Origin: Oceanimonas smirnovii ATCC BAA-899
GTDB taxonomy: Bacteria > Pseudomonadota > Gammaproteobacteria > Enterobacterales > Aeromonadaceae
Direction of reading: 5' to 3'
Length of the DNA: 64,000 nucleotides
Assembly (NCBI RefSeq): GCF_000381965.1
Contig: NZ_KB908457.1
Coordinates: 1-64,000 of the forward strand
Within the stretch, counting starts at the first letter, position 1. Each line of letters starts with the position of its first letter. A program made the translations under genes and the position numbers. The notes beneath the pieces were generated by a model. It was not told the DNA's origin and searched no databases. It saw only the letters and a list, made by a program, of their open reading frames with translations. This document shows, piece after piece, positions 1-64,000 of the stretch.

Positions 1-42
1 AAACGTTTGAGCAGCAATATCAATGCCGACAAATACACTCAT
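1..42 (-). CDS. IS110-family transposase, first 14 codons only (runs off the left edge)
   Basis: The minus strand opens with ATG at 42 and reads MSVFVGIDIAAQTF before the window ends. A short hydrophobic strand followed by GIDIA is the usual beginning of the DEDD (RuvC-like) catalytic domain of IS110/IS1111 transposases, where the Asp is the first catalytic acid. A good ribosome site (AGGAAAGG) lies about 5 bases before the ATG. The IS110 assignment is by resemblance of this short N-terminus and cannot be confirmed without the rest of the gene. The upstream side (43 to about 330) would be the left end of the element, which in the IS110 subgroup carries the non-coding bridge RNA. Confidence 0.6.
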   Translation of the reverse strand, partial: MSVFVGIDIAAQTF

Positions 43-111
43 TCCCTTTCCTCTCGCCTCGCTATGGTTCACAATTATCACCGGTTCCCCGACCTCGCAC
101 TTCATGCAGTC

Positions 112-309
112 TCAACCTTGTGATGCGAAGTCCATCTTGATGGCTTCCTGATACTCTTCGAGATAGGCAATGAGGCGGGGGGCCAATCTACGCACGAGGT
201 CAGTAAACACTGCCTCCAGGTTGGGACGGCCTCCCCGGTAACTGGTTTTAACTCTATCAATTCCTGTGCGTTCAACATACAAGGTTGGCGATGAGCGTAG
301 CGAATTCAC
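112..309 (-). CDS. Small hypothetical ORF upstream of the IS110 start (doubtful)
   Basis: A GTG-started frame of 65 codons, ending about 70 bases before the transposase start on the same strand. I do not recognise the protein. It has a basic, Ser/Gly-rich N-terminal half and a C-terminal amphipathic part (DLVRRLAPRLIAYLEEYQEA) that could form a helix. No clear ribosome site precedes the GTG. The open frame continues upstream through the palindromic repeat at 310-352, so its N-terminal boundary is uncertain. It may be a fragment of an older gene, or non-coding left-end sequence of the IS element that happens to be open. The stretch 43-430 otherwise holds only this frame, the repeat and the terminator. 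Confidence 0.2.
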   Translation of the reverse strand: MNSLRSSPTLYVERTGIDRVKTSYRGGRPNLEAVFTDLVRRLAPRLIAYLEEYQEAIKMDFASQG

Positions 310-352
310 AACATTTTCGCCGTCTGCCGGAATGTTGGGACTCGTCCCAACC
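310..352. repeat. Palindromic intergenic repeat, copy 1
   Basis: Two nested inverted repeats lie here: AACATT (310-315) with AATGTT (331-336), then GTTGGGAC (334-341) and GTCCCAAC (344-351) around a two-base loop. The second core recurs, in much longer form, at 34481-34524. This suggests a REP-like dispersed family rather than a terminator, since no T-run follows on either strand. Confidence 0.5.
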
Positions 353-391
353 TACCTGTAAGGGTAATATCCACTGCCGCTTCATACGAAC

Positions 392-422
392 AAAACGGCG
401 CTGTACTCACAGCGCCGTTTTT
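392..422. terminator. Bidirectional intrinsic terminator after sulP
   Basis: A 13-bp stem, AAAACGGCGCTGT (392-404) with ACAGCGCCGTTTT (409-421), has a four-base loop. T-runs follow on the plus strand and, by symmetry, on the minus strand. It lies just past the stop of the minus-strand transporter gene. An almost identical stem occurs after dapD (12047-12073). Confidence 0.8.
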
Positions 423-430
423 ATTGATGT

Positions 431-2170
431 TTACGACACGGCTGTGTTGCCGGGCCGTACGTAATTCAGCGCTTCCTTTAGTGTGGAATGAAAACTCAGG
501 CTGTGCTCTATCGGCGTCATGCCGGAGCGGGCCATGGTTTTCAGCGGCTGAAACTGTAAATCCGCAATCACTACTTCCGTCCCCTGTTTCCGGCAGACGT
601 CAATAAAACGATTCAGCGCCGACAGGCCGCCGGCATCCAGTACCGGTACCGCATCCATATACAACACCACACCCCGGCATTCCTTCACCAGCAGCGTCAG
701 CTCGCTGAACACGCGATCGGCAGCGGCAAAAAACAGCGGGCCGTTAATTTTGTAAACCTCCCAGCCCGCAGGCAAGGCAGCCGGCACCATTCTTTCATGC
801 TGGGTAATATTTACGATACGGGTCATATCAGCGATGTTTTTCACAAATAACACCATGGCCATCAGAATACCGGCCGTAATGGCAATCACCATGTCAAAGA
901 CAATGGTCAGGGAAAAACAGGTAAGAAACACCAGCAAGTCGCCCTTCGGCGCTGTCTTGAACAAATGCACGGCCTTGGGCGCTTCACTCATGTTCCAGGC
1001 CACTACCAGCAACAGTGCCGCCATGGCCGGCATGGGCAGCCAGGCCAGCAGCCCCGACAGCAAGACCAGCCCCGCCAGTACCACCAGCGCATGTACCATG
1101 GCCGCCACCGGCGAGACACCACCGGCGCGAACGTTGGCCGCTGAGCGGGCAATGGCAGCAGTAGCAGGAATGCCACCAAAAAACGGTGCTATCAGGTTGC
1201 CTATGCCCTGCCCCAGCAGCTCACTGTTGGCACTGTGGCGCTTGCCGGTCATGCCGTCCAGCACCACGGCACACAGCAACGACTCTATCGCTCCCAGCAT
1301 GGCAATAGCAAAGGCACCTGGCAGCAGATCCCGCAACAGCTGAACACTGAGGCCCACCGGACTGCCATCTGGCCCCGGCTGCAGCCAGGGCCAGGTAAAG
1401 GCCGGCAGCACCGGAGGTATGCCCGCGCCTGAGCTGCCGTCGGGTAATAAATAACTGAACCGGCTACTGATGGTATCAATACCAAGTCCCTGCTGGTTCA
1501 GTAACATCGCCAGCAGACTGGCCAGCAATACCGCCGGCAGATGAGGCGGCACCCCGGTTTTCAGCCGGGGCCAGAGCAGCATGATGACCAGAGTCAGTCC
1601 GGCTACCAGCAGACTGGGCCAGTGCAGCGCCGGCAGATGCCCGGCCAGCGCCAGCAGTCGCGGTACAAAGGCCTCGGGCAATCCGGTGGCCGTGAGGCCA
1701 AAAAAGTCCTTCAGCTGCAACCCTGCTATCACTACCGCAATCCCGGCGGTAAAACCCAGGGTTACCGGCTCGGGAATATATTCAACCAGACGGCCCAGCC
1801 GTAGCAGCGCCATCAGTACCAGCAAGCCACCGGCCATCAGGGTAGCCAACAGCAGACCACCCAGACCGTAATGTTGCGCAATGGGGTAAAGGATGACCAC
1901 AAAGGCTGCCGTGGGGCCAGAAATACTCAACCTGGAGCCACCGGTCAGCGCAATCACAAAGCCGCCGATGATGGCGGTATAAAGCCCGTACTGGGGGGCC
2001 ACACCGCTGGCAATAGCCAGCGCCATGGCCAGCGGAATGGCAATAATACCCACCGTTATCCCTGCCAGCACATCCTTAAGCAGATGTTTGCGGCCATAAG
2101 GCTCATGCCGGCAGGCTTCGATCAGAGCGTGACCGGGACGCAGGGAAAACAGATGGGCACGATGAGACAT
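431..2170 (-). CDS. SulP-family inorganic anion transporter with STAS domain
   Basis: Inner-membrane SLC26/SulP permease of about 579 residues, the family of E. coli DauA/YchM and cyanobacterial BicA. Substrates in the family include sulfate, bicarbonate and dicarboxylates, and the sequence does not tell which. The N-terminal 400 or so residues hold many hydrophobic helices, including the conserved early segment GPTAAFVV. A cytoplasmic STAS domain follows (roughly 460-570), with the expected core VVLYMDAVPVLDAGGLSAL. I start at the ATG at 2170 because GGAG sits 6 bases upstream. An in-frame ATG at 2197 has no ribosome site. It is divergent from the small RHH gene at 2278 and has its own terminator. 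Confidence 0.88.
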   Translation of the reverse strand: MSHRAHLFSLRPGHALIEACRHEPYGRKHLLKDVLAGITVGIIAIPLAMALAIASGVAPQYGLYTAIIGGFVIALTGGSRLSISGPTAAFVVILYPIAQHYGLGGLLLATLMAGGLLVLMALLRLGRLVEYIPEPVTLGFTAGIAVVIAGLQLKDFFGLTATGLPEAFVPRLLALAGHLPALHWPSLLVAGLTLVIMLLWPRLKTGVPPHLPAVLLASLLAMLLNQQGLGIDTISSRFSYLLPDGSSGAGIPPVLPAFTWPWLQPGPDGSPVGLSVQLLRDLLPGAFAIAMLGAIESLLCAVVLDGMTGKRHSANSELLGQGIGNLIAPFFGGIPATAAIARSAANVRAGGVSPVAAMVHALVVLAGLVLLSGLLAWLPMPAMAALLLVVAWNMSEAPKAVHLFKTAPKGDLLVFLTCFSLTIVFDMVIAITAGILMAMVLFVKNIADMTRIVNITQHERMVPAALPAGWEVYKINGPLFFAAADRVFSELTLLVKECRGVVLYMDAVPVLDAGGLSALNRFIDVCRKQGTEVVIADLQFQPLKTMARSGMTPIEHSLSFHSTLKEALNYVRPGNTAVS

Positions 2171-2277
2171 GGCTGGCTCCACGGTGGATGAAGGCATGAA
2201 CAGACATTGATTGTATTCTCATCATAAATGCATTCAATGGTAATATGATTAACATGTGATATGCACCGGAGGTTTTT

Positions 2278-2448
2278 ATGGAGCAACGTACCGCCCGCCT
2301 GACCCTGCTAATAGATCCGCGCAAGAAGGCGCTGTTTGAACGCCTGTGTGCCGAAGAAGACGTGACGCCGTCCCAGAAGGTAAGGCAGTTTATTCGTGAC
2401 TATATTGAGCAGCAAACCGGTGAAGACTGGCAGAAATTGTCCGAGTGA
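2278..2448 (+). CDS. Small ribbon-helix-helix-like protein (56 aa) ahead of aat
   Basis: An ATG with a strong ribosome site (GGAGG, 7 bases upstream) opens a 56-codon gene. The protein starts MEQRTARLTLLIDPRKKALF, a predicted beta strand with alternating polar and hydrophobic residues followed by two short helices (ALFERLCAEED and TPSQKVRQFIRDYIEQ). This is the layout of CopG/MetJ/Arc-type ribbon-helix-helix DNA-binding proteins. It ends 9 bases before aat and probably shares its transcript. It faces sulP across about 107 bases, so it may regulate itself, sulP, or neither. The fold call is from pattern only and the target is unknown. Confidence 0.65.
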   Translation: MEQRTARLTLLIDPRKKALFERLCAEEDVTPSQKVRQFIRDYIEQQTGEDWQKLSE

Positions 2449-2457
2449 GTCACTGTT

Positions 2458-3156
2458 ATGTACCTGACCCAACTGAATGAAACACTCTGGTTTCCTGATC
2501 CGGCTACAGCCCTGAAGGAGCCCGACGGGCTGCTGGCAGTGGGGGGCGATCTGCGCCCCGAGCGTTTGCTGCTGGCCTATCGCATGGGCATTTTCCCCTG
2601 GTATGATCAATCTCAGCCGCCGTTGTGGTGGTCACCGGATCCCCGTGCCGTGATCTCACCGGACGCCCTTTATGTCAGCCGTAGCCTGGCCAGGCTGGCC
2701 CGCAAGCAGCGCTACCGGCTGACCGTCAACCACGCTTTTGAGGCTGTCATTCGCCACTGCCGTGAACTACGGGAAGACGGCCCGGGCACCTGGATCACCC
2801 CCGATATTGAGCACAACTATTGCCGGCTGCACCATCAGGGGCATGCCCATTCCATTGAGGTATGGGACGAGCAGCGGCTGGTGGCCGGGCTCTACGGCAT
2901 CGGCCTGGGCCGGCTGTTTTGTGGTGAATCCATGTTTCACCTGGTCAGCAACGGCTCCAAGCTGGCCATGCTGGCCCTGTGCCGGCACTTTGCTCATTAC
3001 GGCGGCACACTGATTGACTGTCAGTTACCCAATCCGCACCTGCAAAGCCTGGGAGTGAAAAGCTGGCCCAGATCACGCTTTCTGCATAAACTCAGAGAGC
3101 TGCAAACCCAATCCGTTTCTGCCCTGTGCTGGCAATCGCAAGAGCTGAGTCTATGA
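2458..3156 (+). CDS. aat: Leucyl/phenylalanyl-tRNA--protein transferase
   Basis: Transfers Leu or Phe from aminoacyl-tRNA to proteins with N-terminal Arg or Lys, creating primary destabilising residues for ClpS/ClpAP. The 232-residue length matches the family. The N-terminal block FPDPATALKEPDGLLAVGGD and the core GESMFH are family signatures. The start ATG is 9 bases after the RHH gene. The stop overlaps the start of bpt (ATGA), which indicates translational coupling. It lies near clpS and clpA (opposite strand), so the enzyme, the adaptor and the unfoldase of the N-end rule are clustered. Confidence 0.96.
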   Translation: MYLTQLNETLWFPDPATALKEPDGLLAVGGDLRPERLLLAYRMGIFPWYDQSQPPLWWSPDPRAVISPDALYVSRSLARLARKQRYRLTVNHAFEAVIRHCRELREDGPGTWITPDIEHNYCRLHHQGHAHSIEVWDEQRLVAGLYGIGLGRLFCGESMFHLVSNGSKLAMLALCRHFAHYGGTLIDCQLPNPHLQSLGVKSWPRSRFLHKLRELQTQSVSALCWQSQELSL

Positions 3157-3863
3157 GGGAAGTAAATTTAAAGGTCGGTCTGACCCCCAGGCATCCCTGC
3201 AGTTATCTGCCCGGCCGGCTGGAGCAGCTGCTGGTGCTGCTGGACCGCGAGCTGCTCTGCCCCGAAGGCTATGAGCAACTGCTGACGGCAGGGTTTCGCC
3301 GCAGCGGTAGCGATATATACCGGCCGCGCTGTCAGGCCTGTCAGGCCTGTGAATCATTGCGTATTCCGGTTAACGACTTTGTGCCCAGCCGCAGCCAGAA
3401 GCGCATTTTGCGCAATAACCGGGATCTGACCATGGTGGTGAGTGATACTGATAAACCGGAATATTTCGAGCTTTATCAGTATTATATTGAACAACGCCAT
3501 CAAGACGGGGCCATGTATCCCGCCAGCCGGCAGCAATATGACGGTTTTTTACTGTGCCACTGGCTGACCCCTCTGTTTCTTGAGTTTTATGCTGAAAGCC
3601 GTCTGATTGCAGTGGCAGTGACCGACTCGCTGAACGACTCCCTCAGCGCCATGTATACCTTTTATGATCCCGCCGAAGAGCACAGATCCCTGGGCATTTA
3701 TGCCATTCTCAACCAGATAAAACTGGCGCGGACACTCGGTAAACACTGGCTGTATCTGGGCTATCAGGTCGATGACTGCCGCAAAATGAATTACAAGCAA
3801 CAATTCCGGCCCCATCAGCGGCTGATAAAGGGCCAATGGCACATCATGAAAGACGGAGCCTAA
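3153..3863 (+). CDS. bpt: Aspartate/glutamate leucyltransferase (Bpt, ATE family)
   Basis: Attaches leucine to proteins beginning with Asp or Glu, the second leucyl-transferase of the bacterial N-end rule (known from Vibrio vulnificus Bpt). It has 236 residues. The N-terminal half contains the Cys pair motif CQACQACESLRIPV (about 60-75), typical of arginyl/leucyl-tRNA transferase N-domains. The C-terminal GNAT-like half includes MYTFYDPAEEHRSLG. I start at the ATG at 3153, which overlaps the aat stop. Frames further upstream lie inside aat. The two transferases are co-transcribed, and infA follows after 70 bases. Confidence 0.93.
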   Translation: MREVNLKVGLTPRHPCSYLPGRLEQLLVLLDRELLCPEGYEQLLTAGFRRSGSDIYRPRCQACQACESLRIPVNDFVPSRSQKRILRNNRDLTMVVSDTDKPEYFELYQYYIEQRHQDGAMYPASRQQYDGFLLCHWLTPLFLEFYAESRLIAVAVTDSLNDSLSAMYTFYDPAEEHRSLGIYAILNQIKLARTLGKHWLYLGYQVDDCRKMNYKQQFRPHQRLIKGQWHIMKDGA

Positions 3864-3921
3864 TCTTTACACTGCAGGCGAAATCCGGCATGATCGCAGC
3901 CGTTTTTATTGCCTGCGTTAA

Positions 3922-4152
<231 letters not shown>

Positions 4153-4261
4153 ACCCCCTCCATCAGGTTAAGCCAACAGGCTTGATACCCTTGGTTTTGT
4201 TGTAGGCCGTGCTTGCCGCACGGCTGAAAGCAAGGCACCTGTTTTATTTTGCTGTATCAAT

Positions 4262-4297
4262 AAAAAAATGCCCGGTGCCTTGCGGGCTCCGGGCATT
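4262..4297 (-). terminator. Intrinsic terminator of clpA
   Basis: Read on the minus strand, the stem AATGCCCGG...CCGGGCATT (plus 4268-4276 with 4289-4297) is followed by seven T residues. It lies about 26 bases past the clpA stop. A weaker GC hairpin (4207-4225) without a T-run sits on the infA side. Confidence 0.7.
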
Positions 4298-4322
4298 ATT
4301 GCTGTATTCAGGCGTGATGCCA

Positions 4323-6575
4323 TCAGGCCATGGACGCCTCCGACTGGAACTCAAAGTGCAATTCGTCATCTTTCAGACTGACCCGCACCGAGCCACCGCC
4401 GACAAGCTCACCAAACAGCAGCTCGTTGGCCAGCGGCTTTTTAAGCTGCTCCTGAATCACTCTGCCCATGGGGCGCGCGCCCATCGACTTGTCGTAACCT
4501 TTTTCCGCCAGCCAGTGACGGGCAGGTTCACTCACCTCAAGCGACACTCCTTTCGCATCCAGCTGGGCCTGCAGCTCCACAATAAACTTGTCCACCACCC
4601 GATGAATAATATCGATATCAAGGTGATTGAACCAGATGATATGGTCGAGCCGGTTGCGGAATTCGGGCGCAAAGGTGCGGTTGATTTCGCTCATGGCATC
4701 ATGGCTGTGATCCTGCTGCTGAAAGCCAATAGACTTGCGTACGGTTTCCTGTACGCCGGCATTGGTGGTCATCACCAGAATAACGTTGCGAAAATCCGCC
4801 TTACGGCCGTTGTTGTCCGTCAGGGTACCGTTGTCCATGACCTGCAGCAGAATATTGAACACATCAGGATGCGCCTTTTCGATTTCATCGAGCAGCAGCA
4901 CCGCATGAGGATGTTTGATCACCGCATCGGTCAGCAGACCTCCCTGATCAAAGCCCACATAACCGGGAGGCGCGCCGATAAGACGGGACACGGTATGAGC
5001 CTCCATGTATTCCGACATATCAAAGCGAATAAGCTCAATGCCGAGAATACGCGCCAGCTGCTGGGTCACCTCGGTTTTGCCCACACCGGTGGGGCCGGCA
5101 AACAGGAAAGAGCCAATAGGCCGCTTCTCATTACCAAGACCGGCACGGGTAAGGCGAATGGCATCGGTCAGCACCGAAATGGCCTTGTCCTGACCAAACA
5201 CCACCATTTTCAGATTTGGCTCCAGGTTCTTGAGGTTTTCCTTGTCGGAGCTGGACACCGACTTCTCCGGAATACGGGCAATTTTAGCCACAATGGCTTC
5301 AATGTCGCCTACCCCTATGGTCTTTTTCCGCTTTGAGGGTGGCAACATACGAATTTGCGCACCGGCCTCATCAATGACGTCAATGGCCTTGTCGGGCAGG
5401 TGACGATCGTTGATGTATTTGGCCGACAGCTCCGCCGCCGCCCGCAGCGCCTTGCTGGTGTAGCGCACATCATGGTGTGACTCATAGCGGCTTTTCAGCC
5501 CCTGCAGTATCTTGGCGGTATCCTCTACCGAGGGCTCCAGAATATCGATTTTCTGAAAACGCCGCGCCAGGGCTCGATCTTTTTCAAAAATCTGGCTGTA
5601 TTCCTGATAAGTGGTCGAGCCGACACAACGGATTTGCCCGCCCGAGAGCAGCGGCTTGAGCAGGTTGGCGGCATCGAGCTGACCGCCAGACGCAGCCCCG
5701 GCACCAATAATGGTGTGGATCTCGTCAATAAACAGAATGGCCCCTTTTTGCTTTTCAAACTGCTTGAGCATCGCCTTGAAACGCTTTTCGAAATCACCGC
5801 GGTACTTGGTGCCTGCCAGCAAAGCGCCCATATCGAGAGAATAGATAGTGCTGCCAGCAATAATTTCCGGCACATCATCATGCACAATCCGATAGGCCAG
5901 GCCTTCGGCAATGGCGGTTTTCCCCACCCCGGCCTCACCCACCAGCAGGGGGTTATTCTTACGCCGGCGACACAGCACCTGAATCGTCCGGTTCACTTCC
6001 TGATCCCGGCCAATCAGCGGATCGACGCGGCCATCTTTTACCCACTGGTTCAGATTAATGACAAAGCCTTCGGTCTGGTTGCTGTTACCTTCTTCGCTTT
6101 GCTCTTCATGCTGTGAGGAAGAGGCGTCTTCCTGCTCGCCGTCTTTGCGAATGCCGTGAGACAAAAAGTTAACCACATCCAGCCGGCCCACACCGACTTT
6201 CTTCAGCAGGTAGGCTGCCTGAGACTCCTGTTCACTGAAAATGGCCACCAGCACATTGGCACCGGTGACCTCGGCATTACCGGAAGACTGAACATGGAAC
6301 ACGGCCCGCTGAAGTACTCGCTGGAATCCAAGCGTGGGCTGCGTTTCGATTTCATCATCACCCACCGGAATGAGCGGCGTGGTCTGCTCGATAAAGCTGT
6401 GAGTCTCACGACGCAGCTGTTCCAGATCGGCACCACAGGCCATTAAAGCCTCTTTGGCGGCCGGATTCTCAAGCAGGGCCAGCAACAGGTGCTCCACCGT
6501 CATGAACTCGTGGCGAGAGCGACGGGCTTCGTTGAAGGCATCGTTCAGTGTGCTCTCAAGATCTTTGTTCAACAT
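4323..6575 (-). CDS. clpA: ClpA, AAA+ unfoldase of the ClpAP protease
   Basis: Unfolds substrates, including N-end-rule proteins delivered by ClpS, and feeds them to ClpP. It has 750 residues. The double-repeat N-domain spans 1-150. D1 has Walker A GEAGVGKT near 212 and D2 has GPTGVGKT near 495. The ClpP-docking loop near 617 reads SIGF, where E. coli ClpA has IGL. I use the ATG at 6575 (MLNKDLE, like the E. coli start), with GGGGAGG 5 bases upstream. The in-frame GTG at 6581 overlaps that site. It follows clpS by 48 bases in the same operon. Confidence 0.97.
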   Translation of the reverse strand: MLNKDLESTLNDAFNEARRSRHEFMTVEHLLLALLENPAAKEALMACGADLEQLRRETHSFIEQTTPLIPVGDDEIETQPTLGFQRVLQRAVFHVQSSGNAEVTGANVLVAIFSEQESQAAYLLKKVGVGRLDVVNFLSHGIRKDGEQEDASSSQHEEQSEEGNSNQTEGFVINLNQWVKDGRVDPLIGRDQEVNRTIQVLCRRRKNNPLLVGEAGVGKTAIAEGLAYRIVHDDVPEIIAGSTIYSLDMGALLAGTKYRGDFEKRFKAMLKQFEKQKGAILFIDEIHTIIGAGAASGGQLDAANLLKPLLSGGQIRCVGSTTYQEYSQIFEKDRALARRFQKIDILEPSVEDTAKILQGLKSRYESHHDVRYTSKALRAAAELSAKYINDRHLPDKAIDVIDEAGAQIRMLPPSKRKKTIGVGDIEAIVAKIARIPEKSVSSSDKENLKNLEPNLKMVVFGQDKAISVLTDAIRLTRAGLGNEKRPIGSFLFAGPTGVGKTEVTQQLARILGIELIRFDMSEYMEAHTVSRLIGAPPGYVGFDQGGLLTDAVIKHPHAVLLLDEIEKAHPDVFNILLQVMDNGTLTDNNGRKADFRNVILVMTTNAGVQETVRKSIGFQQQDHSHDAMSEINRTFAPEFRNRLDHIIWFNHLDIDIIHRVVDKFIVELQAQLDAKGVSLEVSEPARHWLAEKGYDKSMGARPMGRVIQEQLKKPLANELLFGELVGGGSVRVSLKDDELHFEFQSEASMA

Positions 6576-6623
6576 AGGCACCTCCCCTAAAAAACCTCGA
6601 TAATCCCGCTCAAGGGATTATTT

Positions 6624-6941
6624 TTACGCCTGCTCCATGGTGCACAACAGCGGATGTTCGTGCGTACGGGCAAACTTGTTCACTTGCGCAACCTTGGTTT
6701 CTGCAATCTCTGCGGTAAATTCTCCGCATACCCCTTTACCCTGATAGTGAACCGATAACATCACCTCGGTGGCCTTGTCCATGTCCATGGAAAAAAATTT
6801 CTGCAATACTTCTACAACAAAATCCATGGGTGTGTAGTCGTCATTGTTCAGGATGACTTTATACATAGGAGGGGGTTGCAGCGCCGTTTCTTCCGCCTCT
6901 TTCAGTTTATCATCAAGGGTATGCTGTGTTCTCCTGCCCAT
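6624..6941 (-). CDS. clpS: ClpS, ClpA adaptor for N-end-rule substrates
   Basis: A 105-residue adaptor that binds N-terminal Leu/Phe/Tyr/Trp and docks on the ClpA N-domain. The unstructured N-terminal tail (about 1-25) leads into the core [20 protein letters not shown], whose Asn-Asp residues line the alpha-amino pocket, and the helix [15 protein letters not shown]. It is first gene of clpS-clpA. Its products act on the output of Aat and Bpt encoded 3 kb away. Divergent from cspD, as in E. coli. Confidence 0.97.
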
Positions 6942-7271
6942 ATCATTACTCTAAATCACGGGATTGATTCCTGCTACTGAAGCAGCGTTAAGGTCACTTT
7001 TTCGTGGTGTTGATCCCACCCTACCGGCTGTACCGGGGCTGTCAACCACAAGGCCTGTAAGGCCTTACATTTTGCATTGCCAAGCGGCTGTTCATTCATG
7101 CAGCACTTGACTCCCGTCCCGGTTGCTCTAGAGTGATCTCCTGGCAGTCAGTAAAGTTTCGTTCGAAGCTTTGCTGAATGGCCGCATCCGGCGAAAAAGC
7201 GCTGTAGTTATAATTGGCCACTGCCATTTTCTCAATGTTGTTTAGGATGTTTGAGTAAAAGGATGCACAGT
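6942..7271. promoter_or_regulatory. Divergent clpS / cspD regulatory region
   Basis: About 330 bases without a gene. A perfect TATAAT at 7209-7214 is a good candidate -10 for cspD, giving a leader of about 50 bases, but the -35 position is poor. A second possible promoter is TTGACT (near 7107) with TAGAGT 16 bases on. A small inverted repeat, AAGGCC...GGCCTT, lies at about 7050-7066. No cold-shock-type long leader is evident, consistent with cspD being induced by stationary phase rather than cold in E. coli. Confidence 0.4.
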
Positions 7272-7487
7272 ATGACAACCGGAACGGTTAAGTGGTTTAA
7301 CAACGCCAAAGGATTTGGTTTTATCTGCCCGACTGAGGGTGGTGAAGATGTATTTGCTCATTTTTCCACGATTCAGATGGACGGATACCGAACCCTTAAA
7401 GCGGGCCAGGTCGTTCGCTACGAAATACAAAAAGGCCCCAAGGGCAATCATGCCGTGAGCATAGTGCCCGATGGTCAGCCTGCATAA
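7272..7487 (+). CDS. cspD: CspD, cold-shock-domain replication inhibitor
   Basis: A 71-residue single cold-shock domain that is nearly identical to E. coli CspD: GTVKWFNNAKGFGFICPTEG with the RNP1 core KGFGFI, then the second motif DVFAHFST. CspD binds single-stranded DNA and inhibits replication in stationary or starved cells. I start at the ATG at 7272 because AAGGA lies 9 bases upstream. An upstream in-frame start at 7251 would place the ribosome site inside the gene. It is followed by a strong terminator. Confidence 0.95.
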   Translation: MTTGTVKWFNNAKGFGFICPTEGGEDVFAHFSTIQMDGYRTLKAGQVVRYEIQKGPKGNHAVSIVPDGQPA

Positions 7488-7520
7488 CAAGCACGGGAAT
7501 GACACATCATTCCAGTAAGC

Positions 7521-7548
7521 AAGGGGCACATTTTGTGCCCCTTCTTCA
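7521..7548 (+). terminator. Terminator after cspD
   Basis: The stem AAGGGGCACA (7521-7530) and TGTGCCCCTT (7534-7543) has a three-base loop and a T-rich tail. It may also serve the convergent membrane-protein gene, whose stop begins at 7550. Confidence 0.7.
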
Positions 7549-7549
7549 T

Positions 7550-8143
7550 TCAGGCATTCAGCCAGTGGCTCAGACCATAACCCAGCACCGCCAGCCCGAG
7601 CAGGGCAAAACCCAGCTTTCTGGCATGCTGCTGCCACAGTTGCAGCGCCTTCTCTCCGGTCAGACGCACCAGCAGTGCCAGTCCGAAATAACGAATTCCA
7701 CGGCCGATGGCTGACGCCAGTATAAACAGCCAGAGGGAATAGCCGGCCGCGCCGGCTGCCAGCATGGCCACCTGAAAGGGGACTGGCGTTATCCCCACCA
7801 TAACAATGGCCATAAAGCCGTCCTGCTTCAGCTCCTGAGTAAAACGGTCAAGCGCATCCTGGCCGCCGGTCAGCTGTAATAGCTGCTGGCCCAGACTGTC
7901 GAACAGCCAGCCCCCCAGCCCATAACCGGCCAATGCGCCCGCCAGGCATCCCAGCAGGGCGGCGGCAGCCAGTGCCCACAGGCGCTTTTGTTCAATCAGA
8001 AATAAAGGAATCAATAACAGCTCAAGAGGAATCGGAACTATCACCGCTTCCAGCATGGACGCCACGAATACCACCGGCAGCAGCCAGTGTGACCCGGTGA
8101 AACGCTGCAACCAGTGTGGCAGCTGTGCCTGCATATTTGCCAT
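7550..8143 (-). CDS. VTT-domain (DedA-like, YqaA type) inner-membrane protein
   Basis: A 197-residue membrane protein with about five hydrophobic segments. The central VTT/DedA pattern is visible: an early helix ending VPIPLELLLIPL, and the later segment GITPVPFQVAMLAAGAAGYS followed by a conserved Arg-containing helix (AIGRGIRYFG). Members of this superfamily are lipid scramblases or flippases of the inner membrane. YqaA-type proteins have no settled function. A ribosome site (GGGAG) lies before the ATG at 8143. It is divergent from glnD and convergent with cspD. Confidence 0.8.
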   Translation of the reverse strand: MANMQAQLPHWLQRFTGSHWLLPVVFVASMLEAVIVPIPLELLLIPLFLIEQKRLWALAAAALLGCLAGALAGYGLGGWLFDSLGQQLLQLTGGQDALDRFTQELKQDGFMAIVMVGITPVPFQVAMLAAGAAGYSLWLFILASAIGRGIRYFGLALLVRLTGEKALQLWQQHARKLGFALLGLAVLGYGLSHWLNA

Positions 8144-8253
8144 TATGTCGCTCCCGCTCAGTCATGATTTCAGTGTGCCAGAGTTTCTGCGGCTTTGCCC
8201 GGTCCACCGGCTTTGTTAAGTTAAAGGCTGACACATAACGCGGACCCGGCATC

Positions 8254-10884
8254 ATGGAACCTAATCTGCTCGCCCCTGCCCTGCTCTCTCCCGATGAGCT
8301 GACCATTACCCGCTGCAAAGACATGCTGGCTCGCCTGCAAACCTGGCTGGAACAGCGCTTTGAGGCCGGTGACGACATCAATGAGCTGGTTTCCCTGCGC
8401 TCCCAGCATATGGATCAGCTGCTCACCGGCCTGTGGACACGCCATGGTCTGGCTCAGCAGGACAACCTGGCGCTGGTGGCGGTGGGCGGCTACGGCCGGG
8501 GCGAGCTGCACCCTTGCTCCGATATTGATCTGCTGATCCTGAGCCGGTATCAGCATAATGAACCTCTGAATGACGCCATTGGCCGCTTTGTGACTCAACT
8601 GTGGGATCTGCATCTTGAGGTAGGTCACAGCGTGCGCACCGTGGCCGAGTGTGTGGCTCAGGGTGAGCACGATATTACCGTGGCCACCAATCTGATTGAA
8701 GCCAGGCTGATCACCGGCTGTTATGACACCTTTGCTGATCTCACTCGAGCCACGGCACCGGATCACTTCTGGCCCAGCCAGGCCTTTTTTGAAGCCAAGC
8801 GTGATGAACAGGCACAGCGCCACCAGCAATTTCACGACAGCAGCTATAAACTGGAGCCGGATATAAAAAACAGCCCCGGCGGCCTGCGCGACATTCAAAC
8901 CATCAACTGGGTGGCCCGTCGCCACTTTGGTACCAGCACGCTGGGAGAAATGGCCAGCCATGGTTTTCTCAGCGAAGCTGAGTTTGGTGAACTGCAGGAC
9001 TGCCAGAATTTTTTATGGAAGCTGCGCTTTGCCCTGCATACCGTCACCGGACGGGCTGATAACCGTTTGCTGTTTGACCGGCAAAGAGCGGTGGCCACGG
9101 CGCTGGGCTATGCCGGCGAAGGTAATCAGCCCATCGAATGCATGATGAAACGCTATTACCAGACCATTCGCCGGGTGGCGGAGCTGAACGAACTGCTGTT
9201 GCAGCTGTTTGATGAAGCCATTCTCGGCCACATTGCCATGGATGTGAAAACCCTTACTCCTGAGTTTCGCCTGCGCGGACGGCTGATTGATCTGGCAGAC
9301 TCTACCCTGCTTACACGTGAGCCGGCGGCTATTTTGCGGCTGTTTTATCAGATTGCCGCCTGCCCGCAAATTACCGGCATTTATTCCAGCACACTGCGGG
9401 AGCTGCGCGAAGCCCGGCGCACTCAACAGGTTTATTTATGCGAGCGGGCCGACTGCCGGCGGCTGTTTATGATGTTACTGCGCCATCAGGGCAGTGGCCG
9501 GCTGGCGCTGACCCTGATGCACCGCTATGGAATACTGGCGGCTTATTTTCCACAATGGAGCAAGATTGTCGGGCAAATGCAGTTCGACATGTTCCACGCC
9601 TATCCGGTAGACGAGCATACTCACAGAGTATTAAAAAATATCGATCGCTTTCGTCAGCCCGGCAACCAGCGCCGGCACCCGCTGTGTTACGACATCTGCA
9701 CCCGGTTACGCAAGCCCGAGCTGCTGCTGCTGGCAGGCCTGTTTCATGATATTGCCAAAGGCCGGGGGGGAGATCATTCCACCCTGGGAGCTGACGATGC
9801 ACTGGAATTTTGTCTGGCTCACGGCCTGGACAAATCCGATGCCCGGCTGGTGTCCTGGCTGGTGCGCCAGCACCTGCTGATGTCGGTGACCGCCCAGCGC
9901 CGGGACATTCACGATCCGGATGTGATTCGGGAATTTGCCACTCAGGTGCGCGATGAGCTGCATCTCGATTTTCTGTATTGCCTGACGGTCGCAGACATTT
10001 GTGCCACCAACGATACACTGTGGAACGACTGGAAAGGCAGCCTGCTGCGGGAACTGTATTTTTCCACTCAGCGGGCATTGCGCCGGGGGCTCGAAAATCC
10101 GCCGGATCTGCGCCTGCGCATTCGGGAAAACCAGCAGCAGGCACGTCATTTGCTGGAACACCTGGATACGTCGTTTGAACATATCAAACCGCTGTGGGCC
10201 AGATTGCCCGCGGATTATTTTCTGCGCCATACACCAGAGCAGATTGCCTGGCACAGCCGGCATATTCTGGCCCACAACAAGGCGGGAACGCCACTGGTGC
10301 AGATCAGCCAGCAGCCGGGCCGTGGCGGCAGTGAGCTGTTTATCTACTGCCCCGACTCCCCCAACCTGTTTGGCCGGGTGGCGGCGGCGCTGGATCAGAA
10401 AAACCTCAATATTCACGATGCCCAGATCATGACCTCCAAAGACGGCTACGCCCTGGATACCTTTATTGTGCTGGAGCCTGACGGCCAGCCGGTCAGCGGT
10501 GACCGGCTCACTGATTTATGCCGGGATCTGGCCCGGGCTCTGGCCCGCAGTCAGCCACCGGTGATCCGCGCCCGGCCGCCCTCCCGCCGGCACCGGGAGT
10601 TTGATGTTCCTACCCGAGTGCAGTTTCTGCAACCGGTGCGCGCCAGCAAGCGCACCCTGATGGAACTGGTGGCACTGGATACGCCGGGCTTGCTGGCGCG
10701 CATCGGGGCCGTGTTCAGCCAGCTCAAACTGAATTTGCATGCCGCCAAGATCACGACCATTGGCGAGCGGGTAGAAGACTTTTTCAGCCTCACTAATGCG
10801 CATGATCGGCCATTAACTGAGCAGGAGCAGACGCAATTACGAGAAAAGTTGACTGATGAGCTCAAACAAAGGGGCAAAATGTGA
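8254..10884 (+). CDS. glnD: Bifunctional uridylyltransferase / uridylyl-removing enzyme GlnD
   Basis: Sensor of glutamine that uridylylates or deuridylylates PII proteins (GlnB/GlnK) and so sets nitrogen assimilation. It has 876 residues. The nucleotidyltransferase motif VAVGGYGRGELHPCSDIDLL lies near 70-90. The HD hydrolase domain (LFHDIAKGRGGDHS) is near 495. Two C-terminal ACT domains begin about 702 and 798. All key motifs are intact. dapD follows after 51 bases, a neighbour relation shared with E. coli. Confidence 0.97.
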   Translation: MEPNLLAPALLSPDELTITRCKDMLARLQTWLEQRFEAGDDINELVSLRSQHMDQLLTGLWTRHGLAQQDNLALVAVGGYGRGELHPCSDIDLLILSRYQHNEPLNDAIGRFVTQLWDLHLEVGHSVRTVAECVAQGEHDITVATNLIEARLITGCYDTFADLTRATAPDHFWPSQAFFEAKRDEQAQRHQQFHDSSYKLEPDIKNSPGGLRDIQTINWVARRHFGTSTLGEMASHGFLSEAEFGELQDCQNFLWKLRFALHTVTGRADNRLLFDRQRAVATALGYAGEGNQPIECMMKRYYQTIRRVAELNELLLQLFDEAILGHIAMDVKTLTPEFRLRGRLIDLADSTLLTREPAAILRLFYQIAACPQITGIYSSTLRELREARRTQQVYLCERADCRRLFMMLLRHQGSGRLALTLMHRYGILAAYFPQWSKIVGQMQFDMFHAYPVDEHTHRVLKNIDRFRQPGNQRRHPLCYDICTRLRKPELLLLAGLFHDIAKGRGGDHSTLGADDALEFCLAHGLDKSDARLVSWLVRQHLLMSVTAQRRDIHDPDVIREFATQVRDELHLDFLYCLTVADICATNDTLWNDWKGSLLRELYFSTQRALRRGLENPPDLRLRIRENQQQARHLLEHLDTSFEHIKPLWARLPADYFLRHTPEQIAWHSRHILAHNKAGTPLVQISQQPGRGGSELFIYCPDSPNLFGRVAAALDQKNLNIHDAQIMTSKDGYALDTFIVLEPDGQPVSGDRLTDLCRDLARALARSQPPVIRARPPSRRHREFDVPTRVQFLQPVRASKRTLMELVALDTPGLLARIGAVFSQLKLNLHAAKITTIGERVEDFFSLTNAHDRPLTEQEQTQLREKLTDELKQRGKM

Positions 10885-10935
10885 TAAAAGGTGCGTCAAT
10901 TTCAGGAAAGCAACAACATTAACGGAGTGAACACC

Positions 10936-11967
10936 ATGGCAAACTTTGCTTTCGGTCTGGGCGTGGGCACCAAGTCCGCCAAGGGAGACTGGCTTGAGGT
11001 TTATTATAATCAGCCGCTGCTGAACGCCAGCGAAACCCTGATCAAGGCCGTTGCCGGCCTGGTCGGTTATCAGGGCGGCAATACCGCCATTGAGCTGAAT
11101 GCCAGTCAGCTCAATGAACTGAAAGCGGCTTTTGTCTCCGCCGATGCCAGCGAGCAGGCTGATATTGCAGACACCCTGGCTGGCACCGAGCAACCGCTGG
11201 TGCTCACCATTCTGGAAAGCGACAGCGCCCCGTCCAGCACCGCCGAGGTGTATCTCAAGCTGGCACTGCTGTCTCATCGCCTGGTCAAGCCCCATGGTCT
11301 GGATCTGTCCGGCATGTTTGGTCTGCTGCCCAACGTGGCCTGGACCAGCGAAGGGGCCATTGCCGTGGACGAACTGGCCAGGCGTCAGCTGCAGGCACGC
11401 GCTCAAGGGCGCACTATCAGCGTGAACTCAGTAGACAAATTCCCCAAAATGACTGACTACGTAGTGCCTGCCGGCGTGCGTATCGGCGATGCCTCCCGCA
11501 TTCGTCTGGGTGCTCATGTAGGCGAAGGCACCACTGTGATGCACGAAGGCTTTATCAACTTCAATGCCGGTACCCTGGGTGTCAGCATGGTGGAAGGTCG
11601 TATTTCTGCCGGTGTAGTAGTGGGTAACGGCTCCGATCTGGGTGGCGGCTGCTCCACCATGGGTACCCTCTCAGGCGGCGGCAATATTGTGATTTCCGTG
11701 GGTGAAGGCAGCCTGCTGGGTGCCAACGCCGGCCTGGGCATTCCCCTGGGTGACCGCTGCACCATTGAATCCGGCCTTTACATCACTGCGGGTGCCAAGG
11801 TGACCGTACTGGACGACCAGAACAATGAAGTGCAGACCGTAAAGGCTGCCGATCTGGCCGGCAAACCGGATCTGCTGTTCCGCCGCAACTCTCAGACCGG
11901 CCGCATTGAGGTGAAGACCAACAAGTCTGCCGTTGAGCTGAACGCCGAGCTGCACAAGCATAACTGA
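10936..11967 (+). CDS. dapD: Tetrahydrodipicolinate N-succinyltransferase, long (Pseudomonas-type) form
   Basis: Converts tetrahydrodipicolinate and succinyl-CoA in the succinylase route to lysine and diaminopimelate. It has 343 residues. The N-terminal region (about 1-165) leads into a left-handed beta-helix with hexapeptide repeats, including VDKFPKMTDYVVPAGVRIGD, GEGTTVMHEGF and GGGCSTMGTLSGGGN. This is the longer family found in Pseudomonas rather than the 274-residue E. coli type. I use the ATG at 10936, with GGAG 8 bases upstream. The reading frame is open 15 codons further up but lacks a ribosome site. Confidence 0.95.
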   Translation: MANFAFGLGVGTKSAKGDWLEVYYNQPLLNASETLIKAVAGLVGYQGGNTAIELNASQLNELKAAFVSADASEQADIADTLAGTEQPLVLTILESDSAPSSTAEVYLKLALLSHRLVKPHGLDLSGMFGLLPNVAWTSEGAIAVDELARRQLQARAQGRTISVNSVDKFPKMTDYVVPAGVRIGDASRIRLGAHVGEGTTVMHEGFINFNAGTLGVSMVEGRISAGVVVGNGSDLGGGCSTMGTLSGGGNIVISVGEGSLLGANAGLGIPLGDRCTIESGLYITAGAKVTVLDDQNNEVQTVKAADLAGKPDLLFRRNSQTGRIEVKTNKSAVELNAELHKHN

Positions 11968-11976
11968 GCCTCGGTC

Positions 11977-11998
11977 ATGCCGGCCTTTGAGCCGGCAT
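11977..11998 (+). terminator. Hairpin just after dapD
   Basis: The stem ATGCCGGC (11977-11984) and GCCGGCAT (11991-11998) is followed by only a weak T-containing tail. It is probably a 3-prime-end stabilising hairpin, with the main terminator at 12047. Confidence 0.45.
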
Positions 11999-12046
11999 CT
12001 TCTGAATGCATGACGCAGCCCGGTATAACGGCGCTCTGTCCATGCC

Positions 12047-12081
12047 AACGGCGCTGTCACTCACAGCGCCGTTATTGTTTT
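12047..12081 (+). terminator. Main intrinsic terminator of glnD-dapD
   Basis: The stem AACGGCGCTGT (12047-12057) and ACAGCGCCGTT (12063-12073) has a five-base loop and a T-rich tail. The stem is the same sequence as in the terminator after sulP (392-422). Confidence 0.75.
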
Positions 12082-12175
12082 CATCGTCCGGAAAATCGCC
12101 ACACCCGGTGCATTTCTGCTATTATACTTGCCTGCCTCTTCGGCACTTTCATTTCATTACACAGCGAAACCTTCC

Positions 12176-13555
12176 GTGACTCATACCGACTTTTCTTCCC
12201 TGCCGCTGGACTCAGCGCTGCTGGATAATCTTGCCAGCCTGAATTTTACTCAAATGACCCCTATCCAGGCTCAGGGGCTGCCACTGGTGCTGGCGGGCCA
12301 GGATGTCATTGCTCAGGCCAGCACGGGCAGCGGCAAAACCCTGACCTTTGGCCTGGGAGTATTGTCGAGGCTGAATGTTAACCTCAACCGGGTGCAGGCC
12401 ATGGTTCTGTGCCCCACCCGGGAGCTGGCCGATCAGGTGGCCCGCGAGCTGCGCCGGCTGGCCCGCACCCTGGCCAATGTAAAACTGGTCTCACTGTGTG
12501 GCGGCAGCCCCACCGCCGCACAGACCGCTACCCTGCAATTTGGTGCGCATATCGTGGTGGGCACACCGGGGCGCATACTCAAGCACCTGCAGCAAGGCAG
12601 CCTTAACCTGGATGCGCTCAATACCCTGGTGCTGGATGAAGCGGATCGCATGCTGGATATGGGCTTTGCCGACGATATTCACAACGTGGTGGAGTTTGTC
12701 CCGAAAGCACGCCAGACGCTGCTGTTTTCTGCCACCTATCCCGAAGAAATAAGCACCCTCAGCCGCGGGCTGCAACAACAGCCTGCAGAAATTTCGGTGG
12801 CCGATGAGAAAAACGGCAGCAATATTGTGGAGCTGTGGTTTGAAGTATCACAGGATCAGCGCCGCAGCGCACTGGCCACCCTGCTGGCCCATTATGCTCC
12901 GGCATCGGCGGTGGTGTTCTGCAATACCAAGCGGGCTTGTCAGGAAGTGGCCGATCACCTCGGCAGTCTGGGCTTTGCCGCGCTGGCACTGAACGGCGAT
13001 CTGGAGCAGAGAGAGCGGGATCAGGTACTGGTGCGCTTTGCAAATGGCAGTGCCAATATTCTGGTGGCCACCGATGTGGCTGCCCGCGGCCTGGATATTC
13101 GCGAGCTGGAAGCGGTCATTAACTATGAGGTGACCCAGGATCCTCAGGTACATATACACCGCATCGGCCGCACCGGCCGTGCCGGTCATCAGGGGCTGGC
13201 ACTGAGTCTGTACAGCGCCAAAGAAGCCTACCGGGTTAACATGATTGAGGAATATCAGCGTGCCCCCATGGCTCACGGGGATTTAAGCTCGCTGAACGGC
13301 ACCACTGCGCCGCGTCAGCCGGCAATGGTCACGCTGAACATTGCCGGCGGCCGCAAAACCAAAATCCGCGCCGGTGATATTCTCGGTGCCCTGACCCGTG
13401 ATGCCGGCATCAGTGGTGATCAGATCGGAAAAATCGACATCACGGAAATGCAGTCTTATGTTGCCATTCATAAAGACGTGGCCAAGCAGGCGCTGAAGCA
13501 CCTGCAACAGGGCAAGGTCAAAGGCCGCAGCGTACGGGTCAGCAAACTGGGCTGA
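12176..13555 (+). CDS. dbpA: ATP-dependent RNA helicase DbpA
   Basis: DEAD-box helicase activated by hairpin 92 of 23S rRNA and involved in 50S assembly. It has about 459 residues. Visible motifs are Walker A ASTGSGKT, DEAD in LVLDEADRMLDMGF, SAT, ARGLDI and HRIGRTGRAG. The C-terminal RNA-binding domain starts around 390 (AGGRKTKIRAGDILGALT) and ends with GRSVRV, as in E. coli DbpA (457 aa). I choose GTG at 12176. The frame is open back to a TTG at 12128, but TATACT at about 12122-12127 looks like a promoter -10, which would exclude the longer form. Ribosome-site evidence is weak. Confidence 0.93.
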   Translation: MTHTDFSSLPLDSALLDNLASLNFTQMTPIQAQGLPLVLAGQDVIAQASTGSGKTLTFGLGVLSRLNVNLNRVQAMVLCPTRELADQVARELRRLARTLANVKLVSLCGGSPTAAQTATLQFGAHIVVGTPGRILKHLQQGSLNLDALNTLVLDEADRMLDMGFADDIHNVVEFVPKARQTLLFSATYPEEISTLSRGLQQQPAEISVADEKNGSNIVELWFEVSQDQRRSALATLLAHYAPASAVVFCNTKRACQEVADHLGSLGFAALALNGDLEQRERDQVLVRFANGSANILVATDVAARGLDIRELEAVINYEVTQDPQVHIHRIGRTGRAGHQGLALSLYSAKEAYRVNMIEEYQRAPMAHGDLSSLNGTTAPRQPAMVTLNIAGGRKTKIRAGDILGALTRDAGISGDQIGKIDITEMQSYVAIHKDVAKQALKHLQQGKVKGRSVRVSKLG

Positions 13556-13570
13556 TTGACATCAGGAGCC

Positions 13571-13837
13571 TTATGACTCGTTAAAGTTGCGATGAATGTA
13601 GTCAACTTTGGCCATAAACTGATCCTTCAGTGCCGTGGTGGCATAATCAAAGTGATAACTCTGATGAAAGTTCAGCTGCAGGGTCACACCACTGCCTTCC
13701 AGTAATACGCTGTAACCATCAAAATCGCTTTTGGCCACTATGCCTTCCAGCATGTGGCCATCCTCGTAAGGTTCGCCGAAACGGCGGATCTTGTCGAACA
13801 CTTCCAGAATAATGCGGTTATTCAGTTCATTTTGCAT
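13571..13837 (-). CDS. DUF3081-like small protein, downstream of the permease
   Basis: An 88-residue protein of unknown function starting MQNELNNRIILEVFDKIRRFG. It appears to match the DUF3081 family of gammaproteobacteria: a helix, then EDGHMLEGIVAKSDFDGYSV and a beta-rich middle. I identify it from memory of the family and not from a search. A ribosome site (GAGG) precedes the ATG at 13837. It begins 14 bases after the permease gene on the same strand, so the two are probably one transcript. The frame is open further upstream, but that part lies within the permease gene. Confidence 0.7.
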   Translation of the reverse strand: MQNELNNRIILEVFDKIRRFGEPYEDGHMLEGIVAKSDFDGYSVLLEGSGVTLQLNFHQSYHFDYATTALKDQFMAKVDYIHRNFNES

Positions 13838-13851
13838 CTTGTTTTCCTCTG

Positions 13852-15738
13852 TTATAGCGGCCATACCCACAATAACATGGGCAGGCTGATGGCGACCACC
13901 AGCAGCTCCAGGGGCAGGCCCATGCGCCAGTAATCCCCGAATCTGAAGCCTCCCGGCCCCAGAATAAGCGTATTGTTCTGATGACCAATCGGCGTCAGAA
14001 AGGCGCAGGAGCCGCCAATGGCCACCGCCATTAAAAAGGGATCGGCATTCACTCCCAGCTGGCTGGCGGCACCCAGTGCAATCGGACACATGACCGCTGC
14101 CGTGGCCGCATTATTCATTACATCCGACAGTGTCATGGTCACCACCAGGATCAGCGCCAGTGCCACCAGGGCACTGCCCTGCGCCACGCCATCCAGCAGC
14201 CAGGCTGCCACTAAACTGGCGGTGCCAGTGGTTTCCATCACATCTGCTACCGGAATTAATGCTGCCAGCAGTACCACCACCGGCCAGTCTACTGCGTTAT
14301 ATACAGACCGGGGCGGTACGGTACGCAACACCATAGAGGCCAGCACGCCGCTGGCAAAGGCCACCGCTGCCGGCAGCCAGCCCAGTGCTGCCACCATGAC
14401 CGAGGCCGCCATTATGCCACCTGCCACCAGGGCTTTTTTCTTATCGGGAATGCGCAGCTCCCGCTCCGCCAGTGGCACACACCCCGTGCTGGAAGCAAAT
14501 TCCGCAATCAGCTCGGGGGAGCCCTGCATCAGCAGCAAATCACCGGCACGAAAGGCCAGCGCCCGCAGTCGCTTGAAGGAGCGCTGGCCCTGACGGGAGA
14601 CCGCCAGCAGATTGACGCCAAATCGGGTGCGCAGCTGTATACCCCTGGCAGTACGCCCCAGTAGTTCAGAGCTGGGCAGAATGACCAGCTCCATCAGTAC
14701 AATTTCATCGGAGCTGTCACTCTCTCCCTTGTCTTTACCATCCTTTTTCTCTTTCTTGCTGTCTGCGCCGATAACCGCTTCGCGGGTGCCGTTATCTTCC
14801 TGGCTTTTTTCCTTTTTGCTCTCTTTTTCCTTGTCTGCTTCCTTGGTAGCCAGATCTTCTTCCAGCTTAAGTCCCAGCGAAGACAACGCCTGTGACAGTG
14901 CCTCTGCTTCCGCTTCCAGCATCAGAATATCACCCGCCCGGGTGCGCCGCCGCGGGCTGGGCGGCATCACCCGCACCGAGTTACGCACCAACCCCAGGAT
15001 CTGAGCATCCGCGTCAGTCAGTGCGGTTTCCAGCTCGCGCAGCGTCAGACCTTCCGCCTTGCTGCCTTCCGGCACCCGCGCTTCGGTGATGTAAGCGCCG
15101 GATTCAAACCCTTCCATGCCTGCCTGTTTGCGTCCGGGTACCAGCCGCCAGCCAATCAGGGCAATAAACACTATGCCTGCCAGGGCCACCGCCAGCCCTA
15201 CCGGTGTGTAATCAAACATGGAAAAGCCATCACCACTGCTGGCCTGGCGAAAGCCGGATACAATCAGGTTAGGGGGGGTGCCTATCAGGGTGGTCATGCC
15301 CCCCAAAATAGTGCCAAAGGCCAGGGGCATCAGTATTTTGCCAGGGGGCAGCTGCTGTCGCCTGGCCATTTGCAGCGCAATGGGCATCAGCAGTGCCAGC
15401 GCCCCTACGTTGTTCATAAAGGCAGACAGCACGGCTCCCAGGCCGGTGAGCGCCACAATGGACACCACAGGGCCGGACTGAGCGGGCAGAAAGGTACGGG
15501 CCAGCACATCAACGGCACCTGAACTTTGTAAACCCTTACTCAGCACCAGCACACAGGCCACCGTGATCACTGCCGGGTGCCCCAGGCCATCAAAAGCGGC
15601 GTCAGCCGACACCAGGCCGGTAAAGATACAGGCCAGCAGAGCTGCCGATGCCACCATATCGTGACGCCAGCGTCCCCACATAAACAGCACCACTGTCGCG
15701 GCCAGAATAGACAGAATGGTGATTTGTGATTGATCCAT
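13852..15738 (-). CDS. SLC13/DASS-type permease with two RCK_C (TrkA-C) domains
   Basis: An inner-membrane permease of about 628 residues. Hydrophobic halves at about 1-205 and 425-628 flank a soluble middle, the layout of YbiR/SAC1-like ion permeases (substrates include sulfate, dicarboxylates and citrate; unknown here). Repeat signatures are NNVGALALLMPIAL and GTPPNLIVSGF in the first half, and MNNAATAAVMCPIALGAA in the second. RCK_C domains lie at about 216-293 and 343-425. Between them is an unusual charged insert (about 295-342) rich in Lys, Glu, Asp and Ser. I start at the ATG at 15738. A TTG 18 bases upstream is less likely. Confidence 0.85.
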   Translation of the reverse strand: MDQSQITILSILAATVVLFMWGRWRHDMVASAALLACIFTGLVSADAAFDGLGHPAVITVACVLVLSKGLQSSGAVDVLARTFLPAQSGPVVSIVALTGLGAVLSAFMNNVGALALLMPIALQMARRQQLPPGKILMPLAFGTILGGMTTLIGTPPNLIVSGFRQASSGDGFSMFDYTPVGLAVALAGIVFIALIGWRLVPGRKQAGMEGFESGAYITEARVPEGSKAEGLTLRELETALTDADAQILGLVRNSVRVMPPSPRRRTRAGDILMLEAEAEALSQALSSLGLKLEEDLATKEADKEKESKKEKSQEDNGTREAVIGADSKKEKKDGKDKGESDSSDEIVLMELVILPSSELLGRTARGIQLRTRFGVNLLAVSRQGQRSFKRLRALAFRAGDLLLMQGSPELIAEFASSTGCVPLAERELRIPDKKKALVAGGIMAASVMVAALGWLPAAVAFASGVLASMVLRTVPPRSVYNAVDWPVVVLLAALIPVADVMETTGTASLVAAWLLDGVAQGSALVALALILVVTMTLSDVMNNAATAAVMCPIALGAASQLGVNADPFLMAVAIGGSCAFLTPIGHQNNTLILGPGGFRFGDYWRMGLPLELLVVAISLPMLLWVWPL

Positions 15739-15951
15739 AACCCGTATCTCTCTCAAAGGATGGCATCACGCCCCGGGAGCGAAATCACACCATCACCAAC
15801 ATTTTTCGAGTGTAGCAGCCTTTCTTTTGTGCACAACCGAAAAAATATGATAAACCATTGAACTTTAAGGTTTATATGACACATGTACAAAGATGGTGTT
15901 TCCGTCTTCAGCGCGCTAAGATCCAGCCTTTAATTCTATTCGGTGACCTCC

Positions 15952-16794
15952 ATGATAAAGCTTGGCGACTATAACTCTCTTCCTCTGTTACGACTGGGCG
16001 ACAAGGGCGGCTGGCTGGACGGCGGTGATGAGGGCGAATTGTTCCTGCCCCACAGTCAGTTGCCGGCCAATGCCAAGCCGGGCGACAAGATCACCGTTTT
16101 CATTTATCTGGACGCAGATCTGGTACCGGTGGTAACCACCGACAGACCCAAGGGGCGGGTGAACGAGTTTGCCTCACTGCGCGTGGTCACGGTTAACCGT
16201 TTGGGTGCCTTTATGGACTGGGGCATGAAGAAAGACATTTTCGTCCCTCAGCGCAATCAGGCCACGCCCATGCAAACCGGCCGCCACTATGTGGTTTACC
16301 TGTATCTGGATCACGAAGGCCGCATGGTCGCCACCAGCAAGCTGGAGCCTTTTCTCAGCAAGGATATGCCCGGCTACCACGCCGGAGACGAAGTCAGTCT
16401 GTTGATCGTGGCCGGTACGCCGCTGGGACTGAAAGCCATTGTGGATGGCAAATACTGGGGCCAGCTGTTCAAGTCTGAGCTGCCCGAACGTCTGCCCATG
16501 GGCAAAAGCCTGCGTGGCTACATCAAGCAGCAGCGCGACGACGGCAAACTGGATCTCACCCTGTTTAAACCCGGCCCGGGTAAAACCGACGAAGCCGCAG
16601 AAAAGGTTCTGGCCAGGCTGCAGGCCGCCGGCGGCAGCCTGGCGGTTAATGACAAGACCGATCCCGACACTATTTACCGCCAGTTCGGTATCAGCAAGGG
16701 CACGTTTAAAAAAGCCATCGGCGGTCTTTATAAGCAGGGCAAAATCGTGATAGAACCTCATGGTATCCGGCTGTCCTTAGAAAACGAAAACTAA
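15952..16794 (+). CDS. S1-like RNA-binding protein of the CvfB/YitL family
   Basis: A 280-residue cytoplasmic protein with successive S1/OB-like modules and a C-terminal winged helix, the CvfB/YitL architecture. Visible parts are the first module GDKGGWLDGGDEGELFLPHS, the second VNRLGAFMDWGMKKDIFVP, and a final helix-turn-helix-like stretch (DTIYRQFGISKGTFKKAIG). Staphylococcal CvfB affects virulence gene expression. The role in proteobacteria is not settled. The ATG at 15952 has GGTGA 5 bases upstream, and GTG at 15943 is the alternative. The patatin gene follows 31 bases later, probably co-transcribed. Confidence 0.85.
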   Translation: MIKLGDYNSLPLLRLGDKGGWLDGGDEGELFLPHSQLPANAKPGDKITVFIYLDADLVPVVTTDRPKGRVNEFASLRVVTVNRLGAFMDWGMKKDIFVPQRNQATPMQTGRHYVVYLYLDHEGRMVATSKLEPFLSKDMPGYHAGDEVSLLIVAGTPLGLKAIVDGKYWGQLFKSELPERLPMGKSLRGYIKQQRDDGKLDLTLFKPGPGKTDEAAEKVLARLQAAGGSLAVNDKTDPDTIYRQFGISKGTFKKAIGGLYKQGKIVIEPHGIRLSLENEN

Positions 16795-16825
16795 GCACAT
16801 CGCCGTGACCGACAGGGAGGTATGA

Positions 16826-17953
16826 ATGGAGCAGGAAACCGGCAATGCCTGTTCACTGGTACTGACCGGGGGAGGAGCACGGGCAGCTTATCAGGTGGGG
16901 GTGCTGAAGGCCGTTGCCGAATGCTACCCACGGGGGCATGCTATTCCCTTCCCCATATTGTGCGGCACGTCCGCCGGTGCCATTAATGCCACCGCGCTGG
17001 CCTGCTATGCTTCCTGTTTTCATTTGGGCGTGCGCAAGCTGGAGTATGTGTGGCGTCACCTTAACACCCATAAGGTGCTGCGCCTGCAGCTGGGGCGCAT
17101 TGTTACGCACTCTGCCAAAAGTCTGATTAAGGGCGCGTTAGGGCAGCCAGCACAGATGGCCATGCCGTTGTTTGATAACAGCCCGCTGGAACGCCTGCTG
17201 GAAACCCTGATTGACTTTCAGCGCATCGATAACAACCTGCTTTACGGTGCCCTGGAAGTACTGGCCATTACTGCCTCCAACTATAACACCGGTGATTCCA
17301 CCACCTTTTTTCAGGGCCGGCCCTATCATCAGCCCTGGGCCAGAGCAGGCCGCTCCGGTCGCTCCTCCATTATTGCCACGCCACATTTAATGGCCAGCAG
17401 TGCCCTGCCTTTTGTATTCAAACCCTGCCGCCTGCAGAACCACTTTTATGGTGACGGCTCCATTCACCAGCTGAATCCATTGAGCCCGGCCATTCATCTG
17501 GGAGCCAGACGCATTTTAATTGTGAGCCTGGCTCATGAAGAGCAAGACTCAGCACTGCTTTCCGGCAACCCCAGCAGCTCGGACATTGCCGGCCATTTGC
17601 TGGATACCATTTTTACCGATGCCCTCACCTCAGACATTGAGCGGCTGCAACGTATTAACAGCACCATAGCGCTGGTGCCGGAGCGTAAGCGCGAGCAACT
17701 GGCACTGCGTCATATTGATAATCTGGTATTGCAGCCCAGCCAGAATCTGGATGAATTAACCCATAAACACTTTCATCGCTTACCCGGTAACATTCGTGCA
17801 GTATTGCGTTTGTTTGGCGTAGAGGCCGGCGATGCCACCGGTCTGGCAAGCTTTTTGCTGTTTGAGCAGGAATATTGCCGGGAGCTGATTGATCTGGGCT
17901 ATAAAGATACGCGGGCACGCATGGAAGAAGTGTGTTTGTTTTTGGAAGTATAA
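16826..17953 (+). CDS. Patatin-like phospholipase
   Basis: A predicted Ser/Asp-dyad lipid acyl hydrolase of 375 residues. The oxyanion hole GGGARAAYQVG lies near 15-25, the nucleophile elbow GTSAGAIN near 48-55, and the catalytic Asp in YGDGS near 210. The C-terminal 130 residues are helical and not recognised. There is no signal peptide, so it is likely cytosolic or on the inner leaflet. The ATG at 16826 has GGGAGG at optimal distance. An out-of-frame ATG lies 4 bases upstream. It is convergent with mltD. Confidence 0.9.
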   Translation: MEQETGNACSLVLTGGGARAAYQVGVLKAVAECYPRGHAIPFPILCGTSAGAINATALACYASCFHLGVRKLEYVWRHLNTHKVLRLQLGRIVTHSAKSLIKGALGQPAQMAMPLFDNSPLERLLETLIDFQRIDNNLLYGALEVLAITASNYNTGDSTTFFQGRPYHQPWARAGRSGRSSIIATPHLMASSALPFVFKPCRLQNHFYGDGSIHQLNPLSPAIHLGARRILIVSLAHEEQDSALLSGNPSSSDIAGHLLDTIFTDALTSDIERLQRINSTIALVPERKREQLALRHIDNLVLQPSQNLDELTHKHFHRLPGNIRAVLRLFGVEAGDATGLASFLLFEQEYCRELIDLGYKDTRARMEEVCLFLEV

Positions 17954-17961
17954 TTGAAAAA

Positions 17962-18006
17962 GCGGGGGTTAGGGATTTTAACCATTCCCTATTCCCCGCT
18001 CCCCGA
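17962..18006. repeat. C/G-rich imperfect inverted repeat between patatin and mltD
   Basis: AGCGGGGGTTAGGG faces ATTCCCTATTCCCCGCT across a short centre. It begins immediately after the mltD stop as read from the minus strand. The phrase ATTCCCTATTCCC returns at about 54793 and, in a related form, at 30160, so this is a member of a dispersed family. It may also act as a terminator for one of the convergent genes. Confidence 0.5.
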
Positions 18007-18009
18007 TTT

Positions 18010-19383
18010 TCACCCTGCGTTGGCGGCAACAATCAGCTTTTGGCCGGTGCGTAACATATGCTTGCTGCTCAGCTGGTTCCAGCGCAGCAGGTCGGCAATG
18101 CTGACGCTGAAGCGGCTGGCAATCACAGACAGCGAGTCACCGGCCTTAACCAGATAAGTGCTTTGCTCAGGCACTGCAGCCGGTGCCGGCGCGGCACTGG
18201 AAGGCACCAGCAAGGTCTGGCCAATGCGAATAGTGTTGCTCGTCAGGTTATTGGCCTGTTTAAGCGCGCTGATATGAGTGCCGTGACGACGGGCAATTAC
18301 TCCCAGGCTGTCTCCCCCTTTTACGCGGTAGCGGGCATAGCTCATACGCTCTTCGGCCGGCAAGTCGGCCATGGCCAGTTCAAACGTTTCTGCATGACGC
18401 ACCGGCACCAGGATTTCTGCTGCAATCAGCGGTGAAGTGGCCGTGTGCTTGTAAGCCGGATTCAGTGCTTTTATCTGAGCCCGGCTTACACCGGCAAGAT
18501 CTGCAGCCATGTGCAAATCTACCTGCCCTTCTACCGCCACGGCCGCAACCTGCGGACGATTGGGAATGGCAGGCACAACCATGCCATAGTGCCCGGGACG
18601 CTTGAGAATATCAGCCAGTGCCATCAGCTTGGGCACATAGTTCTGGGTTTCTTTGGGCAAAGACAAAGACCAGTAGTCAGTGGGCTTGCCCTGACGGCGG
18701 TTGGCACGAATGGCGCGCTGCACCCGGCCTTCGCCGGAGTTATAGGCAGCCAGAGCGTGCGTCCAGTTACCATCAAAGAATTTGTGCAGATACTCAAGGT
18801 AATCCAGTGCAGCCCGGGTAGATGCCATCACATCATAACGGCCGTCATACCAGCTGTCGTAGTGCAGGCCAAAGTTCTTGCCGGTGCTTTGCAACATCTG
18901 CCACAGACCGGCAGCATGACCGTGAGAATAGGCTTTGGGGTTAAAAGTGCTTTCCACCACCGGCAGCAGGGCCAGCTCCATTGGCATATTCCGTTTTTCT
19001 ATCTCTTCCTTGATGAGATAGAGAAACGGTCTGGCGCGTTCAGTGACGGAACTCATGTACTGTGTCTGCTTCAGATACCAGTTGCGCTGGGCTACCACTC
19101 TTGGGTGATCAGCCGGTATCTCAAGGGTCATGCCGTCGGCAAGATGCTGCCACAGATCCTGCTGCTCCAGCTTGCTCTCCGGGGCACTTGGCGTATCGTC
19201 CGAAGAATGCCGGCTGTAACGACCGGAGGCCTTGAGTGAAGCATGGTCTTTCGACTTGGGATAGAGCCGCTGACTGGTTTGCTCGGTGCTGTTATGGCCA
19301 TGTGTCTGGCGCGCCGAATCGGTGGATACCGCCTGGCAACCCGCCAGCAGCAAGGCACCGGATAAAAGGCAAAGTCTTATCAT
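18010..19383 (-). CDS. mltD: Membrane-bound lytic murein transglycosylase D
   Basis: An outer-membrane lipoprotein that cleaves peptidoglycan glycan strands to 1,6-anhydro-muropeptides. It has 457 residues. The lipobox LLLAGC puts the lipidated Cys at 16. The SLT domain (about 115-250) has the catalytic Glu in LLPVVESTFNPKAYS, followed by GLWQ. Two clear C-terminal LysM repeats start at YRVKGGDSLGVIARRHG and YLVKAGDSLSVIASRF, and a more diverged one precedes them. It begins the block mltD-gloB-yafS-rnhA-dnaQ that is shared with E. coli. Confidence 0.95.
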   Translation of the reverse strand: MIRLCLLSGALLLAGCQAVSTDSARQTHGHNSTEQTSQRLYPKSKDHASLKASGRYSRHSSDDTPSAPESKLEQQDLWQHLADGMTLEIPADHPRVVAQRNWYLKQTQYMSSVTERARPFLYLIKEEIEKRNMPMELALLPVVESTFNPKAYSHGHAAGLWQMLQSTGKNFGLHYDSWYDGRYDVMASTRAALDYLEYLHKFFDGNWTHALAAYNSGEGRVQRAIRANRRQGKPTDYWSLSLPKETQNYVPKLMALADILKRPGHYGMVVPAIPNRPQVAAVAVEGQVDLHMAADLAGVSRAQIKALNPAYKHTATSPLIAAEILVPVRHAETFELAMADLPAEERMSYARYRVKGGDSLGVIARRHGTHISALKQANNLTSNTIRIGQTLLVPSSAAPAPAAVPEQSTYLVKAGDSLSVIASRFSVSIADLLRWNQLSSKHMLRTGQKLIVAANAG

Positions 19384-19446
19384 CGTGTCTGCTTTCCAAA
19401 AAAACGGCGGCCAGTGTATGCTTTGTGAGCAGCTTAATCAAGTTCG

Positions 19447-20214
19447 TTAAAAATGGTCTTTCCAGCGTCTAAGTGCAGCGAATATCTCATGCTCTTCATT
19501 TAACTCCCTTAACGCCTGCATCTGGGCAGCGGCTCTTACTTCAGGCTGCGCTACCCGTAAAAACACATTCACGGCATTTTCACGTTCTATGCTGGATGGC
19601 AGCGTAGGCACGTCCTGTTGCCGGCATTTAGCCACTTCTTTCATATAACTGAGCAATGCCGTATTACCCGGCTCTACCGCATGACAGAATGCCAGATTGG
19701 ATTGAGTGTATTCGTGGGCACAATAGACCTGTGTGCTGCCGGGCAAGGCGGCCAGCCGGCTTAACGACCGGTACATCTGCTCTGGCGTTCCTTCAAACAA
19801 ACGGCCACAGCCCCCCGAAAACAATGTGTCTCCACAAAACAGCATATTGTTGCCGTAATAAGCAATATGCCCCAAAGTATGGCCGGGTACTTCCAGCACC
19901 TGCAGCTCAAGCTCCAGTGCCGGTAATGACACCCGGTCACCTTCTTTCAGCGCAATGGCATCAGGAACCGGCAGACGCTCGCCGGCAGGCGCATAAACGG
20001 CAACATCGGGATACTGTGCCAGCAGCTGTTTTACACCGCCGGTATGATCATGATGATGATGTGTAATTAATATGGCAGCAAGCGCCAGCTCACGCTCAGC
20101 CAGTGCCGTCAGCACATGCGTGGCATCACCGGGGTCCACCACAACCGCCTGCCAGCCATTGCCTATCAGCCAGATATAGTTATCGTTAAAGGCACGAAGG
20201 GAAATTGCATTCAT
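19447..20214 (-). CDS. gloB: Hydroxyacylglutathione hydrolase (glyoxalase II)
   Basis: Hydrolyses S-D-lactoylglutathione to D-lactate and glutathione, the second step of methylglyoxal detoxification. It is a 255-residue metallo-beta-lactamase fold with the dinuclear metal motif THHHHDHTGG (near 53) and later ligands in PGHTLGH, FCGDTLF and CAHEYT. I start at the ATG at 20214 (MNAISLRAFNDNYIW), with AAGGA about 10 bases upstream. Frames further up have no ribosome site. It is divergent from yafS with 51 bases between them. Confidence 0.96.
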   Translation of the reverse strand: MNAISLRAFNDNYIWLIGNGWQAVVVDPGDATHVLTALAERELALAAILITHHHHDHTGGVKQLLAQYPDVAVYAPAGERLPVPDAIALKEGDRVSLPALELELQVLEVPGHTLGHIAYYGNNMLFCGDTLFSGGCGRLFEGTPEQMYRSLSRLAALPGSTQVYCAHEYTQSNLAFCHAVEPGNTALLSYMKEVAKCRQQDVPTLPSSIERENAVNVFLRVAQPEVRAAAQMQALRELNEEHEIFAALRRWKDHF

Positions 20215-20265
20215 TGTTCTTGCATCCTTGGCATATTCAAACTGCCAAAGCTTACCAGAGGGATT

Positions 20266-20982
20266 ATGGATACAGCCAGCCACACAACACTATCTCCTCC
20301 GCTCACCTGGAGCAGTCTGCCCCGGGGGCGCTACATTGCCGCTCAGCTACAGCAGCGCCTGGATGACTGGGCTCCCGGCCTGTTCGGTTTCAGCCTGCTC
20401 AAGGTAGATGCACTCAGTGCGGCTTTGTCGCTGGAGCGCAGCCGGCTGCGCCAGGGCGTGGTGATGGCCCAGACCGAGCAGGAAAACATGGATTTGCTGG
20501 GCGACGCCACTGCCATGCCTTTTTCCCCGGGCAGCCTGGATGCCTGTCTGCTGGCCCATGTGCTGGAATACAGCGCTCATCCTCATGCCATTCTGCGGGA
20601 GGCAGAAACCGCCCTGAGAGATGACGGCTGGCTTATTTTATCGGGCTTTAATCCTTATGGCAGTGCCGGTCTGGCGCGCTGGCTGCCGGGGTGGCGTAAA
20701 AGACTGCCCCACTGGCACGCCATGGTGGCACCTGCCAGGGTAGAAGACTGGCTGAAACTGCTGGGGTTTGAAGTGATTAAGCGCGATTACATCGGCTTTA
20801 CCGGTTTTATGCCCTGGCTGGCCCACTGGCAGCGGCAGCGTTGTCCGCAGTTTTGCCCGTCTCCGGCAGCAGTCTATATTTTGCTGGCACGCAAACGTCG
20901 TTTTCCGCTTACGCCCATACAGGAACGCAGACGGGCTCCCGCGCCGGTAGCCCGCCCCGAGATGGCCCGTCAGCGCGAATAA
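20266..20982 (+). CDS. yafS: SAM-dependent methyltransferase (YafS-like)
   Basis: A 238-residue class I methyltransferase. The region [20 protein letters not shown] holds the acidic loop and motif of the SAM fold, followed by [17 protein letters not shown]. The usual glycine-rich motif I is poorly conserved. The methyl acceptor is unknown. It occupies the place of yafS between gloB and rnhA in E. coli, which supports the name. The ATG at 20266 has GAGGG 4 bases upstream. Its 3-prime end overlaps the convergent rnhA by 13 bases. Confidence 0.85.
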
Positions 20983-21434
20983 CCGGTATCCTCCCGGTGG
21001 CTGCTTTCCTTCATGGCTGCCTCCCGGGCCAGATCGTCGCACCGCTCGTTTTCCGGATGTCCGCTGTGACCTTTCACCCAATGCCATTCCACCTTGTGAC
21101 GCTGGCAGGCATCATCCAGCTGTTGCCAGAGATCGGCATTTTTTACCGGTGTTTTCGCCGAGGTCCGCCAGCTATTCCGCTTCCACCCCGAAATCCATTG
21201 AGTAATGCCCTGACGCACATACTGACTGTCGGTGGTCAGAGAGACCTCACAAGGGGAGCTGAGTGCATTGAGGCCTTCAATCGCGGCCAGCAGCTCCATG
21301 CGGTTATTCGTGGTCAGCCGAAAGCCGCCGCTCAGCTCTTTTCGGTGCTGCTTGTAGATAAGCACGGCACCATAGCCGCCCGGCCCCGGATTACCAAGGC
21401 AGGAGCCATCTGTATAGAGCTGAACCTGTTTCAT
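20970..21434 (-). CDS. rnhA: Ribonuclease HI
   Basis: Degrades the RNA strand of RNA-DNA hybrids. It is a 154-residue protein with the acidic active site visible in order: [16 protein letters not shown] (Asp), [10 protein letters not shown] (Glu), TTDSQYV (Asp) and the C-terminal Asp in NERCDDLA. The basic handle region WKRNSWRTS is present. I start at the ATG at 21434 ([11 protein letters not shown]). It is divergent from dnaQ, as in E. coli where the two promoters overlap. Confidence 0.97.
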
Positions 21435-21507
21435 ATCTTGCCTGTTACATGAATATACAAAGGCCGGCAGTCTGCCATAAACACAGGGGGTGAGCCAGCG
21501 CACACCC

Positions 21508-21536
21508 TTATCATATTGTGCTTCAGACGATATACT
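21508..21536 (+). promoter_or_regulatory. Predicted sigma-70 promoter of dnaQ
   Basis: TTATCA (21508-21513) and TATACT (21531-21536) are separated by 17 bases. Transcription would start near 21543, about 24 bases before the GTG of dnaQ, in the divergent rnhA-dnaQ region. Confidence 0.55.
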
Positions 21537-21566
21537 GACCGCTGCATTTTGCGGAGGATAAACACA

Positions 21567-22301
21567 GTGTTAACCGAATCTGGCTATCAGCGGCAGGTGG
21601 TGCTCGATACCGAAACCACAGGTATGAACATGGACTCGGGCCCTCATTATGTGGGGCACAGAGTGATCGAGATTGGCTGTGTCGAAGTGGTCAACCGGCG
21701 CTTAACCGGCCGGCACCTGCATATGTACCTCAGACCAGACCGAAAAGTAGATGAAGAAGCCATTCGGGTTCATGGCATTACTGATGATTTTCTCGCTGAC
21801 AAACCAGAATTTGCCAGCCAGGCTGATGAATTTATCGACTTTATCCGTGGGGCCGAAATGGTCGCCCACAACGCCCCCTTTGACGTTGGCTTTCTTGATT
21901 ATGAAATGGAGCTGCTGGGCAGGCCTGAACGCATGGCCCAGCTGTGTAAGGTCACCGATACGCTGGCCATGGCGCGCCAGCTTTATCCGGGCAAGCGCAA
22001 CAACCTGGACGTGCTTTGTGATCGCTATGGCATAGACAACAGTCACCGTACCCTGCACGGCGCTTTGCTGGATGCCGAGATCCTGGCAGATGTCTACCTG
22101 CTGATGACAGGTGGCCAGACCAAACTCAACCTGTACCAGGATGGCGGAGAACAAAGCAACAACGGCAGCGAGCTGCGGCGACTGGCCAGCAGCCGGCCTC
22201 CCCTGAAGATCATTCGCGCCCTGAATGCAGAGCTGGAAGCCCACGAACGCCGGCTCGATCTGATTGAAAAACAAGGCGGCTCCTGCCTGTGGCGTCCCTG
22301 A
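21567..22301 (+). CDS. dnaQ: DNA polymerase III epsilon subunit (3'-5' proofreading exonuclease)
   Basis: Proofreading subunit of the replicase that pairs with the alpha subunit (DnaE, encoded at 35528-39001). It has 244 residues. Exo I is [11 protein letters not shown], Exo II is [16 protein letters not shown], and Exo III-epsilon is [20 protein letters not shown]. The C-terminal 55 residues form the flexible tail and alpha-binding region. I use GTG at 21567 with GGAGGA 8 bases upstream. Its stop (TGATG) overlaps the next start. Confidence 0.96.
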
Positions 22302-23431
22302 TGCAACTAACCATGATCAAACAGATGCTGCTGACGGCCCTGGCGCTGCTGTCTTTTACCGCGTCAGGCAAAGAGCAACACGCACGCTGGCTTGACAACA
22401 CCTTCAGAATTGATCCTTCGGTCAAGGAAGTCACCCTGTTTATAGAGCGTGAAGCCCCTTCGGTGCCGGTAGTGCTGATTAAACCGGATGGCAGTAAGCT
22501 CTATTACCAGCGCCACCCTGATAACGTGAGCTGGGCCTCTACCGACAAGCGGGATGTCATTACCCTTTGGCAGCCACAGCCCGGCCCCTGGCAGGCCACC
22601 GGTAAAATAGCCGGCGAGCACGCTATTACTTTGCTCAGCGTGTTTCATCTGCAGCTGGATGCCCTGCCCAACCGTGTGTTTCAGAATGAAGTCATTCAGC
22701 TGAACGGTCAGCTTGCCTATAAAAATACCACCCTCGATGCCAATTATTATCTTGATGGCCTTTCACTGAAAGCACTGCTTTATGCCGAAAACCCGCAGAA
22801 CCAGGATGCCTTTTCCCGTGCGCCTGTTGAGCTTGGCACTTTCAAGGATAATGGCACCGGTGCCGACGCCATTCCCGGTGACGGCATCATGACTGCAGAA
22901 GTTATTTTTGATGCACTGCCGGGGGATTATCTGTTTCAGGCAGAAGTATCCAATGGTGTGCTGGCCCGCTACGTTCAGCATACACTGCTGCTTTATCCAC
23001 AGCCGGTACGGGCCCGTTTTACCACCCCCGATTCTGAACGTAACTGGCGTATTGAGCTGGAAACTGACAGTGACGTACTGGCTGACAGTCTGGTGGTGAC
23101 CGGCGAGCTTATCAACCCGCTGGAGCAGCCGGTGACTATTTCTGGCCAGGGCACCAGCATAGCGCTGCCTGCTGCCCGCCAGCCCGGCAACTATCGCTGG
23201 CAGGGAAAAGCGTATGTCACTACCATGGACGGCCGTGAAATTCAGATTAAATTAAAAGACCAGGTTGTGCGAGTGGTAGCCCCCCTGCCTGAGCCCTTTG
23301 CCGGCAGCGCCGCTCAGACGCCGCCCGCTCCGCTGTGGCAGCAGTGGTGGCTGTGGGCCGCCCTTGCCCTGGTAGTGATCTCAGCCGTTGCCGGATTGTG
23401 GTGGCGTAAACGCCGAAAACAGCCAAAGTGA
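22301..23431 (+). CDS. Conserved envelope protein of the TIGR03503 type, unknown function
   Basis: A 376-residue protein with a signal peptide (cleavage likely after FTASG) and a single C-terminal membrane helix (WLWAALALVVISAVAGLWW) followed by a basic tail. It is thus a periplasmic body anchored at the C-terminus. The body is beta-rich and contains DNGTGADAIPGDGIMTAEV, resembling a secreted Ig-like or calcium-binding loop. It looks like the TIGR03503 family found in Vibrio, Shewanella and Aeromonas, by recollection only. Its start overlaps the dnaQ stop, so the two are coupled. An ATG at 22313 is an alternative start. Confidence 0.75.
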   Translation: MQLTMIKQMLLTALALLSFTASGKEQHARWLDNTFRIDPSVKEVTLFIEREAPSVPVVLIKPDGSKLYYQRHPDNVSWASTDKRDVITLWQPQPGPWQATGKIAGEHAITLLSVFHLQLDALPNRVFQNEVIQLNGQLAYKNTTLDANYYLDGLSLKALLYAENPQNQDAFSRAPVELGTFKDNGTGADAIPGDGIMTAEVIFDALPGDYLFQAEVSNGVLARYVQHTLLLYPQPVRARFTTPDSERNWRIELETDSDVLADSLVVTGELINPLEQPVTISGQGTSIALPAARQPGNYRWQGKAYVTTMDGREIQIKLKDQVVRVVAPLPEPFAGSAAQTPPAPLWQQWWLWAALALVVISAVAGLWWRKRRKQPK

Positions 23432-23491
23432 TGTTTTTGGCGTCTTGAGTATAAAAAACAAGCGAACGATTCATAATTGGCATTTCAGGGC

Positions 23492-23520
23492 TTGACGCCC
23501 TTTCCGTTCAGCCATATAGT
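23492..23520 (+). promoter_or_regulatory. Strong sigma-70 promoter of tRNA-Asp
   Basis: TTGACG (23492-23497) and TATAGT (23515-23520) are 17 bases apart. The bases that follow are C-rich, which suits a stringently controlled stable-RNA promoter. The predicted start is about 24 bases before the tRNA. Confidence 0.75.
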
Positions 23521-23550
23521 TCAACCCGCTTGCAGCGAAAGCCAAGCACC

Positions 23551-23627
23551 GGAGCGGTAGTTCAGTTGGTTAGAATACCGGCCTGTCACGCCGGGGGTCG
23601 CGGGTTCGAGTCCCGTCCGCTCCGCCA
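23551..23627 (+). tRNA. tRNA-Asp (anticodon GTC)
   Basis: A 77-base cloverleaf with acceptor stem GGAGCGG paired to CCGCTCC, D-loop TTCAGTTGGTTAGAA, anticodon loop CTGTCAC (GTC), T-arm GGTTCGAGTCC and encoded CCA end. It is almost identical to E. coli tRNA-Asp. It sits just after the dnaQ region, where E. coli has aspV. Confidence 0.97.
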
Positions 23628-23633
23628 AATTTC

Positions 23634-23663
23634 AAAAGCCCAGCAGAGATGCTGGGCTTTTTT
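23634..23663 (+). terminator. Terminator of tRNA-Asp
   Basis: The stem AAAAGCCCAGCA (23634-23645) and TGCTGGGCTTTT (23650-23661) with loop GAGA leads into a run of T. Confidence 0.85.
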
Positions 23664-23688
23664 GTTATGGCCGCGGATAAACCAGAAC

Positions 23689-24507
23689 CTACAGAGTGCT
23701 GAAGCTGGCCTTAATGGGGGTATGGTCGGAGGCGTGGGTATTGATGCTTTGCGCTGTTATCAGCGTCAGCCCCCGGTAGAAGATGGCGTCCAGCGGATAG
23801 CCCCAGAAGCGGGTACGCAGATCGGGCGCGGGAACGGCCTCACTGAGCTGATGGGTAACAGCCCATTGGTTTAACTGCTGCTGGCGGCGCGCATTCCAGC
23901 GGTTAAAGTCGCCGGCCACAATCAGCGGACCGCTGTGCCCGGCAATGGCCCGGCTGATCATGTCCAGCTGGGCCTGATAGGTGCGCCCGCGCAGAGAGAA
24001 GTTGACCGCGTGCAGATTAACCACCAGCAGTTGCTCTTTGGCTCCTGCCAGTGAATAGCGGCTGAACAGCAAGGATTTGGGAATGCGGGTGGCGGGCTCC
24101 GTCATCCGCTCGGCACATACCTGAACCGCGGGCTGGCGGCTGGCGGTTAAGACGCCGTTGGGCAGCTGCTGCCACTCAAAGGCATCTGCCTGAAACCAGT
24201 GCAGCTGTTGCTGCTCCAGCCACTGATAAAAGTCATCCCGGCCGCTGGCCTCCTGCAGCAGCAGCACGTCTGTGTCTGCCATCCAGCGGGAAAGCTCCGG
24301 CTGCCAGTTGCGCTGCTGTTTATAAATATTCCAGCTGAGCAGAGAAAACTGCGCCGGCAGCGGCGCTATGGCCGGTAGTGAAGGGTAAAGGCAATGCTCG
24401 GCAGGCTGAAACTCATTACTCAGCAGTGTCTGCCGGGGCACTTCCAGGCAGCCGGCAAGGGCCAGCGCCCCTGCCAGCACCAGTCCCTTAACCAGCGTTA
24501 ACGACAC
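23689..24507 (-). CDS. Endonuclease/exonuclease/phosphatase-family lipoprotein
   Basis: A 272-residue member of the DNase I-like EEP superfamily with a lipoprotein signal (LALAGC, Cys at 20). EEP motifs in order are LSWNIYKQ, LLLQEASGRD, VNLHAVNF, VAGDFNRWN and SDHTPIKASF, so the catalytic His/Asp/Glu set looks complete. The substrate (nucleic acid, phosphoinositide or other) is not evident, but the export signal argues against a role in DNA repair. The GTG at 24507 lies inside the end of yciA (20-base overlap). A GTG further in, directly before the hydrophobic core, would remove the overlap. Confidence 0.82.
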   Translation of the reverse strand: MSLTLVKGLVLAGALALAGCLEVPRQTLLSNEFQPAEHCLYPSLPAIAPLPAQFSLLSWNIYKQQRNWQPELSRWMADTDVLLLQEASGRDDFYQWLEQQQLHWFQADAFEWQQLPNGVLTASRQPAVQVCAERMTEPATRIPKSLLFSRYSLAGAKEQLLVVNLHAVNFSLRGRTYQAQLDMISRAIAGHSGPLIVAGDFNRWNARRQQQLNQWAVTHQLSEAVPAPDLRTRFWGYPLDAIFYRGLTLITAQSINTHASDHTPIKASFSTL

Positions 24508-24883
24508 GGGGGCGTCCGTTTTCGTCTATGGCCACATATACAAACTCGGCACCGGCCACCGAATAGCGGGGGCCGCTTTCCGGCGTGAGCACGGGCTTGA
24601 CCCAGACTTCGACCTTGATGGTAATGGACGTGCGCCCTACTTTTACCAGCTCGCCATAGCAGCAGATCACATCTCCCACCTGCACCGGGCGGGCAAACAC
24701 CATTTTATCTACCGCTACCGTGCATACCCGGCCACGGGCAATTTCGTTGGCCAGCAGGCTGCCACCCAAATCCATTTGAGACATGATCCAGCCGCCAAAG
24801 ATATCGCCGTTGGCATTGGTGTCGGCGGGCATGGCCATGGTGCGCAACAACAAATCGCCTCTGGGGTTGATGGATTCGCTCAT
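24488..24883 (-). CDS. yciA: Acyl-CoA thioesterase YciA
   Basis: A 131-residue hotdog-fold thioesterase that hydrolyses short- to medium-chain acyl-CoAs. It is close to E. coli YciA from the N-terminal block RTMAMPADTNANGDIFGGWI (active-site Asn/Asp region) through VDKMVFARPVQVGDVICCYG. It is followed by the EEP lipoprotein gene with overlap, and preceded by the epimerase gene at 62 bases. All lie on the minus strand and may be one transcript from slt onward. Confidence 0.94.
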   Translation of the reverse strand: MSESINPRGDLLLRTMAMPADTNANGDIFGGWIMSQMDLGGSLLANEIARGRVCTVAVDKMVFARPVQVGDVICCYGELVKVGRTSITIKVEVWVKPVLTPESGPRYSVAGAEFVYVAIDENGRPRVVNAG

Positions 24884-24945
24884 TCAGTATTCTCTTATGT
24901 CCGGTTGAAAACGGGGATCATAATCCTTGCCGCACGGCCTCGCAA

Positions 24946-25749
24946 TCAGCGCCGCGCCTGCAGCCATTCAAACCAGTCGGTCACGCTGTAATCCATGCCC
25001 AGCAAGCCGCAGATGGCACTGCCGTCTATGGTCTTGCCGGCACCGCCACCGCTGAATATGGGCGGTGGCAGCTGCTGCAAACGAGCCGCTTCGCGGTAAA
25101 AGGCCTCGCGGCTGGGATGATGCGGCGCACTCAGGTTCAGCACGGCCGGCCAGTCATTACGCGCCAGCAGGGCCGGAATAAACCGTAACAAGTCTTCCTG
25201 CGCCACCAGATTGACCGGCTCGTCGCCGCCGTCAAACTCCCTGCCCGCCAAAAAGCGCCCGGGCTCGCGGTTGCCGCCCACCAGGCCGGACAGCCGCAAA
25301 ATAAGCACCTGCCCGGCCCCACAGGCCTGCACCGCTTGCTCGGCGGCCAGCATGCGCTCTCCTCTGGGGCCGTCGGGGCTGGCGTCATGTTCGGTTTTTA
25401 TGCCGGTGCCGCCATATACAGAGGTGGCACTGGTAAAGATCACGCGCTGAGTGCCGGCAGCCACGGCGGCCTGAGCCAGCTGGCCCAGCCGGCTGGCATA
25501 GTTATCCAGTTTGCCAGGCGGTATACACAGCAACAGAGTGTGCGCCCTGAGCGCGTCGGGCCACTGCGCCGGCAGCGGCTGGTTAAACTCCATGGTAATG
25601 GCATGCAGACCTTGCTGCTGCAGCCGCTCTGCCTTGGACTCATCCCGGCAGGTGCCACTCACCAGCCAGCCCTGTTGCTGCAATGTGAGCCCAAGAGGCT
25701 CTCCCAGCCAGCCCAGCCCGAGTATGGCAATGCTGCGTTCAGTAAACAT
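24946..25749 (-). CDS. NAD(P)-binding epimerase-like protein (YeeZ type)
   Basis: A 267-residue Rossmann protein. The dinucleotide motif ILGLGWLGEPLG lies at 8-19, FTSATSVYGGT is the SDR Ser/Tyr region, and a later LRLSGLVGGNREPG segment matches extended-SDR epimerases. E. coli YeeZ and yeast YLR-type relatives are of unknown substrate, so no pathway is assigned. The start overlaps the end of slt by 11 bases, indicating coupled translation. Confidence 0.82.
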   Translation of the reverse strand: MFTERSIAILGLGWLGEPLGLTLQQQGWLVSGTCRDESKAERLQQQGLHAITMEFNQPLPAQWPDALRAHTLLLCIPPGKLDNYASRLGQLAQAAVAAGTQRVIFTSATSVYGGTGIKTEHDASPDGPRGERMLAAEQAVQACGAGQVLILRLSGLVGGNREPGRFLAGREFDGGDEPVNLVAQEDLLRFIPALLARNDWPAVLNLSAPHHPSREAFYREAARLQQLPPPIFSGGGAGKTIDGSAICGLLGMDYSVTDWFEWLQARR

Positions 25750-27643
25750 GGTTCAGCTCGCTTGCTTTAAGAAAGTGGTGCTGCTGGCCCAGCATTTCCT
25801 GATACACCACGGAATAGGCCAGCACGTTCTGTACGTATCCGCGGGTTTCCCGATAGGGAATGTTTTCTACCCATACATCCAGCGGCCGGCTGCCACTGCC
25901 CGAGAGCCAGCGGTCGATGCGGCCGGGGCCGGCGTTGTAGGCGGCAATGGCCGCAATGCGGTTGCCGTTGTAACGGGCCAGCAGTTCACTGAAATAGCTG
26001 GAGCCCAGCTGCACATTAATGCCGGGCACATACACATCGCTGCTGCGCCGGTAGTCACTGATATTGTGCTTGCGGGCAGTTTCTTTGGCGGTGGCCGGCA
26101 TTAACTGCATCAGACCGCCGGCGCCTACCGGTGAGCGGGCTTCTTCATAGAAGGCGCTTTCCTGCCGGGCAATGGCAAACAGAATGGGCTCGTCCAGCTT
26201 CAGCCGGGCCGCCTGCTTGCGAAAAATATCGCGGTAAACAACGGGAAAGCGCAAATCGAGCTGATCCCAGGCCTTGGCGCGAATACTGGCCAGAATGGAC
26301 TTGTCATGCCAGCCCCGTTCCAGTGCCAGTGAACCCAGCGCCAGTTTTTCCTGCTCATCAACCTTGCTCAGCAGGTGATACCACTCGCTGCGGGCCGCCG
26401 ATTTATTGCCCAGCGCCAGCCATTCTTCCACCCGCAGCAGGGCCGGCCAGTTTTTAACGGCGGTGCGCCACTCGGGTGCCGGCGGCGGTGCCTTGCGGTT
26501 AAGCGCATAGGGCCGCTGGCTGCGCTGGGCCGCCAGAAAGCCGTAGTACTCCCGCTCGGCAGCAGCCTTGGCAAAGGCGGTGGCGGCCTGCTCAGGCTTG
26601 CCGGTTTGTTCCAGCGCCCGGCCCCGCCAGTATTGCCAGCGACTGCTGTTTTGCTCCTCGGCAGGAAGACGGTCTATCCAGCCAATCAGGTGCTCCCAGT
26701 CCTGCTCCCAGATAGCCAGCCGGGCGCGCAGCTCAAACAGCGCATCGCTGCCCACCTCGGGCAGACGCGTATCCAGCCAGCGACGATATTCATGAGTGCG
26801 GTTATACATCAGGCGGCGGGCCAGGCTGCGCTCTATTTCGGCCTGCTGAGCACTGCTTAAACCGGGCTTGCGCTTGAAGCCGGAATACAGCTCCATGGTA
26901 AGCGCCGGATCCTTGTCCGCCAGACGGGCCAGCGCCACGGCAATGGCATCACTGTGGCGCTGGCTGCTGCCAAAGCGATCACGTTCAGCCAGCACAGCAG
27001 GATTGTTATCCAGCGCCATTAACAACTCGCCGTCGGGGCCGGCGTTTTTACTTAAAAGACCGGTGAGGTATTTAATCAGCCCGCTCTGGCCGTTTTCATA
27101 GGCCAGCAGCATACGCTGCCAGATTTGCTCGTCGGTCTGACCGCCTTTGGCCTTCCAGATATCAAATAAAGGATCACAGGCATTGGGGCGGGAGCGGCCG
27201 TAATTCCAGAGTTGTTCCGCGCCTTTGAGTGCCTCGGCCTGCTCCCCGGTGGCCCACTTGGCCCGATAGTGAGCACATTGCAACTCTGTGCTGTTGGGCA
27301 GCTCGGGATACAGCGCCAGGAAATCACGCCAGCGCTGCTCCCGGGCCAGACGGAACAGATATTGCCGCTCCAGCCGGTCGGCCAGCTGCGAATCGGGGTA
27401 GCGGTTTATAAAACCGGTGACATCCTGGCTGCTGAGCGAGCTGAGCCTGTCCGCCAGATAGCGGTAATCCAGATAAGGCACCAGCGGATAGTCATTCAAC
27501 CCGGCTCTGAGCTGCCGGTAGTGTTCTGTATTATTCTGCTTTAAGGCCTGCTCTGCCTGACGATACTGCTCCCTGAGCGGCGATGCCTGAGCCGTGACTC
27601 CCAGAGTAAGTAATAAAATGCCGATTCCTGCCCGTTTGAACAC
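25739..27643 (-). CDS. slt: Soluble lytic murein transglycosylase (Slt70)
   Basis: A periplasmic exolytic transglycosylase of 634 residues. The signal peptide is MFKRAGIGILLLTLGVTAQA. A long superhelical U/L region of alpha hairpins spans about 20-450. The C-terminal SLT domain has the catalytic Glu in ARQESAFYEEARSPVGAGG, then LMQLMPATA and the AYNAGPGR motif. It is divergent from raiA (167 bases). It is the second lytic transglycosylase in the window after mltD. Confidence 0.94.
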   Translation of the reverse strand: MFKRAGIGILLLTLGVTAQASPLREQYRQAEQALKQNNTEHYRQLRAGLNDYPLVPYLDYRYLADRLSSLSSQDVTGFINRYPDSQLADRLERQYLFRLAREQRWRDFLALYPELPNSTELQCAHYRAKWATGEQAEALKGAEQLWNYGRSRPNACDPLFDIWKAKGGQTDEQIWQRMLLAYENGQSGLIKYLTGLLSKNAGPDGELLMALDNNPAVLAERDRFGSSQRHSDAIAVALARLADKDPALTMELYSGFKRKPGLSSAQQAEIERSLARRLMYNRTHEYRRWLDTRLPEVGSDALFELRARLAIWEQDWEHLIGWIDRLPAEEQNSSRWQYWRGRALEQTGKPEQAATAFAKAAAEREYYGFLAAQRSQRPYALNRKAPPPAPEWRTAVKNWPALLRVEEWLALGNKSAARSEWYHLLSKVDEQEKLALGSLALERGWHDKSILASIRAKAWDQLDLRFPVVYRDIFRKQAARLKLDEPILFAIARQESAFYEEARSPVGAGGLMQLMPATAKETARKHNISDYRRSSDVYVPGINVQLGSSYFSELLARYNGNRIAAIAAYNAGPGRIDRWLSGSGSRPLDVWVENIPYRETRGYVQNVLAYSVVYQEMLGQQHHFLKASELNHVY

Positions 27644-27810
27644 GCTGCTTGCTCCCGCGACGATATAGTAGTGCTATCGTAAGAAATGGCGGCCTGACTG
27701 CCAATGCTCCAATGGTAATTTATTCGTTAATTGATCCAGCTCACGACAACATATTACCGAAGGAGTAATCTGAAACCGTAAGCAGACGACAACAACCAAG
27801 GGGGTCTTTT

Positions 27811-28155
27811 ATGTCCATTGCCATTTCCAGCCAAGTTATTGACATCACTCCCGCCATCCGTGAACGGATTGAGAGTCGTTTTGAAAAGCTGAACCGGCGT
27901 CAGATTGCATTGATCACACCGCATGTGATGATTCAGAAAGAAGGACTGAATTATCTGGTAGAAGCCAGTGCCGGCGTGCCGGGCGAAACCCTGTTTGCTC
28001 AGGCAGAAGATGAAAACCTGTATGCGGCTATCAACGATCTTGGTCACAAACTGGAACGTCAGCTAACCAAATACGCAGAGAAGCCGCTGGCCCAGCGTGC
28101 CAACGCCGGTCAGCCGGCAGCAGAAGCAGAAGCAGAAGCAGAAAGCGAGGAATAA
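27811..28155 (+). CDS. raiA: Ribosome-associated inhibitor RaiA (HPF/YfiA family)
   Basis: Binds the 30S mRNA channel in stationary phase or cold and blocks translation. It has 114 residues. The beta-alpha-beta-beta-beta-alpha core matches E. coli YfiA (ITPAIRERIESRFEKL, then DLGHKLERQLTKYAE). The acidic C-terminal tail is a run of Ala-Glu repeats encoded by four tandem GCAGAA units (28120-28143). It lies upstream of pheA as in E. coli, and a strong terminator separates the two. Confidence 0.94.
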   Translation: MSIAISSQVIDITPAIRERIESRFEKLNRRQIALITPHVMIQKEGLNYLVEASAGVPGETLFAQAEDENLYAAINDLGHKLERQLTKYAEKPLAQRANAGQPAAEAEAEAESEE

Positions 28156-28213
28156 CCGGGTTTTCCAGAAATCACTTGCCTCTGGCACCACTTTTCAGTA
28201 TGTATATATCAAC

Positions 28214-28243
28214 AGGCCTCCCTCCCACCGGGAGGCCTTTTTT
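28214..28243 (+). terminator. Terminator between raiA and pheA
   Basis: The stem AGGCCTCCC (28214-28222) and GGGAGGCCT (28230-28238) with T-run 28238-28243 could end raiA or act as an attenuator for pheA. No phenylalanine-rich leader peptide is visible upstream of it. Confidence 0.8.
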
Positions 28244-28278
28244 ATGTGTGCATGCCGGTGAGGAAGGAAGCCCTATTC

Positions 28279-30156
28279 ATGAAGTTGGACGACATTAGAA
28301 GCAAGATCACTAACCTGGACCGAGAGCTGCTGAACCTGCTGGCTCAACGCAAGGCCCTTAGCCTGGACGTGGCCCGCGCCAAGCTGGAAAATCCCCGCCC
28401 CATTCGCGATCAGGAGCGGGAGCAGGCGCTGCTGGTGAGGCTGGTGGAACAGGGTCGTCAGCTGGGGCTGGATGCTCACTTTGTTACCCGCATTTTTCAC
28501 ACCGTTATTGAAGATTCGGTACTGTCACAACAGGCACTGCTGCAGGACCTGCTCAACCCGCAGGACGAAGTGCCCGCTATCAGCGTGGCCTTTCTGGGGC
28601 TTAAGGGCTCCTATTCCAATATGGCGGCGCGCAAATATCTGTCGCGCTTTCAGGCCCCTCTGATAGAGCATAACTGCGAGACCTTTCAGCAGATATTTGA
28701 AACCGTGGAGTCAGGCCGGGCGCAATATGGCATTTTGCCGATAGAAAATACCAGCTCCGGTGCCATTAACGATGTGTTCGATTTAATGCAGCACACCAGT
28801 CTGTCGATTGTGGGTGAGCTGACCCAGCCTATAGAGCATTGTCTGCTGGTGGCCACCGACACCAGTGTGGAGCAAATCACCACGCTTTATACTCACTCTC
28901 AGCCTTACCAGCAGTGCTCCCAGTATTTAAGCCGGCTGGGCGAGCTGGAGGTGAAGTTCTGCGCGGCATCATCCAACGCCATGGAGCAGGTAGCCAGACT
29001 GAAGCGTGCGGACGTGGCAGCCCTGGGCAGTGCCGACGGCGGCGAGCTGCATGGTCTGACACCACTGGTGGAAGGCCTGGCCAACCAGAAGCAGAACATG
29101 ACCCGCTTTATTGTGGTGGCACGCAAACCCATTGAAGTCGCAGAGCAAATTCCGGCCAAAACCAGCTTTATCATGTCGACCGGCCAGCAAAGCGGTGCCC
29201 TGGTAGAAGCCCTGCTGGTGCTGCGCAACCACGGCATTACCATGACCCGGCTGGAGTCGCGCCCCATTATCGGCAATCCCTGGGAAGAGATGTTTTATGT
29301 GGATGTGGCTGCCAATGTAAATAGTGCCGATATGCAGGCTGCCATGAAAGAGCTGGGCCGCATCACTCGTTTTATCAAGGTGCTGGGCTGTTACCCCAGT
29401 GCCGAGGTGGCTCCCACTCGTATTCCTGCCCGCCTGCTGAACAAGAGCAAAAGCGCCGGCCAGAGCGACGAGCCGGTACGTTATAGCCGTCATTACAAGG
29501 CAAACAACACTCAGGTACAGATTGGTCCTTTTATGCTGGGCGACGACGAGCCGCTGCTGATTGCCGAGCTGGCCGGCTGGCCCGGTACCGAGCGGCTGGA
29601 TGAGCTGGCCCGCAGCATCAAGGAGCAGGGCGGCCAGGTGCTGGCGGTGGATTGCTTCAGTGATGTGAGTGCCGAGCAGGGTTTGAAGCGCCTGCAGCAG
29701 TTGCATGCCAGTGCCGACCGCTTTGATCTGGCAGCCATGACCAGGGTGACCAGTGCCGAACAGGTGCACAGAGCCGCTGAACAGGTGGATCTGCTGCTGC
29801 TGGATACCAGTGCCGCCGGCAATGAAGCATTGTTAAATGCCGCGGGCCGCTGTACCCGGCCCTTGCTACTGGAGCTGAGTGAAGAGCCCGGGCAAAGTTT
29901 ACGGTTGGCTCAGCATATTCTGCAGCAAGGCAACCAGCAGCTTGCTCTGCTGGATACGCAGGCCTTACCGCTGGCCCGCCTGCTGGAACTGAGCGGCCAG
30001 ACCCACCTGCCGCTGGTCAGCCGCTTAAACGGAGATGCCGCCACTCTGCCTCGCCTGGCAGAAGCGTTAAGCGCCACCGGTGTCAGTGGTTTTGCGCTGC
30101 CGGTAACCGGCAATGACCGGGCCCTGGAGCAGCTGGCCCAGAGTTTGTACCGGTAA
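28279..30156 (+). CDS. pheA: Bifunctional chorismate mutase / prephenate dehydratase with extra DAHP-synthase-like C-terminal domain
   Basis: Makes phenylpyruvate from chorismate. It has 625 residues against about 386 in E. coli. The AroQ chorismate mutase spans 1-90 (LDRELLNLLAQRKALSLDVA). Prephenate dehydratase spans about 105-285 (VAFLGLKGSYSN and the catalytic NMTRF). The ACT domain spans about 293-375 with the Phe-binding motifs GALV and ESRP intact, so feedback inhibition is likely. Residues about 400-625 are extra. By eye they align with class I DAHP synthase, from RYSRHYKANNTQVQIG to the final barrel strands, but the GPCS, KPRTS and DPSH motifs are missing. I use the ATG at 28279, with GAGGAAGGA upstream. 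The mutase and dehydratase calls are firm. The function of the C-terminal part is inference. Confidence 0.95.
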   Translation: MKLDDIRSKITNLDRELLNLLAQRKALSLDVARAKLENPRPIRDQEREQALLVRLVEQGRQLGLDAHFVTRIFHTVIEDSVLSQQALLQDLLNPQDEVPAISVAFLGLKGSYSNMAARKYLSRFQAPLIEHNCETFQQIFETVESGRAQYGILPIENTSSGAINDVFDLMQHTSLSIVGELTQPIEHCLLVATDTSVEQITTLYTHSQPYQQCSQYLSRLGELEVKFCAASSNAMEQVARLKRADVAALGSADGGELHGLTPLVEGLANQKQNMTRFIVVARKPIEVAEQIPAKTSFIMSTGQQSGALVEALLVLRNHGITMTRLESRPIIGNPWEEMFYVDVAANVNSADMQAAMKELGRITRFIKVLGCYPSAEVAPTRIPARLLNKSKSAGQSDEPVRYSRHYKANNTQVQIGPFMLGDDEPLLIAELAGWPGTERLDELARSIKEQGGQVLAVDCFSDVSAEQGLKRLQQLHASADRFDLAAMTRVTSAEQVHRAAEQVDLLLLDTSAAGNEALLNAAGRCTRPLLLELSEEPGQSLRLAQHILQQGNQQLALLDTQALPLARLLELSGQTHLPLVSRLNGDAATLPRLAEALSATGVSGFALPVTGNDRALEQLAQSLYR

Positions 30157-30159
30157 CCC

Positions 30160-31485
30160 CTATTCCCCACTCCCTGTACCCTCGGGTTCAGCGCTGTATT
30201 CAATTTTCCAGCCGGGCTGGTGGGGGTTGGCGGCATATTCCTCGCAGATAAATAACCCGAGAGCGGCGACCAGCCGCTCACCGTGCATCAACAAGGGGAT
30301 CCGCCCTCGCTGCCAGGGCGGTATGCCATATTCCTGCCAGAGTTTTTTCAGCGGCCGCGAGCCGTGCCGCCCTACCGGCTGCCCCCGCAGGCCAGTGATC
30401 CCAAAGGCAATATGCAGCTGCTCCGGTGCCATTGTGATATCGGCACCTGCTGTTACCGGCTGCAACTGCAGCCGGCCCACGGCCAGCTCATTCCAGCATC
30501 CGGGCTTGATGGTATTCAGAGCCATTGGTTCGCTTTCCCGTGCTGTTACATACAAATGGCCCTGATAGCGGCGCAGCTTGACGCCTTTAATCTCAAGCAC
30601 AGGGGTTGCATCTTCAGCGGCAAGTGCCAGTTCATTCCAGGCCACCGCCAGCTGGCTGTGACTTAAATGCAGCCCTCGCTCACTCAGCCAATGGCGCAGC
30701 GCATTATTACGTCTGGCCAGAGTAAAAGACCGCAAATCAGTCACACTCAAGCCACCGGCACTATTAACCAGCCCGATCAAATCCTGCCGGGCCAGATCCT
30801 GTGCCAGCTCCAGCTGCTCAGCACAGAGCGCTGCACTGCGGCTGACGGTGCGTGCAAAGGCCGGCCATTGCGTCAGCAGCCGCGGCAATATTTCATTGCG
30901 CAGAAAGTTGCGATCAAAGCGGTTATCGGCATTGGACGGGTCCTCCACCCAGTTCAACCCCTGCTCGGCAGCAAACCGCTCAAGCTCGGCACGGGAAAGA
31001 TGCAGCAAAGGCCGTAACTGCACGCCCCTGCCCAACGGTTTATGCTCCGGCATGGCAGCCAGACCGGCAATACCTGCCCCCCGCTTCAGGGCCAGCAGCA
31101 GGGTCTCGGCCTGATCATCCAGATGATGGCCGGTCAGCAGTGCCGCTCCTGCCGGCAGCTCAGCGGCAAGAGCGGCATAACGGGCATGGCGGGCAGCGGC
31201 CTCAAGGCTTACCCGCGGACCGGTTGCCACGGTGACGGTTAACACCCGGCATTCCACCCCCAGACTGGCCGCCACTTGCCGACAGTGCGCCGGCCAGGCA
31301 TCGGCGGCGGCCTGCAGACCATGATGAACATGCAGGGCGGTCAGCTCACGGCCCTGCTCTCTGGCAAAGCGCGCCGCCAGCGCCAGCAGCACCGTAGAGT
31401 CCAGCCCCCCACTGAAGCCGACATAAAGTGGCCCGTTCGGGTACAGATCCTTGAGGCATTGGTAAACATGATGATATTCGTTCAT
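30160..31485 (-). CDS. tilS: tRNA(Ile)-lysidine synthetase
   Basis: Converts C34 of tRNA-Ile(CAU) to lysidine, changing both codon reading and charging. It has 441 residues. The N-type ATP-pyrophosphatase P-loop FSGGLDSTVLL lies at about 24-34. HHLDDQAETLLLALKRGAG and LRNEILPRL follow, then the C-terminal substrate-binding domains. Its ATG overlaps the stop of the upstream cyclase gene (ATGA). The last residues (EGTGSGE) are encoded by a C/G-rich repeat-like sequence that fills the 3-base gap to pheA. Confidence 0.94.
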   Translation of the reverse strand: MNEYHHVYQCLKDLYPNGPLYVGFSGGLDSTVLLALAARFAREQGRELTALHVHHGLQAAADAWPAHCRQVAASLGVECRVLTVTVATGPRVSLEAAARHARYAALAAELPAGAALLTGHHLDDQAETLLLALKRGAGIAGLAAMPEHKPLGRGVQLRPLLHLSRAELERFAAEQGLNWVEDPSNADNRFDRNFLRNEILPRLLTQWPAFARTVSRSAALCAEQLELAQDLARQDLIGLVNSAGGLSVTDLRSFTLARRNNALRHWLSERGLHLSHSQLAVAWNELALAAEDATPVLEIKGVKLRRYQGHLYVTARESEPMALNTIKPGCWNELAVGRLQLQPVTAGADITMAPEQLHIAFGITGLRGQPVGRHGSRPLKKLWQEYGIPPWQRGRIPLLMHGERLVAALGLFICEEYAANPHQPGWKIEYSAEPEGTGSGE

Positions 31486-34367
31486 GAAGCAGCTTCTACC
31501 CGGTTACGACCGTTATTTTTGGCTCGATAAAGCGCCTGATCGGCTTTGGCCAACAGCCGGTCAGCACTTTCAGTGGCAAACGCCTCAGCCACTCCCAGCG
31601 AAATAGTCAGACTTAAGCCCTCGGCAATGGCACTGCAGTCAAAATCCGCCACCCGCTGCCGAATACGCTCACAGACCGCCATGGCATCATGCAGCCGGGT
31701 ATCGGGAAACAACAGAGTAAACTCCTCGCCCCCCCAGCGTGCCACATAGTCCTGCTCACGCACCTGTGTACTCAGGATTCGGGCCAGCGTTTTAATGGCT
31801 TCATCACCCACACTGTGGGACCACTGGTCATTAACCCGCTTAAAGTGATCAATATCAACAACCGCCAGGCAAAACCCTTGGTTTTTATCACTAAAACGCT
31901 GCCAGGCCTGAGCCAGCCAGTCATCAAAGGCCCGCCGGTTAGCAAGGCCGGTCAGCTGATCTTCCCGCGCCTGACGTTCAAAGTTCTGGGTTTGCTGTTG
32001 CAGCGCTTCGGTTTTTTCATGCACCAGCCGCCGCAGGGTAGCGGCATTATGTTTAAGCATTCGCAGGCGCAGCTGAAATATTCCCCACAGCAGTATCAGT
32101 CCGGCCACCGCCAACATTGCCCAGAATAGCGGACGCTGCCAGAAAAAAGGCGCAATATTGAAGCTCAGACTGGCCTGTCGGTCACTCCAGCGACTGTAAG
32201 GATAAGCGGCTGCCACCTGCAGACGATAGTTACCCGGAGCCAGATTAGTGTATTCTGCCAGACTCTGATCTCCCCGCTCTACCCACTCCTTGTCAAAGCC
32301 TTTCAGCCGGGTGCGATAGCGGATCCGCTCAGGCATCACATACCCCAGACCGGCAAACCCGATTTGTATACGCTCACTACCGGCAGGCAGTTTCAACGGT
32401 GTATCTGGCACCACAGGTTGGCCATTCACGGTGACCTGTTCCAGCACCACCGGCAGATTATTTTGAACAAGCTCAGCCAGACGCTCGGGCTGTACCCGCG
32501 CCACTCCCATGGCAGTGGCTACCCATATACTGCCATCAGCAGCCAGCGTTGCTGAAGGGCCTGAGCCGCCATTGGCCTGGCTGCTGGCCATACCGTCACC
32601 TTCACCAAAGAGTTCAAACGCAATGGCAGCCAGCTCACCATCTGCAGCCTGATGGGCCTGCTGCAAATCCAGCCGCAGTATACCGCGATTGGTCGTCACC
32701 CAGATCCCGCCATGATAATCCGCTACCGGCTGAAACATTTTTTCAATGGGCAGACCATGGGGCCGGCCTACCATCGACAGGCTGCTGTCAGTGTAACGGT
32801 AACGCAGCAAGCCACGATCCGTCGCAATCCACACCGCATCACTGCCCGGCTGCTGATAAAAACCAAAGGCATATTCGGCATTTTCCTGGCTGTGCAGATC
32901 CAGAGTACGAATCCGGGATGGATTCCCTTGCTCAATAATGGCTGCCCCTACCCCGGTTCCTACCCAGATATCATTGTTTTCCGCCTGATGCAGCGCCATC
33001 ACAAATTCGCCAGGCAGGCCGTCCTGCTTGCCGTAGGTTAATACCCGGCCCTGATGCACCCGGCTCAGTCCTTCCGCGGTGCCCGCCCACAGACTGCCAT
33101 CCCGTGCGGGTAATATGGCGCGAACCTCATTGGCACTAAGACCCTGCTCCCGGTCGATAATAACCGGCTGCTGTCCGGGTTTGAGTCCGACCAGACCATG
33201 GGTATAGGTACCCAACCAGAGAATATCCCCCTGACGGGCCAGACTAAGAATGGACGGCGTCTTGCCATCCGGCAGTAAGACCGGAACGGTTCGGGTGCCG
33301 TCAGCATCAATCACGCTCAGGCCGTTGCTGGTGCCTGCCCATACCTGGCCGTTATCGTCGGCCAACACAGAACGCACATAGTTACCTGCCAGCCCCTGCT
33401 CCTGAGTAAAGCTGGTAAAAGGGGCATCACGAAGGCGCAGCAAACCACCATTGGTGCCCACCCAGATATTACCTTCGGTATCCTGCAACAACGACAGCAC
33501 ACGGTTATCGGGCAGTCCCTGCTCCATGCCAAGCCGCTCCAGCCCCAAACTGCCCAGCCGCGCCAGCCCGCGATCCGTGGTGCCAATCCAGAGCGCCCCG
33601 TCCCTGTCCTGCAACAAGCTGCTGATGGCCTCTTCGGCAAGCTGCGGGTGCATCAATTCAAAGTGATGATCTTTGCTGCCATAGAGCCCTTGAGCCGAGC
33701 CTACCAGTAATTGTTCTTCCTGGGTTTGCAGCAGCGCCAGCACAGGAGCGGCGGGAATATGCCGGTTTACACTGATGATATTATTGGGACCAATAACCGC
33801 CAGGCCACGGGACGTACCCGCCCAGATCCGCCCGTCACTTGTCTGCAGCAGCCGGTATACCGCCAGCCCGGGCAGGCCCTGTTGCACAGAGAAGTGATGC
33901 TGTTCACCTTGAGCGTCGCGCATATAGATGCCGTCCCCTTCGGTGGCAAACCACAGCCGGCCGCGATTATCACGTAACACATGGTTTACCATGGCTGGCA
34001 GGTGCTGCTGAGGAAACCAACGAGGATGCTGATAGCGGCTGAAACCGCCTCGGGCACCGACTACCAGCAGGCCGTCATCGTCCAGCGTAAGGCCACGAAT
34101 ACCCGAGTCAGGCAGACCGGTTTGCTCACCACGCACAAAAGTATGAAATCCCCGCCCGTTGTAGCGGGATATTCCTTCCCAGGTGGCAAACCAGAGGTAG
34201 CCTTCGGGCGTTTGCGCCATGCTGTTGATGCTGTTGTGAGGCAGACCGTTACGGGTATTCCAGCTGTCCTGGTAAAAGTTCTTCAGTGGCGACTGGGCAG
34301 CCGCGGGGGGCAGTGCGATGAGCAGCCAGCAAAAGCCGGCAAGCAGCTGCAGGTGACGGAGGTTCAT
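31482..34367 (-). CDS. Diguanylate cyclase with periplasmic two-component-type beta-propeller sensor
   Basis: A 961-residue membrane sensor predicted to make cyclic di-GMP. It has a signal peptide (LPPAAAQ), about a dozen propeller blades of the type DGSLWAGTAEGLSR (roughly 25-650), and a YYY domain (about 680-755, ending APGNYRLQVAAAYPY). A membrane helix near 765-785 (LFWAMLAVAGLILLWG) and a short coiled coil precede the GGDEF domain (about 830-955). The active-site loop is GGEEF, and the product-inhibition I-site RxxD (REQD) lies five residues before it. The ligand is unknown; related propellers bind glycans or other extracytoplasmic signals. The stop overlaps the tilS start. Confidence 0.92.
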   Translation of the reverse strand: MNLRHLQLLAGFCWLLIALPPAAAQSPLKNFYQDSWNTRNGLPHNSINSMAQTPEGYLWFATWEGISRYNGRGFHTFVRGEQTGLPDSGIRGLTLDDDGLLVVGARGGFSRYQHPRWFPQQHLPAMVNHVLRDNRGRLWFATEGDGIYMRDAQGEQHHFSVQQGLPGLAVYRLLQTSDGRIWAGTSRGLAVIGPNNIISVNRHIPAAPVLALLQTQEEQLLVGSAQGLYGSKDHHFELMHPQLAEEAISSLLQDRDGALWIGTTDRGLARLGSLGLERLGMEQGLPDNRVLSLLQDTEGNIWVGTNGGLLRLRDAPFTSFTQEQGLAGNYVRSVLADDNGQVWAGTSNGLSVIDADGTRTVPVLLPDGKTPSILSLARQGDILWLGTYTHGLVGLKPGQQPVIIDREQGLSANEVRAILPARDGSLWAGTAEGLSRVHQGRVLTYGKQDGLPGEFVMALHQAENNDIWVGTGVGAAIIEQGNPSRIRTLDLHSQENAEYAFGFYQQPGSDAVWIATDRGLLRYRYTDSSLSMVGRPHGLPIEKMFQPVADYHGGIWVTTNRGILRLDLQQAHQAADGELAAIAFELFGEGDGMASSQANGGSGPSATLAADGSIWVATAMGVARVQPERLAELVQNNLPVVLEQVTVNGQPVVPDTPLKLPAGSERIQIGFAGLGYVMPERIRYRTRLKGFDKEWVERGDQSLAEYTNLAPGNYRLQVAAAYPYSRWSDRQASLSFNIAPFFWQRPLFWAMLAVAGLILLWGIFQLRLRMLKHNAATLRRLVHEKTEALQQQTQNFERQAREDQLTGLANRRAFDDWLAQAWQRFSDKNQGFCLAVVDIDHFKRVNDQWSHSVGDEAIKTLARILSTQVREQDYVARWGGEEFTLLFPDTRLHDAMAVCERIRQRVADFDCSAIAEGLSLTISLGVAEAFATESADRLLAKADQALYRAKNNGRNRVEAAS

Positions 34368-34480
34368 GTAAACATTCCCTGTTAATTGGTTCCGTTCTTA
34401 GCCGGAATATAACAGTTTTGGCCGGAGTTTACTGTGGGTGCGCCTCTTTGAGGAGCTGAGAGCTGGGAGCTGAAAGTCGG

Positions 34481-34524
34481 AAGTAACAGCCAGGTTGGGA
34501 CAAGTCCCAACCTGGCTGTTACTT
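34481..34524. repeat. Long perfect palindrome upstream of the cyclase gene, copy 2 of the GTTGGGAC repeat
   Basis: A 21-base arm (34481-34501, beginning AAGTAACAGCC) is repeated as its exact complement at 34504-34524, with only AA between. The centre GGTTGGGACAAGTCCCAACC is shared with 334-352. Just upstream is a G-rich run of GAGCTG repeats (34453-34472). The element lies in the 194-base gap between accA's end and the cyclase start, so it could end accA transcripts. No T-run follows. Confidence 0.75.
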
Positions 34525-34561
34525 ATCGCTTAAAGCTGACAGCTCCCGGCAAAGCCGGGGT

Positions 34562-35518
34562 TTAGCAGTAACCGTATTTCATCAGGCGCTGATAGCGCTG
34601 TTCAAGCAGGGTGTCGGTATCAAGCTGATCAAGGTCGGCCAGATCGGCGACAAGGCGCGCTTTCAGACGCTCGGCGGTCAGTAATGGATTGCTGTGGGCA
34701 CCGCCCATGGGCTCTTCCACTACGTTGTCGATAAGACCCAGCTCATGAATACGACCGGCGGTAATGCCCATGGCCTCGGCAGCCACCGAAGCCTTGTCAG
34801 CACTCTTCCACAGAATAGAAGCACAGCCTTCCGGTGAGATCACCGAATAGGTGGAATATTGCAGCATGTTCACACGGTCACCCACGCCAATGGCCAGGGC
34901 ACCGCCGGATCCGCCTTCGCCCACTACGGTACAGATGATGGGAGTTTTGAGGCCCGACATCACTTTCAGGTTGCGGGCAATGGCTTCACTCTGGCCGCGC
35001 TCTTCAGCGCCCACACCCGGGTAGGCACCGGGGGTGTCGATAAAGGTAAGAATGGGCATTTTAAAGCGCTCGGCCATTTCCATCAGACGCAGGGCCTTGC
35101 GGTAGCCTTCCGGACGGGGCATGCCAAAGTTACGCTTTATCTTTTCTTTGGTTTCACGCCCCTTCTGGTGGCCGATCACCATGACCGGACGGCCTTCAAA
35201 GCGGGCCACACCACCCACAATGGCCTTGTCGTCGGCATAGGCACGATCGCCGGCCAGCTCGTCGAACTCACCAAACATCATCTCCAGGTAGTCCTGAGTA
35301 TAAGGACGACGAGGGTGGCGGGCCAGCTGGGAAATCTGCCAGGGACCCAGATTGCTGAACACCTTTTTAGTCAGCTCATCACGTTTCACTTCCAAACGAC
35401 CGATCTCTTCATCCAGATCGATATCGAGGCCGTCGCCTTCGCCTACGTGACGAAGTTCTTCAATCTGGGCCTGAAGTTCGGCAATAGGTTGTTCAAAATC
35501 CAGAAAATGGTGGCTCAT
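34562..35518 (-). CDS. accA: Acetyl-CoA carboxylase carboxyltransferase subunit alpha
   Basis: With AccD it transfers carboxyl from carboxybiotin to acetyl-CoA, the committed step of fatty-acid synthesis. It has 318 residues. Carboxyltransferase motifs include [20 protein letters not shown] and [12 protein letters not shown]. It is the last gene of the rpsB-accA cluster and begins 9 bases after dnaE, as in E. coli. Confidence 0.97.
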
Positions 35519-35527
35519 GGCTGCCCT

Positions 35528-38500
35528 CTAGTCAAAAATCAGTTCGACCCTGTCCGCACCCAGCAGGCCCTTTAGCGAATCGAGCATATCGTCAGTGGGG
35601 GTTACCCGCCATTCTGTGCCCAGAGTCAGCTCGGCTCGTGCGCCGGGTCGGTGGTAGGTCACACGCACAGGACATACGCCCGCCCTAACCGGCGTGAGTA
35701 TATCCAGCAATTGAGTAAAAAAGCCCTGTTCTATGCGGCTTTTATCTATATACAGTGCAAGGCCCCGAGCAAACCGCTCCCGGGCATCGCTGATATCAAG
35801 CACCTCTCTGGCCGACATTTTAAGGCCTCCGGAGAAGTCGTCAAAGCTGACCTGTCCACTGATAACCAGAATTTTATCTTTTTCCAGCAAAGACTCATAG
35901 CGTTCCAGCGCATCAGAAAACAGAGTCACATCCAAACGGCCCGATTTATCATCCAGGGTCAGAATGCCCATGCGGTTGCCCCGCTTGGTGGTCATCACCC
36001 TGGCGGCAATCACCAGCCCGGCCACGGTGCTGAGTCTGTCACGCCCGCCGGGCTGTACCTCATTAAGCCGGCCACTGGTGTAATGGCGCAGCTCTCTGGC
36101 ATATTGGTTAATGGGGTGGCCGGTAAGATACAAGCCAAGAGTGTCCCGCTCTCCTTCCAGCCAGATTTTGTCGGGCCAGTGGGGCACATCGGCAAAAGCG
36201 TGCTCCACCTTGTCTTCTTCTACCAGCACGCCAAACATGTCGCCCTGGCCCAGCGCCTCTGCTTTGGCATGCTGATCCGCCGCCTTCATGGCTTCCTCAA
36301 GGGTAGCCATCATGGACGCCCGGTGCGGACCCAGCTTATCCATGGCACCCGACAGGATCAGCTTTTCCATCACTCGCTTGTTGAGCTTTTTAAGATCTAC
36401 CCGGTTGCAGAAGTCGAATAAATCACGGAAGGGACCGCCACGTTCACGCGCAGCAAGAATGGACTCAATAGGTGACTCGCCCACGCCCTTGATGGCCCCG
36501 ATACCATACACTATGTGACCGTCTTCATTCACGGTAAAGCGATAGCGGCCGGTATTGACATCGGGCGGACTCAGCGTCAGCCCCATGCGCTGGCACTCAT
36601 CCACCAGCGTCACTACCTTGTCGGTGTTGTCCATATCGGCAGTCATCACCGCCGCCATAAACTCCGCCGGAAAGTGGGTTTTAAGCCACAGAGTCTGATA
36701 AGACACCAGCGCATAAGCGGCAGAATGTGACTTGTTGAAGCCATATCCGGCGAATTTTTCCACCAGATCGAAGATCTTCATTGCCAGCTCGCCGTCGATG
36801 CCGTTGGCCACAGCCCCCGCTTCAAAGCCGGCCCGCTGCTTGGCCATTTCTTCGGGTTTCTTTTTACCCATGGCCCGGCGCAGCAGGTCAGCGCCGCCCA
36901 GCGAATAGCCCGCCAATACCTGGGCAATCTGCATCACCTGCTCCTGATACAGGATAATGCCGTAGGTTGGCTCAAGAATCGGCTTGAGAGAGTCGTGCTG
37001 CCACTGTTCATCGGGGTAAGACACCGCCTCACGGCCGTGCTTGCGGTCGATAAAGTTATCTACCATGCCCGACTGCAAAGGCCCCGGGCGAAACAGCGCT
37101 ACCAGAGCGATCATGTCTTCAAAACAGTCCGGCTGCAGGCGCTTGATCAGGTCCTTCATGCCACGGGATTCCAGCTGGAATACCGCCGTGGTTTCATGGC
37201 GCTTGAGCAGCTGGAAAGAAGCCTTGTCGTCAATGGGAATGGCGGCAATGTCGACAGGCGGCTTGCCTTCCTGCTCCAGCCTGGGGTTGATCATGCCCAG
37301 CGCCCAGTCAATGATGGTGAGGGTGCGCAGGCCAAGAAAGTCAAACTTCACCAGGCCGGCAGACTCTACATCGTTTTTATCAAACTGGGTCACCGGATGA
37401 TGACCTTCGGCATCGCAATAGAGCGGGGCAAAATCGGTGATTTTGGTGGGAGCAATGACCACGCCGCCGGCATGTTTGCCGGCGTTACGGGTCACCCCTT
37501 CCAGAATGCGGGCCATATCAATCAAGGCACGCACTTCTTCATCCTGTTCGTAAAGCTCAGGCAGCTTGGGTTCAGCCTCAAAGGCCTTGGCCAGGGTCAT
37601 GCCCGGATCGGGCGGGATCAGCTTGGAAATACGATCCACAAAGCCATAAGGGTGGCCCAGCACCCGGCCCACATCACGCACCACCGCCTTGGCAGCCATG
37701 GTGCCAAAGGTAATGATCTGGGATACCGCATCCCGGCCATAGAGCTCGGCCACATGATCGATCACCTCGTCCCGTCTGTCCATGCAGAAGTCGATGTCAA
37801 AGTCGGGCATGGACACCCGCTCGGGATTAAGAAAACGTTCAAACAGCAGATCGAATTCAAGCGGATCAAGATCGGTGATCTTCAGGGCGTAGGCCACCAG
37901 GGAGCCGGCACCCGAGCCCCGGCCCGGTCCCACAGGAATACCGTTATCCTTGGACCATTGAATGAACTCCATCACGATCAAAAAATAGCCGGGAAAGCCC
38001 ATCTGGTTGATCACATCGAGCTCAATCTGCAGCCGCTCGTCGTATTCACCGCGCTTTTCGGCGCGCACTGCCGGGTCCGGAAACAAAAACGCCAGCCGCT
38101 CTTCCAGCCCTTCTTGCGAGCATTTGACCAGAAAGTCTTCAATGCTCATGTCGCCGGTGGGAAAGTCGGGCAGAAAATATTCACCCAGGCGCACGGTCAC
38201 GTTGCAGCGCTTGGCAATCTCCACGCTGTTTTCCAGCGCCTCGGGAATGTCGGCAAACAGCTCGGCCATTTCCTCAGCACTTTTAAGATATTGCTCGGGG
38301 CTGTAGCGCCTGGGACGGCGCTTGTCGTCAAGGGTGTAGCCGTCGTGAATGGCAACACGAATTTCGTGGGCGTCAAAGTCGTCTTTATCAAGAAACACCA
38401 CTTCATTGGTGGCCACCACCGGCAGCTGCTGCTCGGCCGCCAGCGCCACCGCCATATGCAGATAGCTTTCTTCATCGGGCCGGCCGGTGCGCAGCAGCTC

Positions 38501-39001
38501 CACATAATAACGGTCGGGAAAATGCTGCTGATAAAAAGCGAGGCACTGCTCCGCCAGGGCCTGGTTGCCTTTCAGCAGATAAGTGCCCACATCCCCTTCC
38601 CGGCCCCCGGACAGCACAATAAGGCCGTCGCTGAGCTCGGCAAGCCAGGCTTTGTCGATCACCGGCCTGTGCTGAATATGACCACGCAGATAAGCTCTGG
38701 AAATAAGCTGGGTAATATTCTGATAGCCGGTATTATCCATGGCTAAAAGAGTAAGACGAAACAGCTGCTCGCCCATCTCTTCGCTTTGCAGCCAGAAGTC
38801 TGCACCCACCAGCGGTTTAAGGCCTTTTTTATGCGCATCACCATAAAAGCGCACCAGACCACAGAGGTTCATCTCATCAGTCAGCGCCAGCGCCGGATAA
38901 CCCAGCTCCTGCACTCTGGCGGTGATGGGACCAATTTTGGCCAGCCCGTCCACCATGGAAAAGTCGGAGTGAATGCGAAGGTGAATAAAGCCCGGCGTCA
39001 T
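35528..39001 (-). CDS. dnaE: DNA polymerase III alpha subunit
   Basis: The replicative polymerase. It has 1157 residues. The PHP domain spans about 1-280 ([15 protein letters not shown]). The polymerase palm has the catalytic acids in MPDFDIDF near 403. The beta-clamp motif QGDMF lies near 918, and an OB fold (about 990-1070) and tail follow. The start overlaps the rnhB stop by four bases (ATGA). Its proofreading partner DnaQ is encoded at 21567-22301. Confidence 0.98.
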
Positions 39002-39591
39002 ATCCGCTCCAGCGCTCTGGCAACAGGTTTAAAGCTTTTACGATGCTCGGGCAAAGCGCCATGCTCGGCCAGCGCTGCCAGATGTTCCTTGGTGGGGTAC
39101 CCTTTGTGGCGGGCAAAACCGTATTGCGGATACATGGCATCCAGCGCCAGCATTTCATTATCCCGCGCTACCTTGGCCAGAATGGAAGCGGCGCTGATCT
39201 CCGCTACCCGGCTGTCGCCCTTGACCACTGCCTGTGCCGGCATGGGCAGCTCGGGGCAGCGGTTGCCGTCGATAAATACAAAACCGGGTTGCACGGCAAG
39301 CGCCGCCACCGCCCGTGTCATGGCCAGCAGGGTAGCCTGCAATATGTTCAGCTGATCAATTTCGGCGGCGGAGCAGCGGCCGATGGCCCAGGCCAGGGCG
39401 TGTTCACGTATCAGTGGTGCCAGCTTTTCACGCCTTTTCTCGCTGATGGCCTTGGAGTCGGCAAGCCCCGGAATGGGATGGTTCGGGTCAAGAATAACGG
39501 CGGCGGTGACCACGTCACCCACCAGCGGGCCCCGGCCCACTTCGTCAACACCGGCCACCAGCACGCCGCTGGGGTAAATAATGTCGGTCAT
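38998..39591 (-). CDS. rnhB: Ribonuclease HII
   Basis: Removes ribonucleotides and RNA primers from DNA. The 197-residue protein has the N-terminal active-site motif [15 protein letters not shown] (Asp-Glu) and the later [11 protein letters not shown] motif. It overlaps lpxB upstream and dnaE downstream by four bases each, so the three are translationally coupled. Confidence 0.97.
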
Positions 39592-40736
39592 GATGTTCTT
39601 TTTGCCAGCTCCAGCACTGCCAGGGCGGCCTGTTCATCGGCATTGCAACGAATGCGTTTATGCAATTGCGTAAAGTGAGCAATCAGCTCACTGGTGTCGT
39701 TATCAAGCAGCTTGCCCACCTCGTCCACTATGTGGCCCGGCGTGCATTCGTGCTGAATAAGCTCGGTCACCAGGGTCTGGTCTGCCAGCAGGTTGGGCAG
39801 AGACACATGCTCGGTTTTTACCAGCCGTTGAGCCAGCCAGTAGCTGAAGTCTTTCAGTTTATAGCCCACTACCATGGGCTTTTTGGCCAGCATGGCCTCA
39901 AGCGTGGCGGTACCCGATGCCAGCAAAATCACATCGGCGGCGGTCATCACTTCTCGGCCCTGACCTTCTATCAAGATCACCTCAAGATCAGGAGCCACGG
40001 TTTTTTTGATGGCCGAAAATTCCTGCCGGCGCTTCTCACTGGTTAATGGCACCACAAATTCCAGTTCGGGGTGGCGCACCTTGAGTTGCTTGCAGGCTTC
40101 CAGATACACGGGCGCAAGCAGAGTCACTTCGGCATGACGACTGCCGGGCAGCAGAGCCAGATAGCGGCCATCAGCGTTCAGTCCCAGTCGTTCACGGGCA
40201 CCCCGTGTGTCGGGCACCAGTGGCATTTTGTCGGCAAGCGTATGGCCGATAAACCGGCAGGGCGCGTCAAAGCGGTCGTAAAAGGCTTTTTCAAAAGGAA
40301 GAAAGGCCAGCACCATGTCGGTGGCAGCTTTAATTTTATGGATGCGGTTTTGCCGCCAGGCCCAGACCGATGGGCTGACATAATGCACGGTGGCAATGCC
40401 AGCCTGCTTGAGCTTGAGTTCAACGCCGATGTTGAAATCGGGGGCATCGATACCGATAAACACATCAGGCGGATTATCGATAAAGTGCTGAATAATGCGC
40501 CTGCGAATGTGCAGAATACGCGGCAGCCGGCCCAACACTTCCACTATGCCCATGACCGCCAGCTCGTCCATCTCAAACAGGGCCCGACAACCTTCGTCCT
40601 GCATCTGCGGGCCGGCAATGCCTTCAAAAATGGCATCGGGATGACGGCGGCGCAGCTCGCGAATGAGCCCCGCCCCCAGCGTGTCGCCGGAAACTTCTCC
40701 GGCCACAATACCAATACGAAGCGGCACCTCAGGCAC
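39588..40736 (-). CDS. lpxB: Lipid-A-disaccharide synthase
   Basis: A GT-B glycosyltransferase that joins UDP-2,3-diacylglucosamine and lipid X, at the inner membrane. The 382-residue protein has the N-terminal [19 protein letters not shown] and the C-terminal nucleotide-binding segment [13 protein letters not shown]. Its start overlaps the end of lpxA by eight bases, in the conserved order lpxD-fabZ-lpxA-lpxB. Confidence 0.97.
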
Positions 40737-41520
40737 GAATAATACCGCGCTCGTTGGCCTTGAGGAAATCGACCATGATGCTTACCTCAGGCTGTGTTTC
40801 ACACAGACTTTCCAGTACCGGAATGACCTCTTCCACGGTTTTACCGCTGCGAAACAGTTCCCGGTAAGCCTGTTTAATGGCAGAGATGCCTTCCTTGCTG
40901 AAGCCGCGACGACGCAGCCCTTCGGAATTGATGCCAAAGGGCTTGGCATAGTGTCCGGCCGCCATCACATAGGGCGGCACGTCTTTATTCAGGGCGGCAC
41001 AGCCGGCAATAAAGGCATGACTGCCAACCCGGCCAAACTGGTGAATGGCGGCATGACCACCAAAAATAACATGATCGCCAATGTGCACATGTCCTGCCAG
41101 AGTGGCATTGTTGGCAAAAATGCAGTCGCTGCCAATGCGGCAGTCGTGGGCCACGTGCACGTTCACCATAAACAGGTTACGGCTGCCGACAGTGGTCAGG
41201 CTTTCGTCCTGGGACGTCCCCCGGTGAAAGGTACAGGACTCACGAATCACGTTGTCGTCGCCAATTTCCAGCACGGTGCGTTCGCCGGCATATTTCTTGT
41301 CCTGGCAGTCTTCACCGATGGAGGCAAACTGAAAAATACGGTTGCGCTTGCCAATGCGGGTAGGCCCCTTAATCACCACATGAGAGGCAATCTGGCAATG
41401 ATCACCGATTTCAACTTCCGGACCTATCAGGGTCCAGGGGCCTATCTCCACCCCCTTGCCAATCACGGCATCCGGGTGAACGATGGCGGTTTCATGGATC
41501 ACTGTACCTTGTTCACTCAC
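40729..41520 (-). CDS. lpxA: UDP-N-acetylglucosamine O-acyltransferase
   Basis: First step of lipid A synthesis: transfer of 3-hydroxyacyl from ACP to UDP-GlcNAc. It is a 263-residue left-handed beta-helix trimer subunit with hexapeptide repeats, catalytic His in [11 protein letters not shown], and the QFGRVG motif near the acyl pocket. I start at GTG 41520 with AGGG 6 bases upstream, 2 bases past the fabZ stop. The open frame further up lies in fabZ. Confidence 0.96.
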
Positions 41521-41522
41521 AC

Positions 41523-41984
41523 TTAACCCTCGCGTTTGGCGCACATCAGTTCGGCGGTGCAAACCACTTCACCGTCAACACTGGCAACACCGGTAAATTT
41601 GGCAATGCCTCTGCGCTCTTTCAGATACACCACATCCAGCACCAGCTGATCTCCCGGCACTACTGGACGCTTGAAACGGGCATTGTCGATGGAAGCAAAA
41701 TAGTACAGCTCGTTGGGCTTGGGCTTACCGACCATTTTAAATGCCAGAATACCGGTGGCCTGAGCCATGGCTTCCAGGATCAGCACACCGGGAAATACCG
41801 GCTTGTTGGGAAAGTGGCCGGTGAACATGGGCTCGTTGAACGATACATTCTTGATGCCGCGCAGGGTTTTACGCTCCGGGCTTATTTCGTAGTGAGCTAC
41901 CTTGTCGACCATCAGAAAAGGATAGCGATGCGGCAACAGTTCCAGAATTTCCTGGATGTCCAACTGATTCAGTTCGTTACTCAA
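41523..41984 (-). CDS. fabZ: 3-hydroxyacyl-[acyl-carrier-protein] dehydratase FabZ
   Basis: Dehydrates 3-hydroxyacyl-ACP in fatty-acid elongation and so competes with LpxA and LpxD for hydroxyacyl-ACP. The 153-residue hotdog protein has the active-site region [20 protein letters not shown] (His and Glu). The start appears to be TTG at 41984, preceded by AGGGT at 7 bases. There is no better start before the conserved [13 protein letters not shown]. Confidence 0.95.
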
Positions 41985-42009
41985 AATTTAACCCTACCAA
42001 AAAGTGTGC

Positions 42010-43035
42010 TTAATCGTTGTTGTTCAGTTTTTTTTCAAGCTGGCTCAGCCGCTTGTGCATATCGTCTATGCGCATCACGCGCGCCGCCGTTTTGCGCCAC
42101 TCCTTGTTCGGTTGCAGCGGAATGCCGGAGGAATAAATGCCGGGCTCGGTAATGGGGCGCATCACCATGGCCATTCCGGTAATGGTGACCCCATCACAGA
42201 TTTCCATATGGCCATTAAACACAGAAGCACCGCCAATAATACAATATTTACCGACCTTGAGACTACCGGCCATCACTGTGCCACCGGCCATGGCGGTGCC
42301 GTAGCCGATGTCTACGTTGTGTGCTATCTGACACTGATTGTCGATAATCACATTGTCGGCAATGCGGGTATCATCCAGCGCTCCTCTGTCGATAGTAGTG
42401 CAGGCACCAATTTCTACCCGGTTACCGATCACCACGCCACCAAGCTGAGGAATTTTTATCCACTCACCCTTGTTATTGGCATAGCCGAAGCCATCTGAGC
42501 CGATAACGGCACCGGACTGCACCAGACAGTCAGTCCCCATGGTCACGCCATGGTAGATAGTCACATTAGCCCATAGCCGGGTGCGCGCGCCCAGGCGCGT
42601 ATTCTTGCCGACGAAGCAACCCGGACCAATGATAACGCCTTCTTCAAGCACTGCACCGGACTCAATGACCGCGTTAGCCCCAATGGCCACACCGTCACCA
42701 AGGGCAGCATCGGCAGCCACCACGGCACTGGGGTGAATATCCAGCGCCGGAGCCGGTGTGGTATCCAGCGCCTGAGCGGCCAGGGCAAAGCCAAGATACG
42801 GATCACTCATCACCAGACAAGCTACTGGGCAAGCCTGACTGTCGGCTTCACGCAGTATCACTGCAGAGGCTCTGGTGTCTTTCAGCAGATGCTGATATTT
42901 ACCATCCGTCAGAAAGGCCACATCGCCGGGGCCTGCTTTATCCAGGGTGGTCACCTTATGAATAAGTTGCGCCGGTTCGCCACGCAGCTCAGCGCCCAGC
43001 TCCTGGGCCAGTTGTTGCAGTGTAATGCTCATCAT
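42010..43035 (-). CDS. lpxD: UDP-3-O-(3-hydroxyacyl)glucosamine N-acyltransferase
   Basis: Third step of lipid A synthesis. It has 341 residues: a uridine-binding N-domain (1-100), a hexapeptide beta-helix (about 100-310) with the catalytic His in [14 protein letters not shown], and a C-terminal helical tail ([12 protein letters not shown]) that binds ACP. Two adjacent ATG codons (43035 and 43032) could start it. It lies 10 bases after skp. Confidence 0.96.
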
Positions 43036-43045
43036 CTTGCTCTTG

Positions 43046-43546
43046 TTACTTACTGACGCGGCTGATCACCTGTTGAGTGATATCGAGAGAAGGATTGACA
43101 TAAATCACCGCTCCTCGTTCAATCACCAGATCCAGCCCTTGCGCCTTGGTGATATCATCTATCGCGCCCTTGATGCGCGACAGCATTTTCTGCCGTTCTT
43201 CCTGCTCACGTTTGGCTCTGTCCTGCTCCAGTGAGCGGGCTTTCTGGACAAAGGTAGCCTGCATGTCGTTCAGCTTTTTCTGGGCTTCTGCTTTCTGGCT
43301 GTCGTTCATGAAGGCCATGTCTTTTTGCTGTTTTTCCACAAAGCTGCGGCCTTGCTGTTCCAGCTGCTGAACTTCTTTTACCCGCGAAGCAAATTCGTTT
43401 TGCAGCTGATTACGTACTACGTCACGCTGAGGCATTTTCTGAAATACTTCGGCTGTATCCACCACCGCTATCTTGCTCTGGGCCTGAGCAAAAGTCGCCG
43501 TCATGACCAGCGCCAGGGCGCCGGCCAGTTGAATCAATCTGTTCAT
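43046..43546 (-). CDS. skp: Periplasmic chaperone Skp (OmpH)
   Basis: A trimeric jellyfish-shaped chaperone that carries unfolded outer-membrane proteins to BamA. The 166-residue protein has a signal peptide cleaved after TFAQA. A small beta body is interrupted by long coiled-coil tentacles rich in Lys, Glu and Gln (about 50-130, for example [20 protein letters not shown]). It lies 12 bases after bamA in the conserved bamA-skp-lpxD order. Confidence 0.95.
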
Positions 43547-43557
43547 GTAACACTCCT

Positions 43558-45966
43558 TTAAAACGTACGTCCGATATTGAAGTTAAAGACTTCGGTTCTG
43601 TCCCCTTCCACCTCGGTTACCGGTGTGGCCAGAGAGAACACCAGCGGGCCGAGCGGCGACAGCCACTGCATGCTGACACCGGCCGCAGCGCGATATTCGC
43701 CCGGGTCGCCAAAGTCATAACAGCCCTGATCGCAATTGGTGAAATCCGATGCGTCATAGTTGGTATCCCAGACGGTGCCCACATCCATAAACAGGCTGGT
43801 ACGCAAAGAGCGCTGCAGATCTTCACCGGCAAAGGGCGTGGGCACAATCAGCTCGAGCGACGCAGCCAGCAGGGCGTTACCGCCAATGGCACTGCCGTCA
43901 GTGGTCTGCTTGCCATTCGCATCTTCAAAAACCGCCCGCGGGCCGACCGAGTTGCTCTTGAAGCCCCGCAATGTGCTGAAACCACCGGCATAGTAGTTTT
44001 CAAAGAAGGGCAGCCTTGCGGTATCGCCGTAGCCGTCAGCAAAGGCGGCGCGGAACTTGCCGTGCAATACCCAGTTGTGTTTACGGTCCAGCGGAAAATA
44101 ATGGCCGTCATCAAAGCTCAGTTTGTAATACTGCAGATCCGAGCCGGGCACTGTTACCTTGATACTGGCACTCTGACGGCTGCCGGCGGTAGGGAAGATG
44201 CCCCGGTTCAGGGTATTGCGGGTCCAGCCGGCGGTGATATCAAAGTCATCAAAGCTGATTTTATCCTTGGGATCCGCACCGTTATCAAGCCAGAAGTCAT
44301 TCAGCTGAATAGACGGCTCTGTCGGCTGGCTCAGAGTATTGTGCTCATAGCCAGCACTGAAGTTCAGGCTGTTGTTTTCATTGACCGGAAAGCCGGTCAG
44401 CCCACGAACGCCATAGGTGGTACTTTCATAGTCAATGGAGCCCAGATCATCATCGGGCTCAAATGAGCGATAATAAAGACGTCCGCCAAGACTGACGCCG
44501 TCTACCGTGAAGTAAGGGTCGGTATAATCCAGTGACACATTCTTGGAGTAATCGTTCATCTGGGAGTTGATGCCCACCCGGTTACCTGTTCCAAGGAAGT
44601 TATCCTGCTGCAGACCGGCCTGAATGCTGAAGCCGGAGTCAGTACCAAAACCTACCCCAAAGTTGATGGAGCCGGCAGGCTGCTCTTTTACCTTAACGCC
44701 AAGATCCACCAGATCATCCTGGCCCGGAATACGCTGCGTCTCCACTTCTACCTGCTCAAAATAGCCCAGGCGGTTCAGACGGGTACGGGATTGCTCGACG
44801 TTTTCGCTGGACAGCCAGGTACCTTCCATCTGACGCATTTCCCGGCGCAAGACTTCATCTTTGGTGATTTCGTTGCCGCTGAAATTGATACGGCGTACAT
44901 ACACACGGTTACCCGGCTCTATGTTAACGATCAGCTCAACCTTGTTGGTGGCCTCATCAATTTGCGGAAAGGTATTGATCCGTGGATAGGCATAGCCAAA
45001 ACGGCCGAGAAAACGGGACAGCAGCTCTTCCATGTGGGCCACATCACCGGCGGAATAGAGGTCACCATTTTCAATGGGGATCAGCTCGTTCATTTCCCGT
45101 TCACGGTCAATCAGATTACCGCGCAGGCTGACTCCGGATACCGTATATTGTTCGCCCTCAGTGACGTTCAGGGTAATGTAAACCCCTTCCTTGTCCGGTG
45201 ACATTGATACCTGAGTAGAGGTGATTTCCGCCTTGAGGTAACCCCGGTCACGATAGAAAGAGCGCAGGGTTTCAATGTCGCCGGCCAGTTTTTGTTTCTG
45301 GTAGCGCTTGTCACCCAGAATATTCCACCAGGGCACACTGTCGGACAACTCCAGCTGAGCCAGCAGCTGCTCTTCGGTAAAGGCCCGGTTACCGACGATA
45401 TTAATCTGTTTGATTTCAGCAGCATTGCCTTCAATAAACTCAAACTTGAGCTCAACCCGGTTACGGGGCAGCGGCGTCAGTACGGCTTTAACATCTGCAG
45501 AGTATTTACCCACACCGTAATAAAAGTCTTCCAGGCCTTTTTCAAGCTCGCTCAGGGTGGTGCGGTCCAGGGGCTCACCCACACGCACGCCGGCACCTTC
45601 CAGGCTTTCACGCAGCTGCTCTTCCTTTATTTCTTTGTTGCCGCTGAAGCTGATGCCGGCAATGGTGGGCCGTTCGGTCACCTGTACCACCAGCGTATCG
45701 CCGTCACGCAGCAGCTGTACCTGCTCAAAGTTACCGGAGGCGTAAAGACTGCGAATGGCCTCGGCCAGACGCCCCTGATCCACTTCCTCACCAACCCGTA
45801 CCGGCAGGCTGAGCAGAGCGGCACCCAGGGTGACCCGCTGCAAACCGTTTACCTGAATATCTTCCACTACAAAGGGGGCCACATTGCTCTGTGCCTGTGC
45901 CAGCATGCTGGCACCCAGCAGGCAGGAAGCGGCGAGGGTGTGTTTTACTGCCCTTGTTTTTGCCAT
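43558..45966 (-). CDS. bamA: Outer-membrane protein assembly factor BamA
   Basis: Omp85 insertase of the BAM complex. It has about 802 residues: a signal peptide ending AQA, five POTRA domains (about 25-420), and a 16-strand barrel ending in the C-terminal Phe of FNFNIGRTF. The conserved L6-loop motif RGF appears in [16 protein letters not shown] choose the ATG at 45966, which gives a normal signal sequence. GTG at 45999 overlaps the rseP stop and would add 11 residues. It is the outer-membrane partner of Skp, encoded next. Confidence 0.95.
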
Positions 45967-45995
45967 AGCCTGACGTTGTCCTTGTGTCTTGCCGC

Positions 45996-47345
45996 TCACA
46001 GGCGACCAATATCGTTAAACAGTGCCAGCCCCATCAGTAACACCAACAGAGCCGCTCCAATTCTGAAACCCAGTTCCTGTATTTTCTCCGGTACCGGTCG
46101 TCCGGTTACCGCTTCCACCATATAAAACAGCAGGTGGCCGCCGTCGAGTACCGGTAACGGCAGCAAATTGATAATGCCGAGGTTAACACTGACCAGCGCC
46201 ATAAAGCTCAGAAAGTACACCAGACCAAAACCGGCACTGGCACCGGCACCTTTGGCGATGGAGATGGGCCCGCTCAGGTTATCCACCGAGACAATGCCGG
46301 TCAGCAGCTTGCCAATCATGTTAAACGTCAGCACCGTCAGCTCCCAGGTCCGCTCCATGCCATGCCATGCCGCTTCCAGCGGTCCGTAGGTCAGCTCAAA
46401 GCGATAGCGTTCGTCTACAGGCAGCACAGCAGGTGCCAGCCCGACATAGCCCACAGCCTGGCGGTTAGTCTCACGCAGCGCCGGGGTCAGTGTCAGGTCG
46501 AGCCTCTGACCATCACGCAGTACCACAAGTTCCATCGGTTGTTCAGGAGAAGACTGCACCAGTGCCACAAAGTGGTTCCAGTCGCGCAGTATTTCACCAT
46601 TTGCCTGTGTTATCTGGTCACCGGACTGTAACCCTGCCTGTTCACCGGCTCCATCCGCCATGACCTGTTCAAGCGTAAGGGTGGCAACAGGGCCTTCGGG
46701 CATCAGCCCCAGCGCAGTAATGGGCGACTCACTGTCAGGATCAAACTGCCAGCGGGTAAGCGGCACCGCCAGTTGCTGCTGACGTCCGCTGTCGTTTTGT
46801 ACCGTGATGACGGTTTGCTCAGCACCAATGCTGCCGATAAGGGAGAAGTTGACGTCTTCCCAGGTCAGAATGTCGTTGCCGTTAATAGCGGTAATTTGCA
46901 TGCCCGGCTGAACACCGGCCACCGCCGCCGGAGATTCGGGAACCACATCACGTACTACCGGCTTGACCGAGGGCACACCAATCAGAAACATCAGCCAGAA
47001 GGCAAACACAGCAAACAGAAAGTTGGCCATGGGACCGGCTACCACAATCGCCATTCGTGCCCATACCGACTTATTGTTGAACGCCTGATCAGCCAGCTCA
47101 GGCGGCACCTCATCCACGCGGCCGTCAAGCATTTTGACATAGCCCCCCAGGGGGATCATGGCCACCACATATTCAGTGCCATCGCGGCCGGTTCTGCGCC
47201 AGATGGGCTTGCCAAAACCGATGGAAAACCGCTCTACTTTTACGCCATTGCGCCGGGCCACCCAGAAGTGACCATATTCATGCACCGCTACCAGTATGCC
47301 CAGGGCAACGATAAAGGCACCCAGATTCCATAATATTCCGGTCAT
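45996..47345 (-). CDS. rseP: Site-2 intramembrane protease RseP
   Basis: A zinc metalloprotease that cleaves anti-sigma factor RseA after DegS, releasing sigma-E under envelope stress. It has 449 residues. The HEYGH motif lies in the first membrane helix ([17 protein letters not shown]). Two PDZ domains span about 115-300, and the LPVLDGGH motif lies in the third helix. The start overlaps the dxr stop by 4 bases. Confidence 0.96.
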
Positions 47346-48535
47346 GTGTGTGTCCTGATAAGTTGTACAGCCAGCCGGCGCGCTTCTTCATCCAGCGCCA
47401 GTATATCTTCCAGTATTACCGCTCTGGTGGTACCCAGCTGCTCTGTGACCTTGCGGTTAATATCAGCGATGGTCATAAAGCCAATGTCTTGATTCAAAAA
47501 CGCGGCTACCGCCACTTCGTTGGCGGCATTCAGTGCCGTCGTGGCTCCCTGCCCTTGTGCACAGGCGTCCATCGCCAGCTCAAGGCAGGGGTAACGGGCC
47601 ATATCCGGTGCCATAAAACTGAGCTCACCCAGCCGGGTAAAATCCAGCGGTGCCACACCCGACTCCATTCGCTCGGGCCAGGCCAGCGCATGGGCAATAG
47701 GTGTCATCATATCCGGCTGTCCAAGCTGGGCCAAGACGGAACCGTCCGAGTACTGCACCATGGAATGAATGACCGACTGCGGATGAACCAGTACTTCAAT
47801 CTGCTCTGGTGCCGCGTTAAAGAGCCAGCGGGCCTCTATATATTCCAGGCCCTTGTTCATCATGGTGGCGGAATCAACGGAAATTTTAGGCCCCATGGAC
47901 CAGTTGGGGTGGTTTATTGCCTGTGCCGGCGTAACAGCGGTGAGCTCACTGACCGGAGTATAACGAAACGGACCGCCGGAGCCGGTCAGGAGTAGTTTGC
48001 TGATGCCGGCGTGATTCAGGCACCCCCGGCCGGGATTGCGCTGCAGCGCCTCGGGCAGACACTGAAAAATGGCATTATGCTCACTGTCTACCGGCAGCAG
48101 CTCGGCATGACTTTGGTGCACGGCGTCAATAAACAGCTCGCCGCTCATGACCAGGGCTTCTTTATTGGCCAGCAGTACCCGCTTGCCCGCCTGCACTGCC
48201 GCCAGTGTCGGCAACAAACCGGCCGCTCCCACTATGGCCGCCATTACCACCGTCACCTCGGCATCATCCGCTACCCGGCACAGCGCTTCAGTGCCTTCCA
48301 GGACGGTTGTGGTACTGCCGCTTTGTGCCAGCATCTGGCGCAACTGTGCAGCCGCAGCCGGTACGGCCATCACCGCATAACGGGGTGAAAATTCCAGGCA
48401 GTCGGCCAGCATTTGTGGTATCTGCTGACAAGCCGTCAGCGCAAAAACAGAAAATTGCTCGGGATGGCGGCGCACCACAGCCAGGGTGCTCTGGCCGATG
48501 GAGCCTGTGGCCCCCAGTATGGTCAGCTGTTGCAT
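47342..48535 (-). CDS. dxr: 1-deoxy-D-xylulose-5-phosphate reductoisomerase
   Basis: First committed step of the MEP isoprenoid route, NADPH-dependent. The 397-residue protein has the N-terminal nucleotide motif [12 protein letters not shown], the metal site region [13 protein letters not shown], and [13 protein letters not shown]. Its start overlaps the cdsA stop by one base. Its product route feeds UppS, encoded two genes upstream. Confidence 0.97.
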
Positions 48536-49389
48536 CAGCCCTGCCCTGCCAGTTGATAGACCACCACAAACACCGGCAGTGCTGCCGTCAGGCTGTCGAT
48601 GCGGTCCATTATGCCGCCATGGCCGGGCAGAATGCTGCCGGAGTCTTTTATGCCGGCTTCCCGTTTGAACATGCTTTCAACCAGATCCCCCAGCACGGAC
48701 GCCAGCACCGCCACTGCAGATGCCAGCAACACAGCCGTGCGCTGCGCACTGCTCAGGTCAATGGCATAAGTAACCGCCAGCGCCAGCAAACAGGCCGCAA
48801 GAACACCACCAAGCATGCCTTCAATGGTCTTACCCGGGCTGACCCGCGGGCACAGCTTGTGTTTGCCAAAGGCTTTGCCGGCAAAGTAGGCACCAGTGTC
48901 GGCAGCCCATACCAGCGCCATCACAAACAGCAGCAGCCAGGCACCGTAGTGGGCGTCCTGCTCATACTGATAACTGCGCAGCACCAGCAGCGACCAGAAA
49001 AACGGCACCAGACTGAGCAGGGCAAACAGCGCTTTAAGCCAGGGCCGGTTTTGCCAGAGACCACGGCTTTGGGGGTAACGCAATACCAGAGGCAGGGCCA
49101 CCAGCCACCAGAGTGCACCGGCCGTCAGCACAATGCCAATCCAGGGATGCAGGCCATTGCCCCAGATATGCTCAATGGGCACTGCAGCCATCAGTGCCAC
49201 CAGTACCAAAGCCAGAAATACCATGACGACATTAGACTTTCCGGCATCAATAAAACGCCCCCACTCTCTTCCTGCCAGCAGATAAACCACAGTGGCAAAA
49301 AGAGCAAAAAACGGCAGGGGCAGTAAAAAAACTGCCCCCAGCACCACAGGGATCAGGCACAGGGCCGTAATAATACGAAGCTTTAGCAA
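48535..49389 (-). CDS. cdsA: Phosphatidate cytidylyltransferase CdsA
   Basis: An inner-membrane enzyme that makes CDP-diacylglycerol for phospholipids. The 284-residue protein has several membrane helices. The C-terminal signature region runs [17 protein letters not shown], then SPGKTIEG, and ends [20 protein letters not shown], the CDP-transferase motif. It is separated from uppS by 102 bases that hold no clear gene. Confidence 0.96.
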
Positions 49390-49491
49390 GAGGTATCCTC
49401 GTTCTTATTTGTTATCCGCTCAGTGTTAGTTCTGTCGGCCTCTTTTATTGTGGCTGCCGGTCAGGCTGATCCGCTGAGGCCGGACCTGCGC

Positions 49492-50256
49492 TCAGGCCTT
49501 TTGTGCCAGCAACTCCCTGATCTGAGCACCGGTACAGCCAAAACGCCGCTCCCGACTAACAAAAGCAGCAATGGCCTCGCTGAAGGCATCTTCCCCAAAG
49601 TCCGGCCACAACACAGGAGTGAAGTAAAACTCGGCATAGGCCAGCTGCCACAGCAAAAAGTTGCTGATACGCTGCTCACCACCGGTACGGATCAACAGAT
49701 CGACAGGAGCAAGCTCTGCCATCTGTATATGCTTATCCAGCTGCTCCTCGGTAATGTCTTCCGCCTTCAGCTCGCCACCCGCTACCTGCTCTGCAAGCAG
49801 GCGGGCCGCCTGAGTAATATCCCAGCGGCCACCATAATTGGCAGCAATATTAAGAGTAAGACCGGTATTGTTGGCGGTAAGACGCTCTGCATCGTTAATT
49901 TTGCGCTGCAGGTGAGGAGCAAAGGCGCTGCGATCGCCGATAATGCGCAGCCGAATATTATTGTGATGCAGCTTGCGTACTTCCGAGCCCAGCACGGCAA
50001 TAAACAGGCTCATTAAAGCGCTGACTTCCTCTTCCGGCCGGCGCCAGTTTTCACTGGAAAAGGCGAACAGGGTCAGGGCATCAAGGCCAAGTTTATAGCC
50101 GAAAGTGACCGCTGCCCGCACCGACTTGACGCCGGCCTTATGACCGGACACTCTGAACTTGCCTCTTTGCTCGGCCCAGCGGCCGTTGCCGTCCATAATA
50201 ATGGCCACATGGCGAGGTAAACGCGCGTCATTATTCGGTGCTGCCGTAGCTGGCAT
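49492..50256 (-). CDS. uppS: Undecaprenyl diphosphate synthase
   Basis: A cis-prenyltransferase that makes the C55 lipid carrier for peptidoglycan. The 254-residue protein has the signature [17 protein letters not shown] with the catalytic Asp, the later RIIGDRSAF and the C-terminal [19 protein letters not shown] start at the ATG at 50256, with AGGAG 5 bases upstream. GTG at 50262 overlaps that site. The order frr-uppS-cdsA-dxr differs from E. coli, where dxr follows frr. Confidence 0.95.
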
Positions 50257-50269
50257 AATCACTCCTGCA

Positions 50270-50304
50270 CAAAAACAAACGCCGCGCAGGCAGCTACGCG
50301 GCGT
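50270..50304 (-). terminator. Hairpin with T-run between frr and uppS
   Basis: On the minus strand the stem ACGCCGCG...CGCGGCGT (plus 50279-50286 with 50297-50304) is followed by TTTGTTTTTG. It could end or attenuate the rpsB-frr transcript before the lipid genes. Confidence 0.65.
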
Positions 50305-50328
50305 CGGCTACTATACCTGATGTAACTA

Positions 50329-50886
50329 TCAGATTTCCATTAACTCTTTCTCTTTGGCAGCCAGTGCATCGTCTACCTGCTTGATAAAAGTATCGGTGAT
50401 TTTCTGAACATCATCCTGACCACGACGCTCGTCGTCTTCAGAGATTTCCTTGTCTTTCAGCAACGCTTTAAGGCTGTTATTGGCATCGCGACGAATATTG
50501 CGAATGGCCACACGACCCTGTTCGGCTTCATTGCGCACTACCTTGATCAGATCCTTGCGGCGCTCTTCGGTCAGCGGCGGCAGCGGAATGCGGATCATGG
50601 CACCGGCGCTGGACGGGTTCAGGCCCAGATCAGACATCATGATGGCCTTCTCAACAGCCTGAATCATGGAGCGGTCAAACACGGTCACTGCCAGAGTGCG
50701 GGAATCTTCGGTAGTGATGTTGGCCAGCTGATTCAACGGCGTGGAAGCACCGTAGTAATCCACATGAATGGTGTCGAGCAGGCTGGGGTGAGCACGACCG
50801 GTGCGCACCTTGTTCATCTGGGATTTCAGCGCTTCGACGCTTTTTTCCATGCGGGTCTTGGCGTCGGTTTTAATGTCGTTTATCAC
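50329..50886 (-). CDS. frr: Ribosome recycling factor
   Basis: With EF-G it splits post-termination ribosomes. The 185-residue tRNA-mimic protein has a three-helix bundle ([20 protein letters not shown], which carries the conserved Arg) and an alpha/beta domain ([15 protein letters not shown]). It lies 129 bases after pyrH. That gap contains a G-rich repeat. Confidence 0.97.
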
Positions 50887-50904
50887 GGTCGTTATCCTTT
50901 TTTG

Positions 50905-51004
50905 TGAGTGAGGGGTGAGGGGTCAGGCGTGAAGCGAAAGACGCAAACCCACCAGCAATGGCTGTCGGGTTCGTGTTTTATTCCTCACTCTTCTCCCCTT
51001 ACTC
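50905..51004. repeat. C/G-rich inverted repeat between pyrH and frr
   Basis: GTGAGGGGTGAGGGGTCAGG-like sequence (from about 50905) faces CTCACTCTTCTCCCCTTACTCC (about 50983-51004) in inverse orientation. The middle holds a shorter inverted repeat. It resembles the repeats at 17962, 30160, 54785 and 61036. Confidence 0.5.
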
Positions 51005-51015
51005 CTTACAAAATA

Positions 51016-51747
51016 TCAAAGCTTGTTACTGATCAGAGTGCCTTCGGTTTCACCCATAACAGCACGACGCAGCGCGCCCGGCTTATTCATGTTAAATACA
51101 CGAATAGGCAGGTTATGGTCCCGTGCCAGCGTAAAGGCAGCCAGGTCCATGACCTTAAGCTCACGGTCGAGCACATCATCATAACCCAGATGATGGTACA
51201 GCTCGGCATCGGGATTTTTGACCGGATCCTCACTGAACACACCGTCTACCTTGGTGGCCTTGAGCACCACATCGGCTTCAATTTCAATACCGCGCAGGCA
51301 AGCGGCAGAGTCGGTGGTAAAGAAGGGGTTGCCGGTGCCGGCAGAGAAGATCACTACCCGGCCCTTGCGCAGCAGACTGATGGCATCGGCCCAGTTGTAG
51401 CTGTCGCACACGCCTTCAAGGGTAATGGCAGACATCAGACGGGCATTCACATAAGCACGGTGCAAAGCATCGCGCATGGCCAGACCATTCATCACGGTGG
51501 CCAACATACCCATGTGGTCGCCCACCACGCGGTTCATGCCCGCTTTGGCCAGGCCCGCACCACGGAACAGGTTACCGCCGCCAATCACCAGGCCGACCTG
51601 AACACCCAGCTCAACCAGTTCCTTGATTTCCTGAGCCATACGCTCCAGTACGGCAGGATCAATGCCAAAGCCTTCTTCACCCTGCAGGGCTTCGCCGCTG
51701 AGCTTGAGAAGAATGCGTCTGTATGCGGGTTTCGGATTGGTACTCAT
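51016..51747 (-). CDS. pyrH: UMP kinase
   Basis: Phosphorylates UMP to UDP. The 243-residue amino-acid-kinase-fold protein has [20 protein letters not shown] at the N-terminus, GGGNLFRG, and the C-terminal ATP-side GTLI. It lies in the conserved rpsB-tsf-pyrH-frr order and is separated from tsf by a hairpin. Confidence 0.97.
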
Positions 51748-51766
51748 GCTTTCTATTCCTGGTCAT

Positions 51767-51794
51767 AGAAAGACCGCGACGGAATGTCGCGGTC
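51767..51794 (-). terminator. Attenuator-like hairpin between tsf and pyrH
   Basis: Read on the minus strand, the nine-base stem GACCGCGAC...GTCGCGGTC (plus 51772-51780 with 51786-51794) is followed by TTTCT. It probably lowers the flow of rpsB-tsf transcripts into pyrH. Confidence 0.6.
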
Positions 51795-51819
51795 TGAATA
51801 GCATTAAAAAAGCAGGGAA

Positions 51820-52698
51820 TTAACCCTTGGAAGCGGCGATCTGAGCCTGAACTTCGGCAGCGAAGTCTTCTTCTTTACGCTCGATGCCTTCACCCACTTC
51901 AAAGCGGATAAAGCCCTGAGCGTCGGCACCTTTCTGCTTGAGCAGGTCGCCAACAGAAACAGACGGATCCTTAACGAAAGGCTGGCCGGTCAGAGAGATC
52001 TCACCGGTGAATTTCTTCATGCGGCCTTCAACCATTTTCTCGGCAATTTCTTTCGGCTTGCCGGAGTTAACAGCGATTTCAACCTGAATTTCGCGCTCTT
52101 TGGCAACCACTTCTTCAGAAACGTCTTCGGGCTTGACGAACTGCGGGCTGGAAGCAGCCACGTGCATGGCCACGTCTTTGGCCAGCTCTTCGTCGCCACC
52201 CTGCAGGTTGGCGATAACGCCGATGCGGGTGCCGTGCAGATAAGTCACTACATTGTCGCCTTCTACCAGAGCAACACGGCGCAGGCTCATGTTCTCACCG
52301 ATCTTGGCGATCAGGTTGGTCAGGGCGGTTTCAACGGTTTCGCCGTTGGCCAGAGTGGCGGCTTTCAGAGTGTCTACGTCGCCAATCTTGTTGGCCAGGG
52401 CCAGCTCAACAATCTGATCACCCAGAGCCAGGAAGCTGGCATCTTTGGCAACAAAGTCGGTTTCGCTGTTCATTTCTACCAGTACGGCTACATTGCCGGC
52501 CTGACGGGCCAGAATGATACCTTCGGCAGCAATGCGGCCGGCTTTTTTGGCGGCTTTGGCCTGGCCGGATTTACGCATGTCTTCAATGGCCTGCTCGATA
52601 TCACCATTGGCTTCGATCAGGGCTTTTTTACAATCCATCATGCCGGCGCCAGTGCGCTCGCGGAGTTCTTTTACCAGGGCGGCGGTAATGTTTGCCAT
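51820..52698 (-). CDS. tsf: Elongation factor Ts
   Basis: Nucleotide exchange factor for EF-Tu. The 292-residue protein has the N-terminal UBA-like domain [20 protein letters not shown] and the core [13 protein letters not shown], which contains the TDFV motif that opens EF-Tu. It is downstream of rpsB with two hairpins between. Confidence 0.97.
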
Positions 52699-52721
52699 TC
52701 GTAATGTCCTCGGTCTTGTTA

Positions 52722-52748
52722 AGAAAACAGGGGCACATGGCCCCTGTT
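52722..52748 (-). terminator. Intercistronic terminator between rpsB and tsf
   Basis: On the minus strand AACAGGGGC...GCCCCTGTT (plus 52726-52734 with 52740-52748) is followed by TTCTT. A second hairpin (AATAAAG...CTTTATT) lies nearer the rpsB stop. E. coli also has a partial terminator here. Confidence 0.6.
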
Positions 52749-52801
52749 AACCTATCACTTGCGTATGGTTAATAAAGGCGTGAGCAAATGCTCAGTCTTT
52801 A

Positions 52802-53527
52802 TTATTCTTCTACGACGTAGTTGTCTTCGGCTTGTACGGCCAGATCTTGCGCGCGGGCAGCGTTAACGGCGTCGGCAGCAGCGTTCAGATACAGCTGAAC
52901 GGCGCGGATGGCGTCATCGTTACCGGGAATGATGTAGTCAACGCTGTCCGGGTTGGAGTTGGTGTCTACAACAGAAACCACAGGGATGCCCAGGTTATTG
53001 GCTTCCTTGATAGCGATGTGCTCGTGATCGGCGTCGATAACGAACAGTACGTCGGGCAGACCGCCCATGTCCTTGATACCACCCAGGGACTTCTCAAGCT
53101 TTTCCATTTCACGAGTACGCATCAGCGCCTCTTTCTTGGTCAGCTTTTCAAAAGTACCGTCCTGAGCCTGCGCTTCCAGGTCTTTCAGGCGGTTGATGGA
53201 CTGACGCACGGTTTTCCAGTTGGTCAGCATACCGCCCAGCCAGCGATGGTTCACATAGAACTGATCGCAGTTGGTAGCGGCTTCTTTAACGGCTTCAGAA
53301 GCTGCGCGCTTGGTACCAACAAACAGGATTTTACCTTTCTTGGAAGCCACGTTACCCAGGTAGTTCAGCGCATCGTTGAACAGGGGAACGGTTTTTTCCA
53401 GGTTGATGATGTGAACCCGGTTGCTGGCGCCGAAAATGTAAGGCTTCATCTTGGGGTTCCAGAAACGGGTCTGGTGACCGAAGTGAACGCCGGCTTTCAG
53501 CATGTCGCGCATTGATACTTGTGCCAT
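52802..53527 (-). CDS. rpsB: 30S ribosomal protein S2
   Basis: The 241-residue small-subunit protein has the N-terminal [20 protein letters not shown], then VHIINLEKT, and [20 protein letters not shown] near the C-terminus. The ATG at 53527 has GAGG 5 bases upstream. The open frame above it is leader sequence. It is divergent from map, as in E. coli. It probably autoregulates through its leader. Confidence 0.97.
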
Positions 53528-53671
53528 GATTTCCTCAAATATGTATTGGGTTAGGCCTCCACACATCCCATGACTCCGACCCGAAGGCACCCTGGAGCAT
53601 GTGCCGATGTGTGTGTGTGTTAAAAAAGTGAATGTGGTTGCAATGCTGATTTTGATCAAACCTGCATCACG
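53528..53671 (-). promoter_or_regulatory. rpsB 5' leader, probable S2 autoregulatory element (t44/tff-like)
   Basis: From the predicted start near 53671 the leader is about 144 bases. Close to the gene it carries GGGATGTGTGGAGGCC, then AACCCAATACA and TTTGAGG. By memory this matches the conserved part of the E. coli rpsB leader to which S2 binds. A (CA)6 run (plus 53608-53620) lies further up. The structure has not been computed. Confidence 0.55.
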
Positions 53672-53683
53672 GCGCGCTTTATA
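53671..53683 (-). promoter_or_regulatory. rpsB promoter -10 with GC-rich discriminator
   Basis: On the minus strand, extended -10 TGGTATAAA is followed by GCGCGCC. GC-rich sequence between the -10 and the start is typical of ribosomal promoters repressed by ppGpp. No good -35 was found. Confidence 0.5.
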
Positions 53684-53810
53684 CCACAATTGCATGCTCC
53701 GCACCAGCATGAGCGCTGATTTCGGTGCTGGAAGTTAGCCGCCGGCAAGGGTACACTTTTGGCCCTTTCACGGGTACGCCCGCCTAACGCCGCCAGTAAC
53801 AGAGACGAAT

Positions 53811-54596
53811 ATGAGCATAGTCATAAAAACCCCGGAAGAAATAGAAAAAATGCGCGTGGCCGGCCGCCTGGCCGCGGAAGTGCTGGAAATGATCGAGCCT
53901 TACATCAAGCCCGGCGTCACCACCGACGAACTCAATCAAATCTGTCACGATTATATTGTGAATGAGCAACAGGCCATTCCGGCACCACTGAACTATCATG
54001 GCTTTCCCAAATCCATCTGCACCTCGGTAAATCATGTGATCTGCCACGGTATTCCCTCAGACAAAAAGCTGAAAGACGGTGATATTCTGAATATCGACAT
54101 TACTGTGATCAAAGACGGCTATCACGGTGATACCTCCAAAATGTTTACCGTGGGCAAGCCCAGCATCATGGCCGAGCGTCTGTGCCGGGTCACTCAGGAG
54201 TGCATGGAGATCGGCATTAAAATGGTGAAGGACGGGGTACACCTGGGTGACATCGGTGCCGCCATTCAGAAGCATGCCGAGGCCCATAACTATTCGGTAG
54301 TGCGGGAATACTGCGGCCACGGCATTGGTGCCGAGTTTCATGAAGAGCCTCAGGTGCTGCACTATGGCAAGGCCGGTACTGGTGAAGTGCTGAGGGCGGG
54401 CATGTGCCTGACCATTGAGCCCATGATTAACGTGGGCAAACGCCACAGCAAGATGCTGGCCGACGGCTGGACAGTAGTCACCAAGGACCGCAGCCTGTCG
54501 GCCCAGTATGAGCACACCATTCTGGTGACCGACACCGGCTGCGAAGTACTGACCCTGCGGCATGACGACAACCTGCCGCGGATTATTACCGCTTAA
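53811..54596 (+). CDS. map: Methionine aminopeptidase, type I
   Basis: Removes initiator Met from new proteins. The 261-residue pita-bread fold has five metal ligands: two Asp in DGDILNIDITVIKDGYHGDT, His in YCGHGIGAEFHEEP, and Glu in LTIEPM and QYEHTILVT. The ATG has GAGACG upstream. It is divergent from rpsB. Confidence 0.97.
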   Translation: MSIVIKTPEEIEKMRVAGRLAAEVLEMIEPYIKPGVTTDELNQICHDYIVNEQQAIPAPLNYHGFPKSICTSVNHVICHGIPSDKKLKDGDILNIDITVIKDGYHGDTSKMFTVGKPSIMAERLCRVTQECMEIGIKMVKDGVHLGDIGAAIQKHAEAHNYSVVREYCGHGIGAEFHEEPQVLHYGKAGTGEVLRAGMCLTIEPMINVGKRHSKMLADGWTVVTKDRSLSAQYEHTILVTDTGCEVLTLRHDDNLPRIITA

Positions 54597-54604
54597 CCGC
54601 AATG

Positions 54605-54721
54605 CGAAGCAGCAGCGCGGTTGCGCTCCGCCGACACGCTTCAAGCCCATCCATGGGACGCTCGGCAAATGCCGTCCATGGCATTTGACGGTCGGCTACG
54701 GCAATCCCCGCTGCTGCTTCG
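54605..54721. repeat. 117-bp inverted-repeat element after map
   Basis: Perfect 13-base terminal inverted repeats CGAAGCAGCAGCG (54605-54617) and CGCTGCTGCTTCG (54709-54721) bound the element. Imperfect complementarity continues inwards. In the centre CAAATGCC faces GGCATTTG around GTCCAT. No ORF of note is inside. It looks like a MITE or a BIME-type dispersed repeat. A separate hairpin with stem GCCCGG/CCGGGC (54756-54773) and a C-rich ATTCCCCATTCCCTATTCCC run (54785-54804) follow before rluE. Confidence 0.6.
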
Positions 54722-54818
54722 TGAAAATGCAGTGTCGTCTGCCTGCATCTTGTATGCCCGGTTTTAACCGGGCAAATCATATAACGATTCCCCATTCCCT
54801 ATTCCCTGAATCACTCCC

Positions 54819-55421
54819 ATGAAACCCAAGTCTATACGCCTCCCTGCCCGCTACCCCCGCAAGCCGGCACCGAAAAAGCCCTCGGGCCCACCGGTGACCC
54901 TGCTGCTGAACAAGCCTTATATGGTGCTGTGCCAGTTTACCGACGGTGACGGCCGCGAGACCCTGGCCGATTACGTGGACGTGCCCGGTGTGTATGCCGC
55001 CGGCCGGCTGGACCGCGACAGCGAGGGCCTGCTGGTGCTGACCAACGACGGCGCGCTCAATGCCCGCCTGACCCAGCCCGGACGCAAGACCGCCAAAACC
55101 TATTGGGTACAGGTGGAAGGTGACCCCAGCGAAGCCGATCTCGATAAGCTGCGCCAGGGCGTTACGCTGAAGGACGGCCCCACCCTGCCGGCACAAGTCA
55201 GGCGCATGGACGAGCCGGCGATCTGGCCGCGCAACCCGCCCATTCGCGAACGGAAAAATATTCCCGCCACCTGGCTGGAGATAAAAATTACCGAGGGACG
55301 CAACCGCCAGGTGCGGCGCATGACCGCCCATATCGGTTTTCCTACCCTGCGGCTGATACGCTACGCCGTGGGCAACTGGACCCTGGACAGCCTGCAACCC
55401 GGGCAATGGAGAAAAGTTTGA
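54819..55421 (+). CDS. rluE: 23S rRNA pseudouridine(2457) synthase RluE
   Basis: Forms pseudouridine 2457 in 23S rRNA. It is a 200-residue RsuA-family enzyme without the usual N-terminal S4 domain. It has [14 protein letters not shown], the catalytic Asp in [17 protein letters not shown], and the C-terminal [17 protein letters not shown]. The stop overlaps the nudJ start (TGATG). The order rluE-nudJ-mnmA-hflD-purB is the E. coli order. Confidence 0.95.
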
Positions 55422-55873
55422 TGAGTCATGCGGTAACCCTGGCGGTGATAGTGCGCGCCGGTGAACGGTTTTTAATGGTGGAAGAATGGCAGCAGGGCCA
55501 AGTGATGTTTAATCAGCCCGCCGGCCATCTGGAACCCGGTGAAAACCTGCTGGACGGTGCCCGGCGCGAGCTGCTGGAAGAAACCGGTCTGGACTTGCCC
55601 CTGGAGCAAGCGGTGGGCGTATACCAGTACACGGCACCGGACAACGGCAAGCACTTTGTGCGTTTTACCTTCTGCGCCGAAGTGGCCGAGCCACTGCCAA
55701 CAAACCCGCAGGACCCCGACGGCGACATTATTCGCTGCCACTGGCTGACGCTGGCTGAAATTGAAGCCCTCGGCAAACAACTGCGCAGCCCGCTGATTTT
55801 GGCCTCTCTGCGGGATTACCTGGCGGGCGAGCGGTTTCCGTTATCGGCGCTTAAGCCGACAACCCCACCCTGA
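55421..55873 (+). CDS. nudJ: NudJ-like Nudix phosphatase
   Basis: A Nudix hydrolase. E. coli NudJ acts on nucleoside diphosphates and triphosphates and on the thiamin precursor HMP-PP. It has 150 residues with the complete Nudix box (GX5EX7REUXEEXGU) in GHLEPGENLLDGARRELLEETGLDL. I start at the ATG overlapping the rluE stop, with GGAG upstream. The last residues (PTTPP) and the stop are encoded by the edge of the C-rich palindromic repeat that follows. Confidence 0.92.
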   Translation: MSHAVTLAVIVRAGERFLMVEEWQQGQVMFNQPAGHLEPGENLLDGARRELLEETGLDLPLEQAVGVYQYTAPDNGKHFVRFTFCAEVAEPLPTNPQDPDGDIIRCHWLTLAEIEALGKQLRSPLILASLRDYLAGERFPLSALKPTTPP

Positions 55874-55979
55874 CCCTCCCCTTGCCAAGGGGAGGGAACC
55901 AAAATGAGCGTGCTGATTTAGCACCTCCCCCTGCCAAGGGGGAGGTTGAGAAGGGGGTTGTGTTGCCAGCCTCCCCCTC
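55874..55979. repeat. Tandem C/G-rich palindromes between nudJ and mnmA
   Basis: Palindrome 1 (55874-55896) has 11-base perfect arms, CCCTCCCCTTG and its complement, around one base. Palindrome 2 (55924-55945) has nine-base arms, CCTCCCCCT and AGGGGGAGG. A third looser pair follows (AAGGGGG at about 55951, CCTCCCCCT at about 55970). Between 1 and 2 is GTGCTGATTTAGCAC. The phrase fits a BIME-like dispersed family. It may also stop transcription from rluE-nudJ. Confidence 0.6.
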
Positions 55980-56032
55980 ACGGCATTTGTCTGGTAAAAT
56001 AGCGCCCGTTTTGCAATCGGGTAATGGGCGTT

Positions 56033-57135
56033 ATGAGCGATAACAGTCAGGTTAAAGTGATTGTCGGCATGTCCGGCGGTGTGGATTCTTCCGTTTCAGC
56101 CTATCTGCTGCAACAGCAGGGCTATCAGGTGGAAGGCCTGTTCATGAAAAACTGGGAAGAAGACGACACCGACGAATACTGCTCTGCGGCAGAAGATCTG
56201 CGCGATGCTCAGGCGGTGTGTGACAAGCTCGGCATTGAACTGCACACCATCAACTTTGCCGCCGAATACTGGGACAATGTGTTCGAGCACTTTCTGGCGG
56301 AATACAAGGCCGGCCGCACCCCCAACCCCGATATCCTTTGCAATAAAGAAATCAAGTTCAAGGCGTTTCTGGAATTTGCCGCCGAGGATCTGGGGGCCGA
56401 TTACATTGCCACCGGTCACTATGTGCGCCGCAGCTTTGACGATGAGCCCAGACTGCTGCGCGGTATTGACGGCAACAAGGATCAGAGTTACTTCCTTTAC
56501 ACTCTGAGTTCTCAGCAGGTAGCCAAAAGCCTGTTTCCGGTGGGCGAGCTGGAAAAGCCCGAGGTGCGCCGCATTGCCGAGCAGCTGGAGCTGGTCACCG
56601 CCAAGAAAAAAGACTCCACCGGCATCTGCTTTATCGGCGAGCGCAAGTTTACCGACTTTCTGGCCCGCTACCTGCCCGCTCAGCCGGGCAATATTGAAAC
56701 CGTAAACGGCGAGGTGATTGGCCAGCATCAGGGCCTGATGTATCACACCCTTGGCCAGCGCAAGGGCCTTGGCATCGGCGGTCTGAAAAACGCCGGTGAT
56801 GAGCCCTGGTACGTAGTGGACAAGGAAGTGGAGCGCAATGTGCTGGTGGTGGCTCAGGGAGATCATCCACGGCTCTATTCCGACGGACTGATTGCCCGTC
56901 AGCTGCACTGGGTGGATCGTCAGCCCCTTACCGCCCCCCTGCGCTGCACGGTAAAAACCCGTTACCGCCAGACCGACATTCCCTGCACCATTGAGCCGGT
57001 AGACGCCGACACCATTCGCGTGACCTTTGATGAGCCTCAGGCCGCAGTCACCCCGGGTCAGTCTGCGGTGTTCTACAAGGGTGAGGTATGCCTTGGCGGC
57101 GGCATTATTGAAACCCGTTTCAACAAGGATCAAGC

Positions 57136-57139
<4 letters not shown>
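56033..57139 (+). CDS. mnmA: tRNA-specific 2-thiouridylase MnmA
   Basis: Thiolates U34 of tRNA-Lys, Glu and Gln. It has about 368 residues. The PP-loop is [16 protein letters not shown]. The catalytic Cys pair lies in [11 protein letters not shown] and [12 protein letters not shown], and the end of the enzyme is [11 protein letters not shown]. An in-frame ATG at 56024 is an alternative start. A possible extended -10 (TGGTAAAAT, 55992-56000) lies 30 bases upstream, so mnmA may have its own promoter. Its stop overlaps the hflD start. Confidence 0.96.
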
Positions 57140-59165
<2,026 letters not shown>

Positions 59166-59329
59166 TACTCAAACAGGACGAAGCAAGCCTGCTTCGTCCT
59201 GCTTCACAAATTTGCTTTGCTGCTTTGGTGGCAGCTTGCGGCAGACCACAAAACGCTCACTCCCCCTTCGCTTTCCTTTCGTTGATGTTATTAACATATG
59301 CTCCGGACTTAATGAGGAGCAACGGTGTA

Positions 59330-61045
59330 ATGAACAGTCGTACGGGAGAAATGGCGCATATTGTGATGCGCGGATTTGATGCGTTTCACCGCTATTTTCT
59401 GGTGATCACACAAGGTGCAAAAAGCCGCTTTGAAGCTCAGGACTGGAGTGGCGTGCAACTGGCCTCACGCCGGCGCATCTGGCTGTATGATGAATATGTG
59501 AATAATACGGTGCGTGCCGTCCTCGACTATAACCGGGGTCCGCTGCGCCACCATGAGCTGAAAGCCCTCAAACAGTCTTTCAATGACTTGCTGATCGGCC
59601 ACCCTAATCCGGATATGGCCGAGTCTTTCTACAACTCGGTATACCGGCGATCTACCCGTCATCGCAGCATTCGTGCCGAAAATCTTTATATCCATCCCTT
59701 TGTGCCTCAGCCCGGCGAGCAGGATCTTTCATCATGCACCTGGCGCTATACCATGGCACCGGGAGAAATAGCGCATACCTTGCGAGCCTTGCTTGCCCGC
59801 CTGAAGCTGGACAGGCCTTTTATTCAGCTTGAACAGGGTCTGGCCCAGGCTGAACAAAAGCTGGCCGAACAAGGACTGGCAGACGCATCTCTTGAACTGA
59901 CCGTGATTAATACTCTGTTTTACCGCAACAAGGGAGCTTATCTGATTGGCCGCCTGGAGCGGCCTGAAGGGCCTTTGCCTTTTATTATTCCGCTGATACA
60001 TGGTGACGGCGGCCTGCTCCTGGATACCCTGCTGCTCAGTCATGATGATGCGTCCATTCTGTTTGGATTTGCCCGGGCCTACTTTATGGTCTGGTGCCCC
60101 GGACCTTCACTGCTGGTACAGTTTCTGCGCCCTCTGCTGCCCAATAAGTCCGACTATGAAATTTACAACGCCATCGGCTGGCAGAAGCACGGAAAAACCA
60201 TTTTCTACCGGGACTTTCTGCAGCACCTGCAGCATTCAAAAGATAACTTTGTCCCTGCCAGAGGTATAAAAGGCATGGTGATGTGCGTCTTTACCCTGCC
60301 CTCCTTTGACGTGGTATTCAAAATCATTAAAGATCACTTCACACCACCCAAAACCGTAGATCGTGATACTGTCAAGGCAAAATACCGGCTGGTAAAACAG
60401 CATGACAGAGTGGGCCGAATGGCCGACACCATGGAGTTTACCAACTTTGAATTGCCCCTTAACCGCATCAGCCCCGAGCTGCTTGATGAGCTGCAAAGGG
60501 AGGTCCCTTCGTTATTAACCATTAAAGATGACCGGTTAATCATTCATCATCTGTATACCGAGCGGCGCATGACGCCTCTTAACCTCTATCTGGATCAGGC
60601 GGAAGGAGAGCAACTGAGTGATGCGCTTGAAGAATACGCCAATGCACTCAAGCAGCTGGCAGCGGCCAATATCTTTCCCGGTGACATGCTGTTCAAGAAC
60701 TTTGGTGTTACCCGTCATGGCCGGGTAATTTTCTATGACTATGATGAAATCGCCTATATGACAGAATGTCATTTTCGCGACATTCCCAGAACCGACCATC
60801 TTCAGGATCAGCTCAGTCCTGAGCCCTGGTACTCGGTAGGACCCAGTGATGTATTCCCGGAGGAGTTTAAAACCTTTCTGCTCTATAACCCCCGTATTCG
60901 TGCTGCCTTTAACGAACAGCATATGGAGTTATTCAGCGCACAGTACTGGCGACAGTTGCAACGCAACATTGAGCAGGGACGAGTAGCAGATATATTTCCT
61001 TACCGCCGGCGGCAGCGGTTTAAATATAAGGATGGTGAGGAGTGA
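59330..61045 (+). CDS. aceK: Isocitrate dehydrogenase kinase/phosphatase
   Basis: Phosphorylates and inactivates Icd to push carbon into the glyoxylate bypass, and reverses it. It has 571 residues (E. coli 578). The regulatory domain is N-terminal. The C-terminal kinase-like domain includes GIKGMVMCVFTLPSFDVVFK (ATP loop) and GDMLFKNFGVTRHGRVIFYD (catalytic loop). The ATG at 59330 has GAGGAG upstream. No aceB or aceA lies beside it, unlike the E. coli aceBAK operon. The last codons lie in a hairpin repeat. Confidence 0.96.
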   Translation: MNSRTGEMAHIVMRGFDAFHRYFLVITQGAKSRFEAQDWSGVQLASRRRIWLYDEYVNNTVRAVLDYNRGPLRHHELKALKQSFNDLLIGHPNPDMAESFYNSVYRRSTRHRSIRAENLYIHPFVPQPGEQDLSSCTWRYTMAPGEIAHTLRALLARLKLDRPFIQLEQGLAQAEQKLAEQGLADASLELTVINTLFYRNKGAYLIGRLERPEGPLPFIIPLIHGDGGLLLDTLLLSHDDASILFGFARAYFMVWCPGPSLLVQFLRPLLPNKSDYEIYNAIGWQKHGKTIFYRDFLQHLQHSKDNFVPARGIKGMVMCVFTLPSFDVVFKIIKDHFTPPKTVDRDTVKAKYRLVKQHDRVGRMADTMEFTNFELPLNRISPELLDELQREVPSLLTIKDDRLIIHHLYTERRMTPLNLYLDQAEGEQLSDALEEYANALKQLAAANIFPGDMLFKNFGVTRHGRVIFYDYDEIAYMTECHFRDIPRTDHLQDQLSPEPWYSVGPSDVFPEEFKTFLLYNPRIRAAFNEQHMELFSAQYWRQLQRNIEQGRVADIFPYRRRQRFKYKDGEE

Positions 61046-61065
61046 GGTGATCTCCTCACTCCTCA
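61036..61065. repeat. Hairpin overlapping the aceK stop
   Basis: The stem TGAGGAGTGAGG (61036-61047) and CCTCACTCCTCA (61054-61065) has a six-base loop. The aceK stop (TGA, 61043-61045) is inside the left arm. It may serve as terminator for aceK and rraA, and it resembles the G-rich repeat at 50905. Confidence 0.65.
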
Positions 61066-61073
61066 CACAAACA

Positions 61074-61565
61074 TCAAAGCTGTGGATGGCCCAGGGGTTC
61101 GCGGGAAATCAGAACACCGTTAAGATCGGAGTAAACGTAGTCACCCGGCTGAATGGTGACACCTGCAAAAGTGACCGGCACGTCTACCACACCTTCGCCG
61201 CGCTTCTCGGAGCGGACAGGGCAGGCCGCCAGCGCCTTGATCCCCAGAGAAAGTCCCCCAAGCGTGCCGGCATCGCGAATGGCACCATGAATAACAATGC
61301 CTTCCCAGCCATTTTCCAGCGCTTTTTCAGCCAGCATATCGCCCATCAACGCGCAACGCAGCAGGCCGCCACCGTCCACGACCAATACCTTACCGGTCCC
61401 GGGCTGAGCAACCAGCTCCCTGACCCGGGAGTTGTCTTCATAGCAACGTACCGTGACCGCCTGCCCCCAGAACAGCGGACTGGCACCAAAATCGCGGAAG
61501 ATGGGATCCAACACTTTTACTTTATCTGCATGTTCATCACACAGATCCGGCAACAAATCGAGCAT
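61074..61565 (-). CDS. rraA: RraA-family protein (RNase E inhibitor or HMG aldolase type)
   Basis: A 163-residue member of the RraA fold. It has LCDEHADKVKVLDPIFRDFG at the N-terminus, KVLVVDGGGLLRCALMGDML, and the later GVTIQPGDYVYSDLNGVLIS. Two functions exist in the family: inhibition of RNase E (E. coli RraA) and 4-hydroxy-4-methyl-2-oxoglutarate/oxaloacetate cleavage. The overall resemblance is to the Pseudomonas-type regulator. The sequence does not decide between the two roles. It is convergent with aceK. Confidence 0.88.
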   Translation of the reverse strand: MLDLLPDLCDEHADKVKVLDPIFRDFGASPLFWGQAVTVRCYEDNSRVRELVAQPGTGKVLVVDGGGLLRCALMGDMLAEKALENGWEGIVIHGAIRDAGTLGGLSLGIKALAACPVRSEKRGEGVVDVPVTFAGVTIQPGDYVYSDLNGVLISREPLGHPQL

Positions 61566-61969
61566 GTGTCCTCCGTTATCAATACAGGCTCAGACCTGAG
61601 CCCCGGGCTGCAGAGTGTAACAGTTCGCTAAAAAAACAGCAGTTTTGTTAAATTGATGCTTGACCTGGATCAAACCAGGCCATAAAACAATTTAACAATA
61701 TCCGCCGCAAACTGTTGTTATGCCCCTGTTAACTGTTAAAATAACATCAAACTATTAAAAGGACCTCTGTTCTTCCCGTTTTCTAATCTGTTGGGTATGA
61801 CGCAGCAACTGCATGGGATGCATATAAAAAATAATAACTGCACTGTGGTCCAGGCGGGCCGTTTTCGCTTGATATCGTAAGTTTGTTACACAAAAAACGG
61901 ACAACTCAGCCTTCGCTGCTATCACAGTGCCGATGACAGTATTTTTACATTCAGAGAACAGGTAAGCTC
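61566..61969 (+). promoter_or_regulatory. arcA upstream regulatory region with FNR-like site
   Basis: 404 bases without a gene. TTGACCTGGATCAA (61660-61673) fits the FNR consensus TTGAT-N4-ATCAA with one mismatch. GTTAACTGTTAA (61728-61739) and neighbouring TTAA-containing repeats resemble direct-repeat ArcA boxes. A third run of A/T-rich repeats lies at about 61742-61760. E. coli arcA is activated by FNR, so this is in keeping. The start of transcription is not clear. Confidence 0.5.
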
Positions 61970-62686
61970 ATGCAGACTCCACACATTCTTATCGTTGAAG
62001 ACGAACTGGTCACCCGCAATACCCTTAAAGGCATTTTTGAGGCAGAAGGCTACGCTGTACTGGAAGCCACCGATGGCGAAGAGATGTACAAAGCCCTGTC
62101 CAGCCATAAGGTGAACCTGGTCATTATGGACATCAACCTGCCCGGCAAGAACGGTCTGCTGCTGGCCCGTGAGCTTCGCGAGCAACACAATCTGGCGCTG
62201 ATGTTCCTCACTGGTCGTGATAACGAAGTCGACAAGATCCTGGGCCTTGAAATCGGCGCCGACGACTACATTACCAAGCCCTTTAACCCTCGCGAGCTGA
62301 CCATTCGTGCCCGTAATCTGCTGGGTCGTACCATGCAGGCTCCCGATGCTCAGGAAGATGACAAGCAGGTAGAAGCCTATCGCTTCAACGGCTGGACTCT
62401 GGACATCAACAGCCGTGCATTACTCAGCCCCAACGGTGAAGTGTTCAAGCTGCCGCGCAGTGAATTTCGTGCCATGGTGCATTTCTGTGAGCATCCGGGC
62501 CAGATCCAGAGCCGTGCCGAGCTGCTGAAGAAAATGACCGGCCGTGAGCTCAAGCCTCACGATCGCACCGTGGACGTCACCATTCGCCGCATTCGCAAGC
62601 ATTTTGAGTCGGTGCCCGACACTCCTGAAATCATCGCCACTATTCACGGCGAAGGCTACCGTTTTTGCGGCGAGCTGGAAGGGTAA
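61970..62686 (+). CDS. arcA: Aerobic respiration control response regulator ArcA
   Basis: A 238-residue OmpR-type response regulator. The receiver domain has the phospho-acceptor Asp54 in [12 protein letters not shown], Asp11 in VEDE, and Lys in TKPF. The winged-helix DNA-binding domain (about 135-235) ends with the wing [12 protein letters not shown]. It is paired with sensor ArcB, which is not in this window, and represses aerobic metabolism under low oxygen. Confidence 0.97.
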
Positions 62687-62695
62687 ACGCCCGTC

Positions 62696-62743
62696 ATGCC
62701 GGGTCTTGATCCGGCATTCTGAATTCCGGCTCAGGGCCGGAAT
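62696..62743 (+). repeat. Two small hairpins after arcA
   Basis: ATGCCGG (62696-62702) pairs with CCGGCAT (62711-62717), and ATTCCGGC (62723-62730) with GCCGGAAT (62736-62743). No T-run follows either. The first resembles the ATGCCGGC hairpin after dapD (11977-11998). They may stabilise the arcA 3' end. Confidence 0.45.
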
Positions 62744-62766
62744 ATGAAAAGCCAGCCCACACACCG

Positions 62767-62800
62767 AAAAAAATACCGGCCAGATGGCCGGTATTTTTTT
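62767..62800. terminator. Strong bidirectional terminator between arcA and fbaA
   Basis: A perfect 15-base stem, AAAAAAATACCGGCC (62767-62781) and GGCCGGTATTTTTTT (62786-62800) with loop AGAT, provides T-runs on both strands for the convergent genes. Confidence 0.9.
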
Positions 62801-62812
62801 GCAGGTAAAGCC

Positions 62813-63892
62813 TTACAGCACGTTAACGGCATTCAGCTCACGGAACGCCTGCTCAAGGCGGGCGATCATGCTGAGCTGACCTTCACGCAGCCAGACACGG
62901 GGGTCGTAATACTTTTTGTTGGGCTTGTCGTCGCCGTCCGGATTGCCTATCTGCCCCTGCAAATAGGCTTCCTTTTCCTTGTAGTAATTCATCACGCCGG
63001 CCCAGGTGGCCCACTGAGTATCGGTGTCGATGTTCATCTTGATCACACCGTACTCGATGGATTCCTTAATCTCTTCCGCAGAAGAGCCGGAGCCGCCATG
63101 GAACACGAAGTTCAGAGACTTGGGTGCCAGGCCAAACTTTTCCGAGACGAACTTCTGGGAGTTATCCAGAATTTTCGGGGTCAGCTTGACGTTACCGGGC
63201 TTGTACACACCGTGCACGTTGCCAAAAGACGCGGCAATGGTGAACTTGTCACTGATGGCACTCAGCTTCTCATAGGCATAAGCCACGTCTTCCGGCTGGG
63301 TGTACAGCAAAGAGCTGTCCATGCCGGTATTATCAACGCCGTCTTCTTCACCACCGGTGCAGCCCAGCTCAATTTCCAGGGTCATGCCAATCTTGCTCAT
63401 ACGCGCCAGGTACTGAGCACAGATCTCGATATTTTCTTCCAGGCTCTCTTCAGAGAGATCAATCATATGAGAGCTGAACAGCGGCTTGCCGGTTTCGGCA
63501 AAGTGTTTTTCGCCGGCGTCAAGCAGGCCGTCAATCCAGGGCAGCAGTTTTTTGGCGGCGTGGTCAGTGTGCAGTATCACCGGCACACCATAGGCTTCAG
63601 CGACCGCATGCACATGACGGGCACCGGAAATGGCACCCAGAATGGCAGCCTGATGGCCTTCCATCTTAAGCCCCTTACCGGCGAAGTAGGCGGCACCGCC
63701 ATTGGAGAACTGCACAATCACCGGTGATTGAACCTTGGCTGCAGCTTCAATGACAGCGTTAACCGAATCGGTACCCACAACGTTAACCGCCGGCAGGGCA
63801 AATTTACCGGCCTTGGCGATTTCAAAAATCTTCTGCATGTCATCGCCGCTGACTACACCCGGCTTGACCACATCGGAAATCTTCTGAGACAT
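62813..63892 (-). CDS. fbaA: Fructose-bisphosphate aldolase, class II
   Basis: A zinc-dependent aldolase of glycolysis and gluconeogenesis. The 359-residue class IIA enzyme has the zinc His in ILHTDHAAKK, the LELGCTGGEEDGVDN region and the catalytic loop VFHGGSGSSAEEI. AGGAG lies 7 bases before the ATG. It follows pgk, whose end lies 60 bases upstream, in the usual pgk-fbaA order. Confidence 0.97.
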   Translation of the reverse strand: MSQKISDVVKPGVVSGDDMQKIFEIAKAGKFALPAVNVVGTDSVNAVIEAAAKVQSPVIVQFSNGGAAYFAGKGLKMEGHQAAILGAISGARHVHAVAEAYGVPVILHTDHAAKKLLPWIDGLLDAGEKHFAETGKPLFSSHMIDLSEESLEENIEICAQYLARMSKIGMTLEIELGCTGGEEDGVDNTGMDSSLLYTQPEDVAYAYEKLSAISDKFTIAASFGNVHGVYKPGNVKLTPKILDNSQKFVSEKFGLAPKSLNFVFHGGSGSSAEEIKESIEYGVIKMNIDTDTQWATWAGVMNYYKEKEAYLQGQIGNPDGDDKPNKKYYDPRVWLREGQLSMIARLEQAFRELNAVNVL

Positions 63893-63952
63893 TATCTTGC
63901 TCCTGTAAGCTTGCTTACGGCCGGAGTAACCAGCCGCAGTAGTAAATAAGAG

Positions 63953-64000
63953 TTAGCCCTGAGCACGTTGCTCCAGAATAGCCACCGCCGGCAGAGTCTT
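63953..64000 (-). CDS. pgk: Phosphoglycerate kinase, last 15 codons (runs off the right edge)
   Basis: On the minus strand the window edge opens in a frame reading KTLPAVAILEQRAQG and ends with TAA. This resembles the C-terminus of Pgk (E. coli ends KVLPAVAMLEERAKK), and pgk precedes fbaA in most gammaproteobacteria. Only 15 residues are present. Confidence 0.8.
   Translation of the reverse strand, partial: KTLPAVAILEQRAQG

Follow-up and report, generated by a model that had tools for sequence, protein, structure and literature searches.

The pheA gene of Oceanimonas smirnovii raises the question of why an otherwise normal PheA should carry, beyond its ACT domain, what looks like a DAHP synthase (DAHPS) deprived of its active site, as an original prediction made from this locus had proposed. 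Within the window (the whole 64,000-nucleotide stretch of DNA that we analysed), pheA occupies 28279..30156 on the + strand (ORF list, Pfam and NCBIfam), where 625 codons stand open from an ATG and end in a stop; the opposite strand (minus, frame 1) is interrupted by stops, its longest open piece being 266 aa. Our best overall explanation, to which we give a probability of roughly 0.6, is that this protein descends from a trifunctional enzyme whose DAHPS barrel is now a non-catalytic module kept by selection.

The domain order of the protein is chorismate mutase (CM), prephenate dehydratase (PDT) and ACT, followed by ~224 additional residues in the same open frame, so that the predicted extra domain C-terminal of ACT is indeed there. 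The chorismate mutase domain (residues 6-85, 28294..28533, + strand; Pfam CM_2 E 1.3e-19) has all eight catalytic residues of the E. coli enzyme (R11, R28, K39, D48, R51, E52, S84 and Q88). It is followed by the prephenate dehydratase domain (residues 103-283, 28585..29127, +; Pfam PDT E 2.3e-51), which keeps the threonine of its TRF motif, and by the ACT core (residues 305-359, 29191..29355, +), whose Pfam match is below cut-off (E 0.02) and in which the GALV and ESRP motifs are both present; the expectation of intact PheA and ACT motifs is thus borne out. Against the NCBIfam equivalog for the P-protein, NF007910, the window PheA scores 571.2 bits (cut-off 577). Between the ACT and the extra domain lies a variable linker (residues ~381-401, 29419..29481, +) with a mean identity of 38%, versus 86-89% for the CM, PDT and ACT domains, across the members of the GTDB genus code that includes Oceanimonas, Zobellella and Oceanisphaera (hereafter the Oceanimonas genus code, sampled as 23 genomes).

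Just upstream of pheA, as in E. coli, stands a raiA/HPF-type gene (27811..28155, +; TIGR00741 E 3.7e-21), and the interval between the two (28156-28278) contains a terminator-like hairpin with a T run at 28215-28237. A search for a Phe-leader attenuator upstream of pheA gave only a sub-threshold Rfam Phe_leader match in that interval (24.4 bits vs. a gathering score of 55), at the place where E. coli has pheL, and no Phe-rich leader peptide was seen there by eye.

The C-terminal domain (residues 402-625, 29482..30153, +) would be overlooked by Pfam alone, since DAHP_synth_1 matches residues 470-531 at E 0.18, under the Pfam cut-off. NCBIfam models for DAHPS match more clearly (PRK08673 at residues 400-559, E 6.8e-14; TIGR01361 at residues 401-559, E 5.4e-11), both at scores far under their curated cut-offs, and the higher NF009239 score of the protein includes its CM domain. 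In a PDB search, ten DAHPS or DAHPS-like chains were found at E 4.2e-10 to 7.5e-7, with the next, unrelated chains from E 0.25 up, and a profile comparison (hhalign) of 13 genus-code members with 12 standalone enzymes aligned 211 columns at 30% identity (99.5%, E 1.3e-22). The profile search of the C-terminal part thus recovers the predicted DAHPS similarity, chance resemblance is ruled out by the significance of both searches, and the segments named in the prediction follow DAHPS in the order given. Its class assignment stood in part: the Thermotoga-like half is right, and kinship with AroG/AroF (class I-alpha) is ruled out, as the significant PDB matches are class I-beta or alike and the NCBIfam matches are of the DAHP_synth_Bsub/PRK08673 types instead. 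Residues 402-625 are confirmed, at the level of sequence, as a class I-beta (Thermotoga/Bacillus-type) DAHPS domain.

To score its active site we used 12 positions in T. maritima numbering (C102, R126, K131, R133, R186, K207, R208, R237, D269, H272, E298 and D309), among which we take C102, H272, E298 and D309 to be the metal ligands and K131 to bind PEP. Standalone class I-beta enzymes have all 12 in 41/41 cases (21/21 and 20/20 in two sets); the window domain has none, metal ligands and K131 included, and the GPCS, KPRTSPYSFQG, KRG and DPSH(G) motifs are gone, as had been claimed. The 22 full-length genus-code rows keep 0-2 of the 12, and two loops, each carrying a site residue, are 5 and 10 residues shorter in the window than in an intact relative from the same family (G038). 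The loss is concentrated on the site: in the genus code 2% of the 12 site positions are kept vs. 37% of 55 other invariant positions, and in five other degenerate groups the corresponding fractions (site/other) are 0.10/0.49, 0.35/0.80, 0.08/0.49, 0.42/0.66 and 0.44/0.80. The degenerate groups also differ among themselves, such that Shewanella retains the CESGIRTF region and the Oceanimonas genus code does not. The window domain is apparently a dead DAHP synthase, and the prediction that a normal PheA has here been extended by a dead-looking DAHPS domain is supported as far as the 0/12 site residues can speak to it.

Such a domain need not be missed, because the genome holds three further AroF/G/H-like DAHPS genes (named by eye, class I-alpha) along with one KdsA-like gene, and no class II DAHPS match was found in it. 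Gene number does not predict decay in any clear way across two sets of genomes (41 and 24, among the matches listed), since genomes with whole-site fusions and genomes with degenerate fusions both keep other DAHPS-family genes.

The domain is nonetheless free of internal stops in 23/23 members of the Oceanimonas genus code (including Oceanimonas baumannii, O. marisflavi, Oceanimonas sp. CHS3-5 and several Zobellella and Oceanisphaera species), which rules out an artefact of frame. The window domain is 77, 75 and 78% identical to three Oceanimonas rows and 45-56% identical to Zobellella/Oceanisphaera rows. In seven close pairs the dN/dS (omega) of the domain is 0.06-0.36, with all bootstrap intervals below 1 (highest upper end 0.57), and the pooled value is 0.161 vs. 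0.065 for the catalytic part. Minimum spanning trees give omega values for domain, linker and core of 0.233, 0.379 and 0.066 in the genus code, and of 0.071, 0.182 and 0.024 in Shewanella. Constraint on the domain is moderate, because wider pair sets give median omega values of 0.435 (81 pairs) and 0.416 (121 pairs), with synonymous sites partly saturated, and it is the fastest-evolving structured part of PheA. Had the domain evolved free of selection, its 660 bases should have gathered some 150 stops (6.5 synonymous changes per site, a lower bound on tree length, multiplied by 660 bases and by the 3.56% of changes that are nonsense); none was seen. Judged by these substitution patterns, the domain is under purifying selection and is not a decaying tail. 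Separately, pheA is read as two overlapping frames of 328 and 370 aa in Oceanisphaera psychrotolerans (L123:1787-3684, also L014), with the break, real or an assembly error, lying upstream of the C-terminal domain; L014/L123 is left out of the 68-row table described next.

We surveyed 394 genomes of the GTDB order Enterobacterales, 46 of which were searched again. Fused pheA occurs in the Oceanimonas genus code and in the sole genome (G038) of another genus of the same family (g3); in Agarivorans, Aliagarivorans, Alginatibacterium and a fourth genus, all of family f10; in part of Kangiellaceae (f8); and in rows of f11, f13, f15, f16, f21 and f6 g32. In the Shewanella genus code, pheA ORFs measure at least 643 aa in 29/29 genomes, the DAHPS domain having been read in 17. 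Among the rows listed, PheA is unfused in Aeromonas-like g2, Vibrio-like f22, Enterobacteriaceae f19 (which contains the rows nearest to E. coli PheA) and f9/f27, so the domain is dispensable in some settings. The whole DAHPS site is found in only 7/68 fused rows of the order (G038, G149, three Kangiellaceae and two f15), the other 61 having at most 8/12 site residues, with one poorly aligned row (L215) judged by eye; the rows come from best-match lists with many close relatives, and row counts are not event counts.

Several cases illustrate how fluid this distribution is at short range. One Kangiellaceae genus holds both whole (L040, L043) and degenerate (L049, L104) forms. Of three genomes of f6 g32 (G103, G417 and G432), one has a fused PheA with a degenerate domain, whereas in the other two the PheA ORF is only 390 or 406 aa long, so that the whole DAHPS domain was probably lost recently. 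The whole-site fusion of G149 (f16; row L030) sits on a long branch, and four other re-searched genomes of its genus code are without the domain, making lateral transfer possible. In another Kangiellaceae genome (G426:C79:18865-20164), the class II DAHPS matches are spread over three short frames, suggesting a broken or misassembled gene, and the fused DAHPS domain there is likewise degenerate.

Taken together, retention and distribution bear on the alternative that fares best against our preferred reading, namely that the barrel is a constrained relic, useless in itself and drifting towards loss, which must still fold lest an unfolded tail harm PheA. Its evolution at several times the rate of the catalytic part would fit such a relic, as would the absence of the whole domain from Aeromonas-like, Vibrio-like and Enterobacteriaceae rows and from two of the three f6 g32 genomes. 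We nevertheless hold this account unlikely, since the tail could be shed without any penalty in folding by a single stop or frameshift in the linker, yet 23/23 genus-code members keep it to its end, the long pheA ORFs persist in all 29 Shewanella-genus genomes, and none of the close pairs reaches an omega of 1.

Outside the order, no match spanning both halves was found among the matches listed for 369 genomes of the class and 299 of the phylum. A scan of named genomes gave 365 pattern matches, 162 of them confirmed, and the best 80 of the 162 comprise 60 fused rows and 20 standalone ones (GNQQ, the pattern used to select them, is disregarded when conservation in these rows is judged). Of these 60 fused rows, 39 are lower-gamma and degenerate, and 21 come from other phyla or MAGs (Planctomycetota, Myxococcota, Acidimicrobiia, Bacteroidetes, Caldithrix, Chloroflexi, Virgisporangium, Streptosporangiaceae and others). 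Within the best 80 of 162, the whole DAHPS site is present in 16/21 of the rows outside the lower-gamma set and absent from 5/21. Whole-site fusions (L132, L133, L136, L137, L139, L141, L144, L149, L160, L164, L170, L179, L182, L184 and L190) come from Planctomycetota, Acidimicrobiia, Bacteroidetes, Chloroflexi, Virgisporangium and other records, with Pfam domains obtained for six. A Pfam scan of ten outside fusions found CM_2, PDT and DAHP_synth_1 together in nine; ACT is listed by Pfam in three of the ten, the rest being called ACT-bearing from alignment to PheA. Some host names may be wrong, because many rows are MAGs, although two are named Virgisporangium strains.

The tenth scanned fusion, from a Caldithrix MAG (L153:2059-3777), has PDT, ACT and DAHPS only, without CM, and is apparently an independent fusion. 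Two rows from Pirellulaceae and Planctomycetaceae (L146 and L158) have a common altered site (7/12), with Cys and His kept and several Arg/Lys replaced, perhaps reflecting changed chemistry rather than decay. In L209 (G770:C25:62019-64117) and L202 (G768:C66:3241-6509), pheA is followed on its own strand by a class I-beta DAHPS gene, at ~0.25 and 1.4 kb; neighbours of this type, from other gammaproteobacteria, show a layout that could give rise to a fusion. Viral or plasmid-borne spread was considered and set aside, as two IMG/VR scans gave no relative and the only plasmid match was a weak one (Paenibacillus, 27%).

Phylogenies of the two halves bear on the order of events. In a tree of gammaproteobacterial DAHPS domains, 17 fused domains fall on one side of a branch (100/97) and 21 standalone enzymes on the other, and when other phyla are added 38/39 standalone rows group at 98/93, joined only by the Caldithrix fusion; the remaining standalone row (L155) falls outside the standalone group. 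A single clade of all 33 fused DAHPS rows, a set that includes the Caldithrix fusion, is ruled out (p-AU 0.032). These trees omit, as long branches, the most degenerate domains (the Oceanimonas genus code, Shewanella, f11, f13 and L103), and also L159, L171 and L183, so that the placement of the omitted degenerate lineages rests on the PheA part. The PheA-part tree separates 33 lower-gamma rows (23 fused and 10 unfused) together with 19 fused rows of other phyla from 17 unfused upper-gamma PheAs at 100/100, and E. coli PheA lies inside the fused-lineage group, within a 20-row set (11 unfused and 9 fused) at 100/98, in a tree whose bootstrap had not settled. In pairwise comparison, E. coli PheA gives 199-342 bits against the 19 other-phyla fused rows vs. 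141-182 bits against the 17 upper-gamma PheAs. When the fusion from a Bacteroidetes MAG was used as query, 26/32 sampled members of the order, unfused ones included, gave at least 308.9 bits over PheA, the other order members scoring lower or having no PheA among the matches listed, and no other PheA of Pseudomonadota, the phylum of Oceanimonas, exceeded 191.3 bits among the matches listed.

Fused DAHPS domains have lost their site repeatedly. Labelling rows with fewer than 12/12 site residues as dead on the PheA tree requires 12 changes against intact or unfused rows, 7 of them forced by well-supported branches, in a tree where the outgroup is not one side of a branch and row L215 stands on the wrong side. 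Among named rows, raiA directly precedes pheA in 13/13 of the genus code, 4/4 Agarivorans-type, 2/2 Ferrimonas/Paraferrimonas, 10/19 Shewanella and 0/20 from other phyla, and it was not found beside pheA in Kangiellaceae, f15 or G149 rows or in unfused rows L066-L068. Most simply, lower-gamma PheA would go back to a single trifunctional ancestor whose barrel died repeatedly and was lost several times, including in the E. coli line. That E. coli-type PheA started out fused is argued from the way in which fused DAHPS domains group and from the tree nesting, with unfused PheAs taken from gammaproteobacteria only. A fuller version, which we rate as slightly worse than an even bet, would have the lower-gamma P-protein, including that of E. 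coli, descend from a trifunctional CM-PDT-ACT-DAHPS enzyme common to Planctomycetota and other phyla, probably by lateral transfer; in gammaproteobacteria the barrel would have died several times, often surviving in the role of a regulatory scaffold, as in Oceanimonas, Shewanella and Agarivorans, with the site kept in few lineages and the barrel cut off in E. coli, Vibrio-like and Aeromonas-like lines.

Descent from a trifunctional enzyme with retention of a non-catalytic barrel would work as follows. The ancestor would have joined chorismate mutase, prephenate dehydratase, ACT and class I-beta DAHPS in one chain, uniting the first step of the aromatic pathway with the first two steps of the Phe branch, so that one Phe-sensing ACT domain would have been placed to shut off both ends of the pathway. 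In the Oceanimonas/Zobellella/Oceanisphaera line the barrel would then have lost its metal, PEP and phosphate ligands, with three other DAHP synthases doing the chemistry, and what remains may hold PheA subunits together and pass on Phe binding at the ACT domain. We infer that the whole-site relatives are active, that the ancestor was too, and that the fold is still a barrel. The proposed scaffold or allosteric role (oligomerisation and transmission of Phe binding) is suggested by the barrel still following ACT in the chain after loss of the site, and we hold it tentatively, at not quite even odds. The retained function may also differ between lineages, because degenerate lineages keep different loops.

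A different use for the barrel would be docking, with the pseudo-barrel binding a separate active DAHPS and so linking the entry enzyme and the Phe branch in trans. Chorismate mutase and DAHPS are brought together in trans in mycobacteria, DAHPS barrels self-associate, and the genome offers three other DAHPS genes as candidate partners. It has, however, no class I-beta DAHPS partner gene elsewhere, and the three candidates are class I-alpha by eye, a type whose contacts differ from those of class I-beta; on this analysis docking would be somewhat less probable than even the relic account. The weakest alternative, in which the barrel, once emptied, would have become a further allosteric sensor for some effector such as Phe, Tyr, prephenate or a different metabolite, has a precedent in TIM-barrel pseudoenzymes that turn into sensors and could draw on C69, F70 and Y234 (domain alignment), which are among the positions invariant in 13/13 genus rows, yet we consider it improbable, as no pocket motif is common to the degenerate lineages. 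What all six degenerate groups do keep in full (G121, G198, P203, G228, N229, P265 and G294) looks structural, being all Gly, Pro or Asn. The data support reading the domain as a putative pseudoenzyme, non-catalytic and kept by selection.

Among known systems, the E. coli P-protein PheA (NCBIfam NF007910) is a textbook case of feedback regulation and is routinely targeted for the production of aromatic compounds. It shares 220/386 identical residues with the window PheA and, unlike it, ends after ACT (386 aa) without a barrel. In Thermotoga maritima DAHPS, an ACT-like regulatory domain precedes the barrel, as ACT does in the window PheA. Class I-beta DAHPS enzymes with an N-terminal regulatory or CM domain (PDB 1rzm, 3nvt and 5j6f) have a homologous barrel, whereas the window domain has lost all 12 site residues and has a whole CM-PDT-ACT enzyme as its partner. 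The fusions from Planctomycetota, Virgisporangium, Chloroflexi and Bacteroidetes have the same CM-PDT-ACT-DAHPS order as the window, and in 19/20 other-phyla rows (the exception being Caldithrix L153) the PheA part scores higher with the window PheA than with upper-gamma PheA; unlike the window, with 0/12, 16/21 of such fusions have the whole site. Our literature search, in which most subscription journals were outside scope, found no description of the trifunctional enzyme or of whole-site forms and no account of the domain as a pseudoenzyme, and the intact-site fusions in gammaproteobacteria and in Planctomycetota, Actinobacteria and others are apparently new.

The closest precedent is Shewanella oneidensis, in which aroQ-pheA was described as fused to an aroAI-beta 'pseudogene' and called "bizarre" (PMC1173090, 2005). 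The architecture and the kind of degenerate domain are the same as in Oceanimonas, and the genus-code profile aligns with that of 17 Shewanella sequences over 233 columns (hhalign 99.7%, E 7e-26). It was treated there as a single-species pseudogene whose origin was unknown; the Oceanimonas domain, by contrast, is open and selected, occurs in several genera and has intact relatives that suggest its origin. 'Pseudogene' is a poor word for a domain under purifying selection, and neither a broken frame nor an absence of selection is what we find here (23/23 stop-free, omega below 1). The single S. oneidensis case was known, and the wider kind, the origin and the repeated fate appear to be new. If E. 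coli PheA does derive by truncation from a trifunctional enzyme, with the DAHPS domain turned into a dead partner in many relatives, the family offers a natural series from whole site through partly and fully lost site to absent domain, along which one could ask how an enzyme domain becomes a regulatory part. Such a descent would account for the 2005 observation as well, and it draws attention to trifunctional enzymes whose single ACT domain may govern a pathway at two of its ends.
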